Below are positions 1-64,000 of a DNA stretch of 64,000 nt, piece after piece; within the stretch, counting starts at the first letter, position 1, and every line of letters begins with the position of its first letter. A program made the translations under genes and the position numbers. Source of the stretch: Bryobacteraceae bacterium (lineage in GTDB: Bacteria > Acidobacteriota > Terriglobia > Bryobacterales > Bryobacteraceae); assembly GCA_025056455.1 (NCBI GenBank), contig JANWVY010000001.1, positions 815,757 through 879,756 of the forward strand, read 5' to 3'. A model generated the notes under the pieces. It saw only the letters and a program-made list of their open reading frames with translations. It ran no database searches and was not told the DNA's origin.

Positions 1-2
1 GA

Positions 3-650
3 CAAATCGCCAATGAAATGAACCCGACGGAGGTTTTGCGAGCACTCGAAGAGGAAGGGATGCTGGCTTTGGTTTCACCAGCCTTGAGCGGGGCGAAGCT
101 CAATCTGCAAGGGTTTTCGAAGCTTTTGAAGGTGCGGCAGTTGATTCCGTTTGGTATCGATTTGAAGGTGAACAACCTGATCTTGTTTCTCCACCTTTTG
201 AGCGAGAAGCTGACGCCCAAGGAGCGGGCCGGACTGTTGAAAGCGATTGGCGCGCACCGCAGCGAGATTCAGCAGCTCAATCAATTTCCGCAGCGCGCGA
301 AAGCGCTTGAAAAAGTCTTGAAGTCGGCCAAGTTGCAGAAAGCCTCGCAGATTTATCAGGCTTTGCAGCAGGAAGGGGGCGAGGTCGCGCTGTATCTCTT
401 CATCACCACTCAGCAACGTTTGGTTCAAGACCGGATTCGGAACTATCTCACGAAGTATTTGCTTGCTGCTTCCGAGATAACGGACCGGGACATTGAAGCC
501 GAAGGGTTGAAACCCGGGACACCGAAATTTCGGGCCCGGAAGATTGAGAGAGTGTACGAGCGGCTAGACTCACGTCCTCGAAAACAGAATCCAGCGCCGC
601 TAGCAGCTCCCCCGGCTGCCCTCGCTGCTCCCAGCCGGCGCATCATCTGA
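3..650 (+). CDS. tRNA nucleotidyltransferase / poly(A) polymerase-like protein, C-terminal part (5' end outside window)
   Basis: The reading frame is open to the left edge of the window, so the first ATG (position 18) is probably internal and the gene starts upstream. The visible 215 residues are mostly helical. They begin with a segment of the kind that follows the catalytic head of class II CCA-adding enzymes (EEEGMLALVSPAL). Near residues 155-175 is a stretch ending GLKPGTPKF, resembling the conserved 'G-L-k-P-G-P' element near the C-terminus of CCA-adding enzymes. The tail is Ala/Pro-rich and looks disordered. The nucleotidyltransferase catalytic motif is not visible here, so the assignment rests on the C-terminal pattern only. 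A CCA enzyme adds or repairs the 3' CCA end of tRNA in the cytoplasm. The gene converges on the truncated hemoglobin gene with 6 bp between them. Confidence 0.55.
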   Translation, partial: QIANEMNPTEVLRALEEEGMLALVSPALSGAKLNLQGFSKLLKVRQLIPFGIDLKVNNLILFLHLLSEKLTPKERAGLLKAIGAHRSEIQQLNQFPQRAKALEKVLKSAKLQKASQIYQALQQEGGEVALYLFITTQQRLVQDRIRNYLTKYLLAASEITDRDIEAEGLKPGTPKFRARKIERVYERLDSRPRKQNPAPLAAPPAALAAPSRRII

Positions 651-656
651 CGTAAG

Positions 657-1052
657 TTAGGGCCGGTTCATTAAAAACGTGGCTACGTGTTCAAAGAACT
701 GACGCAGGGTAGCCTCGGCCTGGGGCGGAAGTTGAGCTTGGCGAAAAGCGCGATCCATCAACCCCAGCCACCGGTCGCGCGCCCGCTGGTCAATGGCAAA
801 GCGCGCATGGCGCAAGCGAAGGCGGGGATGGCCTCGCTGCTCCACATAGCGCGGCGGGCCTCCGAACCGGTAAATGAGAAAGTCTCCCAGCCGTTGCTCG
901 GCGCCGGCCAGATCTTCCGCTGGATACATCGGCCCGAGAATGTCATCATCGGGAATTTGCCGGTAGAAGGCGGCGACTAAACGACGGAAACCGTCTTCGC
1001 CAATTTGCTCAAAAACCTGATCTTCGGGAAGGGGATCAACCACATCTTTCAT
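657..1052 (-). CDS. Truncated hemoglobin, group II (GlbO type)
   Basis: This 131-residue protein has the usual length of a 2-on-2 hemoglobin. The segment FGGPPRYVEQRGHPRLRLRH (residues 63-82) closely matches the E-F region of GlbO proteins. H82 is the expected proximal haem ligand (F8), and W95 fits the Trp at G8 that marks groups II and III. Such proteins bind O2 or detoxify NO and peroxide in the cytoplasm. I chose the ATG at 1052 because the longer frame to 1316 adds about 88 residues with no globin character that lie antisense to the next gene. The start is only 36 bp from the divergent GH2 start, so there is little room for two separate promoters. Function is inferred from the family; no partner reductase is nearby. 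Confidence 0.85.
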   Translation of the reverse strand: MKDVVDPLPEDQVFEQIGEDGFRRLVAAFYRQIPDDDILGPMYPAEDLAGAEQRLGDFLIYRFGGPPRYVEQRGHPRLRLRHARFAIDQRARDRWLGLMDRAFRQAQLPPQAEATLRQFFEHVATFLMNRP

Positions 1053-1088
1053 TGTCTTTGATTGCTGAGGAAAAGGAGGCAGAGCAGG

Positions 1089-4000
1089 ATGGGGAGGCTG
1101 GTTGCTTTGATTTTGGTCAGCCGTTTGTGGAGCTGGGCGGAAGCTTGGATTGTCCGCCTGGAAGAGCCCACCGGGATTGAAAAAAGGGTCGGCGAGATCG
1201 TACGTGTCCCGCTCAAAAACTTTTCGCAACTCGCCTCTCGGAATCCGCAGCAAGGAACTTTTTGGGTGGTGGACGCGGAGGGCAACCAGGTGCCCAGCCA
1301 GCTCACACGGGAGCATTTGCTTTTTCCAGCCACTGTTTCAGGCAGCCAAGTGGCCGAATACCGCGTAAACTGCTGCCGGCCCGCTGCCCACGAACCACCA
1401 ACGGTGATTGTGCGACAGATGCAGTCCGGGCGGATTGAAATGCGAAGCCCGACTCTGCGAATTGTGGTGGAGGCCAGCTCGGGCGTGATTCAAGAGGCTT
1501 ATCACCTGGGCGCCGGGCCTCAGCGGAGTTTGAACCTCGTGGAGATGACTCCGACTCAACCCGACCCTTACGATATTCACCCAAGCCCCTCCGATAAAAC
1601 CGTTGCAGCGTCTCCTGTAACCGGAGGCAACGATGGATGGAGAGCGCTCGAGGGTATCGGAGCAGGTCCTTGGGAGCTGACTAGCGGCACGCTCGAAGGA
1701 TCGGCCAAGCGGGGAAGCTATGAGCTGCGGTTATCGGGGAACCGCCTTTTCTGGAGCGCCCCAGGTGGGTTTCGCTTTGCGAGCGTCAGCGCTTTGCCTT
1801 ACCTTCCGTTCGATCGATGCGCGGACGGGGATGAGCGGCGCTGGCCGACCGGGCCTGATCCGGGAGAACCACCAGATGCTCAAGTTAGCGCGCGCGATTG
1901 GATGAGTCCGCCGGGAGGCGTGATCACTTACTATGCGCGGCGGGAGAATTATGGAGCGCTGTCGTTTGCCCTGCTCGATGATGCGGCCTCCAAACGGTAC
2001 CGCTGGCGAGGCGCCTGTTCCCACCGCATGGAGGTTCGGGGTTCTGGCGTCGTCTCGCTGGCCTTGATCTTTCATTCATGGAGAGGCGACGAGACGGCCT
2101 TGGTCGGGCGATCTGAGGCGCGCAAGGTCCGTCAGCCCCTGTTGATCCAGGTGAAGACACTTGCTCAAGAGCCGGGAAACGAGCGCGCGGGGAAGCCTGC
2201 GGCTGAGGTTCTCCGCCAGGAACCCAACCCAAGGCTGATGGCCGTTTCCCGTGCTCCGGAGCCGTTTTACCCTCGAAGAATTTCTTTGGACGGAATTTGG
2301 GAGCTGGCCTGGGGAGAAAAAGGTAGCGGACCACAAAGCGAATGGCGCGCCGTAAAAGTGCCCGGCAGCGTTCACCTTCAGTGGCTGCCCGTGGCGCTGG
2401 TCTACCGCCCGGAGGCCGCTTGGGTGAGCCAGAAAGAGTGGTGGTACCGGCGGCGGTTTCACATTCCCCAGCACTGGCAGGGTTCGCGAATTTATTTAGA
2501 ATTTGAGGCTACGGACTACATCGCCGAGTGCTTTTTGAATGGCCGCTTGCTGGGCCGGCACGAAGGCTATATCGATCCCTATCGCTACGAGCTCACCTCC
2601 CAGGTGCGGCCGGGAGAGAACTATGAGCTAGCCGTCCGCGTGTGGACGCCCGTGCACTACTACTGGAAGCACCGTCCCTACACGATCAAAGGCAGCTATG
2701 GCGGCGTAGACCAAAAGCCAGATGACATCACCGCGTTGGGAATCACCCGGAGCGTGTGGTTGCGCGCGGCTGCGGCAGCCGAAATCACCGATCTGGCCGT
2801 TGACACACGGCTCGAAGGCGGGGAAGGAATCGTTGAACTTGAGCTCGCAAGCAGCAACTTGCCCCCTGGCGCGCGTTGGGAGGCGACGCTCGTTCCCGAT
2901 ACTTTTGAGGGGGCCGGATGGCAAATTGAGCAGCCGGCTCGTGGAACGCAGGATCGCCTGGAGTTTCGTCTGCGGCAACCCAGGCTCTGGTGGACCTGGG
3001 AGCATGGCCGGCCTGATCTGTATTTACTGGACGTGCGCTTGAAGGACGTGTCGGGCGCCGTCCTCGATGCGCAGCGGCTTCGGGTGGGAATTCGAACCGT
3101 GGCGCGCCGGCAGGACCGCTTTTATCTGAATGGGAAGCCAGTCTTTCTGCGAGGCACGAATATCTATGCGAATTTGTTTCTGTCCGAGTTTGGGCGGCGC
3201 GAGTATGAGCGGGATCTGGCCCTGATTCGACAAATGAACGTCAACGCCATCCGCGTCCATTGCCATTTTGAAAACCCCGAATTTTATGATCTCGCCGATG
3301 AACAAGGTTTTTTGGTCTGGCAGGATTTTCTTGAGGCTTGGTATCCTCATGACACGGAATTTTCCCGCCACGCGGCGAAACTTTACGACCGGCATATCCG
3401 CTTGGTGCGCAACCATGCTTCCGTGTTTGCTTGGGCGCCCAGCGACGAAGAAGACCTGGAAAACTATCGCGATCTCTCCAAACACCTAGCGGCACGAGCA
3501 GCGCTGCTGGATCCACAAGACCGCTGGGTGCAGCGCTCAACAGGCCGCTATGGAGATGCTCACCTTTACTTTGGCTGGTATGGCGGCTCGATTTGGGATT
3601 ACCGCAAGATGACGGCCAACCTGGTGACGGAACTTGGCGCAACGGCCTTGCCCGCGCGAAGTTCCTTGGAAAAATTCCTCCCCAACAAGTGGCCGATTCC
3701 AGACCATGCCCAAGCCTGGGCCTTTCATCGCTTGCAAATTCGTGAGGCCGAGAAAGCCTGGGGTGATCTGCGGAAACTGTCTCTCGATCAGGCCATCGAA
3801 ATCTCACAAAACTATGCGGCGCGACTTTTTCAACTCGCCCTCGAACGGGCGCGCCGGCGAAAGGAGGAGGGCGCCGGCGGCATTTTTCATTTTTTTGCCA
3901 TTGATCTGTGGCCCTCGGTCACCATGGCCGCCATCGATTTCTACCGGGTCCCGTCGAAAGTTCACGCCACGGTGGCGCGCAGCTTTGCGCCGGTCGCTGT

Positions 4001-4283
4001 GAGCCTGGACTTTGATCGTGACGAATGGAAACTGCAGGAGACGGTCAGGGTGGCGCTGTGGGCGATCAATGATCTACACCAGGCTATTTCCAACACCGAG
4101 ATTCGGTGGCGACTTGCCGAAACAGGGGGAGTCATCCGCCATACGTTTCCTCCCGATTCAAGCCGCAAAATCAGCGAGGTAAGGTGGCGAGCGAAGGCGC
4201 CGGGAAACTACTCGCTTCAAGTTGAGGTTTGGAGTAAAGGCCAGAAGATTTCAGACAATATCTACGATTTTGTGGTGAGATAG
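1089..4283 (+). CDS. Secreted glycoside hydrolase family 2 protein with a large unknown N-terminal region
   Basis: The protein has 1064 residues. The ATG at 1089 is preferred over an upstream TTG (1062) because AAGGAGG lies about 9 nt before it and the first 20 residues form a signal peptide ending near WAEA. Residues about 25-385 are not part of the usual GH2 fold and I do not recognise them. Residues about 392-520 are the GH2 sugar-binding jelly roll (SLDGIWELAW). An Ig-like region follows, and the TIM barrel starts near 677 (NGKPVFLRGTN). At the acid/base position the motif is APSDEED (D786) rather than the common N-E, and E848 in VTELGA fits the nucleophile. Asp at this place is known from exo-beta-D-glucosaminidases, so the substrate may be a glucosaminide or mannoside. 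It converges on the DegT gene with no spacer. Confidence 0.85.
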   Translation: MGRLVALILVSRLWSWAEAWIVRLEEPTGIEKRVGEIVRVPLKNFSQLASRNPQQGTFWVVDAEGNQVPSQLTREHLLFPATVSGSQVAEYRVNCCRPAAHEPPTVIVRQMQSGRIEMRSPTLRIVVEASSGVIQEAYHLGAGPQRSLNLVEMTPTQPDPYDIHPSPSDKTVAASPVTGGNDGWRALEGIGAGPWELTSGTLEGSAKRGSYELRLSGNRLFWSAPGGFRFASVSALPYLPFDRCADGDERRWPTGPDPGEPPDAQVSARDWMSPPGGVITYYARRENYGALSFALLDDAASKRYRWRGACSHRMEVRGSGVVSLALIFHSWRGDETALVGRSEARKVRQPLLIQVKTLAQEPGNERAGKPAAEVLRQEPNPRLMAVSRAPEPFYPRRISLDGIWELAWGEKGSGPQSEWRAVKVPGSVHLQWLPVALVYRPEAAWVSQKEWWYRRRFHIPQHWQGSRIYLEFEATDYIAECFLNGRLLGRHEGYIDPYRYELTSQVRPGENYELAVRVWTPVHYYWKHRPYTIKGSYGGVDQKPDDITALGITRSVWLRAAAAAEITDLAVDTRLEGGEGIVELELASSNLPPGARWEATLVPDTFEGAGWQIEQPARGTQDRLEFRLRQPRLWWTWEHGRPDLYLLDVRLKDVSGAVLDAQRLRVGIRTVARRQDRFYLNGKPVFLRGTNIYANLFLSEFGRREYERDLALIRQMNVNAIRVHCHFENPEFYDLADEQGFLVWQDFLEAWYPHDTEFSRHAAKLYDRHIRLVRNHASVFAWAPSDEEDLENYRDLSKHLAARAALLDPQDRWVQRSTGRYGDAHLYFGWYGGSIWDYRKMTANLVTELGATALPARSSLEKFLPNKWPIPDHAQAWAFHRLQIREAEKAWGDLRKLSLDQAIEISQNYAARLFQLALERARRRKEEGAGGIFHFFAIDLWPSVTMAAIDFYRVPSKVHATVARSFAPVAVSLDFDRDEWKLQETVRVALWAINDLHQAISNTEIRWRLAETGGVIRHTFPPDSSRKISEVRWRAKAPGNYSLQVEVWSKGQKISDNIYDFVVR

Positions 4284-5603
4284 TTAATAATTTTTGGCCC
4301 GCTCGACGCGCGCCCGCTGCGCCCGGCCCATGGCCTTGATGCCCGCTAACGCTGCGTCCTGTCGGGCCAGCACCTCAAGATTCTCCACCACCTTCTGAAT
4401 GGCAGCGGCGATGTCTCGAATATCCTGCTCACAACCAAGGAATTCGAACTGGAACAACCAAACGGATTCTTCGTAGGCGGCGCACTCAGCCACGGGGCAA
4501 TGGCACTGAGAGTAGTCAACCGGCTCGGCGCGTTGCCAGGCGAGTTGGGGACAGTTTTGCGGAGTCGCGTAGAACAAATCGCTGCGATAAACCGCTTCGT
4601 AGAATCTGCCATCGCAGGGGATACCCTCGGCCTCGAGTGCCGCCACAAACAAATCGCGGTGTGGGGCTGGCTGGCCAGCCGCGGGCCGGTATTGGAACAC
4701 ATAACAGTAATGGGTTGGGGAGGTGAGAGCAGGCTGAGGGGGGAGGGTGCGGATGGCTGGCGTACCAGCGAGCAGCTCGGTGAGCAAGGCGGCATGGCGG
4801 GCGCGTTTTTCCCGCAACTCGGGTAATCGCCGCAGCTGCCCGAAGAGCAGGGCGATTTGCAGGTCGGTGAGACGGTAATTGAGACCTAACATCCGTTTGC
4901 CGAACTGGTCGGTTAGGCTCGCCCTTCCGCAATTGATCAGGGTTTGTAAAGCCTCATAGTGTTCGAGTTGATTGGTAAGGATGAGGCCGCCTTCCCCGGA
5001 AGTCATTAGTTTACTTTCCTGAAGCGAGAAGGTGCCAAGATCGCCAATCGATCCGGCGCCCCTTCCTCGATAGGCTCCTCCGTGGGCGTGGGCACAATCT
5101 TCGACCACAAACAAATGATGCTGGGCCGCAATTTCAACGAGGGCATCCATGTCGGCAAATCGCATGGCGAGATGCACTGGCACGATTGCCTTCGTCCGCG
5201 CAGTGATGGCTTGGCGTACGCTTTCCGGATCTAAGCAATAGGTGTCAGGATCAATGTCAGCGAAGATCGGAACGGCACCCATGGCCAACACGGCTGTCGC
5301 GGTTCCATCCCAAGTGTAAGCCGGAACGATGACTTCATCTCCAAAACCTACGCCAAGGGTTTGAAGCGCGACCGTAATGGCCACGGTTCCGTTCACGACG
5401 GGCAGAGCGTAGCGTGCGCCGTGCATGGCGGCGAAATCTTCACAGAACTTGGCGGCCAGTGGCGTGGGGTAAGGATAGCCTCCCCAGTGACGGCTTTCGA
5501 CCACCTTTTGAAGAAACTCAAGATCAGCAGAATCGAATTGGGGCCAGGGTTGAAAAGGGGCGCGACGAACCGGTTCGCCCCCGAGGATCGCCAGCTTGCT
5601 CAT
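4284..5603 (-). CDS. DegT/DnrJ/EryC1/StrS family PLP-dependent aminotransferase
   Basis: This 439-residue protein has the family fold. VVNGTVAITVAL (about 69-80) starts the cofactor pocket, D169 in VVEDCAHAHG should contact the pyridinium nitrogen, and K198 in SLQESKLMTSGEGG is the expected Schiff-base lysine. LGLNYRLTDLQIAL matches the family's later conserved segment. The N-terminal LAILGGEPVRR also matches this family. Members make amino sugars or AHBA-like compounds in the cytoplasm, using Glu or Gln as amino donor. No nucleotide-sugar genes adjoin, so the substrate is unknown. The start at 5603 follows a good AGGGAGAG ribosome binding site. The stop codon abuts the stop of the convergent GH2 gene. 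Confidence 0.88.
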   Translation of the reverse strand: MSKLAILGGEPVRRAPFQPWPQFDSADLEFLQKVVESRHWGGYPYPTPLAAKFCEDFAAMHGARYALPVVNGTVAITVALQTLGVGFGDEVIVPAYTWDGTATAVLAMGAVPIFADIDPDTYCLDPESVRQAITARTKAIVPVHLAMRFADMDALVEIAAQHHLFVVEDCAHAHGGAYRGRGAGSIGDLGTFSLQESKLMTSGEGGLILTNQLEHYEALQTLINCGRASLTDQFGKRMLGLNYRLTDLQIALLFGQLRRLPELREKRARHAALLTELLAGTPAIRTLPPQPALTSPTHYCYVFQYRPAAGQPAPHRDLFVAALEAEGIPCDGRFYEAVYRSDLFYATPQNCPQLAWQRAEPVDYSQCHCPVAECAAYEESVWLFQFEFLGCEQDIRDIAAAIQKVVENLEVLARQDAALAGIKAMGRAQRARVERAKNY

Positions 5604-5761
5604 GCTCTCCCTATGCTAGCGTTTGACAAGGGGAGGAGGCTTTTTAGAAAGTAGCTCACGGTCACCGCGTAAGAAGGGTGCCACTCTCTCCGGTTGCGGA
5701 GCTCCGGGTTCGATCGACCGCGCCCGAGGAGAAGGGACGACGAGGTCGACCGACTTAAGAT

Positions 5762-7927
5762 TCAACGGAAGGGTTCGACCCGCATGATATCGCCGCTCGA
5801 TACGGCCACGCGCACCACCAGCAGGGAGTCCTCACTTGGGGAAAGCGAAAACGGGCCACTGCCGTGTGGCCAAATTGGTTCAGGATATTCGGCCACTAGG
5901 CGATCTTTCTCGGAGCTTGAAAAGGGATGAAAGTAGATGGCTTGGCGATCCAGTGTTTCGGGCTTCGCAGCAAGATAGTAGAGGCCATCCCGCCCGACGG
6001 CCCAACAGCTCGAACAGGAAGGAAGTAGACGGTCAACGACACGTTCTACGGGTGCACCGTCTTTTAATTCCAAGCGCCAAATTTCCGTGCCGTTGGCTTC
6101 GCGGACAAAGTAGAGGAAGCGGCCATCTGGCGAGAGGGCGAGCGATTCGGCACGCAAACTCCGGATGAGCTGCGCTGGGCCGTCTTCAACCGGGATCCGG
6201 ATGAGCTGAGAGCCCCCGGCGTAGATCCACTTACCGTCGCTTGAGATGACAGGGTGCACGCCTTGCGCCGCGAGTTTGCGAATCCGCCATCCGCCCTGCT
6301 GTTCGGTGGCGAGGAAGATATCAAAGGTTCGCGGATTGTTAAATACGAGGGATTTGCCGTCGGGCGCCCAGCGCCCAACCGAGGGGGCGAGATTTCCCGA
6401 GGTCACCTGAACGAGGTTCAATCCGCTGGCGTCGCTGACCCAGAGTTGCTCTTCGCCTGAGCGGTCGGAGCGGAAAACGATGCGCTGTCCATCGGGGGAA
6501 AAAACAGGGGAAGCATCCTGAGCGGTTGTGGCGAGAACGCGCCGCCAGGACTGATCGCGAAGCCCGAGTTTCCAAATATTGCGATCTTGGTGCAGGGGAG
6601 CGTAGACCAGGACGCTCGCGCGACGGGCCACAGAAAGCTGGATCGGAAACTCGTTGTAGATGGCCTCCGGCCGGATGGGCCCGCCCTGAACGGGCTGTCT
6701 CCACAAACGATACTCACCAGACTGATTCGAGGCGATCAGCAGGGTTTTGCCATCGGCCAGCCAATCATGGCTGCTGATCATTTTCCCGAGGCGCGTCAGC
6801 GGTCGCGGCCGCTCCGAGCCGTTGACGGGGGCCATAAAAACCTCTTGCAGCGAACGGTGGAGAAGTCGGAGAAAGCTGATTGTGGAACCATCGGGCGAGA
6901 AGCGGGGATCAACGTCAGCGGTCGCTTCGCTTCCTGGGCGCGTCAGCAGGCGCCGGCTGCCATCAACGAGCGAGATGAGCCAGATGCCGGGCGGGCGGCC
7001 AAAAGACTCAGGATGGGAGACCGCTAGCAGCTTACCGTCGGGAGACCAGTCCAGAAGCCGGTGGTCGAATCCGTAGTTGGGGCTCGGAAGGACAGCTACG
7101 ATTTTCTCCCGCCACTCGTCGCCCCAGGGTTCTGAGATCACGATTTCGGAGTGTTGTTGCGTCATCCGCAAATAAGCAAGCTGATGTCCCTGGGGAGACC
7201 AGCAAGGGCTTGAGTAGTGAGCGAGGCGGGTTGAAACGCGGGAGGGTGTTGGATGGCTTGCTTGAACAATCCAAACGGAGGGTTCCTGAGCTCCTTCTTC
7301 CGTCCACAAGAAGGCCAACTTCGAGCCGTCAGGGGAAAGTGCCGGATGGTATTCCCTTCCCTGAAGTCGAGTTACTGGCTTCACCGAAAGCGTTTCAGCT
7401 GCGCCCGGTGGGGCCATGCGGCGACTGAGAAGCCACCACGCAAAGAAACCTACAACCACGGCGGTGGAAAGCAAGATTGTCGTCAACCGGGTAGAACGGC
7501 GCCGGGCTCCTCCAGCAGGAAGTTGCCCTAGATCTTGGCGCTGCACGGGGCCGGCGTTATGCGGATCCGCAACAGCCGCTGGGACCAACGCGGGCGCTAC
7601 CTCTTCGGTTAGCACGGGACCTTCTAGCCGGTAGCCGCGCCCGGGAAAGGTTTCAATCCATCCCGGACTTCCCTTCCCCACGTTCAACGTTTTGCGGATG
7701 ACAGCGATGTTTTGCGCCAGATTCGCTTCGTCAACGACCCGATCGGCCCAAACCGCGCGCATAATCTCATCCTTGGTAAGCACCTGGCCCGCATGCTCGA
7801 CAAGTACGAGCAAGGTTTCGGCCGTACGCCGGGTCATGTGGACGGGCGTCCCGTTTCGAAAGAGAACACGTGCGACGGGATCGAGAGTAAATTCTCCGAA
7901 TTGATATAGGCGGTGACCCTTGAGCAC
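5762..7927 (-). CDS. Membrane-anchored winged-helix regulator with PD40/TolB-like beta-propeller
   Basis: This 721-residue protein combines an OmpR/CadC-type winged-helix DNA-binding domain (about 1-100: FGEFTLDPVARVLFRNG, then VWADRVVDEANLAQNI and FPGRGYRLEG), a linker, one membrane span near 150-170 (ILLSTAVVVGFFAWWLLS) and a C-terminal run of PD40 repeats (HPALSPDGSKLAFL, FSPDGQRIVFRSDRSG and similar). It resembles CadC/ToxR-like one-component regulators: DNA binding in the cytoplasm, sensing outside. The family is abundant in Acidobacteria and its ligands are generally unknown. The start is GTG at 7927 with no good ribosome binding site. An AT-rich perfect inverted repeat lies 22 bp upstream and could be an autoregulatory operator. 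The neighbouring divergent gene is the GH51 enzyme, a possible target. Confidence 0.85.
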   Translation of the reverse strand: MLKGHRLYQFGEFTLDPVARVLFRNGTPVHMTRRTAETLLVLVEHAGQVLTKDEIMRAVWADRVVDEANLAQNIAVIRKTLNVGKGSPGWIETFPGRGYRLEGPVLTEEVAPALVPAAVADPHNAGPVQRQDLGQLPAGGARRRSTRLTTILLSTAVVVGFFAWWLLSRRMAPPGAAETLSVKPVTRLQGREYHPALSPDGSKLAFLWTEEGAQEPSVWIVQASHPTPSRVSTRLAHYSSPCWSPQGHQLAYLRMTQQHSEIVISEPWGDEWREKIVAVLPSPNYGFDHRLLDWSPDGKLLAVSHPESFGRPPGIWLISLVDGSRRLLTRPGSEATADVDPRFSPDGSTISFLRLLHRSLQEVFMAPVNGSERPRPLTRLGKMISSHDWLADGKTLLIASNQSGEYRLWRQPVQGGPIRPEAIYNEFPIQLSVARRASVLVYAPLHQDRNIWKLGLRDQSWRRVLATTAQDASPVFSPDGQRIVFRSDRSGEEQLWVSDASGLNLVQVTSGNLAPSVGRWAPDGKSLVFNNPRTFDIFLATEQQGGWRIRKLAAQGVHPVISSDGKWIYAGGSQLIRIPVEDGPAQLIRSLRAESLALSPDGRFLYFVREANGTEIWRLELKDGAPVERVVDRLLPSCSSCWAVGRDGLYYLAAKPETLDRQAIYFHPFSSSEKDRLVAEYPEPIWPHGSGPFSLSPSEDSLLVVRVAVSSGDIMRVEPFR

Positions 7928-7948
7928 GTTGAAAACAAATGCTTTTAG

Positions 7949-7967
7949 AAATCTTTTACAAAGATTT
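7949..7967. promoter_or_regulatory. Perfect inverted repeat upstream of the winged-helix regulator
   Basis: AAATCTTT-tac-AAAGATTT forms two 8-bp arms with a 3-bp centre, 22 bp before the GTG start at 7927. The dyad fits a dimer operator or a small RNA hairpin near the ribosome entry site. Its function is inferred from position only. Confidence 0.45.
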
Positions 7968-7983
7968 TAGCGCCTGTCGATTG

Positions 7984-7995
7984 CCGTAGCTACGG
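7984..7995. repeat. 12-bp perfect palindrome CCGTAGCTACGG
   Basis: This self-complementary 12-mer is followed by TTTTG on the plus strand. It lies in the 226-bp divergent gap between the regulator and the GH51 gene. It could be a second operator. The stem has no loop, so it is a poor intrinsic terminator. Confidence 0.4.
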
Positions 7996-8108
7996 TTTTG
8001 TGTCGGAAATGAGACTGGAAAGTAGGGGTCGAGGGAAAGCCGCCAAGCAAGCCGATTTGTGGCGAGCGCGGTGGGGGATCGGCAGTCTCGCTGTGGTAGG
8101 ACCACTCC

Positions 8109-8152
8109 TCGGCCTCAGGTTTGGGGGTCTTCGGCCTCAGGTTTGAGGGTCT
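8109..8152 (+). repeat. Tandem duplication of a 22-bp unit abutting the GH51 start codon
   Basis: Two directly adjacent 22-bp copies (8109-8130 and 8131-8152) of a unit beginning TCGGCCTCAGG differ at one base. The difference changes GGGGG to GAGGG in the second copy. That places a Shine-Dalgarno-like core 4 nt before the ATG at 8154. Confidence 0.75.
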
Positions 8153-8153
8153 T

Positions 8154-9761
8154 ATGAAGCGGCGTTCCTTTCTGGCTCTGTCTGCCGGATTTCTTCCCTT
8201 GCGCAGCGCGCGGGCGACCGACGCTGAAATTATTATTTTTCCGAAGGAGCCCACCGGCTCCATCAGTCCTTTCCTGCACGGCCACTTCATCGAACACCTC
8301 GGCGGCGTCATCTATGACGGCATTTGGGTAGGAGAAAACTCGCAAATTGCCAACATCGGTGGAATTCGGAAGGCCGTCGTAGATTCCATGAAAGCCTTAG
8401 GGTCGACCGTGATGCGATGGCCTGGGGGGTGTTTTGCGGATAGCTATGACTGGATGGACGGTATCGGCCCATCGTCTCAGCGGCCTATCAAGCCAAACTT
8501 TTGGATTGACAACGGACGGTTGCGTGAAGTCGCGCCCTCCCATCCTTCGCGAAACGATCCAAACCACTTTGGCACGCACGAGTTCATCCGGTTTTGCCGA
8601 CTGATCCAAGCCGAGCCCTACTTGGCAGCGAACGTGCGGAGCCTTCCCGCCAAGTCCTTTTATGACTGGATTGATTATTGCAATTCTCCTGCCGGCTCTA
8701 GCACTCTCGCCCGAAGGCGGGCCGCCGGCGGCGATGTGGAGCCGTTTGGGGTTCGGTTCTGGGGGGTCGGCAATGAAAGCTGGGGTTGCGGCGGAGAATT
8801 GACGGCAGCTGAGTATTCCGTCGAGTTTCGCAAGTTTACGGCGTGGGCGCCGCGCTGGGGCGTGCCGTTGAATTTCATCGCCGCTGGTCCCAACGGAGGA
8901 GATTTGCGCTGGACGCGGGAATTTTTCTCCCGGATTGTCGACAAGAGCCCTGCTTTGTTGAATCGTGTCTGGGGTTGGGCTCTCCACTACTACTGTGGAA
9001 CAACCGGCAAGGGCGACTCGCTGGACTTCACCAACGAAGACGCCTACGATCTGGTGCGGCGGGCCGACCGCATGCAGGAGCTCATCGAGCAGCACTGGCA
9101 AGTGATGGGTGAGGTGGACCGCGAACACCGTGTCAAGCTTGTGGTTGACGAATGGGGCGCTTGGCACCGCGACGGGACCGCAGTGGCCCCCCACCATTTG
9201 TTTGGTAGCGTCCCAACCATGCGGGATGCGTTGGTGGCAGCCCTCACCCTCGATACTTTCCATCGCCACGCAAACAAGGTGGCGATGGCAAACGTCGCCC
9301 AGCTGGTGAACTGCATCCAGACCTTGTTCCTAGCCGACGGGGATAAGTTTTGTCTCACGCCGACCTACCATGTGTTTGCTTTGTACCGAGCACACCAAAA
9401 CAACCAAGCGGTTCGGGCGGAATTTCTCGCTCCGAAAATTAGTTACCGCTATGAGGGAGGCGAGCGCCAGGTGGTGCGCCTTGCCGGTTCCGCCTCGCTA
9501 CGCAGCGACCAACTGGTCATTACGGCTGTAAATGTGAGCCTGAGCGACCCGCTTGAGGCACGCATCTTGGTTCCCGGAGCCAACCAGCTGGATCAACCGC
9601 AAGCGATGGTTCTCACCACAGCGGACATTCACGCGCATAACGATTTTCAAAATCCCGATGGTGTCAGGCCCCAAGCGGGTAAGGTCTCCGCTTCGGGACG
9701 AGAGCTACGACTTACTTTGCCACCGATGTCGGTGGTTCGCATTCAAGCACGGTTGGTTTGA
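8154..9761 (+). CDS. Secreted alpha-L-arabinofuranosidase, glycoside hydrolase family 51
   Basis: This 535-residue protein begins with a Tat-like or Sec signal (MKRRSFLALSAGFLP). The catalytic domain has the GH51 hallmarks: VMRWPGGCFADSYDW near residues 86-100, the acid/base E208 in VGNES, and the nucleophile E333 in VVDEWGAW. The C-terminal beta domain (about 400-535) is the usual GH51 extension. It should release terminal arabinofuranose from hemicellulose or pectin side chains outside the cytoplasm. The ATG at 8154 is preferred over TTG 8121 because it gives a clean signal peptide and GAGGG lies just before it. The gene is divergent from the winged-helix regulator and followed after 29 bp by an Oar-like receptor. 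Confidence 0.9.
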   Translation: MKRRSFLALSAGFLPLRSARATDAEIIIFPKEPTGSISPFLHGHFIEHLGGVIYDGIWVGENSQIANIGGIRKAVVDSMKALGSTVMRWPGGCFADSYDWMDGIGPSSQRPIKPNFWIDNGRLREVAPSHPSRNDPNHFGTHEFIRFCRLIQAEPYLAANVRSLPAKSFYDWIDYCNSPAGSSTLARRRAAGGDVEPFGVRFWGVGNESWGCGGELTAAEYSVEFRKFTAWAPRWGVPLNFIAAGPNGGDLRWTREFFSRIVDKSPALLNRVWGWALHYYCGTTGKGDSLDFTNEDAYDLVRRADRMQELIEQHWQVMGEVDREHRVKLVVDEWGAWHRDGTAVAPHHLFGSVPTMRDALVAALTLDTFHRHANKVAMANVAQLVNCIQTLFLADGDKFCLTPTYHVFALYRAHQNNQAVRAEFLAPKISYRYEGGERQVVRLAGSASLRSDQLVITAVNVSLSDPLEARILVPGANQLDQPQAMVLTTADIHAHNDFQNPDGVRPQAGKVSASGRELRLTLPPMSVVRIQARLV

Positions 9762-9790
9762 TCCTTTTCTGGAGAAAGGTAGATATACGT

Positions 9791-12700
9791 ATGAGTGCAA
9801 GCAAGTTAAGAACGATAGCGAGGTTGTTATTCCTCCTCGTTGGCTTGTTTGTTTCAACGCAGGTTGAGGCACAGGAGGCCCGAGGCACATTGCTCGGCCG
9901 CGTGCTGGACCCGAGTGGCGCCGCGATTGTTGGGGCGACAGTCTCGGTTCTCAGCGAGGCCATGGGTACCCGGCAATCTTTCCAAACGAATGAGTCGGGC
10001 AGTTACATTGCAACCTATCTGATCCCTGGCCTCTACACAGTTGAAGTCGAAATGGCAGGCTTTAAGAAATACCGCCGGACAGGGATTGAAGTCCGAGTCA
10101 ATGACCGGATCGAACTCCCAATTACGCTCGAACTAGGTGGAACCGAGCAGAGCGTTACCGTTGTGGGGGAAACGCCTCTGTTGAATACGGCCAGTGCATC
10201 GTTGGGTCAAGTCATAGACTCGCGCCGCGTGCAGGAGCTTCCCGTTCCGCATGGGAACCCCATGTTTCTGATTGGCTTGGCCTCTGGGGTGACGTTTAAC
10301 CGCGACCCTCGCCTGGACCGGCCCTTCGAGCCCACTCATATTGTTGGTTATTCCATGGACGGTACGCGAGCCAACCGCAGCGACATCACCTTAGACGGCT
10401 CCGTCGCAACGGCTACGGCCAACAACGGAGAAGTAATCGCCTCTTATGTTCCTCCTGCAGACATCGTCCAAGAGTTCAAGGTACAAACGGCGACTTTTGA
10501 CGCCAGCTTTGGCCAAACCGAGGGCGGCGTCACCAATATCTCCATCAAATCGGGAACGAACCAGTTCCGTGGTACCGCTTACTTGAATAAGATGGCGCCC
10601 GAGCTCTTTGCAAACGATTACTTTGCGAATCTGAACGGGGTACCTCGGGCCAACTTCACTTACAACCGCTGGGGAGGCAGCTTTAGCGGTCCGGTACGCG
10701 TGCCGAAGCTTTACGATGGACGCAACCGTACGTTCTTTCTCTATGGTTACGAAGGCATTAAAGAGGACCGTCCCCGCAACAACGGCGTACCCACAGTTCC
10801 AACGGCACGCATGAAAGCGGGTGATTTCTCTGAGCTACTCGCCGTCAGCGGGCAGTACCAAATTTATAACCCGCTGACGGCTCGCGAAATCGTTGTCGGA
10901 GGTAGCCGGATTATTGAGCGGGATCCCTTTCCTGGGAATGTCATTCCAGCAAGCTTGATCAACCCAGTTGCCCGGAATATCCTCAGCTATTTCCCGGATC
11001 CTTTGCAACCAGGGATTCAGAATAACTACCAGCGTCCGGAACTTACAGAGCACGCCGACTACGGCTCTCACACGGTCCGGGTTGATCAAATGGTTAGTAA
11101 TTCCAACCGGATGTTTGTGCGGTTAAATTGGTATGATCGAAACAGCACATACAACGACTACTTCAACAACATTGCCACCGGAAACCTGTTCCAGTTCATC
11201 TCTCGTGGCGCCACCATCGACGATGTTCATACGCTTAGCCCAACTACGGTATTAAACCTCCGGTATGGATATAACCGGTTTGTAAGAGCCGACAACGGCG
11301 CCTATAAGTCCATGGGCTTCGACCTTACCACGCTGGGCTTCCCCTCTTACATGACGACACTCACCAGCGATGATATTCGGAAGTTTCCACGAATCGATCT
11401 TGCAGGTTATCAGGGAACAGCAGGTGGCGGGGAGTGGAGACCGAACGACACGCACAACCTCAACGCGATCTTATCGAAGACTCAGGGGACCCACTTTCTG
11501 AAGATGGGGACTGAATTTCGAGCATACCGCGAGAACCGGCGTGAGTTCGGCAACAACGTGAGCGGTCAGTTCGTGTTTGATACCACATGGACGCGCGGCC
11601 CCAACAATACTTCGCAAGGGGCGCCCAACAGCCTCGGCCAGTCCGTCGCCGCGTTGTTGTTAGGTTTACCGACGAGTGGCGGAATTTGGCGTCCAGCCTC
11701 TTATGCCGAACAATCCACCTCTTGGGGCTTTTTCCTGCAAGATGACTGGAAAGTTACCCAAAAACTTACGTTGAATCTTGGAATCCGGTGGGAGTTTGAA
11801 ACGGCGCTTGAAGAGCGTTTTAATCGCTCTGTGCGCACGTTTGACGCCAACGCTCCAATTTCGTTTGCCGCCCAGGCCCAAGCCGCCTACGCTCTCAACC
11901 CAGTGGCCGAACGTCCCGCCTCAGACTTTATCGTAAGGGGAGGCTTAACCTTTGCGGGAGTCAACGGCCAACCAGCAGGCTTATACGAGACTCCAAAACT
12001 GAACCTGATGCCGCGAATTGGTCTTGCCTACCAGATCTCTCCGAAAACTGTGATCCGGACTGGTTACGGGATCTTCTACGGCTTCCTCGGCCAGCGGCGA
12101 GGTGATGTGGTGCAAACGGGATTCAGCCGCCAAACAGACTTCCAGTTCACGACGAACAACTATCTGTCGCCAGCCGCCACACTTTCGAATCCTCTGCCCA
12201 GCGGGCAGCTCTTCCCGATCCTGGGAGCCTCCCTCGGACCGGAAACCAACATCGACGCGAGCAATACGTTCTTCAATGACAGACCCAAAATGCCTTACAT
12301 GCAGCGGTGGCAGTTTGGATTTCAACGGCAGCTACCCGCTAACTTTGTCATGGAACTCAGCTATGTGGGCAACCGGGGCACCCGGCTTGAGACCACGCGC
12401 AATCTAAATGCGATTTCCAACAATTTCTTGAGCCGTGATCTGATTCCGACACCCGCGATGGCGGCAAATAATAACTATTTAGCGGGTAATTTACCCAACC
12501 CCTTCCGCGGGCTCACACCTATTTCTGCGCCCAACCTCAACAATGCCGCCAACCGAAGCCGTGCCGCTCTTTTACGACCCTACCCTCACTTTGCCGACTT
12601 GAACACGACAACGAACCAGGGCTATTCTTGGTATCACTCTTTGCAAGCTCAGTTTGAACGGCGGTTTTCCAAAGGCTTCACGCTTCAAGCCAGTTATACG

Positions 12701-13312
12701 TTCTCGAAGTTCATGGAGGCGACGTCTTACTTGAATGCGGCTGACGATATGCCGGTGGAGGTGATCTCCGATTTCGATATCCCCCATCGAATTGTCGCAA
12801 GCGGGATTTGGGAGCTTCCGATCGGCCGGGGACGGGCTCTCGGGGCCAACATGAGCCGGCTGGCGAACGCCTTTCTTGGCGGATGGCAACTTTCTGCCAT
12901 CTACACCTCTCAATCTGGGGTTCCTCTGAACTGGGGAAATATCCCGTTTGTGGGCAACATCAATGATCTTAAAGTCGCTCAACCCACCCGCACCCGATGG
13001 TTTAACACCGACGCTGGTTTCATCAAAACCCAGATTTTGCAAAGTAATGTTCGCTACTTTCCCTTCCGCTTGCCATTTATCCGGGCGATGGGGGTAAATA
13101 ACTGGGACTCTTCACTCGTTAAGAACACGCGGTTTGGAGCAGACGGAAAATACAACGTTCAATTCAAGGCGGAGTTTCTCAACACACTGAACCGGGCACA
13201 GCTTCCAGCGCCGAATACGGATCCACGAAACGTGCTGTTTGGCGAAATCCGGGCCAGCAACCAAGCGAATTATCCACGGCGAATTCAGCTGACGGCGAAG
13301 TTTATTTTTTAA
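9791..13312 (+). CDS. Oar-like TonB-dependent outer membrane protein with carboxypeptidase-regulatory domain
   Basis: This 1173-residue protein starts with a signal peptide (LLFLLVGLFVSTQVEA). An N-terminal carboxypeptidase-regulatory-like beta-sandwich (about 28-110: GTLLGRVLDPSGAAIVGATV) precedes a plug-like region and a long beta-barrel ending in aromatic KFIF, as in outer membrane proteins. This is the typical acidobacterial Oar/TonB-receptor type, thought to import or export bulky molecules across the outer membrane with TonB energy. The start at 9791 is chosen over TTG 9758, which overlaps the GH51 stop, because GGAGAAAGG lies at suitable spacing and a clean signal peptide follows. The gene follows GH51 closely and ends at a strong terminator, so the two may be co-transcribed and the receptor may serve sugar uptake. 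The substrate is unknown. Confidence 0.88.
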   Translation: MSASKLRTIARLLFLLVGLFVSTQVEAQEARGTLLGRVLDPSGAAIVGATVSVLSEAMGTRQSFQTNESGSYIATYLIPGLYTVEVEMAGFKKYRRTGIEVRVNDRIELPITLELGGTEQSVTVVGETPLLNTASASLGQVIDSRRVQELPVPHGNPMFLIGLASGVTFNRDPRLDRPFEPTHIVGYSMDGTRANRSDITLDGSVATATANNGEVIASYVPPADIVQEFKVQTATFDASFGQTEGGVTNISIKSGTNQFRGTAYLNKMAPELFANDYFANLNGVPRANFTYNRWGGSFSGPVRVPKLYDGRNRTFFLYGYEGIKEDRPRNNGVPTVPTARMKAGDFSELLAVSGQYQIYNPLTAREIVVGGSRIIERDPFPGNVIPASLINPVARNILSYFPDPLQPGIQNNYQRPELTEHADYGSHTVRVDQMVSNSNRMFVRLNWYDRNSTYNDYFNNIATGNLFQFISRGATIDDVHTLSPTTVLNLRYGYNRFVRADNGAYKSMGFDLTTLGFPSYMTTLTSDDIRKFPRIDLAGYQGTAGGGEWRPNDTHNLNAILSKTQGTHFLKMGTEFRAYRENRREFGNNVSGQFVFDTTWTRGPNNTSQGAPNSLGQSVAALLLGLPTSGGIWRPASYAEQSTSWGFFLQDDWKVTQKLTLNLGIRWEFETALEERFNRSVRTFDANAPISFAAQAQAAYALNPVAERPASDFIVRGGLTFAGVNGQPAGLYETPKLNLMPRIGLAYQISPKTVIRTGYGIFYGFLGQRRGDVVQTGFSRQTDFQFTTNNYLSPAATLSNPLPSGQLFPILGASLGPETNIDASNTFFNDRPKMPYMQRWQFGFQRQLPANFVMELSYVGNRGTRLETTRNLNAISNNFLSRDLIPTPAMAANNNYLAGNLPNPFRGLTPISAPNLNNAANRSRAALLRPYPHFADLNTTTNQGYSWYHSLQAQFERRFSKGFTLQASYTFSKFMEATSYLNAADDMPVEVISDFDIPHRIVASGIWELPIGRGRALGANMSRLANAFLGGWQLSAIYTSQSGVPLNWGNIPFVGNINDLKVAQPTRTRWFNTDAGFIKTQILQSNVRYFPFRLPFIRAMGVNNWDSSLVKNTRFGADGKYNVQFKAEFLNTLNRAQLPAPNTDPRNVLFGEIRASNQANYPRRIQLTAKFIF

Positions 13313-13333
13313 CTTCAGTCACGAGACGGAGAA

Positions 13334-13375
13334 GGCGGCAGCTGGCGAGTTCTGCTAGCTGCCGTCAACGTTTTT
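13334..13375 (+). terminator. Rho-independent terminator after the first Oar-like gene
   Basis: The arm GGCGGCAGCTGGC pairs with GCTAGCTGCCGTC (13 bp, with two G-U pairs) around the 7-nt loop GAGTTCT. The stem is followed by AACG and TTTTT. It lies 21 bp past the stop codon at 13312. Confidence 0.8.
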
Positions 13376-13561
13376 GGCCTCCACTGGCGCCGGCTCTCAA
13401 GTCCCATCGTTTACAATAAAGAGGCAGCCGTTCCCCACTCCGATTCCGGCCGCTATTTTCGAAACGTCACATTCCACCGTCTTCCGCGCCGGCCTACGAG
13501 AGGGGCGGATGTGCGAGACCGGTCGTGAGGGATCACGCCGGACAAGCTGGAAGCTGCGGGT

Positions 13562-16093
13562 ATGCGTCCTCGTGTTGTTCGCGCCATTCTACTTCGTGAA
13601 CTAAGCAGTTATTTTTCGACTCCGACGGGTTACGTTTTTATCACCCTGTTTGTGTTTCTCAGCGCTGTCGCTGCATTCTGGCAGGAGCGCTTCTTTGCCA
13701 GCAATCAAGCGAACCTCGACACACTCAATACCTATTTCCCTTACCTCCTCATCTTTCTCCTCCCTTCCATCAGCATGAGCTTGTGGGCCGAGGAGCGCCG
13801 GCAGGGAACGGAGGAATTGCTGCTCACGCTGCCAGCAAGCGACTTTCAGATCGTTCTGGGAAAGTATCTGGCCGCGGTAGCTATTTACTCGGTATCGCTA
13901 TTGTTTTCACTGAGCCATGTCGTAGTTTTGATGTGGCTGGGCAGCCCGGATCCGGGATTGATGATCTCAACATATCTTGGCTACTGGCTGGTCGGTTCTT
14001 CCCTGTTAGCTGTCGCGATGGTAGGCTCGGCTCTTACGGATAACCTAACCGTGGCTTTTATTCTCGGCGCCTTACTAACGGGCTTTTTCGTCTTTCTCGA
14101 CCGGGCCGGCACCATCATCCAGGGCGCCCCACAACGGTTCTTGGAGCGGCTTTCGGTGGTGGAACAGTTTCGGAGCCTGGCCAGTGGCGTGATCACGGTG
14201 GGTGCGGTTGCCTACTTTGTGTTGTTGGCCGCGGCAGCTTTCTACGCCAATGTGGCGCTGCTCGGACGCCGCCGCTGGCCGAGCGGCCCCAAGGCGCCCA
14301 AGCTTTCCCTGCATACCGCTGTCCGGATCGCCTCGGCGCTGGTCATCGCTGCCAGCGCTACGGTGCTGGCAAGCCAGTCCCGTATTCGCCTGGATGCGAC
14401 CTCCGAACAGATTCACTCGTTAGCCCCCGACACCAGGAAGTTATTGCAAAGTTTGGATCCACGCCAACCAGTGTTCATTCATGCGTATCTGAGTCCCGAG
14501 GTTCCTAAGAGCTACCTTGCCGCGCGCTCCAACCTGGTCGCGACGTTGCGCGAGTTTGACGCCTTGGGAGGGGAAGCTGTTCACACGCGCATTATCGAGA
14601 CGCTCAAATACACTCCAGCGGCGCGTGAGGCTCAGGAACGATACAACATCCGGCCCTACCGGGTGCCGGTCACCGAGGAATCCGCCGCCGTCAACGAGAT
14701 TTTCCTCGGTTTGGTGTTCCAGTGCGGCAATGAGGAGTTTGTAATTCCTTTCCTCGATCGAGGGCTGCCAGTTGAGTATGAACTGATGCGATCGGTGCGC
14801 GTTGTGTCTCGGGCACAGCGCCGTACGGTTGGTGTGCTGGACACAGCAGCGCGGCTGTTTGGAGGTCTGGATTTCCAGCGTGGCGCACAGTCCCAGGAGT
14901 GGTCGATTGTTGGGGAGCTCAGGAAACAATATCAGGTTCGCCAAATCGCGCCTGACGCCGACTATCCAGCTGACCTCGATGCGCTGATTGTGGCGCTGCC
15001 CCATACGCTGACGCAACCACAACTCGATCGCCTGGTGAGCTACGCCAGGCAAGGAAAGCCCTTATTGGTGATTCTGGACCCGATGCCCGCTTTCAATTTA
15101 GAGCTGGCGCCATCTACGATGGAGAAGGCTGTGAATGTACGGCCGCTGCTTGATGTGCTAGGGCTGAGCTGGCAGCCGAACCGCATCGTCTGGGATCCTT
15201 ACAATCCGCATCCGCAACTCAAGAGCCTCCCCAAAGAGGTGATCTTTGTTGGCAAAGGTTTCCAACAAGGAGAAATTATTACCTCCGGTTTGCAGGAAGT
15301 CGTTCTGCTCTATAGCGGCGAATTGCGCTCGCGCAGCGATGCCAAAGCCAAGTTCGTGCCCCTGCTCGAGACAACCAATGAAGGGGGCACTTTACGCTAC
15401 GAAGACCTCGTACAGCGGTCCCTTTTCGGAACCACGCTGAATCCAGCACCGGAGCGCCGTCCGAGCAAAGAGAAACACGTACTGGCGGCCCGAGTGACTG
15501 GCCCGGTCAACGCCATTGTTCTTGCAGATGTGGACGCTATTGGCGAACAATTTTTTGAGCTGCGCCGTCGCGGAGTGGAGAATTTGAACTTTGACAACGT
15601 GACCTTTATTTTGAATGCCGTCGACCAGCTGGTGGGTGACACCTCGTTCATCGCTTTGCGCAAACGCCGGCCGCGCTATCGGACGCTGGAGGCCGTTGAG
15701 GCGCGCACCAAACAATATGAAGAGCAGCGCTTAAAACAAACCCAGGAAGCTGAGGCCCTGGCTGAGCAACGCTTGCGTGAAGCCCAGGCCAGGCTTGATC
15801 GCGCTGTGCGGGAAATACAGCAACGAACGGACATCGATGACCAGGCCAAGCAAATCATGATTGCGAACGTACAGTCGGTAGAAAACCGGCGATTGTCAGT
15901 GGCGCGGTCAAACATCGAGGACGAAAAACAACGGCAGGTGGAGGCAAGCCGGGCCGAGATGGAAAGCTCCATCCGGGGCATTCAGAACACGATCAAGCTC
16001 CTGGCCGTGGTCTTGCCTCCCATCCCTGCTCTGCTCGCCTTCTTGCTGGTCTCAGCGCGGCGCCTGGCCCGAGAACCAGCTACCAGGCTGTGA
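13562..16093 (+). CDS. Fused ABC-2 permease and GldG-like auxiliary protein (GldF-GldG fusion)
   Basis: This 843-residue protein has two parts. Residues about 1-240 are an ABC-2 permease with about six membrane spans (LLRELSSYFSTPTGYVFITLF; WAEERRQGTEELLLTLPAS). From about 250 a GldG-like ABC_transp_aux region begins with a span, then a long extracytoplasmic domain, a Gln/Glu/Arg-rich coiled coil (about 710-800) and a final span near 810-835. Permease and auxiliary subunits are often separate genes; here they are joined. The usual ATPase subunit is not beside it, so it must be supplied from elsewhere. The DUF4340 gene follows after 9 bp, as is common in such loci. The role is probably export of an unknown substrate or envelope function; GldFG is linked to gliding in Bacteroidetes. 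The ribosome binding site for ATG 13562 is weak. Confidence 0.85.
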   Translation: MRPRVVRAILLRELSSYFSTPTGYVFITLFVFLSAVAAFWQERFFASNQANLDTLNTYFPYLLIFLLPSISMSLWAEERRQGTEELLLTLPASDFQIVLGKYLAAVAIYSVSLLFSLSHVVVLMWLGSPDPGLMISTYLGYWLVGSSLLAVAMVGSALTDNLTVAFILGALLTGFFVFLDRAGTIIQGAPQRFLERLSVVEQFRSLASGVITVGAVAYFVLLAAAAFYANVALLGRRRWPSGPKAPKLSLHTAVRIASALVIAASATVLASQSRIRLDATSEQIHSLAPDTRKLLQSLDPRQPVFIHAYLSPEVPKSYLAARSNLVATLREFDALGGEAVHTRIIETLKYTPAAREAQERYNIRPYRVPVTEESAAVNEIFLGLVFQCGNEEFVIPFLDRGLPVEYELMRSVRVVSRAQRRTVGVLDTAARLFGGLDFQRGAQSQEWSIVGELRKQYQVRQIAPDADYPADLDALIVALPHTLTQPQLDRLVSYARQGKPLLVILDPMPAFNLELAPSTMEKAVNVRPLLDVLGLSWQPNRIVWDPYNPHPQLKSLPKEVIFVGKGFQQGEIITSGLQEVVLLYSGELRSRSDAKAKFVPLLETTNEGGTLRYEDLVQRSLFGTTLNPAPERRPSKEKHVLAARVTGPVNAIVLADVDAIGEQFFELRRRGVENLNFDNVTFILNAVDQLVGDTSFIALRKRRPRYRTLEAVEARTKQYEEQRLKQTQEAEALAEQRLREAQARLDRAVREIQQRTDIDDQAKQIMIANVQSVENRRLSVARSNIEDEKQRQVEASRAEMESSIRGIQNTIKLLAVVLPPIPALLAFLLVSARRLAREPATRL

Positions 16094-16102
16094 GGTAGTC
16101 AC

Positions 16103-17464
16103 ATGACGGAGACCGGAAAAACGCTAGCCTTGGTCGCTGCGGCAGGGGTTCTCACTTTAGCAGCGATTCTTGTTGAACCAGAGCGGCGCACGCCAGCGAT
16201 TCTCAGTGATCAAGGCGAGACCTTCTACCCAAAGTTCACAGATCCCCAGGCCGTCCGAACGATTGAAGTGATCGACTATGATGAGGCTACGGCTGCGGCA
16301 CGTCCGTTTCAAGTGGAATTCCGCAACGGCCACTGGGTCTTAGCCTCGCACCATAACTACCCCATCGACATCGGCGACCGGTTGGTGAAGACCGCGGGAG
16401 CGTTGATGGATCTGAAGAAGGATCAAGTCGTGTCGGACTCAGCGGCCGACCATGCGAAGTATGGCGTTGTTGACCCGCTCGACACCAAGTCGGCCTCGCT
16501 CACAGGCCGAGGTAAGCGTGTCACTTTGCGAGATGTTCGCAGAGAGGTTCTGGCCGATTTTATCCTTGGGCGGCGCGTGGATGGAAAGAAAGGGATGCGT
16601 TATGTTCGACTACCAAACGATAAACGCGTTTATGCCGTCCGCACAGAGGCCGATCCGAGCGCTCGTTTCGCCGACTGGGTGAATGCGGATCTGCTGCGCA
16701 TTTCCTCTTCCTTAGTCCGGCGAATTCAGATCCTGAGCTATTCGATTGACGAACAGTTCGGCCGCCTGCTGAACCTGGAGAGTACGACTCTGGTGCAGGA
16801 GGGAGGTAAATGGCAAGCGCAAGGCGGCTCTCAGGTTAACCAGGCCACAATTCAGGCGATTGTCTCCACGCTTGATGGTCTAAAAATTGTCGATGTCCGC
16901 CCGAAGCCGCCCTCAATGGCCGAAGGACTGCGCGCCGGGAAGTTGGAAATGACCCTCGAGGGCGCCATGTCGCTGCGCCAGCGCGGGTTTTTCCTGAGCC
17001 CGACGGGCCGTCTGCTAGCGAATGAAGGTGAGTTGATCGTGGACACCGCCAGCGGTTTAGTGTATGTGTTGCGATTCGGCGAAGTGGCCACTAGTCCTGG
17101 AGATCTGAAACCCGTGGCCACGGGCAATGAAAATCGTTTCCTGTTTGTGACGGTGAATTATGACGCGCAGCGCGCGGCAAAGTATGGCGACACGACAGGC
17201 GCCGGTGAGCGAATGGCGCGGGAGCTGAACAACCGGTTTGCGGACTGGTATTACGTGATCAGCGGTCAGGATTTTCAACGGCTCCGCCCCTCGCGCAAGC
17301 AAGTCGGATTGCCCCCGCAAGCAGGACCCCAGATTGCGCCCCAGTCCCCTTCACCAGCTCCGCCGCCTACTCCAACTCAGTCACCCGCAGTACAGCCTTC
17401 GCCGGGCAACCCACCCCAACCGCCCCCTCCAACAACTTCCGCCCCACCCCGTCCTCCCTTCTAA
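16103..17464 (+). CDS. DUF4340 domain-containing protein
   Basis: This 453-residue protein has an N-terminal membrane anchor or signal (LALVAAAGVLTLAAIL) and a large extracytoplasmic domain matching DUF4340. The segments I rely on are VRTIEVIDYD, VEFRNGHWVLASHHNYPID, and a repeat-like second half from about residue 200. The last 65 residues are Pro/Gln/Ser-rich and look disordered. DUF4340 genes regularly follow GldG-like genes, and this one starts 9 bp after the fused transporter with GAGGTAG ahead of the ATG, so the two are very probably one transcription unit. Its biochemical role is unknown; it probably works with the transporter at the cell envelope. Confidence 0.8.
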   Translation: MTETGKTLALVAAAGVLTLAAILVEPERRTPAILSDQGETFYPKFTDPQAVRTIEVIDYDEATAAARPFQVEFRNGHWVLASHHNYPIDIGDRLVKTAGALMDLKKDQVVSDSAADHAKYGVVDPLDTKSASLTGRGKRVTLRDVRREVLADFILGRRVDGKKGMRYVRLPNDKRVYAVRTEADPSARFADWVNADLLRISSSLVRRIQILSYSIDEQFGRLLNLESTTLVQEGGKWQAQGGSQVNQATIQAIVSTLDGLKIVDVRPKPPSMAEGLRAGKLEMTLEGAMSLRQRGFFLSPTGRLLANEGELIVDTASGLVYVLRFGEVATSPGDLKPVATGNENRFLFVTVNYDAQRAAKYGDTTGAGERMARELNNRFADWYYVISGQDFQRLRPSRKQVGLPPQAGPQIAPQSPSPAPPPTPTQSPAVQPSPGNPPQPPPPTTSAPPRPPF

Positions 17465-17534
17465 GAAAGCCGGCATCGCTTGCCAGTGGCTCGATTCTTG
17501 ATCGATTTTGTCTTGGTGGTTTCTCGCGAAACGC

Positions 17535-17556
17535 CGCTCAAGATGAGCGCCTTTTC
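17535..17556 (+). terminator. Possible weak terminator after the DUF4340 gene
   Basis: CGCTCA-aga-TGAGCG is a 6-bp stem with a 3-nt loop, followed by CCTTTTCTT. The stem is short, so it may be only partly effective. It separates the transporter pair from the DUF5666 gene. Confidence 0.35.
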
Positions 17557-17642
17557 TTAAGTTTTGTGAAGGAACAGTGATTCAGCCTTTTGCATTTTTT
17601 AAGGTAGCGGCAAACGTTCTCCCTGCGAGACTGGAGGTGGCA

Positions 17643-18923
17643 ATGAGCATTCGATTTGCTATTCCGTGGCTGCTAGCCGCGCTCCAAGCGCTCGCCCTGG
17701 CGCAAATTCAGATGAGTAGGACAGGCTCGGTCTTGGGCACAATTACAGCGATCCGGGTAGAGTCCGCAGAGATTGAGATCCAACTCGACCAAGGGGGGAC
17801 GACGACCGCTCAGTTAAGCGCCGACACTCTGCTTCAGCGCGTCGCCCCGGGGCAAAAGGATCTTTCGAACGCCGAAAAAATTCAGGCCACGGACCTGGCG
17901 CCGGGAGATCGGGTCTTAGTCAATTTTGTTCCAGATTCGAAGATTGCCCGGCGCATGGTAGTCATGTCGGCAGCATCGATTGCGAGGCGGAATGAGGCGG
18001 ACCGCGAGGATTGGCTGAGACGGGGCGTGGCCGGAGTGGTTGCCGAGAAGAAAGGCAACGAAATCACACTCCGGCTTCGCAGTTTTCAAGGGGAGACGCA
18101 GTACAAAGTGCTCACCTCGCCGCAGACCACCTTCCGCCGCTATGCCCCAGGGTCGGTGAAATTTTCCGATGCAAAGGCCAGCACGCTGGCAGAGATCCGC
18201 CTGGGAGATCAGCTTCGCGCACGAGGACAAAAGACCGAAGACGGGACGCAGGTCACAGCGGAAGAGGTTGTGTTTGGCTCTTTTGTGACCAAGGCCGGAG
18301 AGATCTTAAGTGTCGACCCGGAACAAGGTCTCATTACGGCGAAGGAAGTGGGCAGCGGTAAAAAGCTGTTGGTAAAAATACAGCGCGACTCGCAGATCAA
18401 ACGTTTGCCGACGTTTGGCGGGGGGCCGCCTGAGGCTGGACCTGGTTTTGCGCCGGGTATGGGCATGCGTGGACCAAACGCTGGGCCGCCAGGTGGCTTT
18501 CCTCCGGTCGGCAGTCGGCCGCCGGGAGAATTTCCCCCCGGCGCGCCAGGGCGCGGCGTCCCAGGCCTGGGTGCAGGTCCGGGTGCGGGCGGTGGGCCAC
18601 CGGCTGGGCCAACAGGTGGGCCGCCGGCTGGCGGGATGGGGCCACGGGGCCCTGGCCGTGATTTTTCGCAAATGATTGAGCGTCTACCCGCTGTCGCGCT
18701 TTCCGAGTTAAAGCCAGGGGAGACGATCGTATTTTCGAGTACGGTGACGGAAAAACCCGAGGAGTTTACCGCCATCGTCCTAGTGGGAAACGCAGAATTT
18801 TTGGTCCGAATGGCCACCATGCAACAGGCGCAGCAAGCGCAAGCCTCTGGCCGTGGTGGAATGCCAGGCGGCGGTCCCGGTTTTGGCGGTGGATTGCTCG
18901 AGTTTCCTTCGATGATTCCCTAA
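17643..18923 (+). CDS. Secreted DUF5666-like protein with a Gly/Pro-rich segment
   Basis: This 426-residue protein starts at ATG 17643, which has GGAGGTGG about 5 nt ahead and a clear signal peptide (IPWLLAALQALALAQ). The upstream GTG at 17577 would place 22 non-signal residues in front. Residues about 25-255 hold repeated small beta domains of the DUF5666 kind, with phrases such as GSVLGTITAIRVESAEIEIQ, ATDLAPGDRVLVNF and LGDQLRARGQ. Residues about 260-340 are a Gly/Pro-rich low-complexity stretch, and a last beta segment follows (LKPGETIVFSS). Function is unknown; the architecture suggests an envelope structural or binding protein. It is followed after 34 bp by the second Oar-like receptor, which carries a similar Gly/Pro-rich segment. 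Confidence 0.7.
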   Translation: MSIRFAIPWLLAALQALALAQIQMSRTGSVLGTITAIRVESAEIEIQLDQGGTTTAQLSADTLLQRVAPGQKDLSNAEKIQATDLAPGDRVLVNFVPDSKIARRMVVMSAASIARRNEADREDWLRRGVAGVVAEKKGNEITLRLRSFQGETQYKVLTSPQTTFRRYAPGSVKFSDAKASTLAEIRLGDQLRARGQKTEDGTQVTAEEVVFGSFVTKAGEILSVDPEQGLITAKEVGSGKKLLVKIQRDSQIKRLPTFGGGPPEAGPGFAPGMGMRGPNAGPPGGFPPVGSRPPGEFPPGAPGRGVPGLGAGPGAGGGPPAGPTGGPPAGGMGPRGPGRDFSQMIERLPAVALSELKPGETIVFSSTVTEKPEEFTAIVLVGNAEFLVRMATMQQAQQAQASGRGGMPGGGPGFGGGLLEFPSMIP

Positions 18924-18957
18924 CGCTTCACAGTTTTTTCAGCCCGCAAGGAGAAAG

Positions 18958-21948
18958 ATGATGATTCGATCCGTGATTCGTGTGTTCGTATGTCTGGCCG
19001 CCTGGTTGCTTCCGGCGGCTCAGGGGCAGGCGCCGCAAAACGCAAGCCTGCGGGGAGTGGTGACCGATCCTTCGGGCGCAGTTGTGCCAGGAGCTCTAGT
19101 TCAAATCTTCGGTCCTGGCGGCCAGAAGCGCGCCGTGACAAATGAACAGGGTGGGTATGAGTTTCCCTCCCTCTTGCCGGGCAAGTATCGTGTGCGGACG
19201 ATCGCCAAGGGTTTTAGCGTGGCCGACCGCCGGGATGTGGAAATTCGCGGCGCTGTGACGTTAGATACCCAGCTGATCATCGAGGCGCAAACCCAGGTCA
19301 TTAATGTCGAAGACGAGGCCAATTCGGTCACGACGGACCCGACGCAAAACGCAGGCGCACTCGTTTTACGCGAGAAGGAGCTCGAAGCCCTCTCCGATGA
19401 CCCCGACGAGTTATTGCAGCAACTCCAAGCCATGGCAGGACCGTCGGCAGGACCGAACGGGGGCCAGATTTATATCGACGGCTTTACTGGCGGCAACATG
19501 CCTCCGAAAGCCTCGATTCGCGAGATCCGCATTAACTCTAATCCTTTTTCATCCGAGTATGACCGTCCTGGATTTGGGCGAATTGAAATCCTTACCAAAC
19601 CGGGTTCGGACAGGATCCGGGGCTCAGCCTTTTGGCTGTTTAATGATCAGGCTTTCAATGCGCGCAACCCGCTGCTAACGCAATCAACGCGGCCCCCGTT
19701 CCGTCAAAACTTTGGAGGGTTCCAGCTCAGCGGCCCAATCAAAAAAGGTAAGGCTTCGTTTGGCTTTGATTTCGAGCGACGCGCGATCAATGAGAACGCG
19801 TTTATTCTGGCCACGACTCTGGACAGCAACCTGAATCCTCTGCCAGTCAATCAAACGGTTCTCACGCCACAATCGCGCACTACTCTCAGCCCGCGCTTGG
19901 ATCTCGCCTTAAGCAGCAATCACACCATGGTGGTCCGCTATCAAAATACGAGAGTAAGGGAAGACAATAACGGGATTGGTGATTTCAGTTTGCCGAGCCG
20001 CGCCTTCAATCAGCGGGATTCCGAAAACACGCTTCAGGTGACCGAAACCGCAATCCTCGGAGCGAAAGCGGTGAACGAGACGCGCTTCATGTTCTCTCGT
20101 ACCTCTCTCAGCCAGTTTGGCGACTACGCGCAACCAGCTATCAGCGTACAGGGAGCATTTGAGGGTGGCGGCGCTCAAATTGGAAACTCCAGTAACTTGG
20201 CGAAACGGTTTGAGCTCACTAATATTACGACCTACACACGCGGCACGCACATTCTGAAGTGGGGAGCGCGCCTCCGACATTCCCAAATCGACGACGTCTC
20301 CCTCAACAATTTTGGGGGCACATTCACCTTTTTTGGCGGTGCAGGACCACTGCTGGACACTAACCTGGCACCCATCGCTGGAACTTCGACACAGCTGACT
20401 GCATTAGAACGCTACCGGCGCACGCTTCTCGGCTTGCAGCTCGGTTTGACGCCAGCAGCGATACAGGCCTTGGGCGGAGGAGCTTCGCTTTTTAGCATAA
20501 ATGCCGGCACGCCGCTGACCTCCGTTTCGCAGTTCGACGCGGGCATTTTTCTAAACGATGATTGGCGTTGGAAGCCCAAGGTAACGCTCAGCTACGGCCT
20601 GCGTTACGAAGCGCAAACCAACCTCCGGGACTGGTCGAATCTGGCTCCACGATTAGGTTTAGCCTGGGCGTTGGACGGAGGCAGTGGCCGGCAGGCAAAG
20701 ACAGTGCTGCGCGCGGGATTTGGCGCTTTTTTTGATCGCCTAAACGAGAACGCGACGCTGCAAGAGTTGCGGTTCAACGGCGTCACGCAGGCCTCCTTTC
20801 TCATTCGTAATCCGGACTTCTTCCCCACAATTCCCTCTCTCGCCGTGCTGGAATCGGGAAGACAACCGCAGCAACTGCGAATGGTCGATGACCGGTTCCG
20901 CGCGCCGCGGACCTACCAGGGTAGCGTGGGGATTGAGCGCCAGGTGAACCGCTACTTCCGGCTTAGTACACAGGTGATGGAAGCGCGGGGAAACCACCTG
21001 CAACGCCAGCGCAATATCAACGCTCCGGTTCACGGAGTCTACCCCTTCGGTGACGCGCAAATTCGCTTGCTTACCGAATCAAGCGGTGTAAGCCGCACAC
21101 GGCAGTTGATTGTAAGCCCGAACTTGAATTACAAGAAGCTGTTTCTGTTTGGCTTCTACGCTCTCTCCTACGGGAAGACAAATGCCGAAGGATTGCCCGC
21201 CGACCCCACTAACCTAAGGGCGGAGTGGGGCCCGTCGAGCTTTGCCGACATCCGCCATCGCCTCTTGATCGGCACCAGTTTGCCCATGCCCTGGGGGCTC
21301 ACACTGAACCCGTTTTTCGTGGCCAACAGCGGCGCGCCGTATAACATCACCACAGGTCGCGACACCAACGGCGATGGTTTCGCACAAGAACGGCCAGCGC
21401 TAGTGGCGGGCGGTCCTTGTACTGGTGCGGGGTTGGTTTCTGTGGCGGGCTTTGGCTGCTTTCAGTTGAATCCTGGGCCTAACGACCCCGTAATCGGCCG
21501 CAACGCTGGCCGCGGACCCGCAAACGTCACTTTGAACCTGCGGTTGGGCAAAACTTGGGCTTTTGGTGGCCGGACCGAGACTCGAGAAGAAAGCGGGCCG
21601 CCTCCCGGGATGGGAGGCTTGCGTGGCGGCGGACCCGATGGTGGCAGGGGACCCGGCGGTGGCCCTGGTGGGGGTGGCCCGCCGGTCATGCTCGGAGGAA
21701 TGGGTCGCGGGCCGGGAGGCGGCGGGCCACCCCCAGGAATGTTTGGCAGCAACGCCGGTAAGCGCTATGCAATTACGCTGTCGGTTTCCGCTCGCAACGT
21801 GCTGAATACCGCCAATTATGCGGCTCCGAACGGCGATCTGTCTTCTCCGTTCTTTGGACAATATCGCTCACTCGCTGGCTTTGGTCCTTTTGGAGGAGCC
21901 AACACCTTCAATCGCCGGCTGGATTTGCAACTTCGTTTTACGTTCTAG
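18958..21948 (+). CDS. Oar-like TonB-dependent receptor with an internal Gly/Pro-rich insert
   Basis: This 996-residue protein has a signal peptide (VCLAAWLLPAAQGQ), a carboxypeptidase-regulatory-like domain (about 23-105: SLRGVVTDPSGAVVPGALVQ), a plug region (GGQIYIDGFTGGNMPP) and a beta-barrel ending in LQLRFTF. About 60 residues near 878-935, just before the last strands, form a Gly/Pro-rich stretch that is not part of a normal barrel strand and probably forms an exposed loop. The ATG at 18958 is preceded by AAGGAGAAAG. The gene lies between the DUF5666 gene (34 bp) and the response regulator (55 bp), all on one strand, so DUF5666, receptor and two-component genes may be co-expressed. The transported substrate cannot be read from the sequence. 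Confidence 0.85.
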   Translation: MMIRSVIRVFVCLAAWLLPAAQGQAPQNASLRGVVTDPSGAVVPGALVQIFGPGGQKRAVTNEQGGYEFPSLLPGKYRVRTIAKGFSVADRRDVEIRGAVTLDTQLIIEAQTQVINVEDEANSVTTDPTQNAGALVLREKELEALSDDPDELLQQLQAMAGPSAGPNGGQIYIDGFTGGNMPPKASIREIRINSNPFSSEYDRPGFGRIEILTKPGSDRIRGSAFWLFNDQAFNARNPLLTQSTRPPFRQNFGGFQLSGPIKKGKASFGFDFERRAINENAFILATTLDSNLNPLPVNQTVLTPQSRTTLSPRLDLALSSNHTMVVRYQNTRVREDNNGIGDFSLPSRAFNQRDSENTLQVTETAILGAKAVNETRFMFSRTSLSQFGDYAQPAISVQGAFEGGGAQIGNSSNLAKRFELTNITTYTRGTHILKWGARLRHSQIDDVSLNNFGGTFTFFGGAGPLLDTNLAPIAGTSTQLTALERYRRTLLGLQLGLTPAAIQALGGGASLFSINAGTPLTSVSQFDAGIFLNDDWRWKPKVTLSYGLRYEAQTNLRDWSNLAPRLGLAWALDGGSGRQAKTVLRAGFGAFFDRLNENATLQELRFNGVTQASFLIRNPDFFPTIPSLAVLESGRQPQQLRMVDDRFRAPRTYQGSVGIERQVNRYFRLSTQVMEARGNHLQRQRNINAPVHGVYPFGDAQIRLLTESSGVSRTRQLIVSPNLNYKKLFLFGFYALSYGKTNAEGLPADPTNLRAEWGPSSFADIRHRLLIGTSLPMPWGLTLNPFFVANSGAPYNITTGRDTNGDGFAQERPALVAGGPCTGAGLVSVAGFGCFQLNPGPNDPVIGRNAGRGPANVTLNLRLGKTWAFGGRTETREESGPPPGMGGLRGGGPDGGRGPGGGPGGGGPPVMLGGMGRGPGGGGPPPGMFGSNAGKRYAITLSVSARNVLNTANYAAPNGDLSSPFFGQYRSLAGFGPFGGANTFNRRLDLQLRFTF

Positions 21949-22003
21949 AGCTGGGCCTCCGCCGCGGTGATGAACTGCCTCGCAGCAGGAAACAAGCCAA
22001 GAT

Positions 22004-22729
22004 ATGATCGAATCGATGAATGAATCCAATTTGAACGCACGGCCGGTGTCGCTCTTGCTCGTCGATGACGATGTCGAGCTATGCGGTTTGATGAAGGATT
22101 TCTTCGAAGAACAAGGCATCCAAGTCCAGATTGCCAACGACGGGAGAGCGGGGCTGGCCAAAGCCTTGAGCGGCCAGTTCGATTTGGTGCTGCTCGATGT
22201 GATGTTGCCGGCCCTGGACGGGTTTCAGGTGCTGCGGGAGATCCGCCGTCAGTCGAGCGTACCGGTCATCATGCTCACGGCCAGAATTGAGCGTCCAGAT
22301 CGTGTGGCGGGCCTCGAAGGCGGCGCCGATGACTATCTTCCCAAGCCATTCGACCCGGACGAACTGCTGGCGCGGATCCGGGCCGTTTTGCGGCGCGTAG
22401 ACCCGAATCGCAGGCCTGCGGCGGCGCCCGTGCGAGTGGGCCCGCTCGAGGTCAACTCCGCGAACCAGTCCGCACACTTGGCGGGCAAGCGAATTGAGCT
22501 GACGGCCATGGAATTTCATATTCTGGACGTACTAGCGCGCGCGGCTGGACGCGTGGTCAGCCGCGATGAGATTTCTACCGTTTTGTACCAGCGGGAAGCA
22601 ACGGCCTATGAGCGGTCGCTCGATGTCCACATCAGCCACTTGCGGAAAAAGATTGAAGGCCCGGGAGCGCCAGTGATTAAAACCGTGCGCGGTGTGGGCT
22701 ACTGCTTGACCACGGCGGAACCAGCATGA
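22004..22729 (+). CDS. OmpR-family response regulator
   Basis: This 241-residue protein has a receiver domain (about 15-130) with the acidic pocket LLLVDDD, phosphoacceptor D65 in LVLLDVMLP and K114 in YLPKPFDP. An OmpR/PhoB winged-helix output domain follows (about 142-236), ending HISHLRKKIEG and VRGVGYCL. The organisation resembles CpxR. A second in-frame ATG at 22016 is an alternative start. The stop overlaps the start of the histidine kinase gene (ATGA), so the pair is translationally coupled. The adjacent receptor and DUF5666 genes are plausible targets, but no binding site can be assigned. Confidence 0.93.
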   Translation: MIESMNESNLNARPVSLLLVDDDVELCGLMKDFFEEQGIQVQIANDGRAGLAKALSGQFDLVLLDVMLPALDGFQVLREIRRQSSVPVIMLTARIERPDRVAGLEGGADDYLPKPFDPDELLARIRAVLRRVDPNRRPAAAPVRVGPLEVNSANQSAHLAGKRIELTAMEFHILDVLARAAGRVVSRDEISTVLYQREATAYERSLDVHISHLRKKIEGPGAPVIKTVRGVGYCLTTAEPA

Positions 22730-24051
22730 GATCGCTTTATGCCAAGATTCTCGTCTGGTGCGTGCTGATGACAGCGCTGGCTGGAGCGGCGTTCTTTTTC
22801 ATCAACGCGAGGGCCGTGCGGAGTCGCGGCAACCCATGGTCGCGCATTAACCGCTTCCAAATGGAGCAGGCGATTCTCATCTTCCATACCCTAGGAAAGG
22901 AAGGCCTTCAGGAGTACATCGAGCGCGTCAACCAGATGTTCGGGCCAGAACATCATCTGCTCGACCGTCATTACCGTGACGTGCTGACGCAAACCGATTT
23001 TTCCGAATACGCACAGGGCTCACTCCGGCAGTGGGAGGGAGAGCACCCACCGATAGTTCGTGGCCGTGTGGTCATCAGCCGCCCAAGCCCCGACGGACAG
23101 TACACGTGGATGGTCATCGCTTCGCCGAGGGAGCCCTGGAATTTCCTGCCTTACTACGGTGTGCTGCTGGCCATCATTGCCGCGCTCTTGTGGCTGCTAA
23201 CCTCCCGGCTGGTGGTTCCCTTGCGCAAACTGGCCAAAGTAATGGACGATTTTGGCGCTGGCAACTTGAGCGCGCGCTTTAAAGATTCGCGCCGCGACGA
23301 GATCGGGTCTTTAGGAAACTCCTTTAACCAGATGGCGGACCGTGTGCAAACGCTGCTCGTTGCCGAACGCCGCCTTCTTCAAGATGTTTCGCATGAGCTC
23401 CGCTCGCCCTTGGCGCGGCTCAGCTTTGCGGTACGCCTGGCCCGCACAGCGCCGGACCGGGATGCTGCCTTAGACCGAGTGAAGCGAGAAGTGGAGCGGT
23501 TAACTGAACTTGTTTCGAGTCTGATTGAAGTGACGCGGGCGGAAGGGGATCCCGCTGAGCGCCCCCAAGACACGGTGTCGCTGGATGAGCTGCTCAACCG
23601 GGTGAGTGCCGACTGCCAGCTCGACGCGCAATCCAAGAACTGCCGGGTCAGCTATCGGGGAACGCCAGCCGTGGCGGTCGCGGGAAACGAGGAGCTGTTG
23701 CGGCGCGCCGTGGAAAACGTGACCCGAAACGCCATCCGCTACGCCCCGGCGGGAACGGAAGTAGAAGTCTGCATGAAAACCACCGACCGGGAAGCGGTGG
23801 TGGAAGTACGAGATTACGGCCCAGGCGTCCCGGAGGAGAAACTGAATCGTATCTTTGATCCCTTCTTCCGAGTAGAAGCCTCGAGAGACAGCACAGAAGG
23901 AGGAGTTGGCCTCGGGCTGGCGATTGCTCGCCGCGCGGTGAGCGTACACAATGGCAGCATCCGGGCACGGAATATGAATCCGGGTCTGTGCGTCGAGATC
24001 CGCCTCCCGCTGACAACGAACGGTTCGCTTGCACCGAGCCCGCAGGCATAG
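22726..24051 (+). CDS. Sensor histidine kinase (CpxA-like)
   Basis: This 441-residue membrane kinase has a span at about 7-27, a short extracytoplasmic region, a second span near 141-160 and a HAMP linker (VVPLRKLAKVMDDFGAGNLS). The dimerisation/phosphoacceptor helix carries H223 in LLQDVSHELRSPLARL. The ATPase domain shows an N-box (ENVTRNAIRYAP), G1 (VRDYGPGVPEE) and G2 (GGVGLGLAIARR). It starts inside the stop codon of the response regulator gene and should phosphorylate that regulator. The small sensor region is consistent with an envelope stress or small-ligand signal, but the stimulus is unknown. Confidence 0.93.
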   Translation: MRSLYAKILVWCVLMTALAGAAFFFINARAVRSRGNPWSRINRFQMEQAILIFHTLGKEGLQEYIERVNQMFGPEHHLLDRHYRDVLTQTDFSEYAQGSLRQWEGEHPPIVRGRVVISRPSPDGQYTWMVIASPREPWNFLPYYGVLLAIIAALLWLLTSRLVVPLRKLAKVMDDFGAGNLSARFKDSRRDEIGSLGNSFNQMADRVQTLLVAERRLLQDVSHELRSPLARLSFAVRLARTAPDRDAALDRVKREVERLTELVSSLIEVTRAEGDPAERPQDTVSLDELLNRVSADCQLDAQSKNCRVSYRGTPAVAVAGNEELLRRAVENVTRNAIRYAPAGTEVEVCMKTTDREAVVEVRDYGPGVPEEKLNRIFDPFFRVEASRDSTEGGVGLGLAIARRAVSVHNGSIRARNMNPGLCVEIRLPLTTNGSLAPSPQA

Positions 24052-24112
24052 CTCCACACCCTAGAAACCCTTATCAATTCCCCACGGCAACCGCCGCGGT
24101 AGGATGTTTTCC

Positions 24113-25183
24113 ATGAAGAGTGTCGGAGTGTGCGTTTTGCTGGGAGCTTGGCTCGGGCTGGCGCAGAGTCCTTCTGAGCTTGAAGCGGTGGTTGAGACCG
24201 AGCTGGGAACCTTCCGGTTTGAATTCGCTCCAGACAAAGCGCCGAAACATGTGGAGCACTTTTTGAAACTGGCGCGTGAGGGCTACTATGACGGATCTGC
24301 ATTCTTTCGTGTCGTGGCCCATGGCATCATTCAAGGCGGCGACCCGTTGTTAAAAAATCCACAAACGCCAAAACATCTTTGGGGCACGGGCGGGCTAAAC
24401 CTGCTGAAAAGCGAATTTTCCGATCTCAAGCACGAGCGCGGTGTTGTCTCCACCGTGCGAATTCCCAACAAACCGGATAGTGATGGCAGCCAGTTTTTCA
24501 TTTGCGTCTCTCCCCAACCAGCGCTCGATGGTCAATTCTCCGCCTTTGGCCGCGTTACGGAAGGCATGGAAGTGGTGGAGAAAATTTCACTTATTCCCGC
24601 GAGCGGTGAGAACCAGTTCGCCGAGAAACCAGTTCGCATCACGAAGATTTGGATTGACCGCAAAAAGGTAGAGCCATTCCTAGGCGCTCCAGCCGAACAA
24701 CTGCGGCGCGTGGTAAGCCTGAAAACCACTCTGGGAACACTACGCATCCAAATCCGGCCGGACTGGGCGCTCGAACACGCTCGCAATTTTTTAAAACTGG
24801 TCCAAACGGGCTGGTTAGACGGCACGGCGTTTCACCGCTTGGCGAAGGGATTTGTCGTTCAAGGCGGCATGGGTCACACGCGCAAGTCGGGAGCCCAGCA
24901 TGCTGCCGACCGCTGGGTGCGGCCCCTCAAAGCGGAGTTTCGAGACGATCTCCAGCACAAGCGTGGCATCGTCTCCATGGCTCGCACGGACGATCCTGAT
25001 TCCGCTACAACTTCATTCTTTTTGGTGCTCGCCGACGCACCTCATTTGGATGGGAAATACACAATTTTCGGGCAGGTGATCGAGGGCCTTGAGGTTTTAG
25101 ACGCCTTTGAAAACGAGGAGGTCGAGGGAGAGACGCCCAAGCGGCGCTTGGAAATCCTCCAAGCGGTGATCGAGGGCGACTAG
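24113..25183 (+). CDS. Secreted peptidyl-prolyl isomerase with two cyclophilin domains
   Basis: This protein has 356 residues. ATG 24113 is preferred over 24104 because TAGGATG then has normal spacing and the signal peptide follows directly (VCVLLGAWLGLAQS). Domain 1 (about 25-185) contains GYYDGSAFFRVV, IIQGGDP and GSQFFICVSPQPALDGQFSAFG. Domain 2 (about 200-350) contains GWLDGTAFHRLAKGFVVQGG and TTSFFLVLADAPHLDGKYTIFG. Both are cyclophilin-type, which isomerise X-Pro bonds and help fold exported proteins. Each has the substrate-pocket F-x-R-like or H-R variant, so both may be active. Tandem cyclophilins are less common than single ones. The gene is probably independent of the kinase upstream (61-bp gap). 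Confidence 0.85.
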   Translation: MKSVGVCVLLGAWLGLAQSPSELEAVVETELGTFRFEFAPDKAPKHVEHFLKLAREGYYDGSAFFRVVAHGIIQGGDPLLKNPQTPKHLWGTGGLNLLKSEFSDLKHERGVVSTVRIPNKPDSDGSQFFICVSPQPALDGQFSAFGRVTEGMEVVEKISLIPASGENQFAEKPVRITKIWIDRKKVEPFLGAPAEQLRRVVSLKTTLGTLRIQIRPDWALEHARNFLKLVQTGWLDGTAFHRLAKGFVVQGGMGHTRKSGAQHAADRWVRPLKAEFRDDLQHKRGIVSMARTDDPDSATTSFFLVLADAPHLDGKYTIFGQVIEGLEVLDAFENEEVEGETPKRRLEILQAVIEGD

Positions 25184-25211
25184 TCCATCCGCTTCTTTTG
25201 CCGTTGGCTGC

Positions 25212-25223
25212 TGCGGCGCCGCA
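25212..25223. repeat. 12-bp palindrome TGCGGCGCCGCA
   Basis: This perfect palindrome lies in the 136-bp gap between the convergent cyclophilin and cytochrome genes. There is no T-run, so a terminator role is weakly supported. Confidence 0.3.
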
Positions 25224-25319
25224 GACCTGCAGTCTTGGCGCTTCACAAGCTGGACAAATCCTCGCGGACGCTCACTTTCGGCAAGGAGGCTACCACTGTC
25301 TGGGGGAAGCTGAAGCGTC

Positions 25320-26138
25320 TCAATATTCACAAGTTGCGCTGCTGACCTGGTACTTCTTCACGTTTTTCTTGGGCCCAGACTCAAAGTGACAATCCAGGCA
25401 AACATTAGAGGTCAGCACACGACGGTGTTTGTCGCTAGAGTTTTGATGGACGGAGTGGCAACTCAAGCAGGAGAGCTCAGATCCGGCGAGCGCATCTCGG
25501 ACGTTGCGATAGACGTGCCGGTCGCCTGGGTTCAAAGCTGGATCATCCACTTTGGAGAGGTCTACCTGAAAATCTGCAAACAGATCATCGCCGGGCACGA
25601 AGTGGTAGGGGTAAGGAAAGCCTTTCGCCTTGGACTGGCCGCCGCGAAGATGGCAGGAACCACAGATGGAGGCGATTTTGCGGGCGTCGCTCCGCTGCTT
25701 TTTGGACAGCAGGATTAAGGAAGTGTCGTTGGTATGTTCGAGATTGACCGCTCCGTGGCAGGCGTAACAATCAATACCGTAGTACTGAAAGGTTTTCGAT
25801 TCGCCGTCAACGGCAGTGGTGTGACAGCCAGCGCAGCGGTCGCCAAACTTCGTTTCGTTCCATGATCCGTCTGCTTCGCGTATAGCGAACTTGCCGTAGC
25901 CCGCTTTGCGCAACTCGCGCGCGCCCCCTCGCGCACCGAGCGTAAAACTGTCTTTCGAGCCGGGCTTTTCGCGCACCGTGTTGGCATGCGCGTTCTTCTG
26001 CCAGCTGGCGCCAATGTCGTTGCGGTGGCAAAAGAGGCATTCTTCGCCGTGCACGAACTCCGGATGCGCCGGGCGCTGTGCGGAGACGAGGCTAGTGGTT
26101 GCAAGAGCTAGGGACGTCAACCAGGCCTGCGACTTCAT
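25320..26138 (-). CDS. Secreted hexaheme cytochrome c
   Basis: This 272-residue protein has a signal peptide (MKSQAWLTSLALATTSLVSA). Six CxxCH haem-binding motifs are visible: C34-H38, C102-H106, C124-H128, C159-H163, C224-H228 and C247-H251. Several extra His residues could be sixth ligands. It resembles the multihaem cytochrome family with paired CxxCH motifs (for example NrfB/DmsE-like or cytochrome c554-like proteins), but I cannot assign a specific one. It should carry or relay electrons in the periplasm. Its start overlaps the stop of the VOC gene by ATGA, so it is the last gene of a coupled amidohydrolase/VOC/cytochrome operon and may take electrons from that pathway. Confidence 0.85.
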   Translation of the reverse strand: MKSQAWLTSLALATTSLVSAQRPAHPEFVHGEECLFCHRNDIGASWQKNAHANTVREKPGSKDSFTLGARGGARELRKAGYGKFAIREADGSWNETKFGDRCAGCHTTAVDGESKTFQYYGIDCYACHGAVNLEHTNDTSLILLSKKQRSDARKIASICGSCHLRGGQSKAKGFPYPYHFVPGDDLFADFQVDLSKVDDPALNPGDRHVYRNVRDALAGSELSCLSCHSVHQNSSDKHRRVLTSNVCLDCHFESGPKKNVKKYQVSSATCEY

Positions 26139-26956
26139 GGTTGTTTGGCGTGTCCTTCTACAACTTCAATGACGATCTGGTCCGGGCCCTCCACGAAAAA
26201 CGAGCGCTGCTGAGAACCCCGGATCCTTTTGGGGCCAGCGAGAATGCGCACGCCGCTGGTTTGCATTTGTTGGAAGGCGGCCGCCAGGTCTTCGACGCTG
26301 AAGGCCACATGGTCAAAGACAGTGCCGCGGCTTGAGCGGAAACGCGAGTGGCCGCGGTAGCCAGCAGGAAAAAGAATCACGTTCACCCGCCCGATCTGGA
26401 AACTCGCCGAAGGCCCCACCTGGAAGTTGCGATAGATGCGGGGCTCAGGCCGGCTTTTTCTGGCTTTGACCCCGAAGTGCTTTTCATACCAGTCCGCAGC
26501 CTGGTGGGGGTCTTGGCTAAACAAGTGCACGTGGCCGAACTGGTGGTGGGGCGCGGTATTAATTTCGATAAGAGCCTGGTCCGGCCCTTCTATGTAGGCG
26601 AAATAGAAGCCTTTGAAATTCGCCAGGTCGCTAATGTCAGTAAGTGGCGTGTGGAACTTGGTTCCGCTTGCAAGCTGTTTTTGATAAGCAGAGGGCATAT
26701 CCTCTGCGCCCCACCCAATGTGCCAGATGGGGGAATCCGCGGGACTGGCCATGCGCTTTGCTTTTTCAAAAAGCAGCCAGCAATGATGGGTCCACACGGC
26801 CGGTTTTCCGGCGAAAGTCGACGCCTGGCAATCGAACTTGCTGGTGTAGAAACGGATGGCTGAAACTGGGTCTCGGGCGTTGAGGTGGACGTGGTGAAAG
26901 CTGGCGCGCTGGCCGAAAGCGAGCGACCAGGACAACAGCAGCAGCGAGGCCGACAT
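26135..26956 (-). CDS. Secreted protein with two VOC (glyoxalase/extradiol dioxygenase-like) domains
   Basis: This 273-residue protein has a signal peptide ([16 protein letters not shown]). Two VOC modules follow: about 17-130 (FHHVHLNARDPVSAIRFYT to ALIEIN) and about 138-265 (FGHVHLFSQDPHQAADWYEKHF to QIVIEVVEG). The His and Glu positions typical of the metal site are visible at the start and end of the modules. The ATG at 26956 is preferred over 26977 because it overlaps the upstream stop as TAATG and gives a clean signal peptide. VOC enzymes include glyoxalases, epimerases and extradiol dioxygenases; the reaction here is unknown. Coupling to an amidohydrolase and a cytochrome suggests one extracytoplasmic catabolic unit. 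Confidence 0.8.
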   Translation of the reverse strand: MSASLLLLSWSLAFGQRASFHHVHLNARDPVSAIRFYTSKFDCQASTFAGKPAVWTHHCWLLFEKAKRMASPADSPIWHIGWGAEDMPSAYQKQLASGTKFHTPLTDISDLANFKGFYFAYIEGPDQALIEINTAPHHQFGHVHLFSQDPHQAADWYEKHFGVKARKSRPEPRIYRNFQVGPSASFQIGRVNVILFPAGYRGHSRFRSSRGTVFDHVAFSVEDLAAAFQQMQTSGVRILAGPKRIRGSQQRSFFVEGPDQIVIEVVEGHAKQP

Positions 26957-28470
26957 TAATCCCCAGCGCGCACCCACCCGTAAGCTTCGTTGGAGCGTTG
27001 GCCTCCTTGCTCGAGGTAGGCCATGCGTAGTTTATCCAGAGCGTCGGCAGGCAAAGCCTGGCGCTTCTTCTTGACATCGAGGCCATAGATCTTGGCCGCG
27101 TTGAGTCCAAAGATCTTTGCCTTGTCTTGTTTTGTGAGTTTCTTGTAGCCAAATCGCTCGCACAGCTCGTCGGAGATTTGGAACCGTTTGAAGGCGTCGA
27201 TAAGCCACTGCGGCGATCCCCACCACAAGCAGTCCGTGCCCCAAACAACGTGATCGACGCCGTAATATTTGATGTTCTTTCCAATTCCATGCATGGCCAC
27301 CACGGGGTTGGCGATGACCAGCGGGCCGAAGAAACTGCCCAGCTCACAATAGACGTTGTTCATTTTCGGGTTGCGCTTTTTAATGTCCATCAACACGCTG
27401 TGCCACAGGAAATCTCCGGTGGTGGGATCATACTCGTTGGCTTTTTCCCAGTCCGGCTCATTCGGCCCGTGTTTGAGCGCCGAGTGATAGATGATGAACG
27501 TCAGGTCCGGGTTATTGAGCGCCGCTTTCTCCACATCTTTCGGGTTGGCCAGATGGCCTAGGGTGCGCGATTGGTAGGAGTAGCCTTTGTGAACACTGAA
27601 GATTTTTAGGCCCCGTTTACGGGATTCCTCATAAAACCAGGCGGCGTTGTCATCGTCCAGCTGAAAACCGCCTCCGGACCGGCCCGGATCGGTGTGGCAA
27701 TACCATTTCCAGGAGGCGATCTTGTACTTGAAGATCTCGCGATCCATTTGTTCGAGAATGGCGGCCTTGTCCGGTTTGTTGTTGACTTTGTCCCAGTAGT
27801 GATTGGGAGCGAGATTTCCTTGGGCGTAGCAGCGTGTGGTACCTCCGGCAAGGGCGTTGATTTTGTCGCGGGACTCGGCCATCAACCAGCTAGGAAGGAT
27901 GGCAATGCCTTCGCTGCGCGCTCTTCCCTCGGGAATGTTGCCTTTCTCATCGCGCAGGCGCTCGCGGCCCGGAACTCCAGAGATGACGACCACGTCAGTC
28001 TCCGAGTCGAAATACATTTCTTTCACGAAGTTGACAAAAGAATAGGCGTCCTTATCGTTTTTCAACTGGAAGCCCATGTTCTTGATGAATTCCATGTTGC
28101 GGAATTGCAGGGTGTAGCCATCCGTGAAGTGGCCCTGCACGTCCATGATGAAGTACTCGCCTTTAGGATATTTTTCGGCGGATGCAGCTGGCTCCCAGGT
28201 CTCGGCCTCTTCCACTTCAAAGTTGTTGCCCCAGACTTTGTTGGAAGCTAGGAAGCAAGTGGCCAGGCCCATAGAGGTGGACATGAAGGTCCGGCGGTCC
28301 ATGCCGAGCTTGCGCGCGCGCACCTCGGAGAGCTCACCGATGAGATACTCCACTTGCTTTTGTTTCTCGGTCTGCGGGCGAGGGATGAACTCTTCGTTGG
28401 AGACGATTTGAGTAGGCATCGGGGAAATGACGCCCTTTTTGCGATCACGATCAGCTTTACGAACCCACAT
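26956..28470 (-). CDS. Amidohydrolase-family (TIM-barrel) protein with an internal Tat-type signal
   Basis: The protein has 504 residues. ATG 28470 is chosen because GGAGGT lies 6 nt ahead; the frame extends to 28512 without a better site. A twin-arginine motif ([20 protein letters not shown]) lies at residues 57-76, after an unusually long charged leader. The barrel begins with [12 protein letters not shown], where H may be a metal ligand, and near the end [11 protein letters not shown] supplies the conserved Asp of amidohydrolase-2 (ACMSD-like) proteins. YHSALKHG may give a further His. The reaction may be hydrolysis or decarboxylation, with unknown substrate. It heads the coupled operon with the VOC protein and hexaheme cytochrome, and is divergent from the CoA-ligase gene 118 bp away. 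Confidence 0.82.
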
Positions 28471-28588
28471 AGGATACCTCCGCATCGTACACGGACTGGT
28501 TGGATGGAGCAAGCCCGGAAAATGCTGCTGTTGAGCCGCACCTTACAGTCAAGACATTCCACCGCTGATTTCATAAGATATCGGAACG

Positions 28589-30151
28589 ATGCCGTTTCGA
28601 TCACCCTACCCGGACATTTCAGTTCCCGACGTATCGCTGCCAGATTTTATCTTTTCCAACCTCGGAGAAGCGGCCGGGAGAACCGCGTTAATTGATGGTC
28701 CAACGGGACGCAGCTACACCTACGCTCAAGTTGACTTGCTCTCGCGGAGAGTAGCAGGGGCCCTAGCAAAGCGGGGGCTTGGCAAGGGTGACAAGCTTGC
28801 GATTTTGAGTCCCAATGTTCCTGAGTACGCCATTGCCGTACATGGAGTGATGCGGGCTGGCGGCATAGTGACAACGATGAACCCGCTCTACACGGAGTCG
28901 GAAGTTGAACATCAGCTTCGCGATTCGGAAGCTCGGTTTCTGCTGACCGTTCCCCAGCTGTTGGACAAGGCTGCGGCGGCCGTTAGGCGCTGTAACGTTG
29001 AGCGGATCTTCGTGCTCGGGGAGGCCGAGGGGGCGGAACCGTTTGCGCAGCTGATGGGCGAACCAGGCGAGGCGCCAGCGGTAGAAATTCATCCGGCCGA
29101 GGACGTCGCAGCGATGCTCTATTCGAGCGGCACGACAGGGCTGCCGAAAGGCGTTATGCTCACGCATCGCAACCTGGTGGCGGCGCTCCTACAGGCCGAC
29201 AAACTTTTTGGGGAAGGCCCGGCGCGGTCGCTGCTTTTTTTGCCCATGTTTCATATCTTCGGCTTCCATGCGGTGATGAACTTCGACCTGCTCAACCGGG
29301 GCACCATCGTTACCATGCCCAGGTTTGACTTCGAGCAGATGCTGGCGCTCGTTGCCCAGCACCGCATCGAGCGCATGTGCGTCGTGCCGCCGGTGGTGCT
29401 GGCGCTTGTGAAGAGTCCCGTCGTCGAGCAGTACGACACTTCGAGTCTGAGGCTCGTTTTTTCAGGCGCGGCGCCGCTGGATGAAGCGTTGGCAGCCGCT
29501 TGCGAGCAACGCCTGAAAGGCTGCCTCGTGCGTCAAGGTTACGGTCTAACGGAAACCTCGCCGCCCGTGTGCGGGCATCCGCTCACAACGGACCGCGTGA
29601 GGTATGGCTCAGTAGGCCCGCTCGTCCCAAGCACGGAGGGTCGCTTGGTCAACCTGGAGACAGGTGACGAAGCCGCGCCTGGGGAAACCGGCGAGCTCTG
29701 GGTGCGCGGTCCTCAAGTGATGAAGGGTTACTACCGCAATCCCGAAGCCACGCGGGACATGTTGCTCGAGGGCGGGTGGCTTCGCACGGGTGACATTGCA
29801 CGGCTTGATGAGGCAGGATGGCTTTACATTGTGGACCGCGCCAAAGAGTTGATTAAGTACAAGGGGCTACAGGTGGCGCCCGCCGAATTGGAAGCGGTGC
29901 TGGTTTCTCATCCCATGGTGGCTGACGCTGCCGTTATCGGCGTCCCGGATGAAGAGGCCGGAGAGGCGCCCAAGGCCTTTGTCGTGGCCAAAGGCCCGGT
30001 GACCGCTGACGAGATTTTGCAGTTTGTCGCAAGTCAAGTGGCCCCGTACAAAAAGGTGCGGTACGTGGAGTTTGTCGATGCGATCCCCAAATCTCCGAGT
30101 GGGAAAATCCTGCGGCGCGTTCTGCGCGAACGCGAGCGCGCTCGGAGCTAA
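28589..30151 (+). CDS. AMP-binding acyl-CoA ligase, 4-coumarate-CoA-ligase-like
   Basis: This 520-residue protein is of standard length. The AMP-binding P-loop is YSSGTTGLPKGVMLTH (about 176-191). Further motifs are QGYGLTETSPP, the hinge region WLRTGDIARLDEAGWLYIVDR, and the C-terminal catalytic lysine segment PKSPSGKILRR. These fit plant-type 4CL and related arylpropionyl- or fatty-acyl-CoA ligases that activate carboxylic acids with ATP and CoA in the cytoplasm. The substrate cannot be fixed from sequence. It is divergent from the amidohydrolase operon and could supply or process aromatic acids with it. Its stop overlaps the stop of the convergent DinB-like gene by 3 bp. Confidence 0.9.
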   Translation: MPFRSPYPDISVPDVSLPDFIFSNLGEAAGRTALIDGPTGRSYTYAQVDLLSRRVAGALAKRGLGKGDKLAILSPNVPEYAIAVHGVMRAGGIVTTMNPLYTESEVEHQLRDSEARFLLTVPQLLDKAAAAVRRCNVERIFVLGEAEGAEPFAQLMGEPGEAPAVEIHPAEDVAAMLYSSGTTGLPKGVMLTHRNLVAALLQADKLFGEGPARSLLFLPMFHIFGFHAVMNFDLLNRGTIVTMPRFDFEQMLALVAQHRIERMCVVPPVVLALVKSPVVEQYDTSSLRLVFSGAAPLDEALAAACEQRLKGCLVRQGYGLTETSPPVCGHPLTTDRVRYGSVGPLVPSTEGRLVNLETGDEAAPGETGELWVRGPQVMKGYYRNPEATRDMLLEGGWLRTGDIARLDEAGWLYIVDRAKELIKYKGLQVAPAELEAVLVSHPMVADAAVIGVPDEEAGEAPKAFVVAKGPVTADEILQFVASQVAPYKKVRYVEFVDAIPKSPSGKILRRVLRERERARS

Positions 30152-30756
30152 CGGTTTGTGGGATATTCGGGGTGGCGCATTAACTCCTCGATTTGCTGGG
30201 CGTGACGCTTCGTGTGCCCGGCGAGCAGGAGCAACCACTGATGGACATCCAATTCTCCGACCGGCGACTGGGCTCGGTATTTCCGCAGTGGCAGCTGGGT
30301 GGCGCGCACCCAATCGATGGTCTTCGAGCGACGCTCGCCAAAGGCCAGGCGCGCTTCATCGAGGTTGCGATACTGGCCCTTGGGAGTCGCACGCTCCGGA
30401 GCGGTCGCTTTTTGGCTGCGGTCAGCAACGGTTTTCAGCACGAGCTGGTCGAGGGCCTGTTGTTCTTTTTGGGGCCGCTCTTGGGTGGGCTTACCATTCT
30501 CGAGAGTTTGCTGAATCGTGCTGAACAGCAAATCCTCGGTGAGCGCCAAGTGTTCGAGAATTTCCAGAATCGACCAGGTCTTGGAATCTGGCTTGAAACT
30601 AGACTGACTCACCGTACAAGTCTCTAATAGCACCGAAATGAGGCGGTGCCCTTCCTCCAATTCATTGATCGCTTTGCGCCGGTCTGCCTCGCTATAGCCC
30701 TCGGCAAGCAGCGAAGTAACTAGCAGGGGTAAAATCGTCCAAACGCCGTGTCGCAT
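30148..30756 (-). CDS. Secreted DinB-like protein
   Basis: This 202-residue protein has a probable signal peptide (WTILPLLVTSLLAEG) and a four-helix DinB-like domain. Metal-ligand candidates are His in LEILEHLALTED and the pair in LLLLAGHTKRHAQQIEEL, which matches the usual H and HxxxH layout. DinB proteins are thiol-dependent or metal-dependent enzymes and most are cytoplasmic, so a signal peptide here is notable. TAGGAAG precedes the ATG at 30756. The stop codons of this gene and the CoA ligase overlap. The substrate is unknown. Confidence 0.75.
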   Translation of the reverse strand: MRHGVWTILPLLVTSLLAEGYSEADRRKAINELEEGHRLISVLLETCTVSQSSFKPDSKTWSILEILEHLALTEDLLFSTIQQTLENGKPTQERPQKEQQALDQLVLKTVADRSQKATAPERATPKGQYRNLDEARLAFGERRSKTIDWVRATQLPLRKYRAQSPVGELDVHQWLLLLAGHTKRHAQQIEELMRHPEYPTNR

Positions 30757-30849
30757 AACTTCCTACTTAGTGTAGCGAGTCTCTCGTTCGCCGCCAGCGC
30801 TTGAGCCGAAGGCTTGCGCAAATTTTGGCCGCGATTTCAGCCGCGGGCG

Positions 30850-31239
30850 CTAGGCTTTTTTCGCGGTAGGAATTGCGTCACCCAAAATCGAGCCGCCACC
30901 TTCGCTCACATAGTTTCGATTCCAGGCCGGAATCTCTAGCACAACGTCACCCAAAACCACGGCCTGGCAGCCTAGCCGGCTATGCAGGGTCAAATCCGCC
31001 GCCATGTCCAGACGGTCAGCCTCATCATCCTCCATCGGAGAAAGCGCGTCTTCGCCACTTTTCACGACAACATGACAGGTGGTGCAGGCGCAGCTCCCAC
31101 CACAGGCGTGCTCGAGATGAAACCCAAAATGCTCAGCGACGTCCAGGACTGAACCGGGCTTGCCGTGACCTCCGTAGGGTAACTTACCAAGCTCGTATTC
31201 GAAGGTTACATTCGCCGGGAGAAAGGTTACTTTGGGCAC
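30850..31239 (-). CDS. fdx: Isc-type [2Fe-2S] ferredoxin
   Basis: This 129-residue protein matches adrenodoxin-like bacterial Fdx. The start MPKVTFLPAN is typical of the family. Cluster cysteines are C46, C52 and C55 in HACGGSCACTTC and C91 in LGCQA, giving the C-x5-C-x2-C...C pattern. C50 is an extra cysteine. Such ferredoxins donate electrons in Fe-S cluster assembly or to P450 and other oxygenases; no isc genes are adjacent here. The start codon is GTG. An extended -10 element (TGCTATAAT) ends 6 nt before it, so the mRNA may be leaderless. Confidence 0.85.
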   Translation of the reverse strand: MPKVTFLPANVTFEYELGKLPYGGHGKPGSVLDVAEHFGFHLEHACGGSCACTTCHVVVKSGEDALSPMEDDEADRLDMAADLTLHSRLGCQAVVLGDVVLEIPAWNRNYVSEGGGSILGDAIPTAKKA

Positions 31240-31245
31240 GATCCA

Positions 31246-31254
31246 ATTATAGCA
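31246..31254 (-). promoter_or_regulatory. Extended -10 promoter of the ferredoxin gene
   Basis: On the minus strand TGC-TATAAT (31254 to 31246) is a consensus -10 with an upstream TG. The GTG start of the ferredoxin is 7 nt past it, where a transcript would be expected to start. No well-placed consensus -35 is visible. Confidence 0.55.
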
Positions 31255-31342
31255 TCCTAACTATACAATTTTGTCCAGATTGGCGGAAGTCCGGTTCAAT
31301 CTGACTGGTGAAAGGGCAAAAGGGGCAAACGGGCGCGGATGG

Positions 31343-31474
31343 CTACTTCCGCATGCCGCGCCGCGGGTTTTTTACGCGGGACTGGCGCAGTTTCCGCTCC
31401 TTGCGTTTCGGTTTACTGATCACAAAAGCGCCACTCCCTAAGTATTCGGCCTGATAAACTTTGTCCTCTGCCAC
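31343..31474 (-). CDS. Possible small basic protein (43 residues)
   Basis: A GTG at 31474 opens a 43-codon frame ending at TAG 31343. The N-terminal half (AEDKVYQAEYLGSGAFVIS) is mixed. The C-terminal half (KPKRKERKLRQSR and following) is strongly basic, as in small nucleic-acid- or ribosome-binding proteins. AGGAG lies 13 nt before the start, rather far. The frame is open for at least 30 more codons upstream, so another start is possible. I do not recognise the family. Support is amino-acid composition and location in a divergent gap only. Confidence 0.3.
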   Translation of the reverse strand: MAEDKVYQAEYLGSGAFVISKPKRKERKLRQSRVKNPRRGMRK

Positions 31475-31657
31475 AGGAAAGTATTTACTCCTCGGAACAA
31501 CTTGTTCGTTTTTCTCTCGGTCTTTTATTGTATCGACTTTGCGAGGAGGTTGGGTTTTCCCCCGCAGGATTGCTGGACGGGACGCGCTAGGGGTGAGAGA
31601 TACGGGTGGGTCTCGCTACAATGGCGAGCGGAGCCCGAGGGCAAGTACAGATTCGGT

Positions 31658-32920
31658 TTGCTTGCCGTCAACGCGGCCGCCAAGGGAGGGGTTCTGCGTT
31701 TCTTTCTCATCTATTTTCTTGCTGCGTCGATTGTTCTTTCGCAAGAGCAGTCTCCGCCGGCCGCCAGGCCGGGCATTTTTGGAGAGATCGATGAACTGCT
31801 CAGAGAGCTAGAAAAGATCACTGGCCTCAAATCCCTACGCAAAGTGCCCTCGGACACGATTAGCAAGGAGAACCTCAAGAAGTTTTTGGAAGAGCGAATC
31901 CAAGAGGCGGTCAAACCCGAAGAAATCCGGGCCGAGCAAATCGCGCTTCAGATGCTCGGGTTTGTGCCGGCAGAATTCGATTTGAAGAAAATGACCATCG
32001 ACTTGCTCACCGAACAAGCGGCCGCCTTTTACGATTACAAGAAGAAGAGGCTTTTTTTGCTCGACTCCAACGCGTCCAGCTTGCAGCGTCCGATTTTGGT
32101 TCATGAGCTGGCCCATGCGCTGGCCGACCAGCATTTTGATCTGGAGAAATATTTGCTCAAGGGCAAAAGCGATGACGCGGCTCTGGCGCGGATGGCGGTG
32201 ATGGAAGGTCAAGCCACCTGGTTGATGTCGGAGTACGTGCTGTCGCAACTGGGCGCTTCGCTGAAGCGCACTCCGGAGATGGCGGAGTGGATGAACCGCC
32301 TGTCGGGCTCCTCAGGGGGCCTTTATCCGGTGTTTGATTCCGCGCCGCTCTACTTGCGCGAAACGCTGATGTTTCCATACACCAAAGGCGTGCTCTTCCA
32401 GAACGCAGTGATCGCCAAGATGGGAGATGCGGGATTTGCCGAGGTGTTTCGCAATCCTCCGGCAAGCTCGCAACAAATTCTCCACCCGCAAAAATACTTC
32501 GACCGGGAGCGCCCGGTCAGCGTCGAACCACCACAAGTCAAATTGAGAGGCTACACCAGGCTCATCGAAGGCACGTTTGGCGAACTCGACCATGAGATAC
32601 TGTTCCGGCAGTACGGGGACGAGGCTACCCCGCCGCTGGCCGAACGCTGGCGGGGCGGCGTTTACCGCATCTTGGAAAACAAAAAACAGAATCACCGAAT
32701 TTTGTTGTATGCCTCGGAGTGGATCGATACGCGCGCTGCAGCGGCGGCGTTTCTGACCTGGCGCAAAGCGATGCAGAAGAAGTGGCGGCGGTTTGAAGTG
32801 AGCACGGAATCTTCTACGGAGCTCTCCGGGAGGTGCGACTGGGGGATCTTCCGCCTGCAACTTTTCGATCGTCGCGTGACGAGCGTTGAAGGCTTGCCAG
32901 AAAGGCCCCGGCGTAATTGA
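31658..32920 (+). CDS. Secreted HELAH-motif metalloprotease-like protein
   Basis: There are about 420 residues from the TTG at 31658; the frame is open from TTG 31502 with no ATG or GTG before the mature domain. I prefer 31658 because it places a signal peptide (LRFFLIYFLAASIVLS) near the N-terminus. The motif LVHELAHALADQHFD is the zinc-binding HExxH of gluzincin-like peptidases, with EGQATW further on as the possible third ligand region. The surrounding sequence is not a family I can name. It probably cleaves proteins or peptides outside the cytoplasm. The gene ends 52 bp before the MoaD-MoaE fusion. The start is uncertain. Confidence 0.7.
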   Translation: MLAVNAAAKGGVLRFFLIYFLAASIVLSQEQSPPAARPGIFGEIDELLRELEKITGLKSLRKVPSDTISKENLKKFLEERIQEAVKPEEIRAEQIALQMLGFVPAEFDLKKMTIDLLTEQAAAFYDYKKKRLFLLDSNASSLQRPILVHELAHALADQHFDLEKYLLKGKSDDAALARMAVMEGQATWLMSEYVLSQLGASLKRTPEMAEWMNRLSGSSGGLYPVFDSAPLYLRETLMFPYTKGVLFQNAVIAKMGDAGFAEVFRNPPASSQQILHPQKYFDRERPVSVEPPQVKLRGYTRLIEGTFGELDHEILFRQYGDEATPPLAERWRGGVYRILENKKQNHRILLYASEWIDTRAAAAAFLTWRKAMQKKWRRFEVSTESSTELSGRCDWGIFRLQLFDRRVTSVEGLPERPRRN

Positions 32921-32972
32921 TTGTTTCCACGCAACGGCGACGCTGAGCAACACGTCTGATAGTCTAGTAGTC

Positions 32973-33710
32973 GTGCGCGTGCAAGTCCTGTTCTTCGGCA
33001 TGCTGAAGGACATCACCGGTCATTCTCAAGAGCAGTTAGAGCTGGAAGCTGGCAGCCGGCTTCAGACGGTTTTCGACCACTATGCAAGCCGCTTCCCACG
33101 GCTTCAACAGATGGCAGCAAGTATCGTGATGGCGCGCAACCAGCAGTTTGCACCGCTCGACACCTTCCTCGAAGAAGGCGATGAAGTTGCTTTTCTGCCG
33201 CCGGTGAGCGGAGGCTCCGAGCCCGCTTGTGAGTTGGCAAGCCCCTATATTCGGACGATCGAAGATCCAGAAGGCCATTTTTTCGCGCTTACCCGCCAGC
33301 CGGTGGAAGTGGCGGAGATCCGTCGCCGCCTTCTCCAGCCGCATGACGGGGCCGTGGTGACGTTTGAAGGGGTTGTCCGCAACCAGTCGCAGGGGCGCAA
33401 GACCCGGTATCTAGACTACGAGTGCTACGAAGGCATGGCCATTGAAGTGATGGCCCGCCTCGGACGTGAGATTGCCGCTCAACACGCGATTAGCCGCATC
33501 GCCCTCGTGCACCGCTTGGGCCGGATGGAGATCGGAGAAACCAGCGTGGCCGTCATCGTGACGGCGCCCCACCGCAAACCTGCCTTTGAAGCTGCACTGG
33601 AAGGGATCAACCGCCTGAAGCGAACCGTCCCGATTTGGAAGAAGGAGTACTTCGAAGACGGAGCGATTTGGGTGGAAGGAGAATGGGACCAATCCATCAC
33701 AGCCAGCTGA
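32973..33710 (+). CDS. MoaD-MoaE fusion, molybdopterin synthase
   Basis: The protein has 245 residues. GTG 32973 gives RVQVLFFGML, the usual MoaD start; the longer frame to 32886 adds unrelated residues. Residues 1-81 are the ubiquitin-like MoaD, ending in LPPVSGG (G80-G81), the thiocarboxylate tail. From about 95 the MoaE catalytic subunit follows (FEGVVRNQSQGR; VHRLGRMEIGET; RTVPIWKKEYFEDG with the catalytic Lys). Together they convert cyclic pyranopterin monophosphate to molybdopterin for the molybdenum cofactor. In the fused state the Gly tail is not free and must be released, as in the known fused MoaX of Mycobacterium tuberculosis. The 3' end overlaps the VWA gene by 28 bp. No other moa genes are nearby. 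Confidence 0.9.
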   Translation: MRVQVLFFGMLKDITGHSQEQLELEAGSRLQTVFDHYASRFPRLQQMAASIVMARNQQFAPLDTFLEEGDEVAFLPPVSGGSEPACELASPYIRTIEDPEGHFFALTRQPVEVAEIRRRLLQPHDGAVVTFEGVVRNQSQGRKTRYLDYECYEGMAIEVMARLGREIAAQHAISRIALVHRLGRMEIGETSVAVIVTAPHRKPAFEAALEGINRLKRTVPIWKKEYFEDGAIWVEGEWDQSITAS

Positions 33711-34618
33711 GTGGTTGGTGGGGCCGGTGCGCCGTGTGGACAGTTGTCTTTCCTCTCGCCTTGGCCGCGCAAGATCCTCCAGTGGTGTTTCGAACCGAGG
33801 TAAATCTCGTGCGCCTGTTGACCACGGTGCGTGACCCCGCGGGGCGTCTTGTGGGGGGATTGCAACGGGAAGACTTCACGGTCTATGACAACGGCGTCCG
33901 GCAGGAGATTGCGGTCTTTGAGCGCACGACGGCTCAGCCTCTCTCGGTGGCCCTTTTGATGGACACGAGCGCCTCCATCGCCAAGGAACTGCGCGTGGCC
34001 GTGCTGTCTGTGAAGCGGTTTTTGAATGGCTTGCTAAAAGAAGGAAATCCGCGTGATGAGATCGCCTTGTTCACCTTCAACCACGCTGTTCAGCAGCACA
34101 CCAGCTTCACGCGCAATATTTCTTTGATCGAACAACGGGTAAAACCTCTGCGGGCTGAATCGGGCACCTCGCTCTATGACGCCATTCACTTGGTGGCGCG
34201 CGAGCTCGAACGGCGTGATGGCCGGCATGTCATCGTCGTGGTGACCGATGGCGGCGATACGACCAGTTATTACACCTACCAAGACGCACTCGAAGCCGCG
34301 CACCGGGCCGACGCCCCCATTTATTCGCTGTTGCTGACTCCCATTACAAATGAGGCGGGAAGAAACGTGGGCGGCGAAAATGCGCTCAAAACGCTTGGCG
34401 AAAGCACAGGGGGCCGGCTCTTTCTTACCAGTGTGGGCGCAGAAATGGACCAGGCGCTGGAAAACATTCTGCGGGAGCTACGCACGCAATACCTACTGGG
34501 CTACTACCCCCGAGGCATTCCGCGGAGTTCTTCTCGCTTTCATACGGTGCGTGTTGAGCTCAGCCAGCCGGGCCTCCGCGCCGTGACGCGGACAGGCTAC
34601 TTTCGCGCCGTGGAATAG
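33683..34618 (+). CDS. Secreted VWA-domain protein (acidobacterial VWFA type)
   Basis: The protein has 311 residues. ATG 33683 has GGAAGGAG just ahead and yields a signal peptide (VWTVVFPLALAAQ). The motif VRLLTTVRDPAGRLVGGLQ with DFTVYDNGVRQEI is the usual N-terminal part of the VWFA-type family in Acidobacteria. The von Willebrand A domain follows, with the metal-site motif DTSAS and later VTDGGDTTS. It ends TGYFRAVE. It likely binds a protein or metal-dependent ligand outside the cell; many copies occur in acidobacterial genomes and their roles are unknown. It overlaps the MoaD-MoaE gene by 28 bp. Confidence 0.85.
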   Translation: MGPIHHSQLSGWWGRCAVWTVVFPLALAAQDPPVVFRTEVNLVRLLTTVRDPAGRLVGGLQREDFTVYDNGVRQEIAVFERTTAQPLSVALLMDTSASIAKELRVAVLSVKRFLNGLLKEGNPRDEIALFTFNHAVQQHTSFTRNISLIEQRVKPLRAESGTSLYDAIHLVARELERRDGRHVIVVVTDGGDTTSYYTYQDALEAAHRADAPIYSLLLTPITNEAGRNVGGENALKTLGESTGGRLFLTSVGAEMDQALENILRELRTQYLLGYYPRGIPRSSSRFHTVRVELSQPGLRAVTRTGYFRAVE

Positions 34619-34732
34619 CGGCCTGATGGGTTGGAGGGTAATTCCTGCTTGCTGAGAGTTAGAACCTCGCTCCGCTGGCGATTGAAGGGGGTCCGGCCCG
34701 ATGGTTCGAGCCTCCAAGGAGATGAACGAGAA

Positions 34733-34757
34733 GGGTTGAGATCCGCTGGCTCAACCC
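34733..34757. terminator. Perfect hairpin between VWA and SIR2-like genes
   Basis: GGGTTGAG-(9-nt loop)-CTCAACCC forms an 8-bp perfect stem in the convergent gap. The SIR2-like stop codon (34751-34753) lies in its right arm. No T-run follows on either strand, so termination would be weak or Rho-assisted. Confidence 0.4.
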
Positions 34758-36775
34758 GCAGCCTGAATTTTCCGTTGCCGGCTCTCCCCTGAGGTTACGG
34801 CAGGCGCCGCCTGGCGGGCGGGCATCTGGGCCAGCCGCTCGACCAAGGATTGAAGCAGCTCGGGTAGGGCTTTTGCCACGGCGTCTTCTGCAACAATAAT
34901 GGCTCGCACGCCAAACTCCTTGAGCAGCAACTGGGCCTCCCGCTTCCAGCTTGCATCTTGGACAGCCGCAAAGGCGTAATGCGTCACTCCAGGCGCGGAG
35001 CGGAAGCCGAGAATGCGCAGGTCTTGGATCAATCCCGATAGCGATGCGCCGACGAAAAATAGGACCCGGGTCCGGCAAATCCGGTCCACAATTTCCGAGG
35101 TGACAGAGATGCGTTCGAGCGTTTCCGCCAGATCAAAGCGGGACAGCAACAGCGGCGTGTTGGTCTGCACATCGCCGTATAACTTCCAGACAAAAAACTG
35201 ATGGCTTTTGATGGCGCTCAACGGATTGTAGGGCATGGGCACGACGCCAGCCTCCCAGCGGGGGCCCATGCGCTCTAGTGTGGTGTCGTAATTGGTCGTG
35301 AAGGCGGCGGAAAAAGGTAACTTTCGGAGCCATTCAAAGGCAGGCGTCATCAAGGTAATTCGCCGGTACATGGTGCGGACGAAGGGTTGCAGCTCGTGAT
35401 TGCAACCATCGGCCAAGCGCTCAGCGATCGCCGCGACGCACTCCTCGCCGCGGCCTTTCTTTGCATTCGCAAGCAGGGTGATCATTCCGGAGGAGTCAAT
35501 CCAGCCCTCCGTTTCGGCTGCTTCAATCAAGTACCGGATGAATGCGCTTCGAGTGGGCAGGCCTGCCTGCGCGCTCAGACCCGAGCCGGCCCACAGCACG
35601 ACCTTGCCCTGGCGGAAAGCCTCCAGCAGGCCTTCGGGAATTTCGAAGCGGTCCGGCAAGTTGGCCTTGCGCCGGCGCTCCTGTTCGAGGATCCGGGTGA
35701 CCTTGCGGCGCATGAAACCGCTAGTTGCCAGAAGAAAGCTAGAAAGAGCGGCAAGGCCTGCCAGAGCAAGCGCAAATTGCCCGGGCTTGGTGAAAGTGGT
35801 GGCCTGGGTGAAGCGCAGCAATCCCGTTCCTTCTGGTCCGCTGTAGGCCACATACTGTTGGTTCGCGACGAGAGCGGTCACACCATTTAAGCCGAACTTG
35901 ACTTCACACCCTTGCTCGGTACAAACCTGGATGCCGGGAAAATCGCCCGCGGCTAATAACGTCTGATCCGGAGCGATCACCGCCGTGCGAACTGCGCCGG
36001 GGGTGTGGATCCTCTTTCCGCGGATGAAAATGCCGGTGGCGGAGAGAGCCGCCATCTGACCGGCAGCTGGTAGGACGAGGCGGAAGGATTCGGCTGGGGG
36101 TTCGGTTTGGTCAATGATGCGGGGCCTCGTCTCAATATTCCGATAAAGGGTCATGTGCCGGCTGGAGGCCACTGCTAGATACTGCCCGCGCCCGACCACC
36201 TGTTCGGCCGCTTCGAAAGTTAGCTCCGGTTCGGACCAGACCCGTCCCTCGCTCACATTCCAAGCTCGCACGCTGCCGTCGCGGCAAAAAATCTGGACGG
36301 TTTCCGGACTAGGAACGTGAAGAAACCGAGCCTCCGTTTCGACGAGGCTACCTTGCTTTTTATAGGACCCGCTGAGGTAGTCCAGTTTGGCGAAGTGGAC
36401 TTGTTTGCCGTCAGCCCAGGCCAGTTCATCGCCCGATTCGCTCACCGCCCAAACCGTACGGTTCTCTCCTCCCTCCTCTGGCGCAAGACGAACCGAAACT
36501 TCTTTCCAGGCTCCGCCCGCAAACACCCTCTGCATCACAAGGCGGTTTTGCTCGAGCCGCGCTCCCGTCAGCTGGCCCTCTCGGCTTAGCCACACTTGCT
36601 CGAACTGCCGGTCCTTCCAGCAAGATGCTTCGGAGCTTGCTATCGAGGGCCGGCTTCCGACCCGGATGGCCCAGGTCGCCGCAAGGAGGGCGATGAAAGC
36701 GAGAACCAAGGCGAGTTGGTTCCGCAGTCCGAGGATCAAAGGTTGTCCGAGCAAGCGCACCACCTTGCTATACAT
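34751..36775 (-). CDS. Membrane protein with cytoplasmic SIR2-like domain and large extracytoplasmic domain
   Basis: The protein has 674 residues. ATG 36775 (GAGGT 8 nt ahead) is preferred over 36811. A short basic leader precedes membrane span 1 (about 20-38). Residues about 40-330 form a beta-rich region with WD/propeller-like phrases (VQIFCRDGSVRAWNVSEGRVW). Span 2 is near 333-354 (FALALAGLAALSSFLLATSGF), followed by MRRK and an Arg-rich stretch, which puts the rest inside. Residues about 392-648 are a SIR2-like domain: WAGSGLSAQAGLP is the NAD-binding loop and FTTNYDTTLE holds the conserved Asn (495). The usual catalytic His in KLHGD is Tyr here (KLYGD, 533). SIR2-like NADases act in several phage-defence systems; this is inference only. 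It stands alone, between a VWA protein and hfq. Confidence 0.8.
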   Translation of the reverse strand: MYSKVVRLLGQPLILGLRNQLALVLAFIALLAATWAIRVGSRPSIASSEASCWKDRQFEQVWLSREGQLTGARLEQNRLVMQRVFAGGAWKEVSVRLAPEEGGENRTVWAVSESGDELAWADGKQVHFAKLDYLSGSYKKQGSLVETEARFLHVPSPETVQIFCRDGSVRAWNVSEGRVWSEPELTFEAAEQVVGRGQYLAVASSRHMTLYRNIETRPRIIDQTEPPAESFRLVLPAAGQMAALSATGIFIRGKRIHTPGAVRTAVIAPDQTLLAAGDFPGIQVCTEQGCEVKFGLNGVTALVANQQYVAYSGPEGTGLLRFTQATTFTKPGQFALALAGLAALSSFLLATSGFMRRKVTRILEQERRRKANLPDRFEIPEGLLEAFRQGKVVLWAGSGLSAQAGLPTRSAFIRYLIEAAETEGWIDSSGMITLLANAKKGRGEECVAAIAERLADGCNHELQPFVRTMYRRITLMTPAFEWLRKLPFSAAFTTNYDTTLERMGPRWEAGVVPMPYNPLSAIKSHQFFVWKLYGDVQTNTPLLLSRFDLAETLERISVTSEIVDRICRTRVLFFVGASLSGLIQDLRILGFRSAPGVTHYAFAAVQDASWKREAQLLLKEFGVRAIIVAEDAVAKALPELLQSLVERLAQMPARQAAPAVTSGESRQRKIQAAG

Positions 36776-36972
36776 TCGTGCACACCTCGTCCCTAGGCAA
36801 CGCATCGACATCCTCGTGTCCTGCCTTTAGCTTCGAGAGCCTGAAAAAACGAAAAAAATCCAATTTTTCAAGGGATTCAGAGAAAGTCCGGATGAGGTTT
36901 TTAGACAATGCCCCTAGTCAGTCGCAAGCGAATCCCCCAAAGCCATCGCTTTGCCCGGCAGATTCCTCGCGC

Positions 36973-36989
36973 CAAGCTGGCCCAGCTTG
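36973..36989. promoter_or_regulatory. 17-bp perfect dyad ahead of hfq
   Basis: CAAGCTGG-c-CCAGCTTG has two 8-bp arms around one base, 32 bp before the hfq start. It lies in the gap divergent from the SIR2-like gene. It may be a dimer operator or a leader hairpin; the function is inferred from position. Confidence 0.45.
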
Positions 36990-37021
36990 AGAGCTTGGAT
37001 GGGGGAACGCTATGATGGAAT

Positions 37022-37255
37022 TTGCCCGCGGAGAAGAAAGCCAAGCAAAAGCCAAAGGAACAAACCTTTGAAGAGCCGAAATATTTGCGCCGGTTAATCG
37101 ACCAGCAAACACCGGTGTGCATCAAGCTCTCCGATGGTAGTTCTGTTTCCGGCACCATCGAATACTATGATTCCTCGTTTATCCGGCTCACGCGTGAGGG
37201 AGAGCCGAATCTCTTCATCTTCAAGCACGACATCGTGTATTTCAGCGAACTCTAG
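37022..37255 (+). CDS. hfq: Hfq-like RNA chaperone
   Basis: This 77-residue protein has a basic N-terminal tail (EKKAKQKPKEQ), then an Sm fold. Sm1-like segment: YLRRLIDQQTPVCIKLSDGS (residues 21-40), then VSGTIEYYDSSF. Sm2-like FKHDIVYF takes the place of the typical YKHAIS motif. The length and the missing long C-terminal tail fit acidobacterial Hfq. It would bind small RNAs and mRNAs as a hexamer. The start is TTG at 37022 with a weak ribosome binding site; upstream ATGs at 37012 and 37015 are out of frame. The suhB-like gene follows 47 bp later. The KHA-to-KHD change may alter proximal-face RNA binding. Confidence 0.75.
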   Translation: MPAEKKAKQKPKEQTFEEPKYLRRLIDQQTPVCIKLSDGSSVSGTIEYYDSSFIRLTREGEPNLFIFKHDIVYFSEL

Positions 37256-37302
37256 TTGCGGCATTTGAACTTCTCTCACGGTTCGCTCCACGGTTGATTA
37301 GG

Positions 37303-38112
37303 ATGAGGCTGTCGTTTCTGGAATCCGCGGTAGACATCGCCAAAGAGGCTGGCTCGCTTCTCTTGCACTATCTTGAGCGCAAGGTCGGGTTTGAACTCAA
37401 AGGGGACTATGATCTGGTAACGGAGGCAGATCGCGCCAGCGAACAGCTCATCGTCAACCGCTTAAGAAGCTTGTTTCCTACCCACAGCATTGTGGCCGAA
37501 GAAGGCAGTGGCGAAGAAGGAACATCGGAATACTGCTGGTATGTGGATCCGCTCGACGGCACCACGAACTTCGCGCACGGCTTTCCGATGTTCAACGTGA
37601 CGCTAGCTTTGGAAAGAGCGGGAGAATTGATTGCCGGCGTGGTCTACGATCCGTTGCGGCAGGAGGTTTTTTGCGCGGAAAGGGGTGGCGGGGCGTACCT
37701 CAACCATCACCGCATTCAGGTATCGAAGAGCCGCCAACTTTCCGAGTCTTTGATTGCGACGGGCTTTCCGAGCCGCCGCCGGCATCTGAACATCAACGTG
37801 CACTTTTATCATCAACTGGCTATGGCTACGCATGGCGTGCGCCGCGGCGGATCGGCGGCGCTTGATTTGGCCTACGTGGCCTGCGGCCGGCTGGACGGCT
37901 TCTGGGAATTTGGCTTGAATCCGTGGGATATGGCGGCGGGGGTGTTGCTAGTCGAGGAGGCGGGCGGCAAGGTTTCGGACATGAAAGGGGGCAACCTTCA
38001 GCTCCGCGGCCCGCACCTGCTGGCAGACAATGGGCACATCCATTCCGAAATTCTGACGCTGTTCTCCGAGATTTTCCGCGGGGAGTATCGTTTTCCTCTG
38101 CCCGTGCTTTAA
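37303..38112 (+). CDS. suhB: Inositol monophosphatase family protein
   Basis: This 269-residue protein has the family's full metal-dependent core: TEADRASE near the start, VAEEGSGEE (first metal-site Glu), VDPLDGTTNFAHG (second and third metal-site Asp), and NPWDMAAGVLLVEEAGG near the end. It hydrolyses inositol-1-phosphate or related sugar phosphates. In enterobacteria the homologue SuhB also acts with transcription factors, which I only note as known of the family. ATG 37303 is preferred over TTG 37294. An alpha/beta hydrolase follows after 3 bp, so the two are probably co-translated. Confidence 0.88.
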   Translation: MRLSFLESAVDIAKEAGSLLLHYLERKVGFELKGDYDLVTEADRASEQLIVNRLRSLFPTHSIVAEEGSGEEGTSEYCWYVDPLDGTTNFAHGFPMFNVTLALERAGELIAGVVYDPLRQEVFCAERGGGAYLNHHRIQVSKSRQLSESLIATGFPSRRRHLNINVHFYHQLAMATHGVRRGGSAALDLAYVACGRLDGFWEFGLNPWDMAAGVLLVEEAGGKVSDMKGGNLQLRGPHLLADNGHIHSEILTLFSEIFRGEYRFPLPVL

Positions 38113-38115
38113 GCC

Positions 38116-39015
38116 ATGCAGGGGCGCTTGCTGACCGCCGTTCTCAGCGTTTGGCTAGCAAGTGTGCTGCTGTCTGCCGGACTTGCGCACAAGGCTTTGT
38201 ACCTTCCGCCAGCCTTCCGGCCCCGGGCGGAGCCCGCGCTGGCCGGTCAACTCGCGCGGTGGGGCCGAGGGTGGGAGCCCGCAGAGGTTCTTTCCACGGA
38301 TGGCGCGAGGCTCAAGGGATGGTATTTTCCGGCATCTGGACCCGACGCGGTCATTCTTCTGCATGGCGTGGCTGATAGCCGGCGTGGGATGTCGAGCTAT
38401 GCTCGCATGCTGCTGCAAAACGGCTATTCGGTGCTGGTTCCGGACTCGCGCGGCCATGGCGAATCGGGCGGTGAGCCCTTGAGCTACGGATGGCGGGAGC
38501 GCCATGACGTTGTGCGGTGGGTGGACTGGCTCGAGCAGCGTTGCCATCCGAGGGGTATCTTTGGGCTAGGGGTTTCCATGGGAGCGGCGATTCTTCTCCA
38601 AACGCTGCCCTTAGAACCGCGCATCCGAGCGGCAGTCGCCGAGGCGCCCTTTGTCACGTTCCGGGAAGTCGCCTATCACCGTTTGGCGCAGGCCTCTGGG
38701 CTACCTGGACCCCTCAGCTTCGCCCTTTCAACCATTCTGGTAGAGCAAGCATTCCTCTACACGAAAATCCGTTTTGGGATTGATCTAGCCGCCGTTTCTC
38801 CCCGCAAGGCAGTGATTGAAAGCGCTACGCCGGTGCTGTTCATCCACGGTTTACAGGACACCAACATCCCTCCCGCGCATTCCGTAGAACTGGCGCGCTT
38901 GCGGGGATCCAAGTTGTGGCTCGCGCCCGGAGCCCAGCACGTTCAGGTCCTTGCTGTCGCACCAGCGGAATACCAGCGCCGCGTCCTGGAACATTTTGCG
39001 CAATCTACGCCGTAA
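38116..39015 (+). CDS. Alpha/beta hydrolase with N-terminal membrane anchor or signal
   Basis: This 299-residue protein begins with a hydrophobic segment (LLTAVLSVWLASVLLSAGLA) that may anchor or export it. The fold shows the oxyanion strand VILLHGVADS, the nucleophile elbow GLGVSMGAA (S154), the acid in FIHGLQDTNIPP and the late His in GAQHVQ. RGHGESGGE is typical of the family. It probably cleaves esters or peptides; the substrate is unknown. It starts 3 bp after suhB and ends 11 bp before the convergent esterase gene. Confidence 0.82.
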   Translation: MQGRLLTAVLSVWLASVLLSAGLAHKALYLPPAFRPRAEPALAGQLARWGRGWEPAEVLSTDGARLKGWYFPASGPDAVILLHGVADSRRGMSSYARMLLQNGYSVLVPDSRGHGESGGEPLSYGWRERHDVVRWVDWLEQRCHPRGIFGLGVSMGAAILLQTLPLEPRIRAAVAEAPFVTFREVAYHRLAQASGLPGPLSFALSTILVEQAFLYTKIRFGIDLAAVSPRKAVIESATPVLFIHGLQDTNIPPAHSVELARLRGSKLWLAPGAQHVQVLAVAPAEYQRRVLEHFAQSTP

Positions 39016-39026
39016 CAACCCGAGGC

Positions 39027-40979
39027 TTAGAACAGGCCGGCGTAGACCTGACGGAAGGACCAGCCTTCGGGCCGGTAGCGCACATCGCAACCCGGATACA
39101 CTCGTTGAACCTCTTCGATCAACAGAACTCTGCCCGCAGGCGAGCGGGTGTCAGCCAGTGTTACTCGACTGGGGTCGGCCAGCGCCACCAGATCCGGGAG
39201 GTCGTAGTGGCGCAAAACGCCGGGCACAACGATTTCCATCAGGCCGCGGTGAAATTTCGCTTGGGCGATCGCCAGATAGGACAAAGGCATGGCCTCAGCT
39301 ACGACGTGATGAAACTCGCGCGTAAGGAACTGGGCATGCACGGCCGCCACGGCAGCGTTCCCGCGTGCATACAAGGTGATTTTGCGGGGATCGATTTCCG
39401 GTTTTCGCTTGAGCTCTGCGAGCGCCTGAATCACGTCGGACACCCACAACCCGACAAGCGTGTGGCCTACCAGCAGGGCCCGGCTCGCCGTTTGGTATGC
39501 GGGCGTGTAGCTGGAATCGGGCCGCGGGCTTGAGCTTGCGCCAAACTGCAGGTCCAGCACCGCCTGGCCGGAGGCGAGCATCTCGTCGAGGTCGCTCCGG
39601 GTGGCGTTCAGGCTCACAACGGCAGGTAACGGTGCAGCGGATACGGCAGCTGGCTTCCGGTAATCGAATTTGTGGAAAAGGGGCCGTCCTTCTCGGGCGG
39701 GGAGAGCAATCCGATTTTTTACCAGCTCAACGGAAAGTGAGCCGCCGAGTGCGGTCCGTTCCGAATGCGCCGCTTGCGCTTGTTTGGCGTTTAGCGATTG
39801 CACGGTTTCGCCGGGCTCACTGGTTCGCAGCTGGCCGGTGCGGGTGACGTAGAGAAGCTGCTCGGGCTCGGTGATGACGTCGCCTTCCTCACCGGAGTCT
39901 TCCTTGCCGTGCAACCACTTCTCGAGCCACCGGTAAGCGGCTTCACGCCGCGGCTTTGACCAGCCATGTTGATCGTCGTATTCGAAATAGCCAGCCTTCC
40001 GCTCCGCATCCCAATACCGGTAAAAGGTCTTGATTTCTTGATAGGTGTTTCGCGCTCCCTCGATGGGGAAGAAGTCCCGAACGGCCGCCGTAAGCAAGAA
40101 GGGCTTTGGAGCGGCGGCGAAGGCGAAATCGGCAAAATCGAAGCCATCCCGGAGGAACCCGGGAAATACTTGCTCGGCATCCTGAGGTCCAGGCTTGGAC
40201 CACAGTTGCTTCCAGGATGTCATGTAGCAGGAGGAAACAATAGCGGCAAGGCGCGGCTCAAAGACAGCTAGATAGGCGGCTTGAGTGCCGCCCCCGGAAT
40301 TGCCTGCGGCGGCGATCCGGGCTGGATCGACGTCGGGGCGGGTCCGAAGATAGTCTACGGCCCGAATGCTGTCATAAATCTCATAGCTAGCGAAGGTTGT
40401 TCCAGACAGCAGGGTCTGGGTTCCAGCCAAGATGTGTTCCTGAACCCCGATGCCCGCGCGCGAGGTTTCGGTTTCCGGGTCGAAGGATTCGCTCCGTTCC
40501 CCTTGCCCTGGGGGATCGATCGCCAGAACCAAAAAACCGCGCTTGGCCAGCGAGATCCAAACATGCTGGTAGACGGCCGCAGCCTTGCCATTGGCGCTGT
40601 GGCCCGCTAAACCCAACACGGCCGCAAACGGGGGCTTCCGCTTGAGGGGTACATAGACATTGGCCGTGACGAAAAATTGCGGGCGGCTTTCGAAGATGAG
40701 GTTTTCGACGCGGTAATCTGGGCGTGTGAAACCGCCCGTGATGCGTGGGTTGAGAGGCGTTTTTTGGGCCGGGAAGGGGCCAATTTGCCGGGCCATGTGC
40801 TCCCGGATGGCTCGCTGGCGCCGCTCGGCCGCCGTCCGGTCCAAACGCGCCAGCTCGGCATCGCGCTTTTCTAGGTAACGGTGCGCAATCTCCGTCAAAT
40901 AGGCATCGAGAGGGGATTGAGCCCAGAGGGGGCGCAAAAAGGCCAGCAAGGCTAGCAGGGGGACCGCTTCGAGTTTCAT
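39027..40979 (-). CDS. Secreted alpha/beta hydrolase, acetyl xylan esterase-like
   Basis: This 650-residue protein has a signal peptide (VPLLALLAFLRPLWA). A leading helical segment precedes a hydrolase domain (about 95-355) with LGLAGHSANGK, IDPPGQGER and the nucleophile elbow AAGNSGGGTQ; DDQHGWSKPRRE holds the likely catalytic His. The C-terminal 280 residues form a second hydrolase-like region with no clear nucleophile motif, possibly a degenerate copy. This two-part layout occurs in acidobacterial and planctomycete secreted esterases that deacetylate plant polysaccharides. The start overlaps the stop of the isomerase-like gene (ATGA), so the two are coupled. Confidence 0.8.
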   Translation of the reverse strand: MKLEAVPLLALLAFLRPLWAQSPLDAYLTEIAHRYLEKRDAELARLDRTAAERRQRAIREHMARQIGPFPAQKTPLNPRITGGFTRPDYRVENLIFESRPQFFVTANVYVPLKRKPPFAAVLGLAGHSANGKAAAVYQHVWISLAKRGFLVLAIDPPGQGERSESFDPETETSRAGIGVQEHILAGTQTLLSGTTFASYEIYDSIRAVDYLRTRPDVDPARIAAAGNSGGGTQAAYLAVFEPRLAAIVSSCYMTSWKQLWSKPGPQDAEQVFPGFLRDGFDFADFAFAAAPKPFLLTAAVRDFFPIEGARNTYQEIKTFYRYWDAERKAGYFEYDDQHGWSKPRREAAYRWLEKWLHGKEDSGEEGDVITEPEQLLYVTRTGQLRTSEPGETVQSLNAKQAQAAHSERTALGGSLSVELVKNRIALPAREGRPLFHKFDYRKPAAVSAAPLPAVVSLNATRSDLDEMLASGQAVLDLQFGASSSPRPDSSYTPAYQTASRALLVGHTLVGLWVSDVIQALAELKRKPEIDPRKITLYARGNAAVAAVHAQFLTREFHHVVAEAMPLSYLAIAQAKFHRGLMEIVVPGVLRHYDLPDLVALADPSRVTLADTRSPAGRVLLIEEVQRVYPGCDVRYRPEGWSFRQVYAGLF

Positions 40980-41824
40980 CCCATCCGGCCTTCTAGCAAC
41001 CGCCGCAAATAGGTCAGATTGCGTTTCATATCGGCCTCAACGGAACTTGAGGGAGAGGCTGTTTCCAAGTTTGCGAAACCACTAAAATCGATTTCCCGCA
41101 TCGCTTTGAGCACAGCGGCAAAGTCGATCTTGCCCTCGCCTAGATAATGCGGGTTGTCTTTGAGATGCATCTGGCAGATGCGCTTCTTGCCAAGCCAGCG
41201 GATTTCTTTGACAACATCAAATCCTTGCGCAGTGGAGTTGCCGACGTCGTAGTAGGTCATTACAGCTTTTGATTGCGAGCGCTCCATGATGCGGGCATTG
41301 TCCTCGGCGGAAATCGTGTTTTCGAGGCCGAGAATTACGCCCGCCTTTTCCGCCTCAGGTCCGAATTCCCGCAGCAGGTCTCCAACATAGTCTTTCTCCT
41401 GCTGCGTTTGTAAGGCGCCCGGGCCGAAGAACGGCAGAAGGATGACCTTGGCGTTGAGCTTCTTGGTAATGGGAATGGCGTCGGCCAGCCATTTCTGCGC
41501 GAGCTTATCGTTTTTGAGATAGTTGACATGCAAAATGTCAAGGCAGGTGCCGGCGAGTTTGATCCCATGCCGGCGGGCGGCGGCCAGGTATTGCTCTTGA
41601 AGCTCGGGGTTGTCGAGCGGCAATTTGTTGTCAACAGGCTTGCGGCCGAGGCTGACTTCCACGCCTTCAAAGCCAATGCGGCTCGCGAGAGCAACGGCCT
41701 CCACCTTGCTGGCCAATTTGAGATTCCAATCGGTGACGCCGAGGCGGAAGGGATAAGATTTGGCGTGCACGCAAAGGGTGGCGCCAGCTAGAGATATCAC
41801 CGAACGACGGGTCAACAAGAGCAT
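40976..41824 (-). CDS. Sugar phosphate isomerase/epimerase family protein (xylose isomerase-like TIM barrel)
   Basis: The protein has 282 residues. ATG 41824 gives a Tat-type signal (MLLLTRRSVISLAGATLC); the frame to 41857 only lengthens the leader. The AP-endonuclease-2-like barrel shows FEGVEVSLG, ILGLENTISAEDN (Glu metal ligand), YYDVGNS (Asp) and MHLKDNPHYLGEGKID (His/Asp). Such proteins isomerise or epimerise sugars or polyols and use a divalent metal. Export of this type is common in Acidobacteria and Planctomycetes. It is coupled to the esterase through ATGA, suggesting joint handling of plant carbohydrate products. Confidence 0.8.
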   Translation of the reverse strand: MLLLTRRSVISLAGATLCVHAKSYPFRLGVTDWNLKLASKVEAVALASRIGFEGVEVSLGRKPVDNKLPLDNPELQEQYLAAARRHGIKLAGTCLDILHVNYLKNDKLAQKWLADAIPITKKLNAKVILLPFFGPGALQTQQEKDYVGDLLREFGPEAEKAGVILGLENTISAEDNARIMERSQSKAVMTYYDVGNSTAQGFDVVKEIRWLGKKRICQMHLKDNPHYLGEGKIDFAAVLKAMREIDFSGFANLETASPSSSVEADMKRNLTYLRRLLEGRMG

Positions 41825-41932
41825 GCCATGATTATGACGCGCGCCCTTGGCTGACACCAGTGGCCGTGCGGGTCCCCCCTAACACGGCTGTTGGGGCAAG
41901 CACATGGGGACGGGCAAACCTCCTCGGCTCGG

Positions 41933-44614
41933 TCACTGAGGCCGATTTCGCTTCTCTTCGAGCTTGCGAACTCGTTCAGCAGCGGCTTCTCGTGCCGGAG
42001 TGTTCCCCTCCGGTATCGCGGCCAACCTTTTCTTGGCCGCTTCGAGAGCCTTGGCCCAATCACCTGTCTGTTCGGCTGCCAGGGAAAGAAGCTCGAGCAG
42101 GTAGATCTGGTCCGGGGCCTGCTGCTGGGCGCGCTCAATGAATTCCAGAGCACGGCGGGGATCGTTGGCCACGCCGGGCGGTGGATCGAGAAGGTAGCGG
42201 CCAGCGACCAACAGTTGATTGACAGTGGCCGCTGGTCGCAGCGCCAGCTCGACGAGCGATTGCAGGCCTTCTTGGCCGACGGTTCTCGCCTCGGCCTCTG
42301 CACCCGTCTTATGAAGGTTTTTGGCGAGCCGAATCTGCAATTCAGCGCGCAACAGTTGGACAGCTTCGCGACCGGCGGTGGAGAGAAGGCGGCCTTGTGT
42401 GGCGAGGGCTTTGCGCAAGGGCTCGACAGCTTCCCCGGGACGCCCCGCATATTCGTTGACAAAACCCCAGGTGCGGTAGCAGCCCGCCAGGTCGAATTGC
42501 GCCGTGGCGTGTTGCGGGTCCTCGCTGGCAATTTGTTCAAATAGTGCCACGCCGGATTGGAGGCTGGCCACGGCTTCGTCGTAGTGCTTAGCCTGCCCTT
42601 GAAACCAGCCCGCCGAGCACAGAGCCTGCGCTTTGATGTATCGCAGGGCGCGGCCAGCAGAAATCGGCGGCGGATGCCGGTCGATTTGCGTTGGTATTCG
42701 GAGTAGCTCTGCAATGCCACGCTCAGGATCCTTCGAAGCTAGACCCTGAGCCTGGGAGATCCGCAAGGCGTATCGCGTCTGGTAGAAGGGGGCCCGGTGG
42801 GGTTCACGGCGAATGGCCGCTTCAATCAGCGCCTCAGCCACAGCAAGATCCTCCTCACCGGAGTTCTCGCGGAGAACGGTGCCCCCTGCATTGCGCAAAG
42901 CACTGACCAAGTGACCGATCGCGGTCGCCAGCCGGGCCACCTGTTCTGGAGGGTCGCGCTCGGGCTGGACGTGGCGCCGCAGCTCAGCCAGCATCTGACG
43001 GGCTTGCTCGAGAGGTTGGGTTCCCTTAGCCTCGGCGAACTCGAACATCGCCTGCTGGAGCTTGACCGCGGCGCGGGCATGCAAAAAGCCCGGCCCTTGC
43101 GGCAGGGTTTGAGCCAAGTCCAAAGCCCGCTGCAAGGCGCGCTTAGCTTCCGCAGCGCGACCCAGACTCGATCTCATGGGATTGCCCAAAATCTCTGCCA
43201 GCCGGGCGTAGCTTTCGGCGAGTTCCGCACGGAATTCCGCGCTCGACTGGTTTCCAACCGGGATGCGATCAAGCGCTTGTAAAGCACGCTCCGCTGCGGC
43301 TTGGCGCAGAGGCAAGGCCGCACCATAAAACGCCATTTGGTCCTGCAATTCAAACATCTGGTATCGCGATAGGGCGCGTAGCTCCGCTTCTCGTTGAAGA
43401 GCCAAGCGCCGTTGTTGCTCCCGCAAGGCAACACCCGTAGACAAGGAAATGAACACGAGCAGGGAGGCGGCCACTAACCAGCGGTTCCGGGTGACCCATT
43501 TGCCGAGGCGATAGACGGGATCTTTACCTCTTGCTTCCAGGGGCTGGCCTTGAAGATAGCGTTCCAGGTCTTGGCCCAGTTCTCGCAGGGAGCCGTAGCG
43601 CAGTTTCGGATCAGGTTCAAGCGAACGCAGCAAAACAAATGCAAGATCTCCGCTCAGCAGGTCTCTCATCTGACGCAGCGAAAGGCCGCGGGCGGCGGCT
43701 GCCTCTGCTGTCGTGTTGGAAGAGGGAGCGGTTGCCGTGATTTGGCCCATGGCACGGGCGAAGTTGATGTTCATTTGCTGCGGATCGCCGAACGGCCAGC
43801 GGCCAGTTAGCAGTTCATAGAGCAGCACACCCAGCGAATACACATCCATGGACACGGAGGCTGGCTGTTGTCGCAACTGCTCAGGACTGGCGTAGCGGGG
43901 CGTTAGAAACTGCTGGGTTTTACCCAACTGTTCGGGACCGAGAATCTTGGCCGTGCCGAAGTCCAGCAGGCGCGGCTCCCCGTTGCGGTCCACCAGTACA
44001 TTGGAGGGCTTGAGATCGCGGTGAACAATCAGCTGTCGGTGGGCGAACTCCACGGCTTGGAGGACCTTCAGGAACAACTGAATTCGTTGGCGGATGGTCA
44101 ACCGGCGCTGGTCGCACCAGCGGTCGATGGGCTCGCCCTCCACATATTCCATCACCAGATAGGGTTCGCCGGACGGGGTAACGCCGCCGTCCAGAAGTCG
44201 GGCAATATGCGGGTGATCCAGTTGAGCAAGAATCTGCCGTTCGGTCAGAAAACGGAGATGGAGCTCCTGGCTTGGCGTCGCGCCGGTCACTACTTTGACG
44301 GCGACTTGGCGCAGAAACTGTCCGTCGGCGCGCTCAGCCTTGTAAACGGTTCCCATCCCTCCCTGCCCCAACAATCCCGTCACGCGGTAGGCTCCGTAAA
44401 AGCGCTGCTCGCCCGATGGGTGGCCGAAGTCACGCAGGCAGCTGGCATTGGCGCGCTGTTCTTGTTGAGCGGCTTTCAGCAACCGGCGGACTTCGGCTTC
44501 AAGTTGAGGATCGTTTTTGCACTCGGATTGAAGGAGACTTTCGCGGACCTGCTCGGGGGCCTCGCAAACCATTTCGTAGATGGCTCCTGCCTTACGGGCT
44601 CGTTCAGGATCCAT
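41933..44614 (-). CDS. Membrane Ser/Thr protein kinase with C-terminal TPR-like region
   Basis: This 893-residue protein starts with a helical stretch and a kinase domain (about 76-345): LLGQGGMGTVY (glycine loop), K107 in VAVKVV, HRDLKPSN with D200, and DFGTAK (D218). A membrane span follows near 378-396 (WLVAASLLVFISLSTGVAL). The remaining 490 residues are helical repeats of TPR type and should lie outside the cytoplasmic membrane. The gene is divergent from an ECF sigma factor with 88 bp between the starts, a pairing seen in several bacterial groups in which the kinase controls the sigma factor. GGAGG precedes the ATG. Confidence 0.92.
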   Translation of the reverse strand: MDPERARKAGAIYEMVCEAPEQVRESLLQSECKNDPQLEAEVRRLLKAAQQEQRANASCLRDFGHPSGEQRFYGAYRVTGLLGQGGMGTVYKAERADGQFLRQVAVKVVTGATPSQELHLRFLTERQILAQLDHPHIARLLDGGVTPSGEPYLVMEYVEGEPIDRWCDQRRLTIRQRIQLFLKVLQAVEFAHRQLIVHRDLKPSNVLVDRNGEPRLLDFGTAKILGPEQLGKTQQFLTPRYASPEQLRQQPASVSMDVYSLGVLLYELLTGRWPFGDPQQMNINFARAMGQITATAPSSNTTAEAAAARGLSLRQMRDLLSGDLAFVLLRSLEPDPKLRYGSLRELGQDLERYLQGQPLEARGKDPVYRLGKWVTRNRWLVAASLLVFISLSTGVALREQQRRLALQREAELRALSRYQMFELQDQMAFYGAALPLRQAAAERALQALDRIPVGNQSSAEFRAELAESYARLAEILGNPMRSSLGRAAEAKRALQRALDLAQTLPQGPGFLHARAAVKLQQAMFEFAEAKGTQPLEQARQMLAELRRHVQPERDPPEQVARLATAIGHLVSALRNAGGTVLRENSGEEDLAVAEALIEAAIRREPHRAPFYQTRYALRISQAQGLASKDPERGIAELLRIPTQIDRHPPPISAGRALRYIKAQALCSAGWFQGQAKHYDEAVASLQSGVALFEQIASEDPQHATAQFDLAGCYRTWGFVNEYAGRPGEAVEPLRKALATQGRLLSTAGREAVQLLRAELQIRLAKNLHKTGAEAEARTVGQEGLQSLVELALRPAATVNQLLVAGRYLLDPPPGVANDPRRALEFIERAQQQAPDQIYLLELLSLAAEQTGDWAKALEAAKKRLAAIPEGNTPAREAAAERVRKLEEKRNRPQ

Positions 44615-44661
44615 GGAGCGCCTCCGTTTTTCTCGCAGTTAGGGTGGTTTTGAGACTCCGC

Positions 44662-44690
44662 TTGCGCTTGGGATGCCGGCAGACTAACAT
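44662..44690 (+). promoter_or_regulatory. Possible promoter of the ECF sigma factor gene
   Basis: TTGCGC and TAACAT lie 17 bp apart. The expected transcript start is only a few bases before the TTG start at 44703, which would give a very short leader. The match is moderate. Confidence 0.35.
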
Positions 44691-44702
44691 ACTTGGGCAA
44701 CG

Positions 44703-45272
44703 TTGAACAGCGACATTACAACACTGCTGCTTCGCTGGCGAGAGGGTGATGAATCGGCACAAGAGGCCCTGCTGCCCCTGGTGTACCACCACCTCCGTCA
44801 GCTCGCACATGCCTATCTGGCGCGGGAAAGTGGATCGCCGCTGCGGGACGCCACCAGCATCGTGCATGAGGTTTTTCTGCGCTTGGCGCGGAGCCAGAAG
44901 GTGATGTGGAAGGATCGCGGCCACTTTTACGGCTTTGCCGCCCGGACGATGCGCCAGATTCTGGTGGAGCAGGCGCGCTCGCGCCAGGCCTCGAAGCGAG
45001 GTGGCGGATTGCAACGCTTGCCCTTGAGCCCGGAGCTGGCGTGGGTGGATGCGACCAGTGTTGAGCTGGTCGATTTGGATTGTGCGTTGAGGGAATTTGG
45101 CGAGATTTTCCCGGAGGCGCTCGCTGTGGTGGAACACCGTATTTTTCTTGGCTGTAGCGCCGCGGAAACCGCCGATTTGTTGGGCCTTTCCAAATCCACC
45201 GTGGACCGGCGGTTGAACCTGGCCAAGGCCTGGCTTTATGACCGTTTGAAAGGGTCCGCGCCGCAGGGTTAA
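44703..45272 (+). CDS. ECF-type RNA polymerase sigma factor (Sigma70_ECF)
   Basis: This 189-residue protein starts at TTG with MNSDITTLLLRWREGDESAQ, the normal start of this group. Region 2 includes LPLVYHHLRQLAHAYLARE and ATSIVHEVFLRLAR, with FYGFAARTMRQILVEQAR after it. Region 4 is the helix-turn-helix LGCSAAETADLLGLSKSTVDRRLNLAKAWL. These factors are common beside Ser/Thr kinases in Acidobacteria and Planctomycetes. No anti-sigma factor is adjacent, so control is probably by the divergent kinase; this is inferred from gene order. Confidence 0.9.
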   Translation: MNSDITTLLLRWREGDESAQEALLPLVYHHLRQLAHAYLARESGSPLRDATSIVHEVFLRLARSQKVMWKDRGHFYGFAARTMRQILVEQARSRQASKRGGGLQRLPLSPELAWVDATSVELVDLDCALREFGEIFPEALAVVEHRIFLGCSAAETADLLGLSKSTVDRRLNLAKAWLYDRLKGSAPQG

Positions 45273-45382
45273 CCGTTCTGGCTGATCCATTCCCAATTGC
45301 GAATGTGCAGAATCAAGTGCCGATGACTCAAAGTACGAGCCGGGTCGCTGGTTCGGGAGAAAAAGCCAGGGAGCGGAGAATC

Positions 45383-45423
45383 AAAAACAAATACGGGCTA
45401 CACGCCCCAAAAGCGTGCAGCCC
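45383..45423 (-). terminator. Rho-independent terminator of lon
   Basis: On the minus strand GGGCTGCACGC pairs with GCGTGTAGCCC (11 bp with one G-U pair) around TTTTGGG. GTATTTGTTTTTG follows. It lies 22 bp past the lon stop. Confidence 0.75.
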
Positions 45424-45445
45424 CGCGCTGGTCGCTGAGGAGGAA

Positions 45446-47797
45446 TCAGGCAGCCACGGCCAACTGCTCGGCCAGCTGTGGAATGGCTGCGCGAAGAACC
45501 TGTTGAATGCGATCACAGGGAATAAATTCGATCTCTTGACGGACCGGTTCCGGTAGCTCAATGAGATCTTTGACGTTGGCCTTCGGAAGGATAATGCGCT
45601 TGATTCCGGCGCGGCGCGCGGCGAGCACTTTCTCCTTGAGGCCACCGATGGGCAACACCAAGCCGGTGAGCGTGATTTCGCCCGTCATGGCCGTGTCGCC
45701 GCGAGCGGCAAAGCCCGTATAGAGTGAGGCAAGCGCCACGGCAACCGTGATCCCTGCGGAAGGGCCGTCCTTGGGCACGGCACCAGCGGGCACGTGTACG
45801 TGTACGCCGCAATCCTTGAATTTCGCCGTATCGATTCCTAGGATGCTGGCATGCGACCAGATGTAGCTTTGCGCGGCTCGAGCCGATTCCTGCATGACTT
45901 CGCCAAGCTGGCCGGTCAGCGTGAGGCCTTTTCCGTCGGGAAGTAGCGTGGCCTCCACATAGAGAACATCGCCGCCACTTTCCGTCCACGCTAGGCCTGC
46001 AGCAACGCCCGGCTCAAGCTGCCGGCGCATTTGCTCAATATGGAAAATTTCAGGACCCAGCAGATCCTGCAAGTTTTCTGGCTTGACCAGGAAAGGTTCC
46101 GTCTTGCCCTCGGCCACACGCAACGCAATCTTGCGCGCCACGCGGCCGATGTTCTGCTCTAAGCGGCGCAGCCCGGCTTCGCGCGTATAGCCTTCCACCA
46201 GGGCAAGAATCGCCTCATCGGTGAAGCGCAGTTGCTCTTCAGTTAATCCAGTTTCTTTGAGCTGGCGGGGAATTAGGTAGCGCTTGGCGATTTCGATCTT
46301 TTCTTCGTGGCTATAACCGGCTAGGCGGAGAATCTCCATGCGGTCCAGCAGGGGTTTCGGCACGGTGTCCAAGCCGTTCGCCGTCGCAATGAACATGACC
46401 TTGGAAAGGTCAAACGGCAAGTCGAGGTAGTTGTCGCGGAATTTGTTGTTTTGTTCCGGGTCTAGAATCTCAAGCAGCGCGGCGGCGGGATCGCCACGGT
46501 AGTCGCGCCCGAGTTTGTCAACCTCGTCAAGCAGGATGACCGGGTTGGCCGCGCCAGCGCGGCGCAAGGCTTGAATCACGCGCCCGGGAAGCGCGCCGAT
46601 GTAGGTGCGGCGGTGACCTCGAAGCTCAGCTTCATCGTGCATGCCTCCCACACTGAAGCGCTCAAATTTCCGTCCAAGAGCGCGGGCAATGGACTGGCCT
46701 AAAGAAGTTTTACCCGTACCTGGCGGGCCTACAAAGCAGAGAATCGGGGCCTTGGCGCCGGGGTTGAGCTTTAAGACCGCAAGGTGTTCGAGGATGCGCT
46801 CTTTTACCTTCTTGAGCTCATAGTGGTCTTCGTCGAGCACGCGGCGGGCATGAGCAATATCTAAATTGTCTTCCGTGTACTTTTTCCACGGCAGCTCGAG
46901 AACGTACTCCAGGTAGGTGCGAATGACGTGATAGTCGGGAGCGGCCGGAGGCAAGCGTTCGAGGCGCTTGAGTTCCCGGTTGGCCTCTTTGCGCACTTCC
47001 TCCGGCAAGTCGGCTTTTTCCAGCTGCTCGCGAAGCATTTCGATCTCGGCGCCCTCGCCATCTTTTTCGCCGAGCTCCTGCTGGATGGCGCGCATCTGCT
47101 GGCGGAGCAGGTATTCGCGCTGCTCTTTGGTCATTTCCGAGCGCGCTTGGGAAGCGATCTTGGCGCGCAGCTCAAGCACCTGCACCTCGTAACTCAGGTA
47201 AGTGTGCATCAGCCGGAGTGCGTCGAGGCGCGTGGGCGCTTCAAGCAAAGCTTGCGCCTTGGGCGGATCCAAGCTCAGCATGGAAGCCACTAAGTAGACC
47301 AGCCGCAAAGGATCGTCGTTGGTGGAAATCAGGCGCTCCAGATCGATCGAGGGTTGCGCCTGCGCCAGGGAAATCGCTTTGGCCGTCAATTCGTTGACGG
47401 CGCCATGCAGAGCCTCCACTTCGGGGCCGGAATCGGTGGGCAGGGGCAAGGGGCGATAGCGGACCTTCGGGTAGTCTCCCGTCTGGTCGAGCTTGATAAT
47501 GACCACGCGCTCTACGCCTAGAACAAAAACTTCCATTTGCTCGTCGTTTCGCGCATGCCGGCGGATGATGGCCCGCGTGCCAACCGTGTAAAGATCGTCC
47601 TGGGTCGGATTCTCGATCGCTGGGTCTCTCTGGGTGACAAGAATGATCTCCTGGGGGTTGGACTTTAGCGCGGCTTCCACGGCCGCCAGCGAGGCCGGCC
47701 GCCCAACGGTGAGCGGTAACAACAGTTGCGGAAAAAGCACCACGTTCTTCAAGGCCAGAACGGGGAGCTCTTTGACTTCAAGTTCTAGTTTTTCCAT
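45446..47797 (-). CDS. lon: ATP-dependent protease Lon
   Basis: This 783-residue protein is of usual LonA length. The N-terminal substrate domain (LPVLALKNVVLFPQLLLPL) and coiled linker precede the AAA+ module with Walker A (GPPGTGKTSLG) and the Walker B region (NPVILLDEVDKLG). The protease domain has the catalytic Ser in KDGPSAGITVA and Lys in GGLKEKVLAARRAG. It degrades misfolded and regulatory proteins in the cytoplasm. ATG 47797 follows GGAAGG; a GTG directly before it is a less likely start. It lies downstream of clpB on the same strand (143-bp gap) and ends at its own terminator. Confidence 0.96.
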   Translation of the reverse strand: MEKLELEVKELPVLALKNVVLFPQLLLPLTVGRPASLAAVEAALKSNPQEIILVTQRDPAIENPTQDDLYTVGTRAIIRRHARNDEQMEVFVLGVERVVIIKLDQTGDYPKVRYRPLPLPTDSGPEVEALHGAVNELTAKAISLAQAQPSIDLERLISTNDDPLRLVYLVASMLSLDPPKAQALLEAPTRLDALRLMHTYLSYEVQVLELRAKIASQARSEMTKEQREYLLRQQMRAIQQELGEKDGEGAEIEMLREQLEKADLPEEVRKEANRELKRLERLPPAAPDYHVIRTYLEYVLELPWKKYTEDNLDIAHARRVLDEDHYELKKVKERILEHLAVLKLNPGAKAPILCFVGPPGTGKTSLGQSIARALGRKFERFSVGGMHDEAELRGHRRTYIGALPGRVIQALRRAGAANPVILLDEVDKLGRDYRGDPAAALLEILDPEQNNKFRDNYLDLPFDLSKVMFIATANGLDTVPKPLLDRMEILRLAGYSHEEKIEIAKRYLIPRQLKETGLTEEQLRFTDEAILALVEGYTREAGLRRLEQNIGRVARKIALRVAEGKTEPFLVKPENLQDLLGPEIFHIEQMRRQLEPGVAAGLAWTESGGDVLYVEATLLPDGKGLTLTGQLGEVMQESARAAQSYIWSHASILGIDTAKFKDCGVHVHVPAGAVPKDGPSAGITVAVALASLYTGFAARGDTAMTGEITLTGLVLPIGGLKEKVLAARRAGIKRIILPKANVKDLIELPEPVRQEIEFIPCDRIQQVLRAAIPQLAEQLAVAA

Positions 47798-47940
47798 CAC
47801 TTACCCTTCCTATGGCGGCGAAACAGCTGACAGCAGGCCAGAAAACAAGCTCCTCCGCCGCCCATTCCTGTTGCGCCATCCCGCTAGATCGGGGATGGCC
47901 GAGCCGCACCGCGATTGATTCGTCACTTGTTAGACGCGCC

Positions 47941-50592
47941 TTAGCGCGCAACCGATTCGAATACCGGCTCACCGGAGCCTTTGGGCTCCAGTGGCAAGGC
48001 GCGGAAGGTCATCTGGCCCATTGCGGCGTCGTAGTCCACCAGCACCTTCTGCTGATCTCGCACTTCGCCCTTGAGCAGCAAGCGGGCCAGCGGGGTCTCG
48101 ACTTCGCGCTGCAAGGCGCGCTTGAGGGGCCGGGCGCCGAAGTTCGGCTCATAGCCAGCGCGAACCAGATGCAACCGGGCAGCTTCGGTCAATTCCAGCT
48201 CCATGTGACGTTCGGCGAGACGCTTCCGCAGCCCTTCCAGCTGGATTTCCACAATCTTGCGTAAGTGCTCTTCGGTGAGCGCATGAAACACGGTAATCTC
48301 GTCGATGCGATTTAAGAATTCAGGCCGGAAGCCACGGCGCAGCTCCTCCAGAACGGCCCGTTTCATGCGTTCGAACTCTTCGCCGGAGAAAGCGCCCCGG
48401 TATTCGAGGATGCGCGCGCTGCCGATGTTGGAGGTCATGATAACGATGGTGTTCTTAAAGTCCACCGTGCGGCCTTGTCCGTCGGTGAGACGCCCATCGT
48501 CGAGAACCTGCAGCAACACGTTGAAGACGTCATGGTGGGCCTTCTCGATTTCATCCAGAAGGATGACAGAATAAGGCCGGCGGCGGATGGCCTCGGTGAG
48601 CTGGCCTCCTTCATCAAAACCGATGTAGCCGGGCGGCGCGCCAATGAGACGGGAGACGGTGTGCTTCTCTTGGTATTCCGACATGTCGATGCGAACCATC
48701 GCCCGCTCATCGTCGAAAAGGGACTCGGCCAGAGCGCGCGCCAGCTCGGTTTTGCCCACACCAGTGGGCCCGAGGAAGAGGAAGCTGCCGATTGGCCGGC
48801 GCGGGTCTTTTAAGCCGGAACGGGCGCGCAGGACCGCCTCGGCGACCGCCGTTACCGCCTCTTCCTGGCCTACCACGCGCTTGTGCAATTCCTCACCGAG
48901 ATGAAGCAGCTTTTGAATTTCGCCCTCGAGTAGCCGCGAAACGGGGATTCCCGTCCAGCGGCTGACCACTTGCGCGATGTCTTCTTCATCGACTTCTTCT
49001 TTAATCAAACGGGGCCGGCCCTTTTCTCCGCTAATGCGCTCTTCGTGCTGGCGGATCTCATTTTCAAGAGCAATGAGCTTGCCGTATTTGAGCTCGGCGG
49101 CGCGGTTCAAATCATAAGCGCGTTCGGCTTGTTCGATGTCCCGGCGCGTTTGTTCGAGCTGCTCTTTCAATTGCCGAAGCCGCTGGACGGCCTGTTTTTC
49201 CTGCTCCCACTGCGCCTTTAAGGCATTGGATTGCTCTTTTAAGTCCGCGAGCTCTTTTTCGAGTTTGGCCAGGCGCTCGCGGGACGCTGCGTCGGTCTCT
49301 TTGCGCAGAGCCTCGCGCTCGATCTCGAGCTGCATGACGCGGCGGAGAATCTCATCGAGCTCGGCGGGCATCGAGTCGATTTCGGTGCGCAGCTTGGCAG
49401 CAGCTTCATCGACCAAATCAATGGCTTTGTCCGGTAAGAAGCGGTCCGAGATGTAGCGGTTGGAAAGCACGGCGGCGGAAACCAGGGCAGCGTCTTTGAT
49501 GCGAACCCCATGGTGCACTTCGTATCGCTGGCGCAACCCGCGCAAGATGGAGATGGTATCTTCGACCGAAGGCTGGTCGACCATTACCGGTTGGAAACGC
49601 CGCTCCAAAGCGGCATCTTTTTCTACGTGCTTGCGGTATTCATCGAGCGTGGTGGCGCCAATGCAGTGTAGCTCGCCACGGGCAAGCATCGGCTTTAGGA
49701 GATTGCCGGCATCCATGGCGCCTTCGGCCTTACCCGCCCCCACCACAGTGTGCAGCTCATCGATGAAGAGGATGATGGATCCTTCGGCGGCTTGCACTTC
49801 TTTGAGCACTGCCTTGAGCCGTTCTTCAAATTCGCCGCGATACTTGGCGCCGGCGATCAAAGCTCCCATGTCGAGCGTCACCACGCGCTTGTCCTTGAGG
49901 CCCTCGGGCACATCGCCGCGCACGATGCGCTGGGCTAAGCCCTCGACAATAGCCGTCTTGCCCACACCCGGCTCGCCGATGAGCACCGGGTTGTTCTTGG
50001 TCCGGCGGCTGAGCACCTGGATGACCCGGCGAATCTCTTCATCACGGCCGATAACGGGATCGAGCTTGCCCTGGGCGGCCATGGCAGTGAGGTCGCGGCC
50101 ATATTTTTCGAGCGCCTCGTAGGTTGCTTCGGGGTTTTGCGAAGTGACTCGCTGATGACCGCGCACGGCTAACAGGGCCTGCATGAGGCGGTCGCGCGTT
50201 AGGCTGAATTCGCGGAATAGGCGCCCGGCTGGCCCGGTATCCTCAAGCATGGCCAGCAGCAGGTGCTCCACGGAAACATACTCGTCCTTGAGGCGCTTGG
50301 CTTCATCCTCAGCCTTCAGGAACAGTTTGCTGATGCGGTCCCCAAGATACAGCTGGCCAGAGCCACCGGAAACCTTGGGCAACCGCTCGAGCTCCTGTTC
50401 GGCGCGGTTGCGAAACGCCGTGGGATTGATGCCAGCCTTGGCCAGAATGGAAGTGGCTAATCCTTGTTCCTGCTCAAGCAGCGCGACGAGGAGATGTTCG
50501 GATTCCAAATGCTGGTGCGAGAGGCGAGCTGCTTTGGATTGCGCAGCCCGGACCGCGTCCTGAACCTTTTCGGTAAGCTTATTGAAATCCAT
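47941..50592 (-). CDS. clpB: ATP-dependent chaperone ClpB
   Basis: This 883-residue protein has the Clp N-domain (two repeats in about 1-145), a first AAA+ module with [13 protein letters not shown], the middle coiled-coil domain (about 405-525) that marks ClpB, and a second AAA+ module with [13 protein letters not shown]. The C-terminal small domain follows. It disaggregates proteins with DnaK. Start [14 protein letters not shown] fits the family. A vegetative-type promoter lies 22 bp upstream; I see no CIRCE or HAIR heat-shock operator. It probably forms a unit or near-unit with lon. Confidence 0.96.
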
Positions 50593-50614
50593 GGGAAATC
50601 GTTCTCCGAAGTCA

Positions 50615-50643
50615 TCTTAACACATCAGTAATCCAATGTGCAA
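50615..50643 (-). promoter_or_regulatory. Sigma-70-like promoter of clpB
   Basis: On the minus strand TTGCAC and TTAAGA are spaced by 17 bp, 22 bp before the start codon at 50592. This is a fair match to the housekeeping consensus. Confidence 0.5.
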
Positions 50644-50784
50644 TAAGTTTAGTGTGATATTATCAAGTTTTATGTGTGTCCTTGCCTTGCCCTTCGACCT
50701 CCACCACGCTTCCCCTTCCGCTTCAGCCGCATCACCGCGCTCCAAGCCGGCTCCTATGAGTTTTGGAAATTCTCTCATCTAGTG

Positions 50785-50812
50785 TTGACTGAGCGTGTTA
50801 CACTGCTAGAAA
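50785..50812 (+). promoter_or_regulatory. Possible promoter of tonB
   Basis: TTGACT and TAGAAA are spaced by 16 bp, about 165 bp before the ATG at 50979. The -35 is strong and the -10 moderate; the resulting leader would be about 155 nt. Confidence 0.4.
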
Positions 50813-50978
50813 GCATCCGTGCCGCAGCAGATTCTTCCAGATTCTGCAACGGGTGTTATCCCGGTCGCGTCTGTGTGGGTAGGCTCGGCGCGAGGAGCGG
50901 GTCACTGAGAAGCCCGCGCAAGTTAATTTCATTCTCCGTAAGGAGTCACGACATGCGCCGGTGTGAGGGTATGGCAGA

Positions 50979-52016
50979 ATGTCAGTGAATACGGTGAATT
51001 CCAGCGCTCCGACTCAAAATCCTGAATCCAAGGCGGCCCCTGCCGACCCCGTTGCCCTGGCTGACCTCCATTTGCAGCGGCTTCTTGTAGCCGAAACACA
51101 AGAGCCGTGGATCAAAAGTTTCATCGCTCGCATTCAAGAGCTGATTCATCCTCCTCAGCTTCCACCGCTGGAAGTGACCTCCAAGCCCGTTGCGGTCAAA
51201 AGTATCTGGGGGCTGACCTCAGGCCAAGAGAGCCGTGCTGGAACGCTGTCGCTGGCCATCCACATCACGGCTGTTGCGCTGATGGTGGCGTTGAGTACCA
51301 GCAAGACGGTTCAGGACAAGGTGAAGGAGACAGTCACCCTCATTGCGCCGGACATTGCTCCTTACATTCCGAAAAACCCGCCCAAGCAGCAAGCCATGGG
51401 TGGGGGTGGGGGTGGCGGAGACCGTTCCTTAACGCCGCCAAGCAAGGGAAAACTGCCCCGGCCAGCGCCAAGGCAGTTCGTACCGCCCACGGCCGTGCCC
51501 CTCAATGAGAACCCGAAGCTGATCATGGAGCCTACGCTGGTGATTCAGCCGGAGGTGCAGCTTCCTCAGGTAAACATGCCCAACTTTGGAGATCCTTTGG
51601 CAAACATCGGTCCCCCATCGAATGGACCCGGTTCCGGCGCGGGCATTGGCCGGGGCTCGGGTGGAGGTGTTGGATCGGGTCGTGGCGCTGGGTTTGGCCC
51701 CGGCGAAGGGGGCGGTGTAGGAGGAGGCGCCTACCGCATTGGAGGCGGCGTTTCGGCCCCCACGCTCGTTTATAAAGTTGAGCCCGAGTACTCCGAGGAG
51801 GCGCGCAAGGCAAAGTTCCAGGGGACGGTGGTGCTGTACGTGGTGGTCGATGAGAAAGGCTTCCCGCGCGATCTTCGCGTGCTGCGACCCTTGGGCCTAG
51901 GGCTCGATGAAAAAGCAATCGAGGCCGTCAGCAAATGGCGCTTCCGTCCTGGGTATAAAGACGGCAAGCCGGTGCCGGTGGCGGCCACCATTGAAGTCAA
52001 TTTCCGCCTGCTCTAG
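50979..52016 (+). CDS. TonB-family energy transducer
   Basis: This 345-residue protein has about 85 cytoplasmic residues, a span near 87-105 (LSLAIHITAVALMVAL), a Pro- and Gly-rich periplasmic linker with a poly-Gly run and several GxGxG stretches (about 140-250), and a C-terminal TonB domain (about 260-345: YSEEARKAKFQGTVVLYVVVD; AIEAVSKWRFRPG). The long cytoplasmic leader is not typical of TonB. It should transmit the proton motive force to outer membrane receptors, such as the two Oar-like proteins in this window. No exbB or exbD is adjacent. It converges on a small secreted protein gene with 7 bp between them. Confidence 0.88.
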   Translation: MSVNTVNSSAPTQNPESKAAPADPVALADLHLQRLLVAETQEPWIKSFIARIQELIHPPQLPPLEVTSKPVAVKSIWGLTSGQESRAGTLSLAIHITAVALMVALSTSKTVQDKVKETVTLIAPDIAPYIPKNPPKQQAMGGGGGGGDRSLTPPSKGKLPRPAPRQFVPPTAVPLNENPKLIMEPTLVIQPEVQLPQVNMPNFGDPLANIGPPSNGPGSGAGIGRGSGGGVGSGRGAGFGPGEGGGVGGGAYRIGGGVSAPTLVYKVEPEYSEEARKAKFQGTVVLYVVVDEKGFPRDLRVLRPLGLGLDEKAIEAVSKWRFRPGYKDGKPVPVAATIEVNFRLL

Positions 52017-52023
52017 CGCTTCT

Positions 52024-52386
52024 CTATTCGACTCGCTTTGCGGTCCAAGTTCCCGAGGCAAAGGAGCCGTAGGTGGCCTTGCCCTTCATGGTCCCGTCTT
52101 CTTGCATCGCGCCTTCGTAAGTGACCTCGACGCTTTCCCCACCTTGCGAGAGCCGGAAGGTGAATTTGACTGTGTTGCCCTTCACCGTGCCTGAAAGGGT
52201 TTCTTCGCCAAACTGCCCCTGGTATTTTCCGCTGAGCTTTTCGCCGTTTTGCTCAAAGATGAAAGTTGGCGATCCGCTTCCGGCATCGAGCTGAACCTCA
52301 AACTTCCATTTACCGGTGATGTCAGTCCCAGCGGCCGAAACCTGGACTGCCACCCACAAAACCAAGCAACCCAGCAAGCGTTTCAT
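52024..52386 (-). CDS. Small secreted beta-rich protein
   Basis: The protein has 120 residues from ATG 52386, which gives a signal peptide (MKRLLGCLVLWVAVQVSAAG); the frame to 52476 adds unrelated residues. The mature part alternates beta strands with turns (ITGKWKFEVQLD; FIFEQNGEKLSGKYQG; LSGTVKGNTVKFTF; GTMKGKATYGSFASGTWTAK), as in lipocalin-like or extracellular small-barrel families common in Acidobacteria and Planctomycetes. The ligand is unknown. It lies 53 bp after rocD on the same strand. Confidence 0.7.
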   Translation of the reverse strand: MKRLLGCLVLWVAVQVSAAGTDITGKWKFEVQLDAGSGSPTFIFEQNGEKLSGKYQGQFGEETLSGTVKGNTVKFTFRLSQGGESVEVTYEGAMQEDGTMKGKATYGSFASGTWTAKRVE

Positions 52387-52439
52387 GCGATTGAGCATAG
52401 CATGGGCTGGAAACGCTGGCAGTGGCTTAGGCCCGGGCT

Positions 52440-53636
52440 TTATCCTAAGACGGCCAACAGTTGCTCGCTCATCCAAAGCACTTCGGATTCGGAGATGACC
52501 AAGGGCGGAGCAAGCCGGATGACGTAGTCATGGGTTTCCTTGCACAACAGGCCGCGGCGCATCAAAGCTTCGCAGTAAGGCCGCGCTGGCTGGGTTAACT
52601 CAACGCCGATGAGCAACCCCTTGCCACGGACTTCGCGAATGAGCGGGCCGCGCAACTGGCTCAAGGTCTGCAAGGCAAGCCCCCCGAGCCGAGCCGCTCG
52701 TTCAATCAGTCCTTCTTCGCGAAGGACGCGGAGGGCGGCGCGCGCTACGGCGCACCCAAGAGGATTGCCTCCGTAAGTACTGCCATGGCTGCCTGGCGTG
52801 AACACTTCCATAACGTCGTTCCGGCCCACCACGGCCGACACGGGATAAAATCCGCCCGACAGCGCCTTGCCGAGCACGTAGATGTCTGGCTGAATTCCTT
52901 CCGCCGCACAGGCAAACCACGCCCCGGTCCGCCCTAAGCCAGTTTGAATCTCGTCGGCGATGAACAGGACGTTTTGCTCCTGGCAGAGGCGGGCTGCCTG
53001 CCGCAGGTATCCCTCCGGCGGGATGAGGATTCCGGCTTCGCACTGAATGGGTTCCACCAAAAAAGCGCAGGTATTCGGGTTGATGGCCGCCCGCAGCGCT
53101 TCCAAATCGCCAAAGGGGATCGAAACAAAGCCCGGCGTGAACGGACCGAAACCGTCGCGATAGTTCGGATCAGAAGAAAAACCGACGATCGTGGTGGTGC
53201 GGCCGTGAAAATTGTTGTGGCAAACCACGATTTCGGCTTGGCCCGGGGGAATGCCTTTCATTCGGTAACCCCAGCGGCGCGCCGCCTTGATCGCGGTTTC
53301 AACGGCCTCGGCGCCCGTGTTCATGGGCAGCATACGATCAAGGCCGGTTAGCTGACAAAGCTCTTCGGCGAACTGTGGAAGCTGGTCGTTGTGGAAGGCT
53401 CGAGAAGTTAAGGTGACGCGCTGGGCCTGTTCGATCAGAGCTTGCAGAATCTTCGGATGCGCATGGCCTTGGTTCAGCGCCGAATAGGCGCTCAAGCAAT
53501 CCAGATAGCGGTTGCCCTCCGTGTCATAGGCCCAAACACCGCTGGCGCGTTCAATCACAACCGGAAGCGGATGATAGTTGTGGGCGCCGTACCGCTCCTC
53601 AAGCGCCAGCAAACTTGTTGCAAGCATACTCCTCAT
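52440..53636 (-). CDS. rocD: Ornithine-oxo-acid aminotransferase
   Basis: This 398-residue class III aminotransferase opens with [20 protein letters not shown], as RocD proteins do. Other parts are [31 protein letters not shown], and the cofactor lysine in [16 protein letters not shown]. It converts L-ornithine and 2-oxoglutarate to glutamate semialdehyde and glutamate, linking arginine breakdown to proline. The start is ambiguous between ATG 53636 and 53627. No other arginine-breakdown genes are adjacent. The divergent neighbour encodes a DUF1648 membrane protein. Confidence 0.92.
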
Positions 53637-53777
53637 GATAATCAGTTGTTCAAACCTGCTGGACCTAGGGCCGAGGAGCGCAAGCCTAACCCGGAGCCGC
53701 GACGTCGGAATTCAGTGCCGAACTTCGGGTCTGGCGCCGCGCGGCTCTCGGATTTCCAAGCGGTTGCAGAAAACGAC

Positions 53778-54266
53778 ATGTCGCAGCCGGTTCGCCGTTC
53801 ACCAGTCGATTGGATCCTCGAGGCCTGCGCTCTTAGCCTGCTGGTGGCGCTGTTTGCCACGACTGGCATCTATTGGGACGATTTGCCTGAACGCGTGCCC
53901 ACGCACTTTAACGCCGCCGGCGCGCCGGATGCGTGGGGCAAGAAACGGTCCATCTGGCTCTACGTCGGAATGGGCGCTGCGCTGTATGGCATCCTGAGCG
54001 CTGTAGCGCGCTTTCCCCACTGGGTAAACCTGCCCTTTGAGGTCGACAAAAACAGCGCGGAAGTGCAGCGAATTCTCTACCGGATGATCCAGGCGCTCAA
54101 GATAGCCGTGCTGGGCATTCTTTTCTACATCCTGGTGGCGACGATTCAAACGGCATCCGGCGAGTTTCACGGACTAGGGGCTTGGTTTTTGCCGCTGGCG
54201 CTGGCAGCAACGTTTTTGCCTCTCGGTTTTTATCTGTTCCAGCTGTACCAACAACAGCGGCGATGA
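53778..54266 (+). CDS. DUF1648 domain membrane protein
   Basis: The protein has 162 residues from ATG 53778; the longer frame to 53442 overlaps rocD and looks non-coding. VPTHFNAAGAPDAWGKK is the DUF1648 signature. About four membrane spans are visible (WILEACALSLLVALFATTG, SIWLYVGMGAALYGILSA, ALKIAVLGILFYILVATI, WFLPLALAATFLPLGFYLF). SdpI-type immunity proteins carry DUF1648, but this short protein has no other SdpI part I can see. Role unknown. Confidence 0.75.
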   Translation: MSQPVRRSPVDWILEACALSLLVALFATTGIYWDDLPERVPTHFNAAGAPDAWGKKRSIWLYVGMGAALYGILSAVARFPHWVNLPFEVDKNSAEVQRILYRMIQALKIAVLGILFYILVATIQTASGEFHGLGAWFLPLALAATFLPLGFYLFQLYQQQRR

Positions 54267-54324
54267 GGAGCCTGAGAACAATTTGTATAATTAAAGTCAA
54301 CTTAAGGATAGAAGCAAAGAGGGT

Positions 54325-56514
54325 GTGGTGCGAAGCTGGCGAGCTGGAATCAGGTCCCTTGGTTTCCTGGGGGCGATTTTGCTTGCCCGCCCCGAGTTGT
54401 GCGCCGCCGATTTGGAAAAAGAAGAAGCGTGGATCGCCAAGCGGCGTAGCTTCTGGGCCTATCAGAAACCACAGCGTCCCCGCCTACCGTCGATTTCGGA
54501 CCCCTGGATTCGAACGCCGGTCGATGCGTTCCTGCTCGAAGCCATGCGCGAGAAAAGACTTTCGCCCTCGCCTGCGGCTTCAAAAGAAACGCTGATTCGA
54601 AGAGTAACCCTCGATTTGACGGGCCTTCCCCCAACACCAGGCGAAATCGATGCCTTTCTTCGCGACACGGCACCAGGCGCCTACGAAAGACTCGTTGAGC
54701 GGTTGTTGGCCTCGCCGCAATACGGGGAACGCTGGGCCCAGCGCTGGCTGGACGTAGTCCGCTATGCCGACACCAACGGCTTTGAACTCGATGCGGAACG
54801 CCCTCATGCGTGGCGATACCGCGATTACGTGGTCCGCAGTTTTAATCGCGACAAGCCCTATGATCGCTTTGTGCAGGAGCAGGTCGCAGGGGATGAACTT
54901 TTTCCCGGCGACAAAGAGGCCCTGATTGCGACTGGTTTCCATCGCGCAGGACCCATTCACATCGTCGGCGGCAATCAGGATGAAGAGATGAACCGTCAGG
55001 AGGTGCTGACGGAGATGACCGGCGCGATTGGCAGCGTGTTCTTGGGAATGACCATTGCCTGCGCCCGGTGCCACAACCATAAATTTGACCCCATTCCGCA
55101 ATCTGACTACTACCGGCTGCAAGCTGTGTTTGCAGCAACGGAATTCAAGGACACGGTGCTGGCCTCCGATTCCGAAAAACAAGCCTATGAGGTGGCCCGC
55201 AAGGCCCATCAAGCGCGCTTGAAGCCGATCCAAGAGGAGATTGCCCGAATTGAAAAACCTTACCGCGAGCGGATCCGGGCCCAGAAATTTGCCGCACTCG
55301 ACCAGCGCTACAAAGACGTGCTCGCGGTTGCCGAAAGCCAGCGGGACGAAAAGCAGAAGACGCTCGCCAAGGAAGCCGAGGCGCAATTGAAGGTCTCTTG
55401 GGATGAAGTGCTAGCTGTGCTCTCCCCAGAGGACCGTGAGCGCCGGGCTGCGCTCCGTCAGAAAATGCACCGCCTGGAATACGATGAGCCCGAGCCGCCG
55501 GAAACTGCCTACGGCGTGCAGAACTTGGAGAAAGCGCCGCCAACACATATTCTGAAAGTGGGCGATCATCGCTACAAGCTGGATCCCGTTTCGCCGGGGT
55601 TTCCGCGGGTGATTGCGGGCCTCGACGCGCAGGCTCCGGAAACGGCAGCTAATCGTCGTGCTGCGCTTGCCCGCTGGCTGACCTCTGTGGATCATCCGCT
55701 GGTGGCGCGGGTCATGGTAAACCGGATCTGGCAGTTCCGCATGGGAACGGGACTCGTCGCCACGCCAAACGATTTTGGGGCTCTTGGCGCCCGCCCGACC
55801 CATCCCCAGCTGCTTGACTGGCTCGCGACGGAATTCATCGCTTGCAACTGGAGCGTGAAAACCATTGACCGGCTCATCGTCCTGTCGAGCGCCTACCGCC
55901 AGAGCGCGGCCCACGATCCTGCCAAGGCCAAGATCGACCCGGAAAACAAGTTCTACTGGCGGATGAACCGCCGGCGCTTGGAAGCCGAAGCCATTCGCGA
56001 CAGCATTCTTGCGGTCAGCGGAAAGCTGAATCCGCAGCTCGGTGGCAAGCCGATTAAAGTCCCGATTGAAAAAGAAGTCTACGACAGCATCTTCACGGAG
56101 GCCGAGCCAGACAACCTGTGGCCCGTTGCGCTTGATCCGAACCAGCACTATCGCCGGAGCCTGTATTTGCTCAACAAGCGCACCGTGCGCTTGCCCTTGC
56201 TGGCCAACTTCGACCAGCCAGACGCCATGAGTTCCTGCCCGGTGCGGGCAGTAAGCACGCATGCCTTGCAAGCGCTGTCGCTGATGAACAGTGAGTTTGT
56301 CCGTCAACAAGCTGCGTTTTTTGCAAGGCGGCTACAAGCCGAGTGTGGCCAACAGCAGGGTTGTCAAATCCGGCGCGCCTACCGTTTGGCGCTGGCCCGC
56401 CTCCCACGGCCTGCGGAAACGGCCATGGCGCGCGCCTTCCTGGACTCGGGCGGCTTGCTTGAGGATTTTCTTCTGGCCATGGTGAACCGCAATGAATTCG
56501 TTTATATCCCCTAG
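54325..56514 (+). CDS. DUF1549/DUF1553 domain protein (PSD1 type)
   Basis: The protein has 729 residues from GTG 54325, with AAAGAGGG ahead and a signal peptide ([17 protein letters not shown]). DUF1549 spans about 60-270 ([36 protein letters not shown]), including a single CARCHNH haem-binding-type motif near residue 250. A charged coiled segment (about 285-370) separates it from DUF1553 (about 430-720: [41 protein letters not shown]). Such proteins are abundant in Planctomycetes and Acidobacteria and usually pair with DUF1501 proteins, as here (23-bp overlap). They are suspected to act in polysaccharide breakdown, but the reaction is unproven. Confidence 0.9.
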
Positions 56515-57925
56515 CCACATCCCGCTGGCTTGCTCGCGGCGCGCCTTGTTGCGCCAGGCCGCGCACGGCTTTGGAGCCATTGCTTTGCAAAGCTTGCTCG
56601 TGCGCGATGGCCTGGCCAAGCCCCGTATCAATCCTCTTGCCCCCAAGCAGCCTCACTTTTCTGCCAAGGCGAAGTCCGTCATCTTCCTCTTCATGGTCGG
56701 CGGACCCAGCCAAATCGACACCTTTGACCCCAAACCCTTGCTCAAAAAGTATGAAGGGCAACGGTTGCCGGAAAGCTTCGGCAAGGTGCAAAGCCAGTTC
56801 ACGGATGGGACGACGCCAATTCTCGCCTCGCCGTGGAGCTTTCGGCAGTATGGACAGTCGGGCGCTTGGGTTTCGTCTCTGTTCCCACATCTGGCCGAGT
56901 GTGTGGACGACATTTGTTTCGTGCGTAATTTTTATACGGAAAGCGTGGTGCACGCTCCCGCGATGTATCAAGTGCACAGTGGCCGGATCCTCATGGGCTA
57001 TCCCAGCATGGGGGCTTGGATCAGCTATGGTCTCGGCTCGCTGTCGGACAATTTGCCGGCTTATGTGGTGATGCCGCAACCCGAGGGAACGCCCGAGGGC
57101 GGCACGCCGTGTTGGAGTTCGGGTTTTCTTCCAGCGGTTTACCAGGGCACGGTGCTGCGCAGTGGTCCCGCGCCGGTGCTGCACCTCAAGCCGCCGGAGG
57201 GGGTGACGGAAGAGCGGCAGCAACGAACGCTCGAGCTCGTGCAAAAGATGAATGAGCTTGACACGGAGGACTCTGACACGGAAATGGCCGCACGCATTGC
57301 TAGCTATGAGCTCGCCTTTCGGATGCAGCAGCATGCGCCCGAGGCGGTGGATCTCTCGAAGGAGTCAGAGGCAACGCGCAGGCTTTACGGTTTGGATGAC
57401 AAACGCACGGCGGAGTTTGGTACGCGGCTCCTGCTAGCGCGGCGTTTAGTGGAACGCGGCGTTCGCTTCATTCAGATTTACTCGGGCGGGGGCCCGGTCT
57501 CCGTCCAGTGGGACGCGCACACCGATTTGGTGCAAAATCACGAGAAAATGTGCGGCATGACGGACAAGCCCCTGGCCGGTTTGTTGAAGGATCTCAAGGC
57601 GCGGGGGCTGCTCGAATCGACGCTCGTTATCTGGGGTAGCGAATTCGGCCGGCTGCCAATGTCCCAGTCGGGCAACGGGCGCGACCATAATCCGCACGGC
57701 TTCACCATGTGGTTTGCTGGGGGTGGCGTGCGAGGTGGTCTCGTGCTTGGTGAAACCGACGACTTCGGCTTGCGCGCCATCAACGGCTGGCATATGCGCG
57801 ACTTCCATGCAACCATCTTGCATGCTCTCGGTCTTGACCAGCACAAGTTGTGGTATCTGCACAATGGCCGGCACGAAAAACTCACCGACTTTGGCGGCAA
57901 AGTCATCGAGCGAGTGTTTTCCTAA
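56492..57925 (+). CDS. DUF1501 domain protein with Tat signal
   Basis: This 477-residue protein has a Tat-type leader ([19 protein letters not shown]). The DUF1501 domain has an alkaline phosphatase/sulfatase-like fold with [29 protein letters not shown], and the late motif [25 protein letters not shown]. The His/Asp residues there may bind a metal. It starts 23 bp inside the DUF1549/DUF1553 gene and is almost certainly co-expressed with it. Members of this pair are suspected to act on sulfated or phosphorylated carbohydrates; no direct evidence is visible here. Confidence 0.9.
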
Positions 57926-57959
57926 GCGGGTGACTGAGGCTGGTCTCTGCCCCGCCGGG

Positions 57960-59276
57960 TCAAAGGCTCTCTGCGGGAGTTACTGTTTCGATTGAACGTG
58001 TTGCGTCAACCAGGAGGGCGCACAGGCCAAGCAAAGCAAATCCGCCCGCGCAAAGCCAGAAAACCTCGCGCCAGTCGGCATAGTGGAGAGGGCTGGCCAA
58101 GACCATAGGGATGATTTTGGCGACTGCAGAGGCGCCGAAGTTGCCCCACATGTTGCTCCAGGCCATGGTCGCTGCGACGTGGCGCCCTCCGATATCCTGG
58201 CCAACCGCCCAGACGGCTGGCCCCAAGCTGTCGCTGGCGAAGGCTACGACGCCGCACGCTACAGCCACGAGAACGGGGTCTTTCAACCAGGGGCACAGCA
58301 AGTAGGCCGCGATGCATACGGCGCTGCCGAGCAGGAACGGTAAACGCCGGCCCCATCGCTGGCCGTAGCGCCGGGTGAGCACGTCACACCACCAGCCCCC
58401 GAGGAGCATCCCGCTTAAGCTGAAGGCGAGAGCGATGGAAACATAGCGGCTGGCGGTGACGCGGTCTAGATGCCGCACTTCCACTAAGTAAGCAGGCAGC
58501 CAAGTGATTAGAAAAGCCCAGCCAATATTCAGTCCAACAGCCCCTAAATTGAAAAACCACAGACCCCGGTGCCGGAAGAGCGATTTCCAGGGCGAGCCTA
58601 ACCGTGGGCGGGATTCAGCAGGTGAACCCAAACGGATCAGGCGCCGCTCTGCCTCATTGCTCCAAGGGTGAGAATCCGGGTGGTCGCGAAAGACAGTGTA
58701 GGTGGCTGCTGCCAGCAAGACGCCGAACGCCCCGTAAATCCACAGCACCGGCCGCCAGGAGCCAAACCGAGCAATGGCGCTCGCCGTCAACCACAAGGCC
58801 AAGGAATTGCCGACACGTCCGCCAAAGGCCACAACGCCGTTTGCGCGCGCACGGTGTAGAAAGGGGAACCATCGCGTGATGAGCAGCCCGCTCGCCGGAT
58901 AGGCGCCTGCTTCCGCCAAGCCGCAGGCAATCCGCGCTGCGAGGAGAGACCACAGGCCCGTTGCAAAACCCGTGGCCGCTGTACACAGCGACCACAGCAA
59001 GATATAGCAGGTCAGCATCCGGCGCGGGCCAAAGCGGTCGGCAAGCCAGCCGGCAGGCGTCTGGCCCAAAGCGTAAGCAAAGAAAAACGATGCCAACACA
59101 TCGCCGGTTTGCTCCTTGTTGAGGCCCATTTCTTGCTGGAAGCTGGTCGCTTGCACGACGGCCCCCATGCAGATCCGGTCCAAATACAGCAGGAAGGCGT
59201 TGGCAGTGGCAACGGTAAGCAGGAGGTAGCGGACGCGCGTGGGCCGGCCGTCAGTGTCTTGGCTTGGATGGCTCAC
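57960..59276 (-). CDS. MFS transporter, anion:cation symporter-like
   Basis: This 438-residue protein has about 12 membrane spans. DRICMGAVVQATSFQQEMGL, FFAYALGQTPAGWLADRFGPRR and the later WLPAYLVEVRHL fit the ACS family (glucarate, hexuronate and related organic anions). The loop GWLADRFGPRR is the MFS signature between spans 2 and 3. The start overlaps the M19 dipeptidase stop (ATGA), so a dipeptide product or organic acid released by that enzyme may be the cargo. It converges on the DUF1501 gene. Confidence 0.87.
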   Translation of the reverse strand: MSHPSQDTDGRPTRVRYLLLTVATANAFLLYLDRICMGAVVQATSFQQEMGLNKEQTGDVLASFFFAYALGQTPAGWLADRFGPRRMLTCYILLWSLCTAATGFATGLWSLLAARIACGLAEAGAYPASGLLITRWFPFLHRARANGVVAFGGRVGNSLALWLTASAIARFGSWRPVLWIYGAFGVLLAAATYTVFRDHPDSHPWSNEAERRLIRLGSPAESRPRLGSPWKSLFRHRGLWFFNLGAVGLNIGWAFLITWLPAYLVEVRHLDRVTASRYVSIALAFSLSGMLLGGWWCDVLTRRYGQRWGRRLPFLLGSAVCIAAYLLCPWLKDPVLVAVACGVVAFASDSLGPAVWAVGQDIGGRHVAATMAWSNMWGNFGASAVAKIIPMVLASPLHYADWREVFWLCAGGFALLGLCALLVDATRSIETVTPAESL

Positions 59277-60361
59277 TGCAGGTGCTCACTCAAGAAGCGG
59301 AGAAAGTTGCCGTGAAAAATATTCTGGATGTCTTCTTCGCGATAGCCGCGTGCTGAGAGCGGCTCGACCAGCTTGTGCAGGTCGGCGATGCTATCTAAGT
59401 CCATCGGCGTTTGTTCCGTACCGTATCCACCGTCCAGATCGGTTCCAAATCCGACGTGATGGGCGTTGCCGGCAATCTGGCAGATATGATCGATATGCTC
59501 ACAAATCTTCTCCATTTTGAGGCCGAACTCAGCGGGCGTGGATCTTCGGTGTACCCATCCATGCACCATCATGATGGCGTCAAACGCCATGCCAATCACG
59601 GCGCCGCGTTCAACCAAGGCACGAATTTGATCGTCCGCGAGTTGACGGTTCCAATTGGCCAGCGCCCGGCAGTTATGATGGCTCGCCCAGAGGGGACCGG
59701 AGTAGCGATCTAGCGCATCCCAAAAGCTTTCCTCGCACAAGTGCGTCACATCGAGAATGATGCCGAGACGTTCGATCTCCTTGAGCAATTCTCTGCCCTT
59801 GGGGGTGAGCGGTCCCTCATCGTCGGTGCCATGTCCGTAGATTCCGGGTCCGTAGTGCGTTAGCCCGATGGCAATGAGCCCTTCGGCTCGAGAGCGCTCC
59901 AGGTGCTTCCAGCTCAGGATCGAATCCGCTCCTTCCAAGCTCAACAAGTAGCCCACGGGCAGCGTCGAAGCTTGCTCCGCGGTCGCGTTTTTCCACTTTT
60001 CGGCGTGGGCCTGAACTTCAGGCCAGCTCCGTAACTGGATGAGCTCGCCGCATTCTTCCATGGCGCGATACCAAGCCAGCTGCCCTTGTGTTTGCGCCCA
60101 GGCTTGCTCCGGACTCTGCCAGCCAGGCAGTTTCGAAAAGCGTCCTGAGAAGCGGGCGATTTGAGTGGCCACGCACAAGCCGACGCGTCCCCGCCGCATT
60201 TCGGGTAAGCATACGGTGTTCCGGCCCCGGTCAGGCAAATCCTGCATGCCGAGCTCGCGGCGCCGCAGCTCGACGAGGGGCAAGCGCAGATCGCGGTTCC
60301 ACTCCATGGCGTTCATCGAAAGGTCCAGATGGGCGTCAAAGATGAGAGGGACGGTCGTCAT
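59273..60361 (-). CDS. Membrane dipeptidase-like protein, peptidase family M19
   Basis: This 362-residue protein shows the M19 layout: FDAHLDLS (first metal site), LEGADSI (bridging Glu region), DVTHLCEESF, ASHHNCRALANWNRQL (metal-site His) and GFGTDLDGG near the end. Family members hydrolyse dipeptides, including D-amino acid-containing ones, with two zinc ions. No signal peptide is seen, so it is probably cytoplasmic. It is translationally coupled to the MFS gene through ATGA, suggesting uptake and hydrolysis of the same compound. Confidence 0.88.
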   Translation of the reverse strand: MTTVPLIFDAHLDLSMNAMEWNRDLRLPLVELRRRELGMQDLPDRGRNTVCLPEMRRGRVGLCVATQIARFSGRFSKLPGWQSPEQAWAQTQGQLAWYRAMEECGELIQLRSWPEVQAHAEKWKNATAEQASTLPVGYLLSLEGADSILSWKHLERSRAEGLIAIGLTHYGPGIYGHGTDDEGPLTPKGRELLKEIERLGIILDVTHLCEESFWDALDRYSGPLWASHHNCRALANWNRQLADDQIRALVERGAVIGMAFDAIMMVHGWVHRRSTPAEFGLKMEKICEHIDHICQIAGNAHHVGFGTDLDGGYGTEQTPMDLDSIADLHKLVEPLSARGYREEDIQNIFHGNFLRFLSEHLQ

Positions 60362-60544
60362 AGGCTCCAGATGCCCATGCTACACCTCTTAGGCACTTGG
60401 TTTGGAGCCTTGCCGGGTGTTGGAAAACGGACTTGCGAGAAGGCAAGGCGGCAACGCGGGCGTCATCACAGTGTCAACAAACGGTGATTTTCCGCGTCTA
60501 CGCTAGGGTCAGTGTCTCCAAACATTTCAGGTGCGATTTGTTTG

Positions 60545-61123
60545 ATGTCTCCGGAGCCGCCGCATTCGCCAGAGGCCGTATCCCTGCGCCGCGCACTTGC
60601 CGAGTTGGCGGGCTCGCCGGGCGAGTTGTTGATTCGCCGGTGGAACTGGAAGTCCGCGCTGTTGAGCTCGCTGTTTCGCGGCGGTCTGTTTTTTGGCGTC
60701 AATTTGAGCGCGGGCAGCAGCGCGGCGCTGGCCGCGATGATTGCCGAGTTTCTCTACCGGTCGGCGACGGCGGGTTTTTATGGTGCGCTGACGCAATCGC
60801 TGCGCAAAGTCACGCCCGCCTGGCATGGCGCGCTGGCCGCCCTGATTCTGCTGCCAACGGCGGGCCACACGGTCGAGTTGCTGATCCACTGGCTGCGCGG
60901 GACGCCGAAACTCTTTGAGTCCATCGCAGCTTCGGTTGGTTTCACTCTGATTTCCACTCTGTTCCATTTACATGCCATGCGGCGTGGGGTTTTCGTCACT
61001 GGCGCTGAAGGCCGCTCCCTGCTGTGGGATTTTCGGGCCCTTCCTCAGGTGTTGCTCTCTTTCCTTGGGTGGCTGCCGCGACAGCTAGGGAGAGCCATCC
61101 GGCGCAGGTACCTTCTAGTATGA
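60545..61123 (+). CDS. Membrane protein of unknown function
   Basis: This 192-residue protein (ATG 60545; a GTG at 60512 is possible) has a charged N-terminus and about three to four hydrophobic segments (SLFRGGLFFGVNLSAGSSAA, HGALAALILLPTAGHTVELL, FESIAASVGFTLISTLFHLH) with a basic C-terminus (RRRYLLV). I do not recognise the family. Its stop overlaps the glycosyltransferase start by ATGA, so it is the first gene of a coupled set and may act with the glycosyltransferase at the membrane. Confidence 0.65.
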   Translation: MSPEPPHSPEAVSLRRALAELAGSPGELLIRRWNWKSALLSSLFRGGLFFGVNLSAGSSAALAAMIAEFLYRSATAGFYGALTQSLRKVTPAWHGALAALILLPTAGHTVELLIHWLRGTPKLFESIAASVGFTLISTLFHLHAMRRGVFVTGAEGRSLLWDFRALPQVLLSFLGWLPRQLGRAIRRRYLLV

Positions 61124-62403
61124 AGTCGCTTCATTTGACCAACGCCTGGCATCCGAAGTCGGGCGGCGTTCGGACGTTTTATCTGGCGTTGATGGAGGCT
61201 GCAAACCAGCATGGCCATCGCATGCGTCTGGTGGTGCCCTCAGATGCAACTCGCGTGGAAAACGTTGGCGCGCACGGCAAGATTTATCATGTTCAAGCCC
61301 CTCGCGCGCCATTTAGCCCCTCCTACCGCGTTCTCTATCCCCACCGCTATCTCTTCCCCGGAAGCATGGTGCACCGCATCTTGAAGGAGGAGGAGCCCGA
61401 TCTTATTGAAATCTGCGACAAATTCACGCTGCCTTACCTTGGAGGATTGTTGCGAGTGGGCTTGCTTGCTGGCGTGCGTTTCCGGCCCACCGTGGTGAAT
61501 CTTAGTTGCGAGCGAGTGGACGATGCGCTGGCGGCGTACGCCATGCCCGAGCGGCTGGCGCGAGCTTTTTCTCGCTTGTTTCTCCGCTGGCTCTATTTCC
61601 CGTTGGCCGACCATCACATTGCCGTGTCGGACTACGTCGCCACCGAGCTCAAAGCGGTTTCCAACGGGCATAAAGTCGACCGCGGTGTTTGGCTCGGGCC
61701 CATGGGGGTGGATTATGAGCTGTTTTCGTCAGCCGGCGGAACCAACGCTTGTCAGGAATGGTATCGCTGGGAATTAGAGGAGCGCGTACAAGGCCGGAGG
61801 AGTTCCCGGCTGCTCGTTTACGCAGGGCGGCTGGCGCCAGAAAAAAACCTCTCGCTACTGGTTCGTTTAATGGGTGTGCTGGCCAACAAGGGCGAGCAAG
61901 ACTACCGGCTCGTCGTTGCCGGCGATGGCCCCCTACGAGGTGAACTCGAGGCTGACTGCGAGTGTGTCGCGCCGGGCCGGGTTCATTTTCTGGGACACAT
62001 TGCAAGCCGGTCGGAGCTCGCGCGGCTGTTTGCCCACTGCGACCTCTTCATTCATCCCAATCCGCGAGAACCATTTGGCATCGGCCCGCTCGAGGCCATG
62101 GCGGCCGCGCTGCCCGTCGTGTTGCCAAACACAGGCGGGGTAACCATGTACGCCAACCAGCAGAACTCCTACTGCGCCGATCCCACGCCAGAGGCGTTCG
62201 CGGAAGCGGTGGAGCAGGTGTTCAAAGATCGCGCGCGCCGGGACCAGGTGGTCCAAGCGGCGCTGGCCACAGCGAGCGAAAACAGCTGGGCTCACGCTGC
62301 GCGTCACTTTCTGGAAACCTATCGCGTGATTCATGCCCAAGTGCAGGGCCGGCAATGTTCCGGTCCGCAACCGCTATTTATCTCCACTCGGGAGTATTTT
62401 TGA
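61120..62403 (+). CDS. GT4-family glycosyltransferase
   Basis: The protein has 427 residues from ATG 61120, which overlaps the upstream stop (ATGA); the longer frame to 61024 is antisense-like extension. The N-domain starts LHLTNAWHPKSGGVRTFYL. The C-domain has LLVYAGRLAPEKNLSLL, VVAGDGPLRGEL, FLGHIASRSELARL and the EX7E motif EPFGIGPLEAMA. It transfers a sugar from a nucleotide- or lipid-linked donor at the cytoplasmic side. The next gene starts at TGATG, so three genes are translationally linked. The product, probably an envelope glycan or glycolipid, is not known. Confidence 0.88.
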   Translation: MKSLHLTNAWHPKSGGVRTFYLALMEAANQHGHRMRLVVPSDATRVENVGAHGKIYHVQAPRAPFSPSYRVLYPHRYLFPGSMVHRILKEEEPDLIEICDKFTLPYLGGLLRVGLLAGVRFRPTVVNLSCERVDDALAAYAMPERLARAFSRLFLRWLYFPLADHHIAVSDYVATELKAVSNGHKVDRGVWLGPMGVDYELFSSAGGTNACQEWYRWELEERVQGRRSSRLLVYAGRLAPEKNLSLLVRLMGVLANKGEQDYRLVVAGDGPLRGELEADCECVAPGRVHFLGHIASRSELARLFAHCDLFIHPNPREPFGIGPLEAMAAALPVVLPNTGGVTMYANQQNSYCADPTPEAFAEAVEQVFKDRARRDQVVQAALATASENSWAHAARHFLETYRVIHAQVQGRQCSGPQPLFISTREYF

Positions 62404-63326
62404 TGAATCTTCTCTCACGTCGCAATTTTTTGCTGCTCGCGCCGGCGGTTTTTCGCAACCAAGCTACGTCTTTACCCAGCCGCTGGATGCAAGACCATCA
62501 CTACGAGGCGCACGCCGTTGTGCTGCTTCTCGGCGTGCCTTTGCTCCGTAGGAGAGGTGTGGGCGGAGCTTGGCTCCGCATGCAAGGAAACCAAAATCTG
62601 GCTAGCCAGCTGTTGAGCTTCCAATTTGCGGCAGGTTCAATTCCTAGCAAGGCCGCCGGTCTCAACCGCCTGGGCTACCTCGAGGAAGAAGTCCGACTCG
62701 ACGCTAGCGGCCGCCGGCGGGCGAATTACTTTGGCGTCATGACCGCTTCGCAAGAAGAAACCTTCGAGCAAGCCCGGCAGGCGGTTCGTCAAACAGGCGC
62801 GTCGGAAAAAACCTTTGTTGCGATGCGTGGCGAGATCGATCAAAGCGTGGTGCGCAATTGCACGACCGTTCTCACTTTCGATCATTGTCCCGGCTGGCCC
62901 CATGTCGATCAGCTGGCCGGACAGTGCCGCCAGAGCTTGGCGAACCTCCAACTTTCCGAGACAGGGGCCCATTCCCCGCTCACCTTTCTCCATGCCCTCT
63001 ACGAGGCCATGCGGTCGGGCGGCGAGCAAAAGCAGCGCTTTTGCCATAGCGGCAAACCCTATGTCCTGCACACCCGCGCGCGCAAAGATCCAAAAAGCGG
63101 CAGCGACTTCCTTGAACGTGGCTTGGTGGAGCGCGAGGATGATGTCTGGAACCTCGAAGGTCAAATTCATAAAGGGCATCCGGCCGGGCGGGGCGCACCC
63201 AGCTCCACTTTTCAGATTTGGTACGCCCATCAAGCTCCCGCCGTGAAACCCTTGCGCTTTACACTCAAGCCCAAATCCTTTTTGAAGTTGAGCTTCGAGT
63301 TGCGGGCGGAAAATCAAACGCGCTGA
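62403..63326 (+). CDS. Secreted protein of unknown function
   Basis: The protein has 307 residues from ATG 62403, which shares one base with the glycosyltransferase stop (TGATG). A Tat-like leader is present (MNLLSRRNFLLLAPAVF). The mature part has a beta-alpha character, with segments such as WMQDHHYEAHAVVLLLGVPL, LSFQFAAGSIPSK, VLTFDHCPGWPHVDQLAG and, at the end, IWYAHQAPAVKPLRFTL. No family is recognised. The Cys in DHCPGW, the Cys in AGQCRQ and several His could be functional. Coupling to the GT4 gene suggests a role in the same envelope or glycan process. Confidence 0.6.
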   Translation: MNLLSRRNFLLLAPAVFRNQATSLPSRWMQDHHYEAHAVVLLLGVPLLRRRGVGGAWLRMQGNQNLASQLLSFQFAAGSIPSKAAGLNRLGYLEEEVRLDASGRRRANYFGVMTASQEETFEQARQAVRQTGASEKTFVAMRGEIDQSVVRNCTTVLTFDHCPGWPHVDQLAGQCRQSLANLQLSETGAHSPLTFLHALYEAMRSGGEQKQRFCHSGKPYVLHTRARKDPKSGSDFLERGLVEREDDVWNLEGQIHKGHPAGRGAPSSTFQIWYAHQAPAVKPLRFTLKPKSFLKLSFELRAENQTR

Positions 63327-63456
63327 TTGGACTCGACTCTCAAGCAGCCAGAGGGTTGGCCAGTAAGCCACCCTCACCCCTGGGCCAGCAAGCCGCCCCC
63401 CTTCAACGTTGGCGCCAGCTTCTTCCGACATATTTTTTGCCAGATTTTCATTCCCC

Positions 63457-63484
63457 TCGACAAAAAAAGCTGATAGAGTATAGG
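63457..63484 (+). promoter_or_regulatory. Possible promoter of the RRM gene
   Basis: TCGACA and TATAGG are spaced by 16 bp, about 185 bp before the GTG at 63669. An A-run follows the -35. Confidence 0.4.
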
Positions 63485-63505
63485 TGCAGTTGTTTTCTGA
63501 TTGCC

Positions 63506-63573
63506 CCTTGCTCGTTCGGGTTAGGGCAGTTCGAGGAGGCTAGTTGAGAAACCCGGTTCGGGCAAGGTTTTTT
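63506..63573 (+). terminator. Terminator-like hairpin in the RRM gene leader
   Basis: The left arm (63506-63522) pairs with the right arm (63550-63567) as 15 bp with one G-U pair and a small 2x3 internal loop. TTTTTT follows directly at 63568-63573. The 27-nt loop holds GAGGAGG (63533-63539). It may end the upstream operon or, if the promoter at 63457 is used, act as an attenuator. Confidence 0.55.
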
Positions 63574-63627
63574 CCCCGCTTGGTTGCCTGCCGCTGGATT
63601 GCTGGTTCTGGTTGGGCTAAATCCTAA
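63544..63627 (+). CDS. Possible 27-residue leader ORF
   Basis: A TTG at 63544 lies 4 nt after GAGGAGG and opens 27 codons ending TAA at 63627. The peptide begins MRNPVRARFFPRL and is Arg- and Trp-containing. It crosses the hairpin's right arm, so its translation would disturb the stem. It is supported only by position and the ribosome binding site. Confidence 0.25.
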   Translation: MRNPVRARFFPRLVACRWIAGSGWAKS

Positions 63628-63668
63628 TCCTTCTGGGTCTCTCTTCTGCAACGTTTGGAGTTTGGATT

Positions 63669-64000
63669 GTGAAGAATATTTTTGTTGGAAATTTGTCTTT
63701 TGGCTCCACAGAAGAAGACGTGCGGGCCATGTTCGAGCAGTATGGAAGTGTGGACCGCGTCAGCGTGATCACCGACCGGGAGACTGGCCGTTCGCGTGGC
63801 TTTGCGTTCGTTGAAATGGGCGATGACGCAGAAGCCGATCGGGCAATTGCCTCTCTGAACGGAGCGCAAGTGGCTGGTCGCACCATTAACGTCAACGAGG
63901 CCCGACCCAAATCGGAGCGACCTATGGGCGGATTTAGCGAGCGTCGAGGCGGCTCCGGGCGAGGGCGTGGCTCTCGTGGCTCTGGCTACGGCGATCGCTA
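63669..64000 (+). CDS. RRM RNA-binding protein (3' end outside window)
   Basis: At least 110 residues from GTG 63669, with GGAG 8 nt ahead. A single RRM fold spans about 1-80: RNP2 is IFVGNLSF and RNP1 is RGFAFVEM, with VAGRTINVNEARPK at the end. An Arg/Gly-rich tail (GGFSERRGGSGRGRGSRG) follows and runs off the window. Bacterial single-RRM proteins with RG tails (Rbp type) bind RNA and are often cold-induced. A leader of about 185 nt is possible and contains a terminator-like hairpin, which suggests control at the RNA level. Confidence 0.92.
   Translation, partial: MKNIFVGNLSFGSTEEDVRAMFEQYGSVDRVSVITDRETGRSRGFAFVEMGDDAEADRAIASLNGAQVAGRTINVNEARPKSERPMGGFSERRGGSGRGRGSRGSGYGDR

Follow-up and report, generated by a model that had tools for sequence, protein, structure and literature searches.

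A Bryobacteraceae membrane protein joining a predicted beta-propeller to a SIR2-like domain with tyrosine in place of histidine

The gene studied here lies on the minus strand of the window, the whole 64,000-nucleotide stretch of DNA that was analysed, at positions 34751..36811 including the stop codon. ORF translation gives a single uninterrupted frame of 686 codons, and the same frame of the plus strand contains numerous stops. The sequence-only reading had placed the gene at 34751..36775; the ORF is indeed present on the minus strand, but its frame extends to 36811, and 36775 corresponds to an alternative ATG at codon 13 (36773..36775), so that there are two in-frame candidate starts, at 36811 or 36775. 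The uninterrupted frame, the score of 42.6 bits against Pfam SIR2_2 and a layout shared by nine other members, of which one is truncated, show that the membrane SIR2 protein is not a chance reading. The window assembly comprises 4.98 Mb in 29 contigs, and this gene is its sole SIR2_2 match.

A hydropathy scan of the window protein yielded hydrophobic segments at residues 25-43 and 346-364, about 288 residues apart, in agreement with the two membrane spans and the intervening region of about 290 residues described from the letters. The first span covers approximately residues 25-50 (36662..36739, minus strand; predicted helix 8-52 in the structure model) and the second approximately residues 342-364 (35720..35788, minus strand; predicted helix 342-383). 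An extra weak peak of 1.63 lies within the propeller, at residues 245-263. Counted as K/R minus D/E over 20 residues, the charge is +4 before and +1 after the first span, and +1 before and +6 after the second, a balance that fits both termini being inside. Among the ten members of the family, the charges around the second span agree with a SIR2-inside topology in nine (the exception is L062), against five that agree, four that disagree and one tie for the first span. The SIR2 domain is thus predicted to be cytoplasmic, as the positive residues after the second span had suggested, and this placement depends mainly on the second span.

The extracytoplasmic domain, residues 53-340 (35792..36655, minus strand), is predicted to be a WD40-type beta-propeller with seven blades of four strands each, i.e., 28 strands, which agrees with the propeller-like repeats noticed earlier between the spans. 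Whole-protein structure prediction, proposed as a check, supports the layout, the SIR2 fold and the propeller; the pTM values of the models are low (0.47 and 0.49), and the relative placement of the domains is not given by the prediction. When a propeller-only profile was run against the 257 genomes of the order, it returned the same ten places as the profile spanning both parts, plus one stretch of 68 residues. A propeller serving as a sensor module common to other outputs was considered and rejected, since no other output domain was found in these genomes.

The SIR2-like domain comprises residues 388-663 (34823..35650, minus strand), as delimited by Pfam, by alignment with KomC and by structural matches. 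Pfam SIR2_2 (PF13289) matches residues 502-637 with an E-value of 8e-11 and 42.6 bits, above the cut-off of 24.5, so the proposed profile search gave a positive result; the same model matches all ten membrane members at E 0.01. At E 1, the window protein has no match to Pfam SIR2 (PF02146), which we take to be the family of classical sirtuin deacetylases. PADLOC and NCBIfam models gave weak partial matches only, the best being ThsA (2e-5) and Dsr1 (4e-4 to 7e-4), and in structural comparison the domain comes closest to the antiphage NADases ThsA, DSR2 and KomC. A SIR2 fold is therefore found, and nine homologues share the layout with its membrane spans. All three motifs named in the sequence-only reading are present on the minus strand: the nucleotide-binding loop GSGLSAQAGLP at residues 409-419 (35555..35587), TTNYD at 505-509 (35285..35299) and KLYGD at 543-547 (35171..35185).

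A profile built from the first three members found ten places spanning both parts of the protein, in 8 of the 257 genomes of the order. Every genome that carries a full-length relative belongs to one family with the window genome. Among 396 genomes sampled from the phylum, full-length matches occur only in G000 and G035, and three more matches cover the SIR2 part only (E 1e-15). A scan of a genome collection with two peptide patterns returned 13 loci: six of the window family, which were already among the ten and are not counted twice, and seven from other phyla with a match to the SIR2 part. The other nine members are 22-28% identical to the window protein. Mean identity is 0.347 in the SIR2 part versus 0.253 in the propeller, with 19 of 276 invariant columns versus 5 of 288. 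The early end of one member (L013), the loss of several motif residues in another (L066) and the patchy distribution in 8 of 257 genomes would suit a defence gene in decay that no longer has a function; given nine long ORFs whose pocket residues stay invariant although identity is about 25%, we regard such decay as very improbable.

Four further proteins, at L014:3576-7574 (-), L067:8401-11724 (+), L068:5613-9215 (-) and L069:123-3110 (+), carry the same kind of SIR2 domain joined to an AAA_21/PtuA-like ATPase. They resemble the membrane ten in belonging to a sister SIR2 clade, with tyrosine at the histidine position in four of four and the same loop deletion, and differ from them in having an ABC-type ATPase and no membrane spans that could be found. 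WD40 repeats occur in three of the four, apparently inserted within the ATPase. We call this architecture defence-like. The L014 protein has an extra SIR2-like stretch that falls below the Pfam cut-off.

For the alignment, 43 matching frames were taken, 7 duplicates were dropped and P0001 was added, which resulted in 37 SIR2 rows: 14 clade rows (ten membrane and four ATPase proteins) and 23 outside rows. The outside rows were chosen by similarity to the window family and do not constitute a survey of SIR2_2, and the truncated L013 is included in all tallies. The pocket residues G409, G411, N507, D509, G546 and G588 occur in 37 of 37 rows, and the GxG loop and the catalytic Asn of TTNxD, features of SIR2-type NADases, are thus invariant in the 14 clade rows. 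Tyr545 of the window protein aligns with His146 of KomC, the histidine position of catalytic SIR2 NADases, which bears out the His-to-Tyr change read from the letters (a KomC mutant is deposited as H146N). All 23 outside rows have histidine in this column, and none of the 14 clade rows does. The membrane ten have eight Tyr, one Asn (L013) and one Phe (L066, a full-length frame), and the ATPase proteins have Tyr in four of four. The alignment suggested as a check on Tyr conservation hence gives Tyr in 12 of 14 clade rows, and Tyr545 is among the 27 of 276 columns with one residue in at least 12 of the 14.

The clade also differs from its relatives in the loop after GxS, which corresponds to GASLSG at residues 588-593 of the window protein (35033..35050, minus strand). 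This loop is two residues shorter than in other SIR2_2 proteins in 14 of 14 clade rows, and among the 23 outside rows only L078 has a gap there, of one column. Of the 23 outside rows, 20 carry the SLxD-loop Asp, and the clade has nine Gly, three Arg and two Glu at the aligned position. A second lost catalytic residue was considered here and rejected: an acid stands one residue before this position in 10 of 14 clade rows, and at or one before it in 12 of 14, the window protein and L013 being the only members without one. Given that the apparent loss hinges on gap placement, the acid is not counted as lost for the clade. The SLxD position is tentatively equated with E202 of Avs5 or D255 of FAM118B, by spacing only.

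In a tree that included the His column and had several long outside branches, the ten membrane proteins group together with support of 100/98, the four ATPase proteins with 100/98 and all 14 with 95/90. One change on a single ancestral branch accounts for the His loss under this grouping; as judged from the aligned sequences, the loss is family-wide and the clade has a single origin. The retention of Tyr in 12 of 14 rows despite low overall identity, together with W622 in 13 of 14 clade rows against 1 of 23 relatives (7 of the 23 are gapped there), is what would be expected if the clade catalysed a different reaction on NAD+ or another nucleotide, e.g., ADP-ribose transfer, with Tyr545 functional. 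However, no substrate is indicated, and the position is Phe in the full-length frame of L066 and Asn in L013, though the latter is truncated. Such a reaction is considered rather improbable.

With respect to genomic context, 53 neighbour proteins around the ten loci were scanned, with little flanking sequence on one side of at least L013, L060 and L063, and 10 of the 53 were given to Pfam. Eight of these are ordinary (a MoaD-MoaE fusion, VWA, Hfq-like, inositol monophosphatase, FliN-like, NAD synthase, 2-hydroxyacid dehydrogenase and a sigma factor); of the other two, one resembles Cas10 and one is without a match. Within the window, positions 32886-33710 (+) hold ThiS/MoaD-like and MoaE domains in one ORF. 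Among the matches listed (25 of 54 families), the clear antiphage neighbours are Csm3 and Cas10 models, near L061 only; the PADLOC neighbour matches listed also include mad2, mad6, PD-T4-6, C3a189 (kinase) and MkoA, most of which probably reflect the Ser/Thr kinase and sigma factors of the window, with MkoA left unassigned. At L061:3460-6256 (-), genes for Csm3, a small Gly/Arg-rich protein and a Cas10-palm protein lie downstream of the SIR2 gene, at a distance of 2.4 to 5.2 kb for Csm3 and Cas10, and may form a reduced type III CRISPR locus. L012 and L060 represent the same site, beside genes that read by sequence like HIT, HU and ribosomal S1. No partner common to all ten loci was seen among the matches listed, in flanks that are partly short.

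The check for defence genes around homologues thus gave no island pattern among the matches listed. A defence island is unsupported, since clear CRISPR genes occur near one of ten loci and the named neighbours are mostly ordinary. A mobile origin was likewise rejected: the plasmid collection gave one record and the viral contigs, scanned with two peptide patterns, gave two loci, all of them matching in the SIR2 part only and none full-length, and there was no PHROG match. Given this distribution, the eight ordinary neighbours of ten checked with Pfam and the loss of His in 14 of 14 rows, the earlier proposal of an action on NAD+ in phage defence loses ground.

In comparison with known systems, ThsA is soluble, with a SLOG domain following SIR2, and in Thoeris the ThsB gene lies beside it. 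ThsA has the His, whereas in the window protein two spans and a propeller precede a SIR2 domain with Tyr in its place; a SLOG domain had no Pfam match at E 1, and with SIR2 ending at residue 663 of 686 there is no room for one after it. DSR1 and DSR2 are large proteins, unlike the window protein, which scored 18.2 bits (Dsr1) and 11.3 bits (Dsr2) with NCBIfam equivalogs that have cut-offs of 1400. KomC is alike at a phmmer E-value of 6e-4 and profile E-values of 1e-13 to 9e-13, but has 264 residues, a structure solved with KomB, and His146 where the window protein has Tyr545. Human FAM118B is a filament-forming SIR2 NADase with His206 (PMC12700824), unlike the window protein. The SIR2_2 domain and the WD40-type propeller are each already known. 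The TM-propeller-TM-SIR2 order and the Tyr-for-His clade are new as far as seen, given that no description of either was found in a literature search mostly outside subscription journals.

DSR2 requires both H171 and N133 for full NADase activity (PMC10981675), and SIRT1 H363Y, an exchange of the same type, is catalytically inactive as judged by deacetylation (PMC2605257). On these findings, the best single reading is a pseudo-NADase with NAD+ or a derivative of it as ligand. The absent His is no proof of inactivity, since PaAvs5-1 of the SIR2-STAND type, with Asn in its place, reduces NAD+ in infected cells all the same and requires N110, D112 and E202 for immunity (PMC12931631). Avs5 differs in having Asn rather than Tyr, and a STAND ATPase. 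Its activity without His makes a variant-motif NADase the main rival: YG would replace HG, as NG functions in Avs5, and an envelope signal at the propeller would trigger NAD+ hydrolysis in phage defence or self-limitation. Although Asn507 and Asp509 are invariant, 12 of 14 have an acid at or beside the SLxD position and the top structural matches are antiphage NADases, the loss of His in all 14, the mostly ordinary named neighbours (with clear CRISPR genes near one of ten loci, among the matches listed) and the lack of full-length copies in plasmids and viral contigs weigh against it, and we consider it unlikely, if still a serious contender.

A further hint comes from L068, which has an N-terminal TIR domain (E 1.4e-15). 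As this TIR domain would duplicate the NADase if the Tyr-SIR2 were active, it hints that the latter is not the effector, though this is one case of four.

We tentatively prefer, a little short of an even chance, a membrane protein with a pseudo-NADase SIR2 domain that serves as a ligand-binding sensor or scaffold. The layout, fold, lost His, shortened loop, kept pocket motifs and single clade origin behind it come from sequence or prediction; the ligand, the absence of NADase activity and the direction of signalling are what we infer. The Bryobacteraceae protein would sit in the inner membrane by its two spans. The propeller, both chain ends of which run into membrane helices, would lie on the outer face and probably contact a ligand or partner protein. 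Given that the NAD+-holding motifs are kept, the His is lost and the nearby loop is shortened, the cytoplasmic domain most likely binds NAD+ or a derivative, e.g., ADP-ribose, without the usual hydrolysis. Its ligand state may be relayed across the membrane, or a signal received from the propeller, via shape change or assembly. Against this sensor, Asn507 is invariant and its counterparts matter for DSR2 and Avs5 catalysis, which pure binding would not strictly need, the SLxD acid may be kept (12 of 14), and the charges around the first span are favourable in just five of ten members. The protein may still be the single-gene sensor-effector proposed initially, yet the evidence leans slightly towards a sensor or scaffold that binds a ligand. 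It is doubtful, though conceivable, that the protein is a transmembrane receptor whose catalytically retired sirtuin domain reads NAD+ in the cytoplasm, or else a messenger of the ADP-ribose type, and reports to the propeller, or the reverse. It would then be the visible representative of a broader group of Tyr-SIR2 sensors, with PtuA-like ATPases also under their control.

Bacterial SIR2-like domains are often taken as NAD+-destroying defence effectors. If the ligand-binding sensor or scaffold is correct, the SIR2 fold has also been repurposed as a sensor, in a membrane receptor layout, which would caution against labelling each SIR2_2 gene a defence NADase. Should the domain turn out to be active, Tyr would join the Asn of Avs5 as a substitute for the sirtuin His, in this case coupled to a transmembrane switch.

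Two members have local features of their own. At L013:4200-4376, the SIR2 gene ends early near the contig end, and the sequence after its stop resembles what is presumably the start of a transposase. At L064:5420-7069 (-), one of the ten loci, the membrane SIR2 gene is divergent to an NAD synthase gene.
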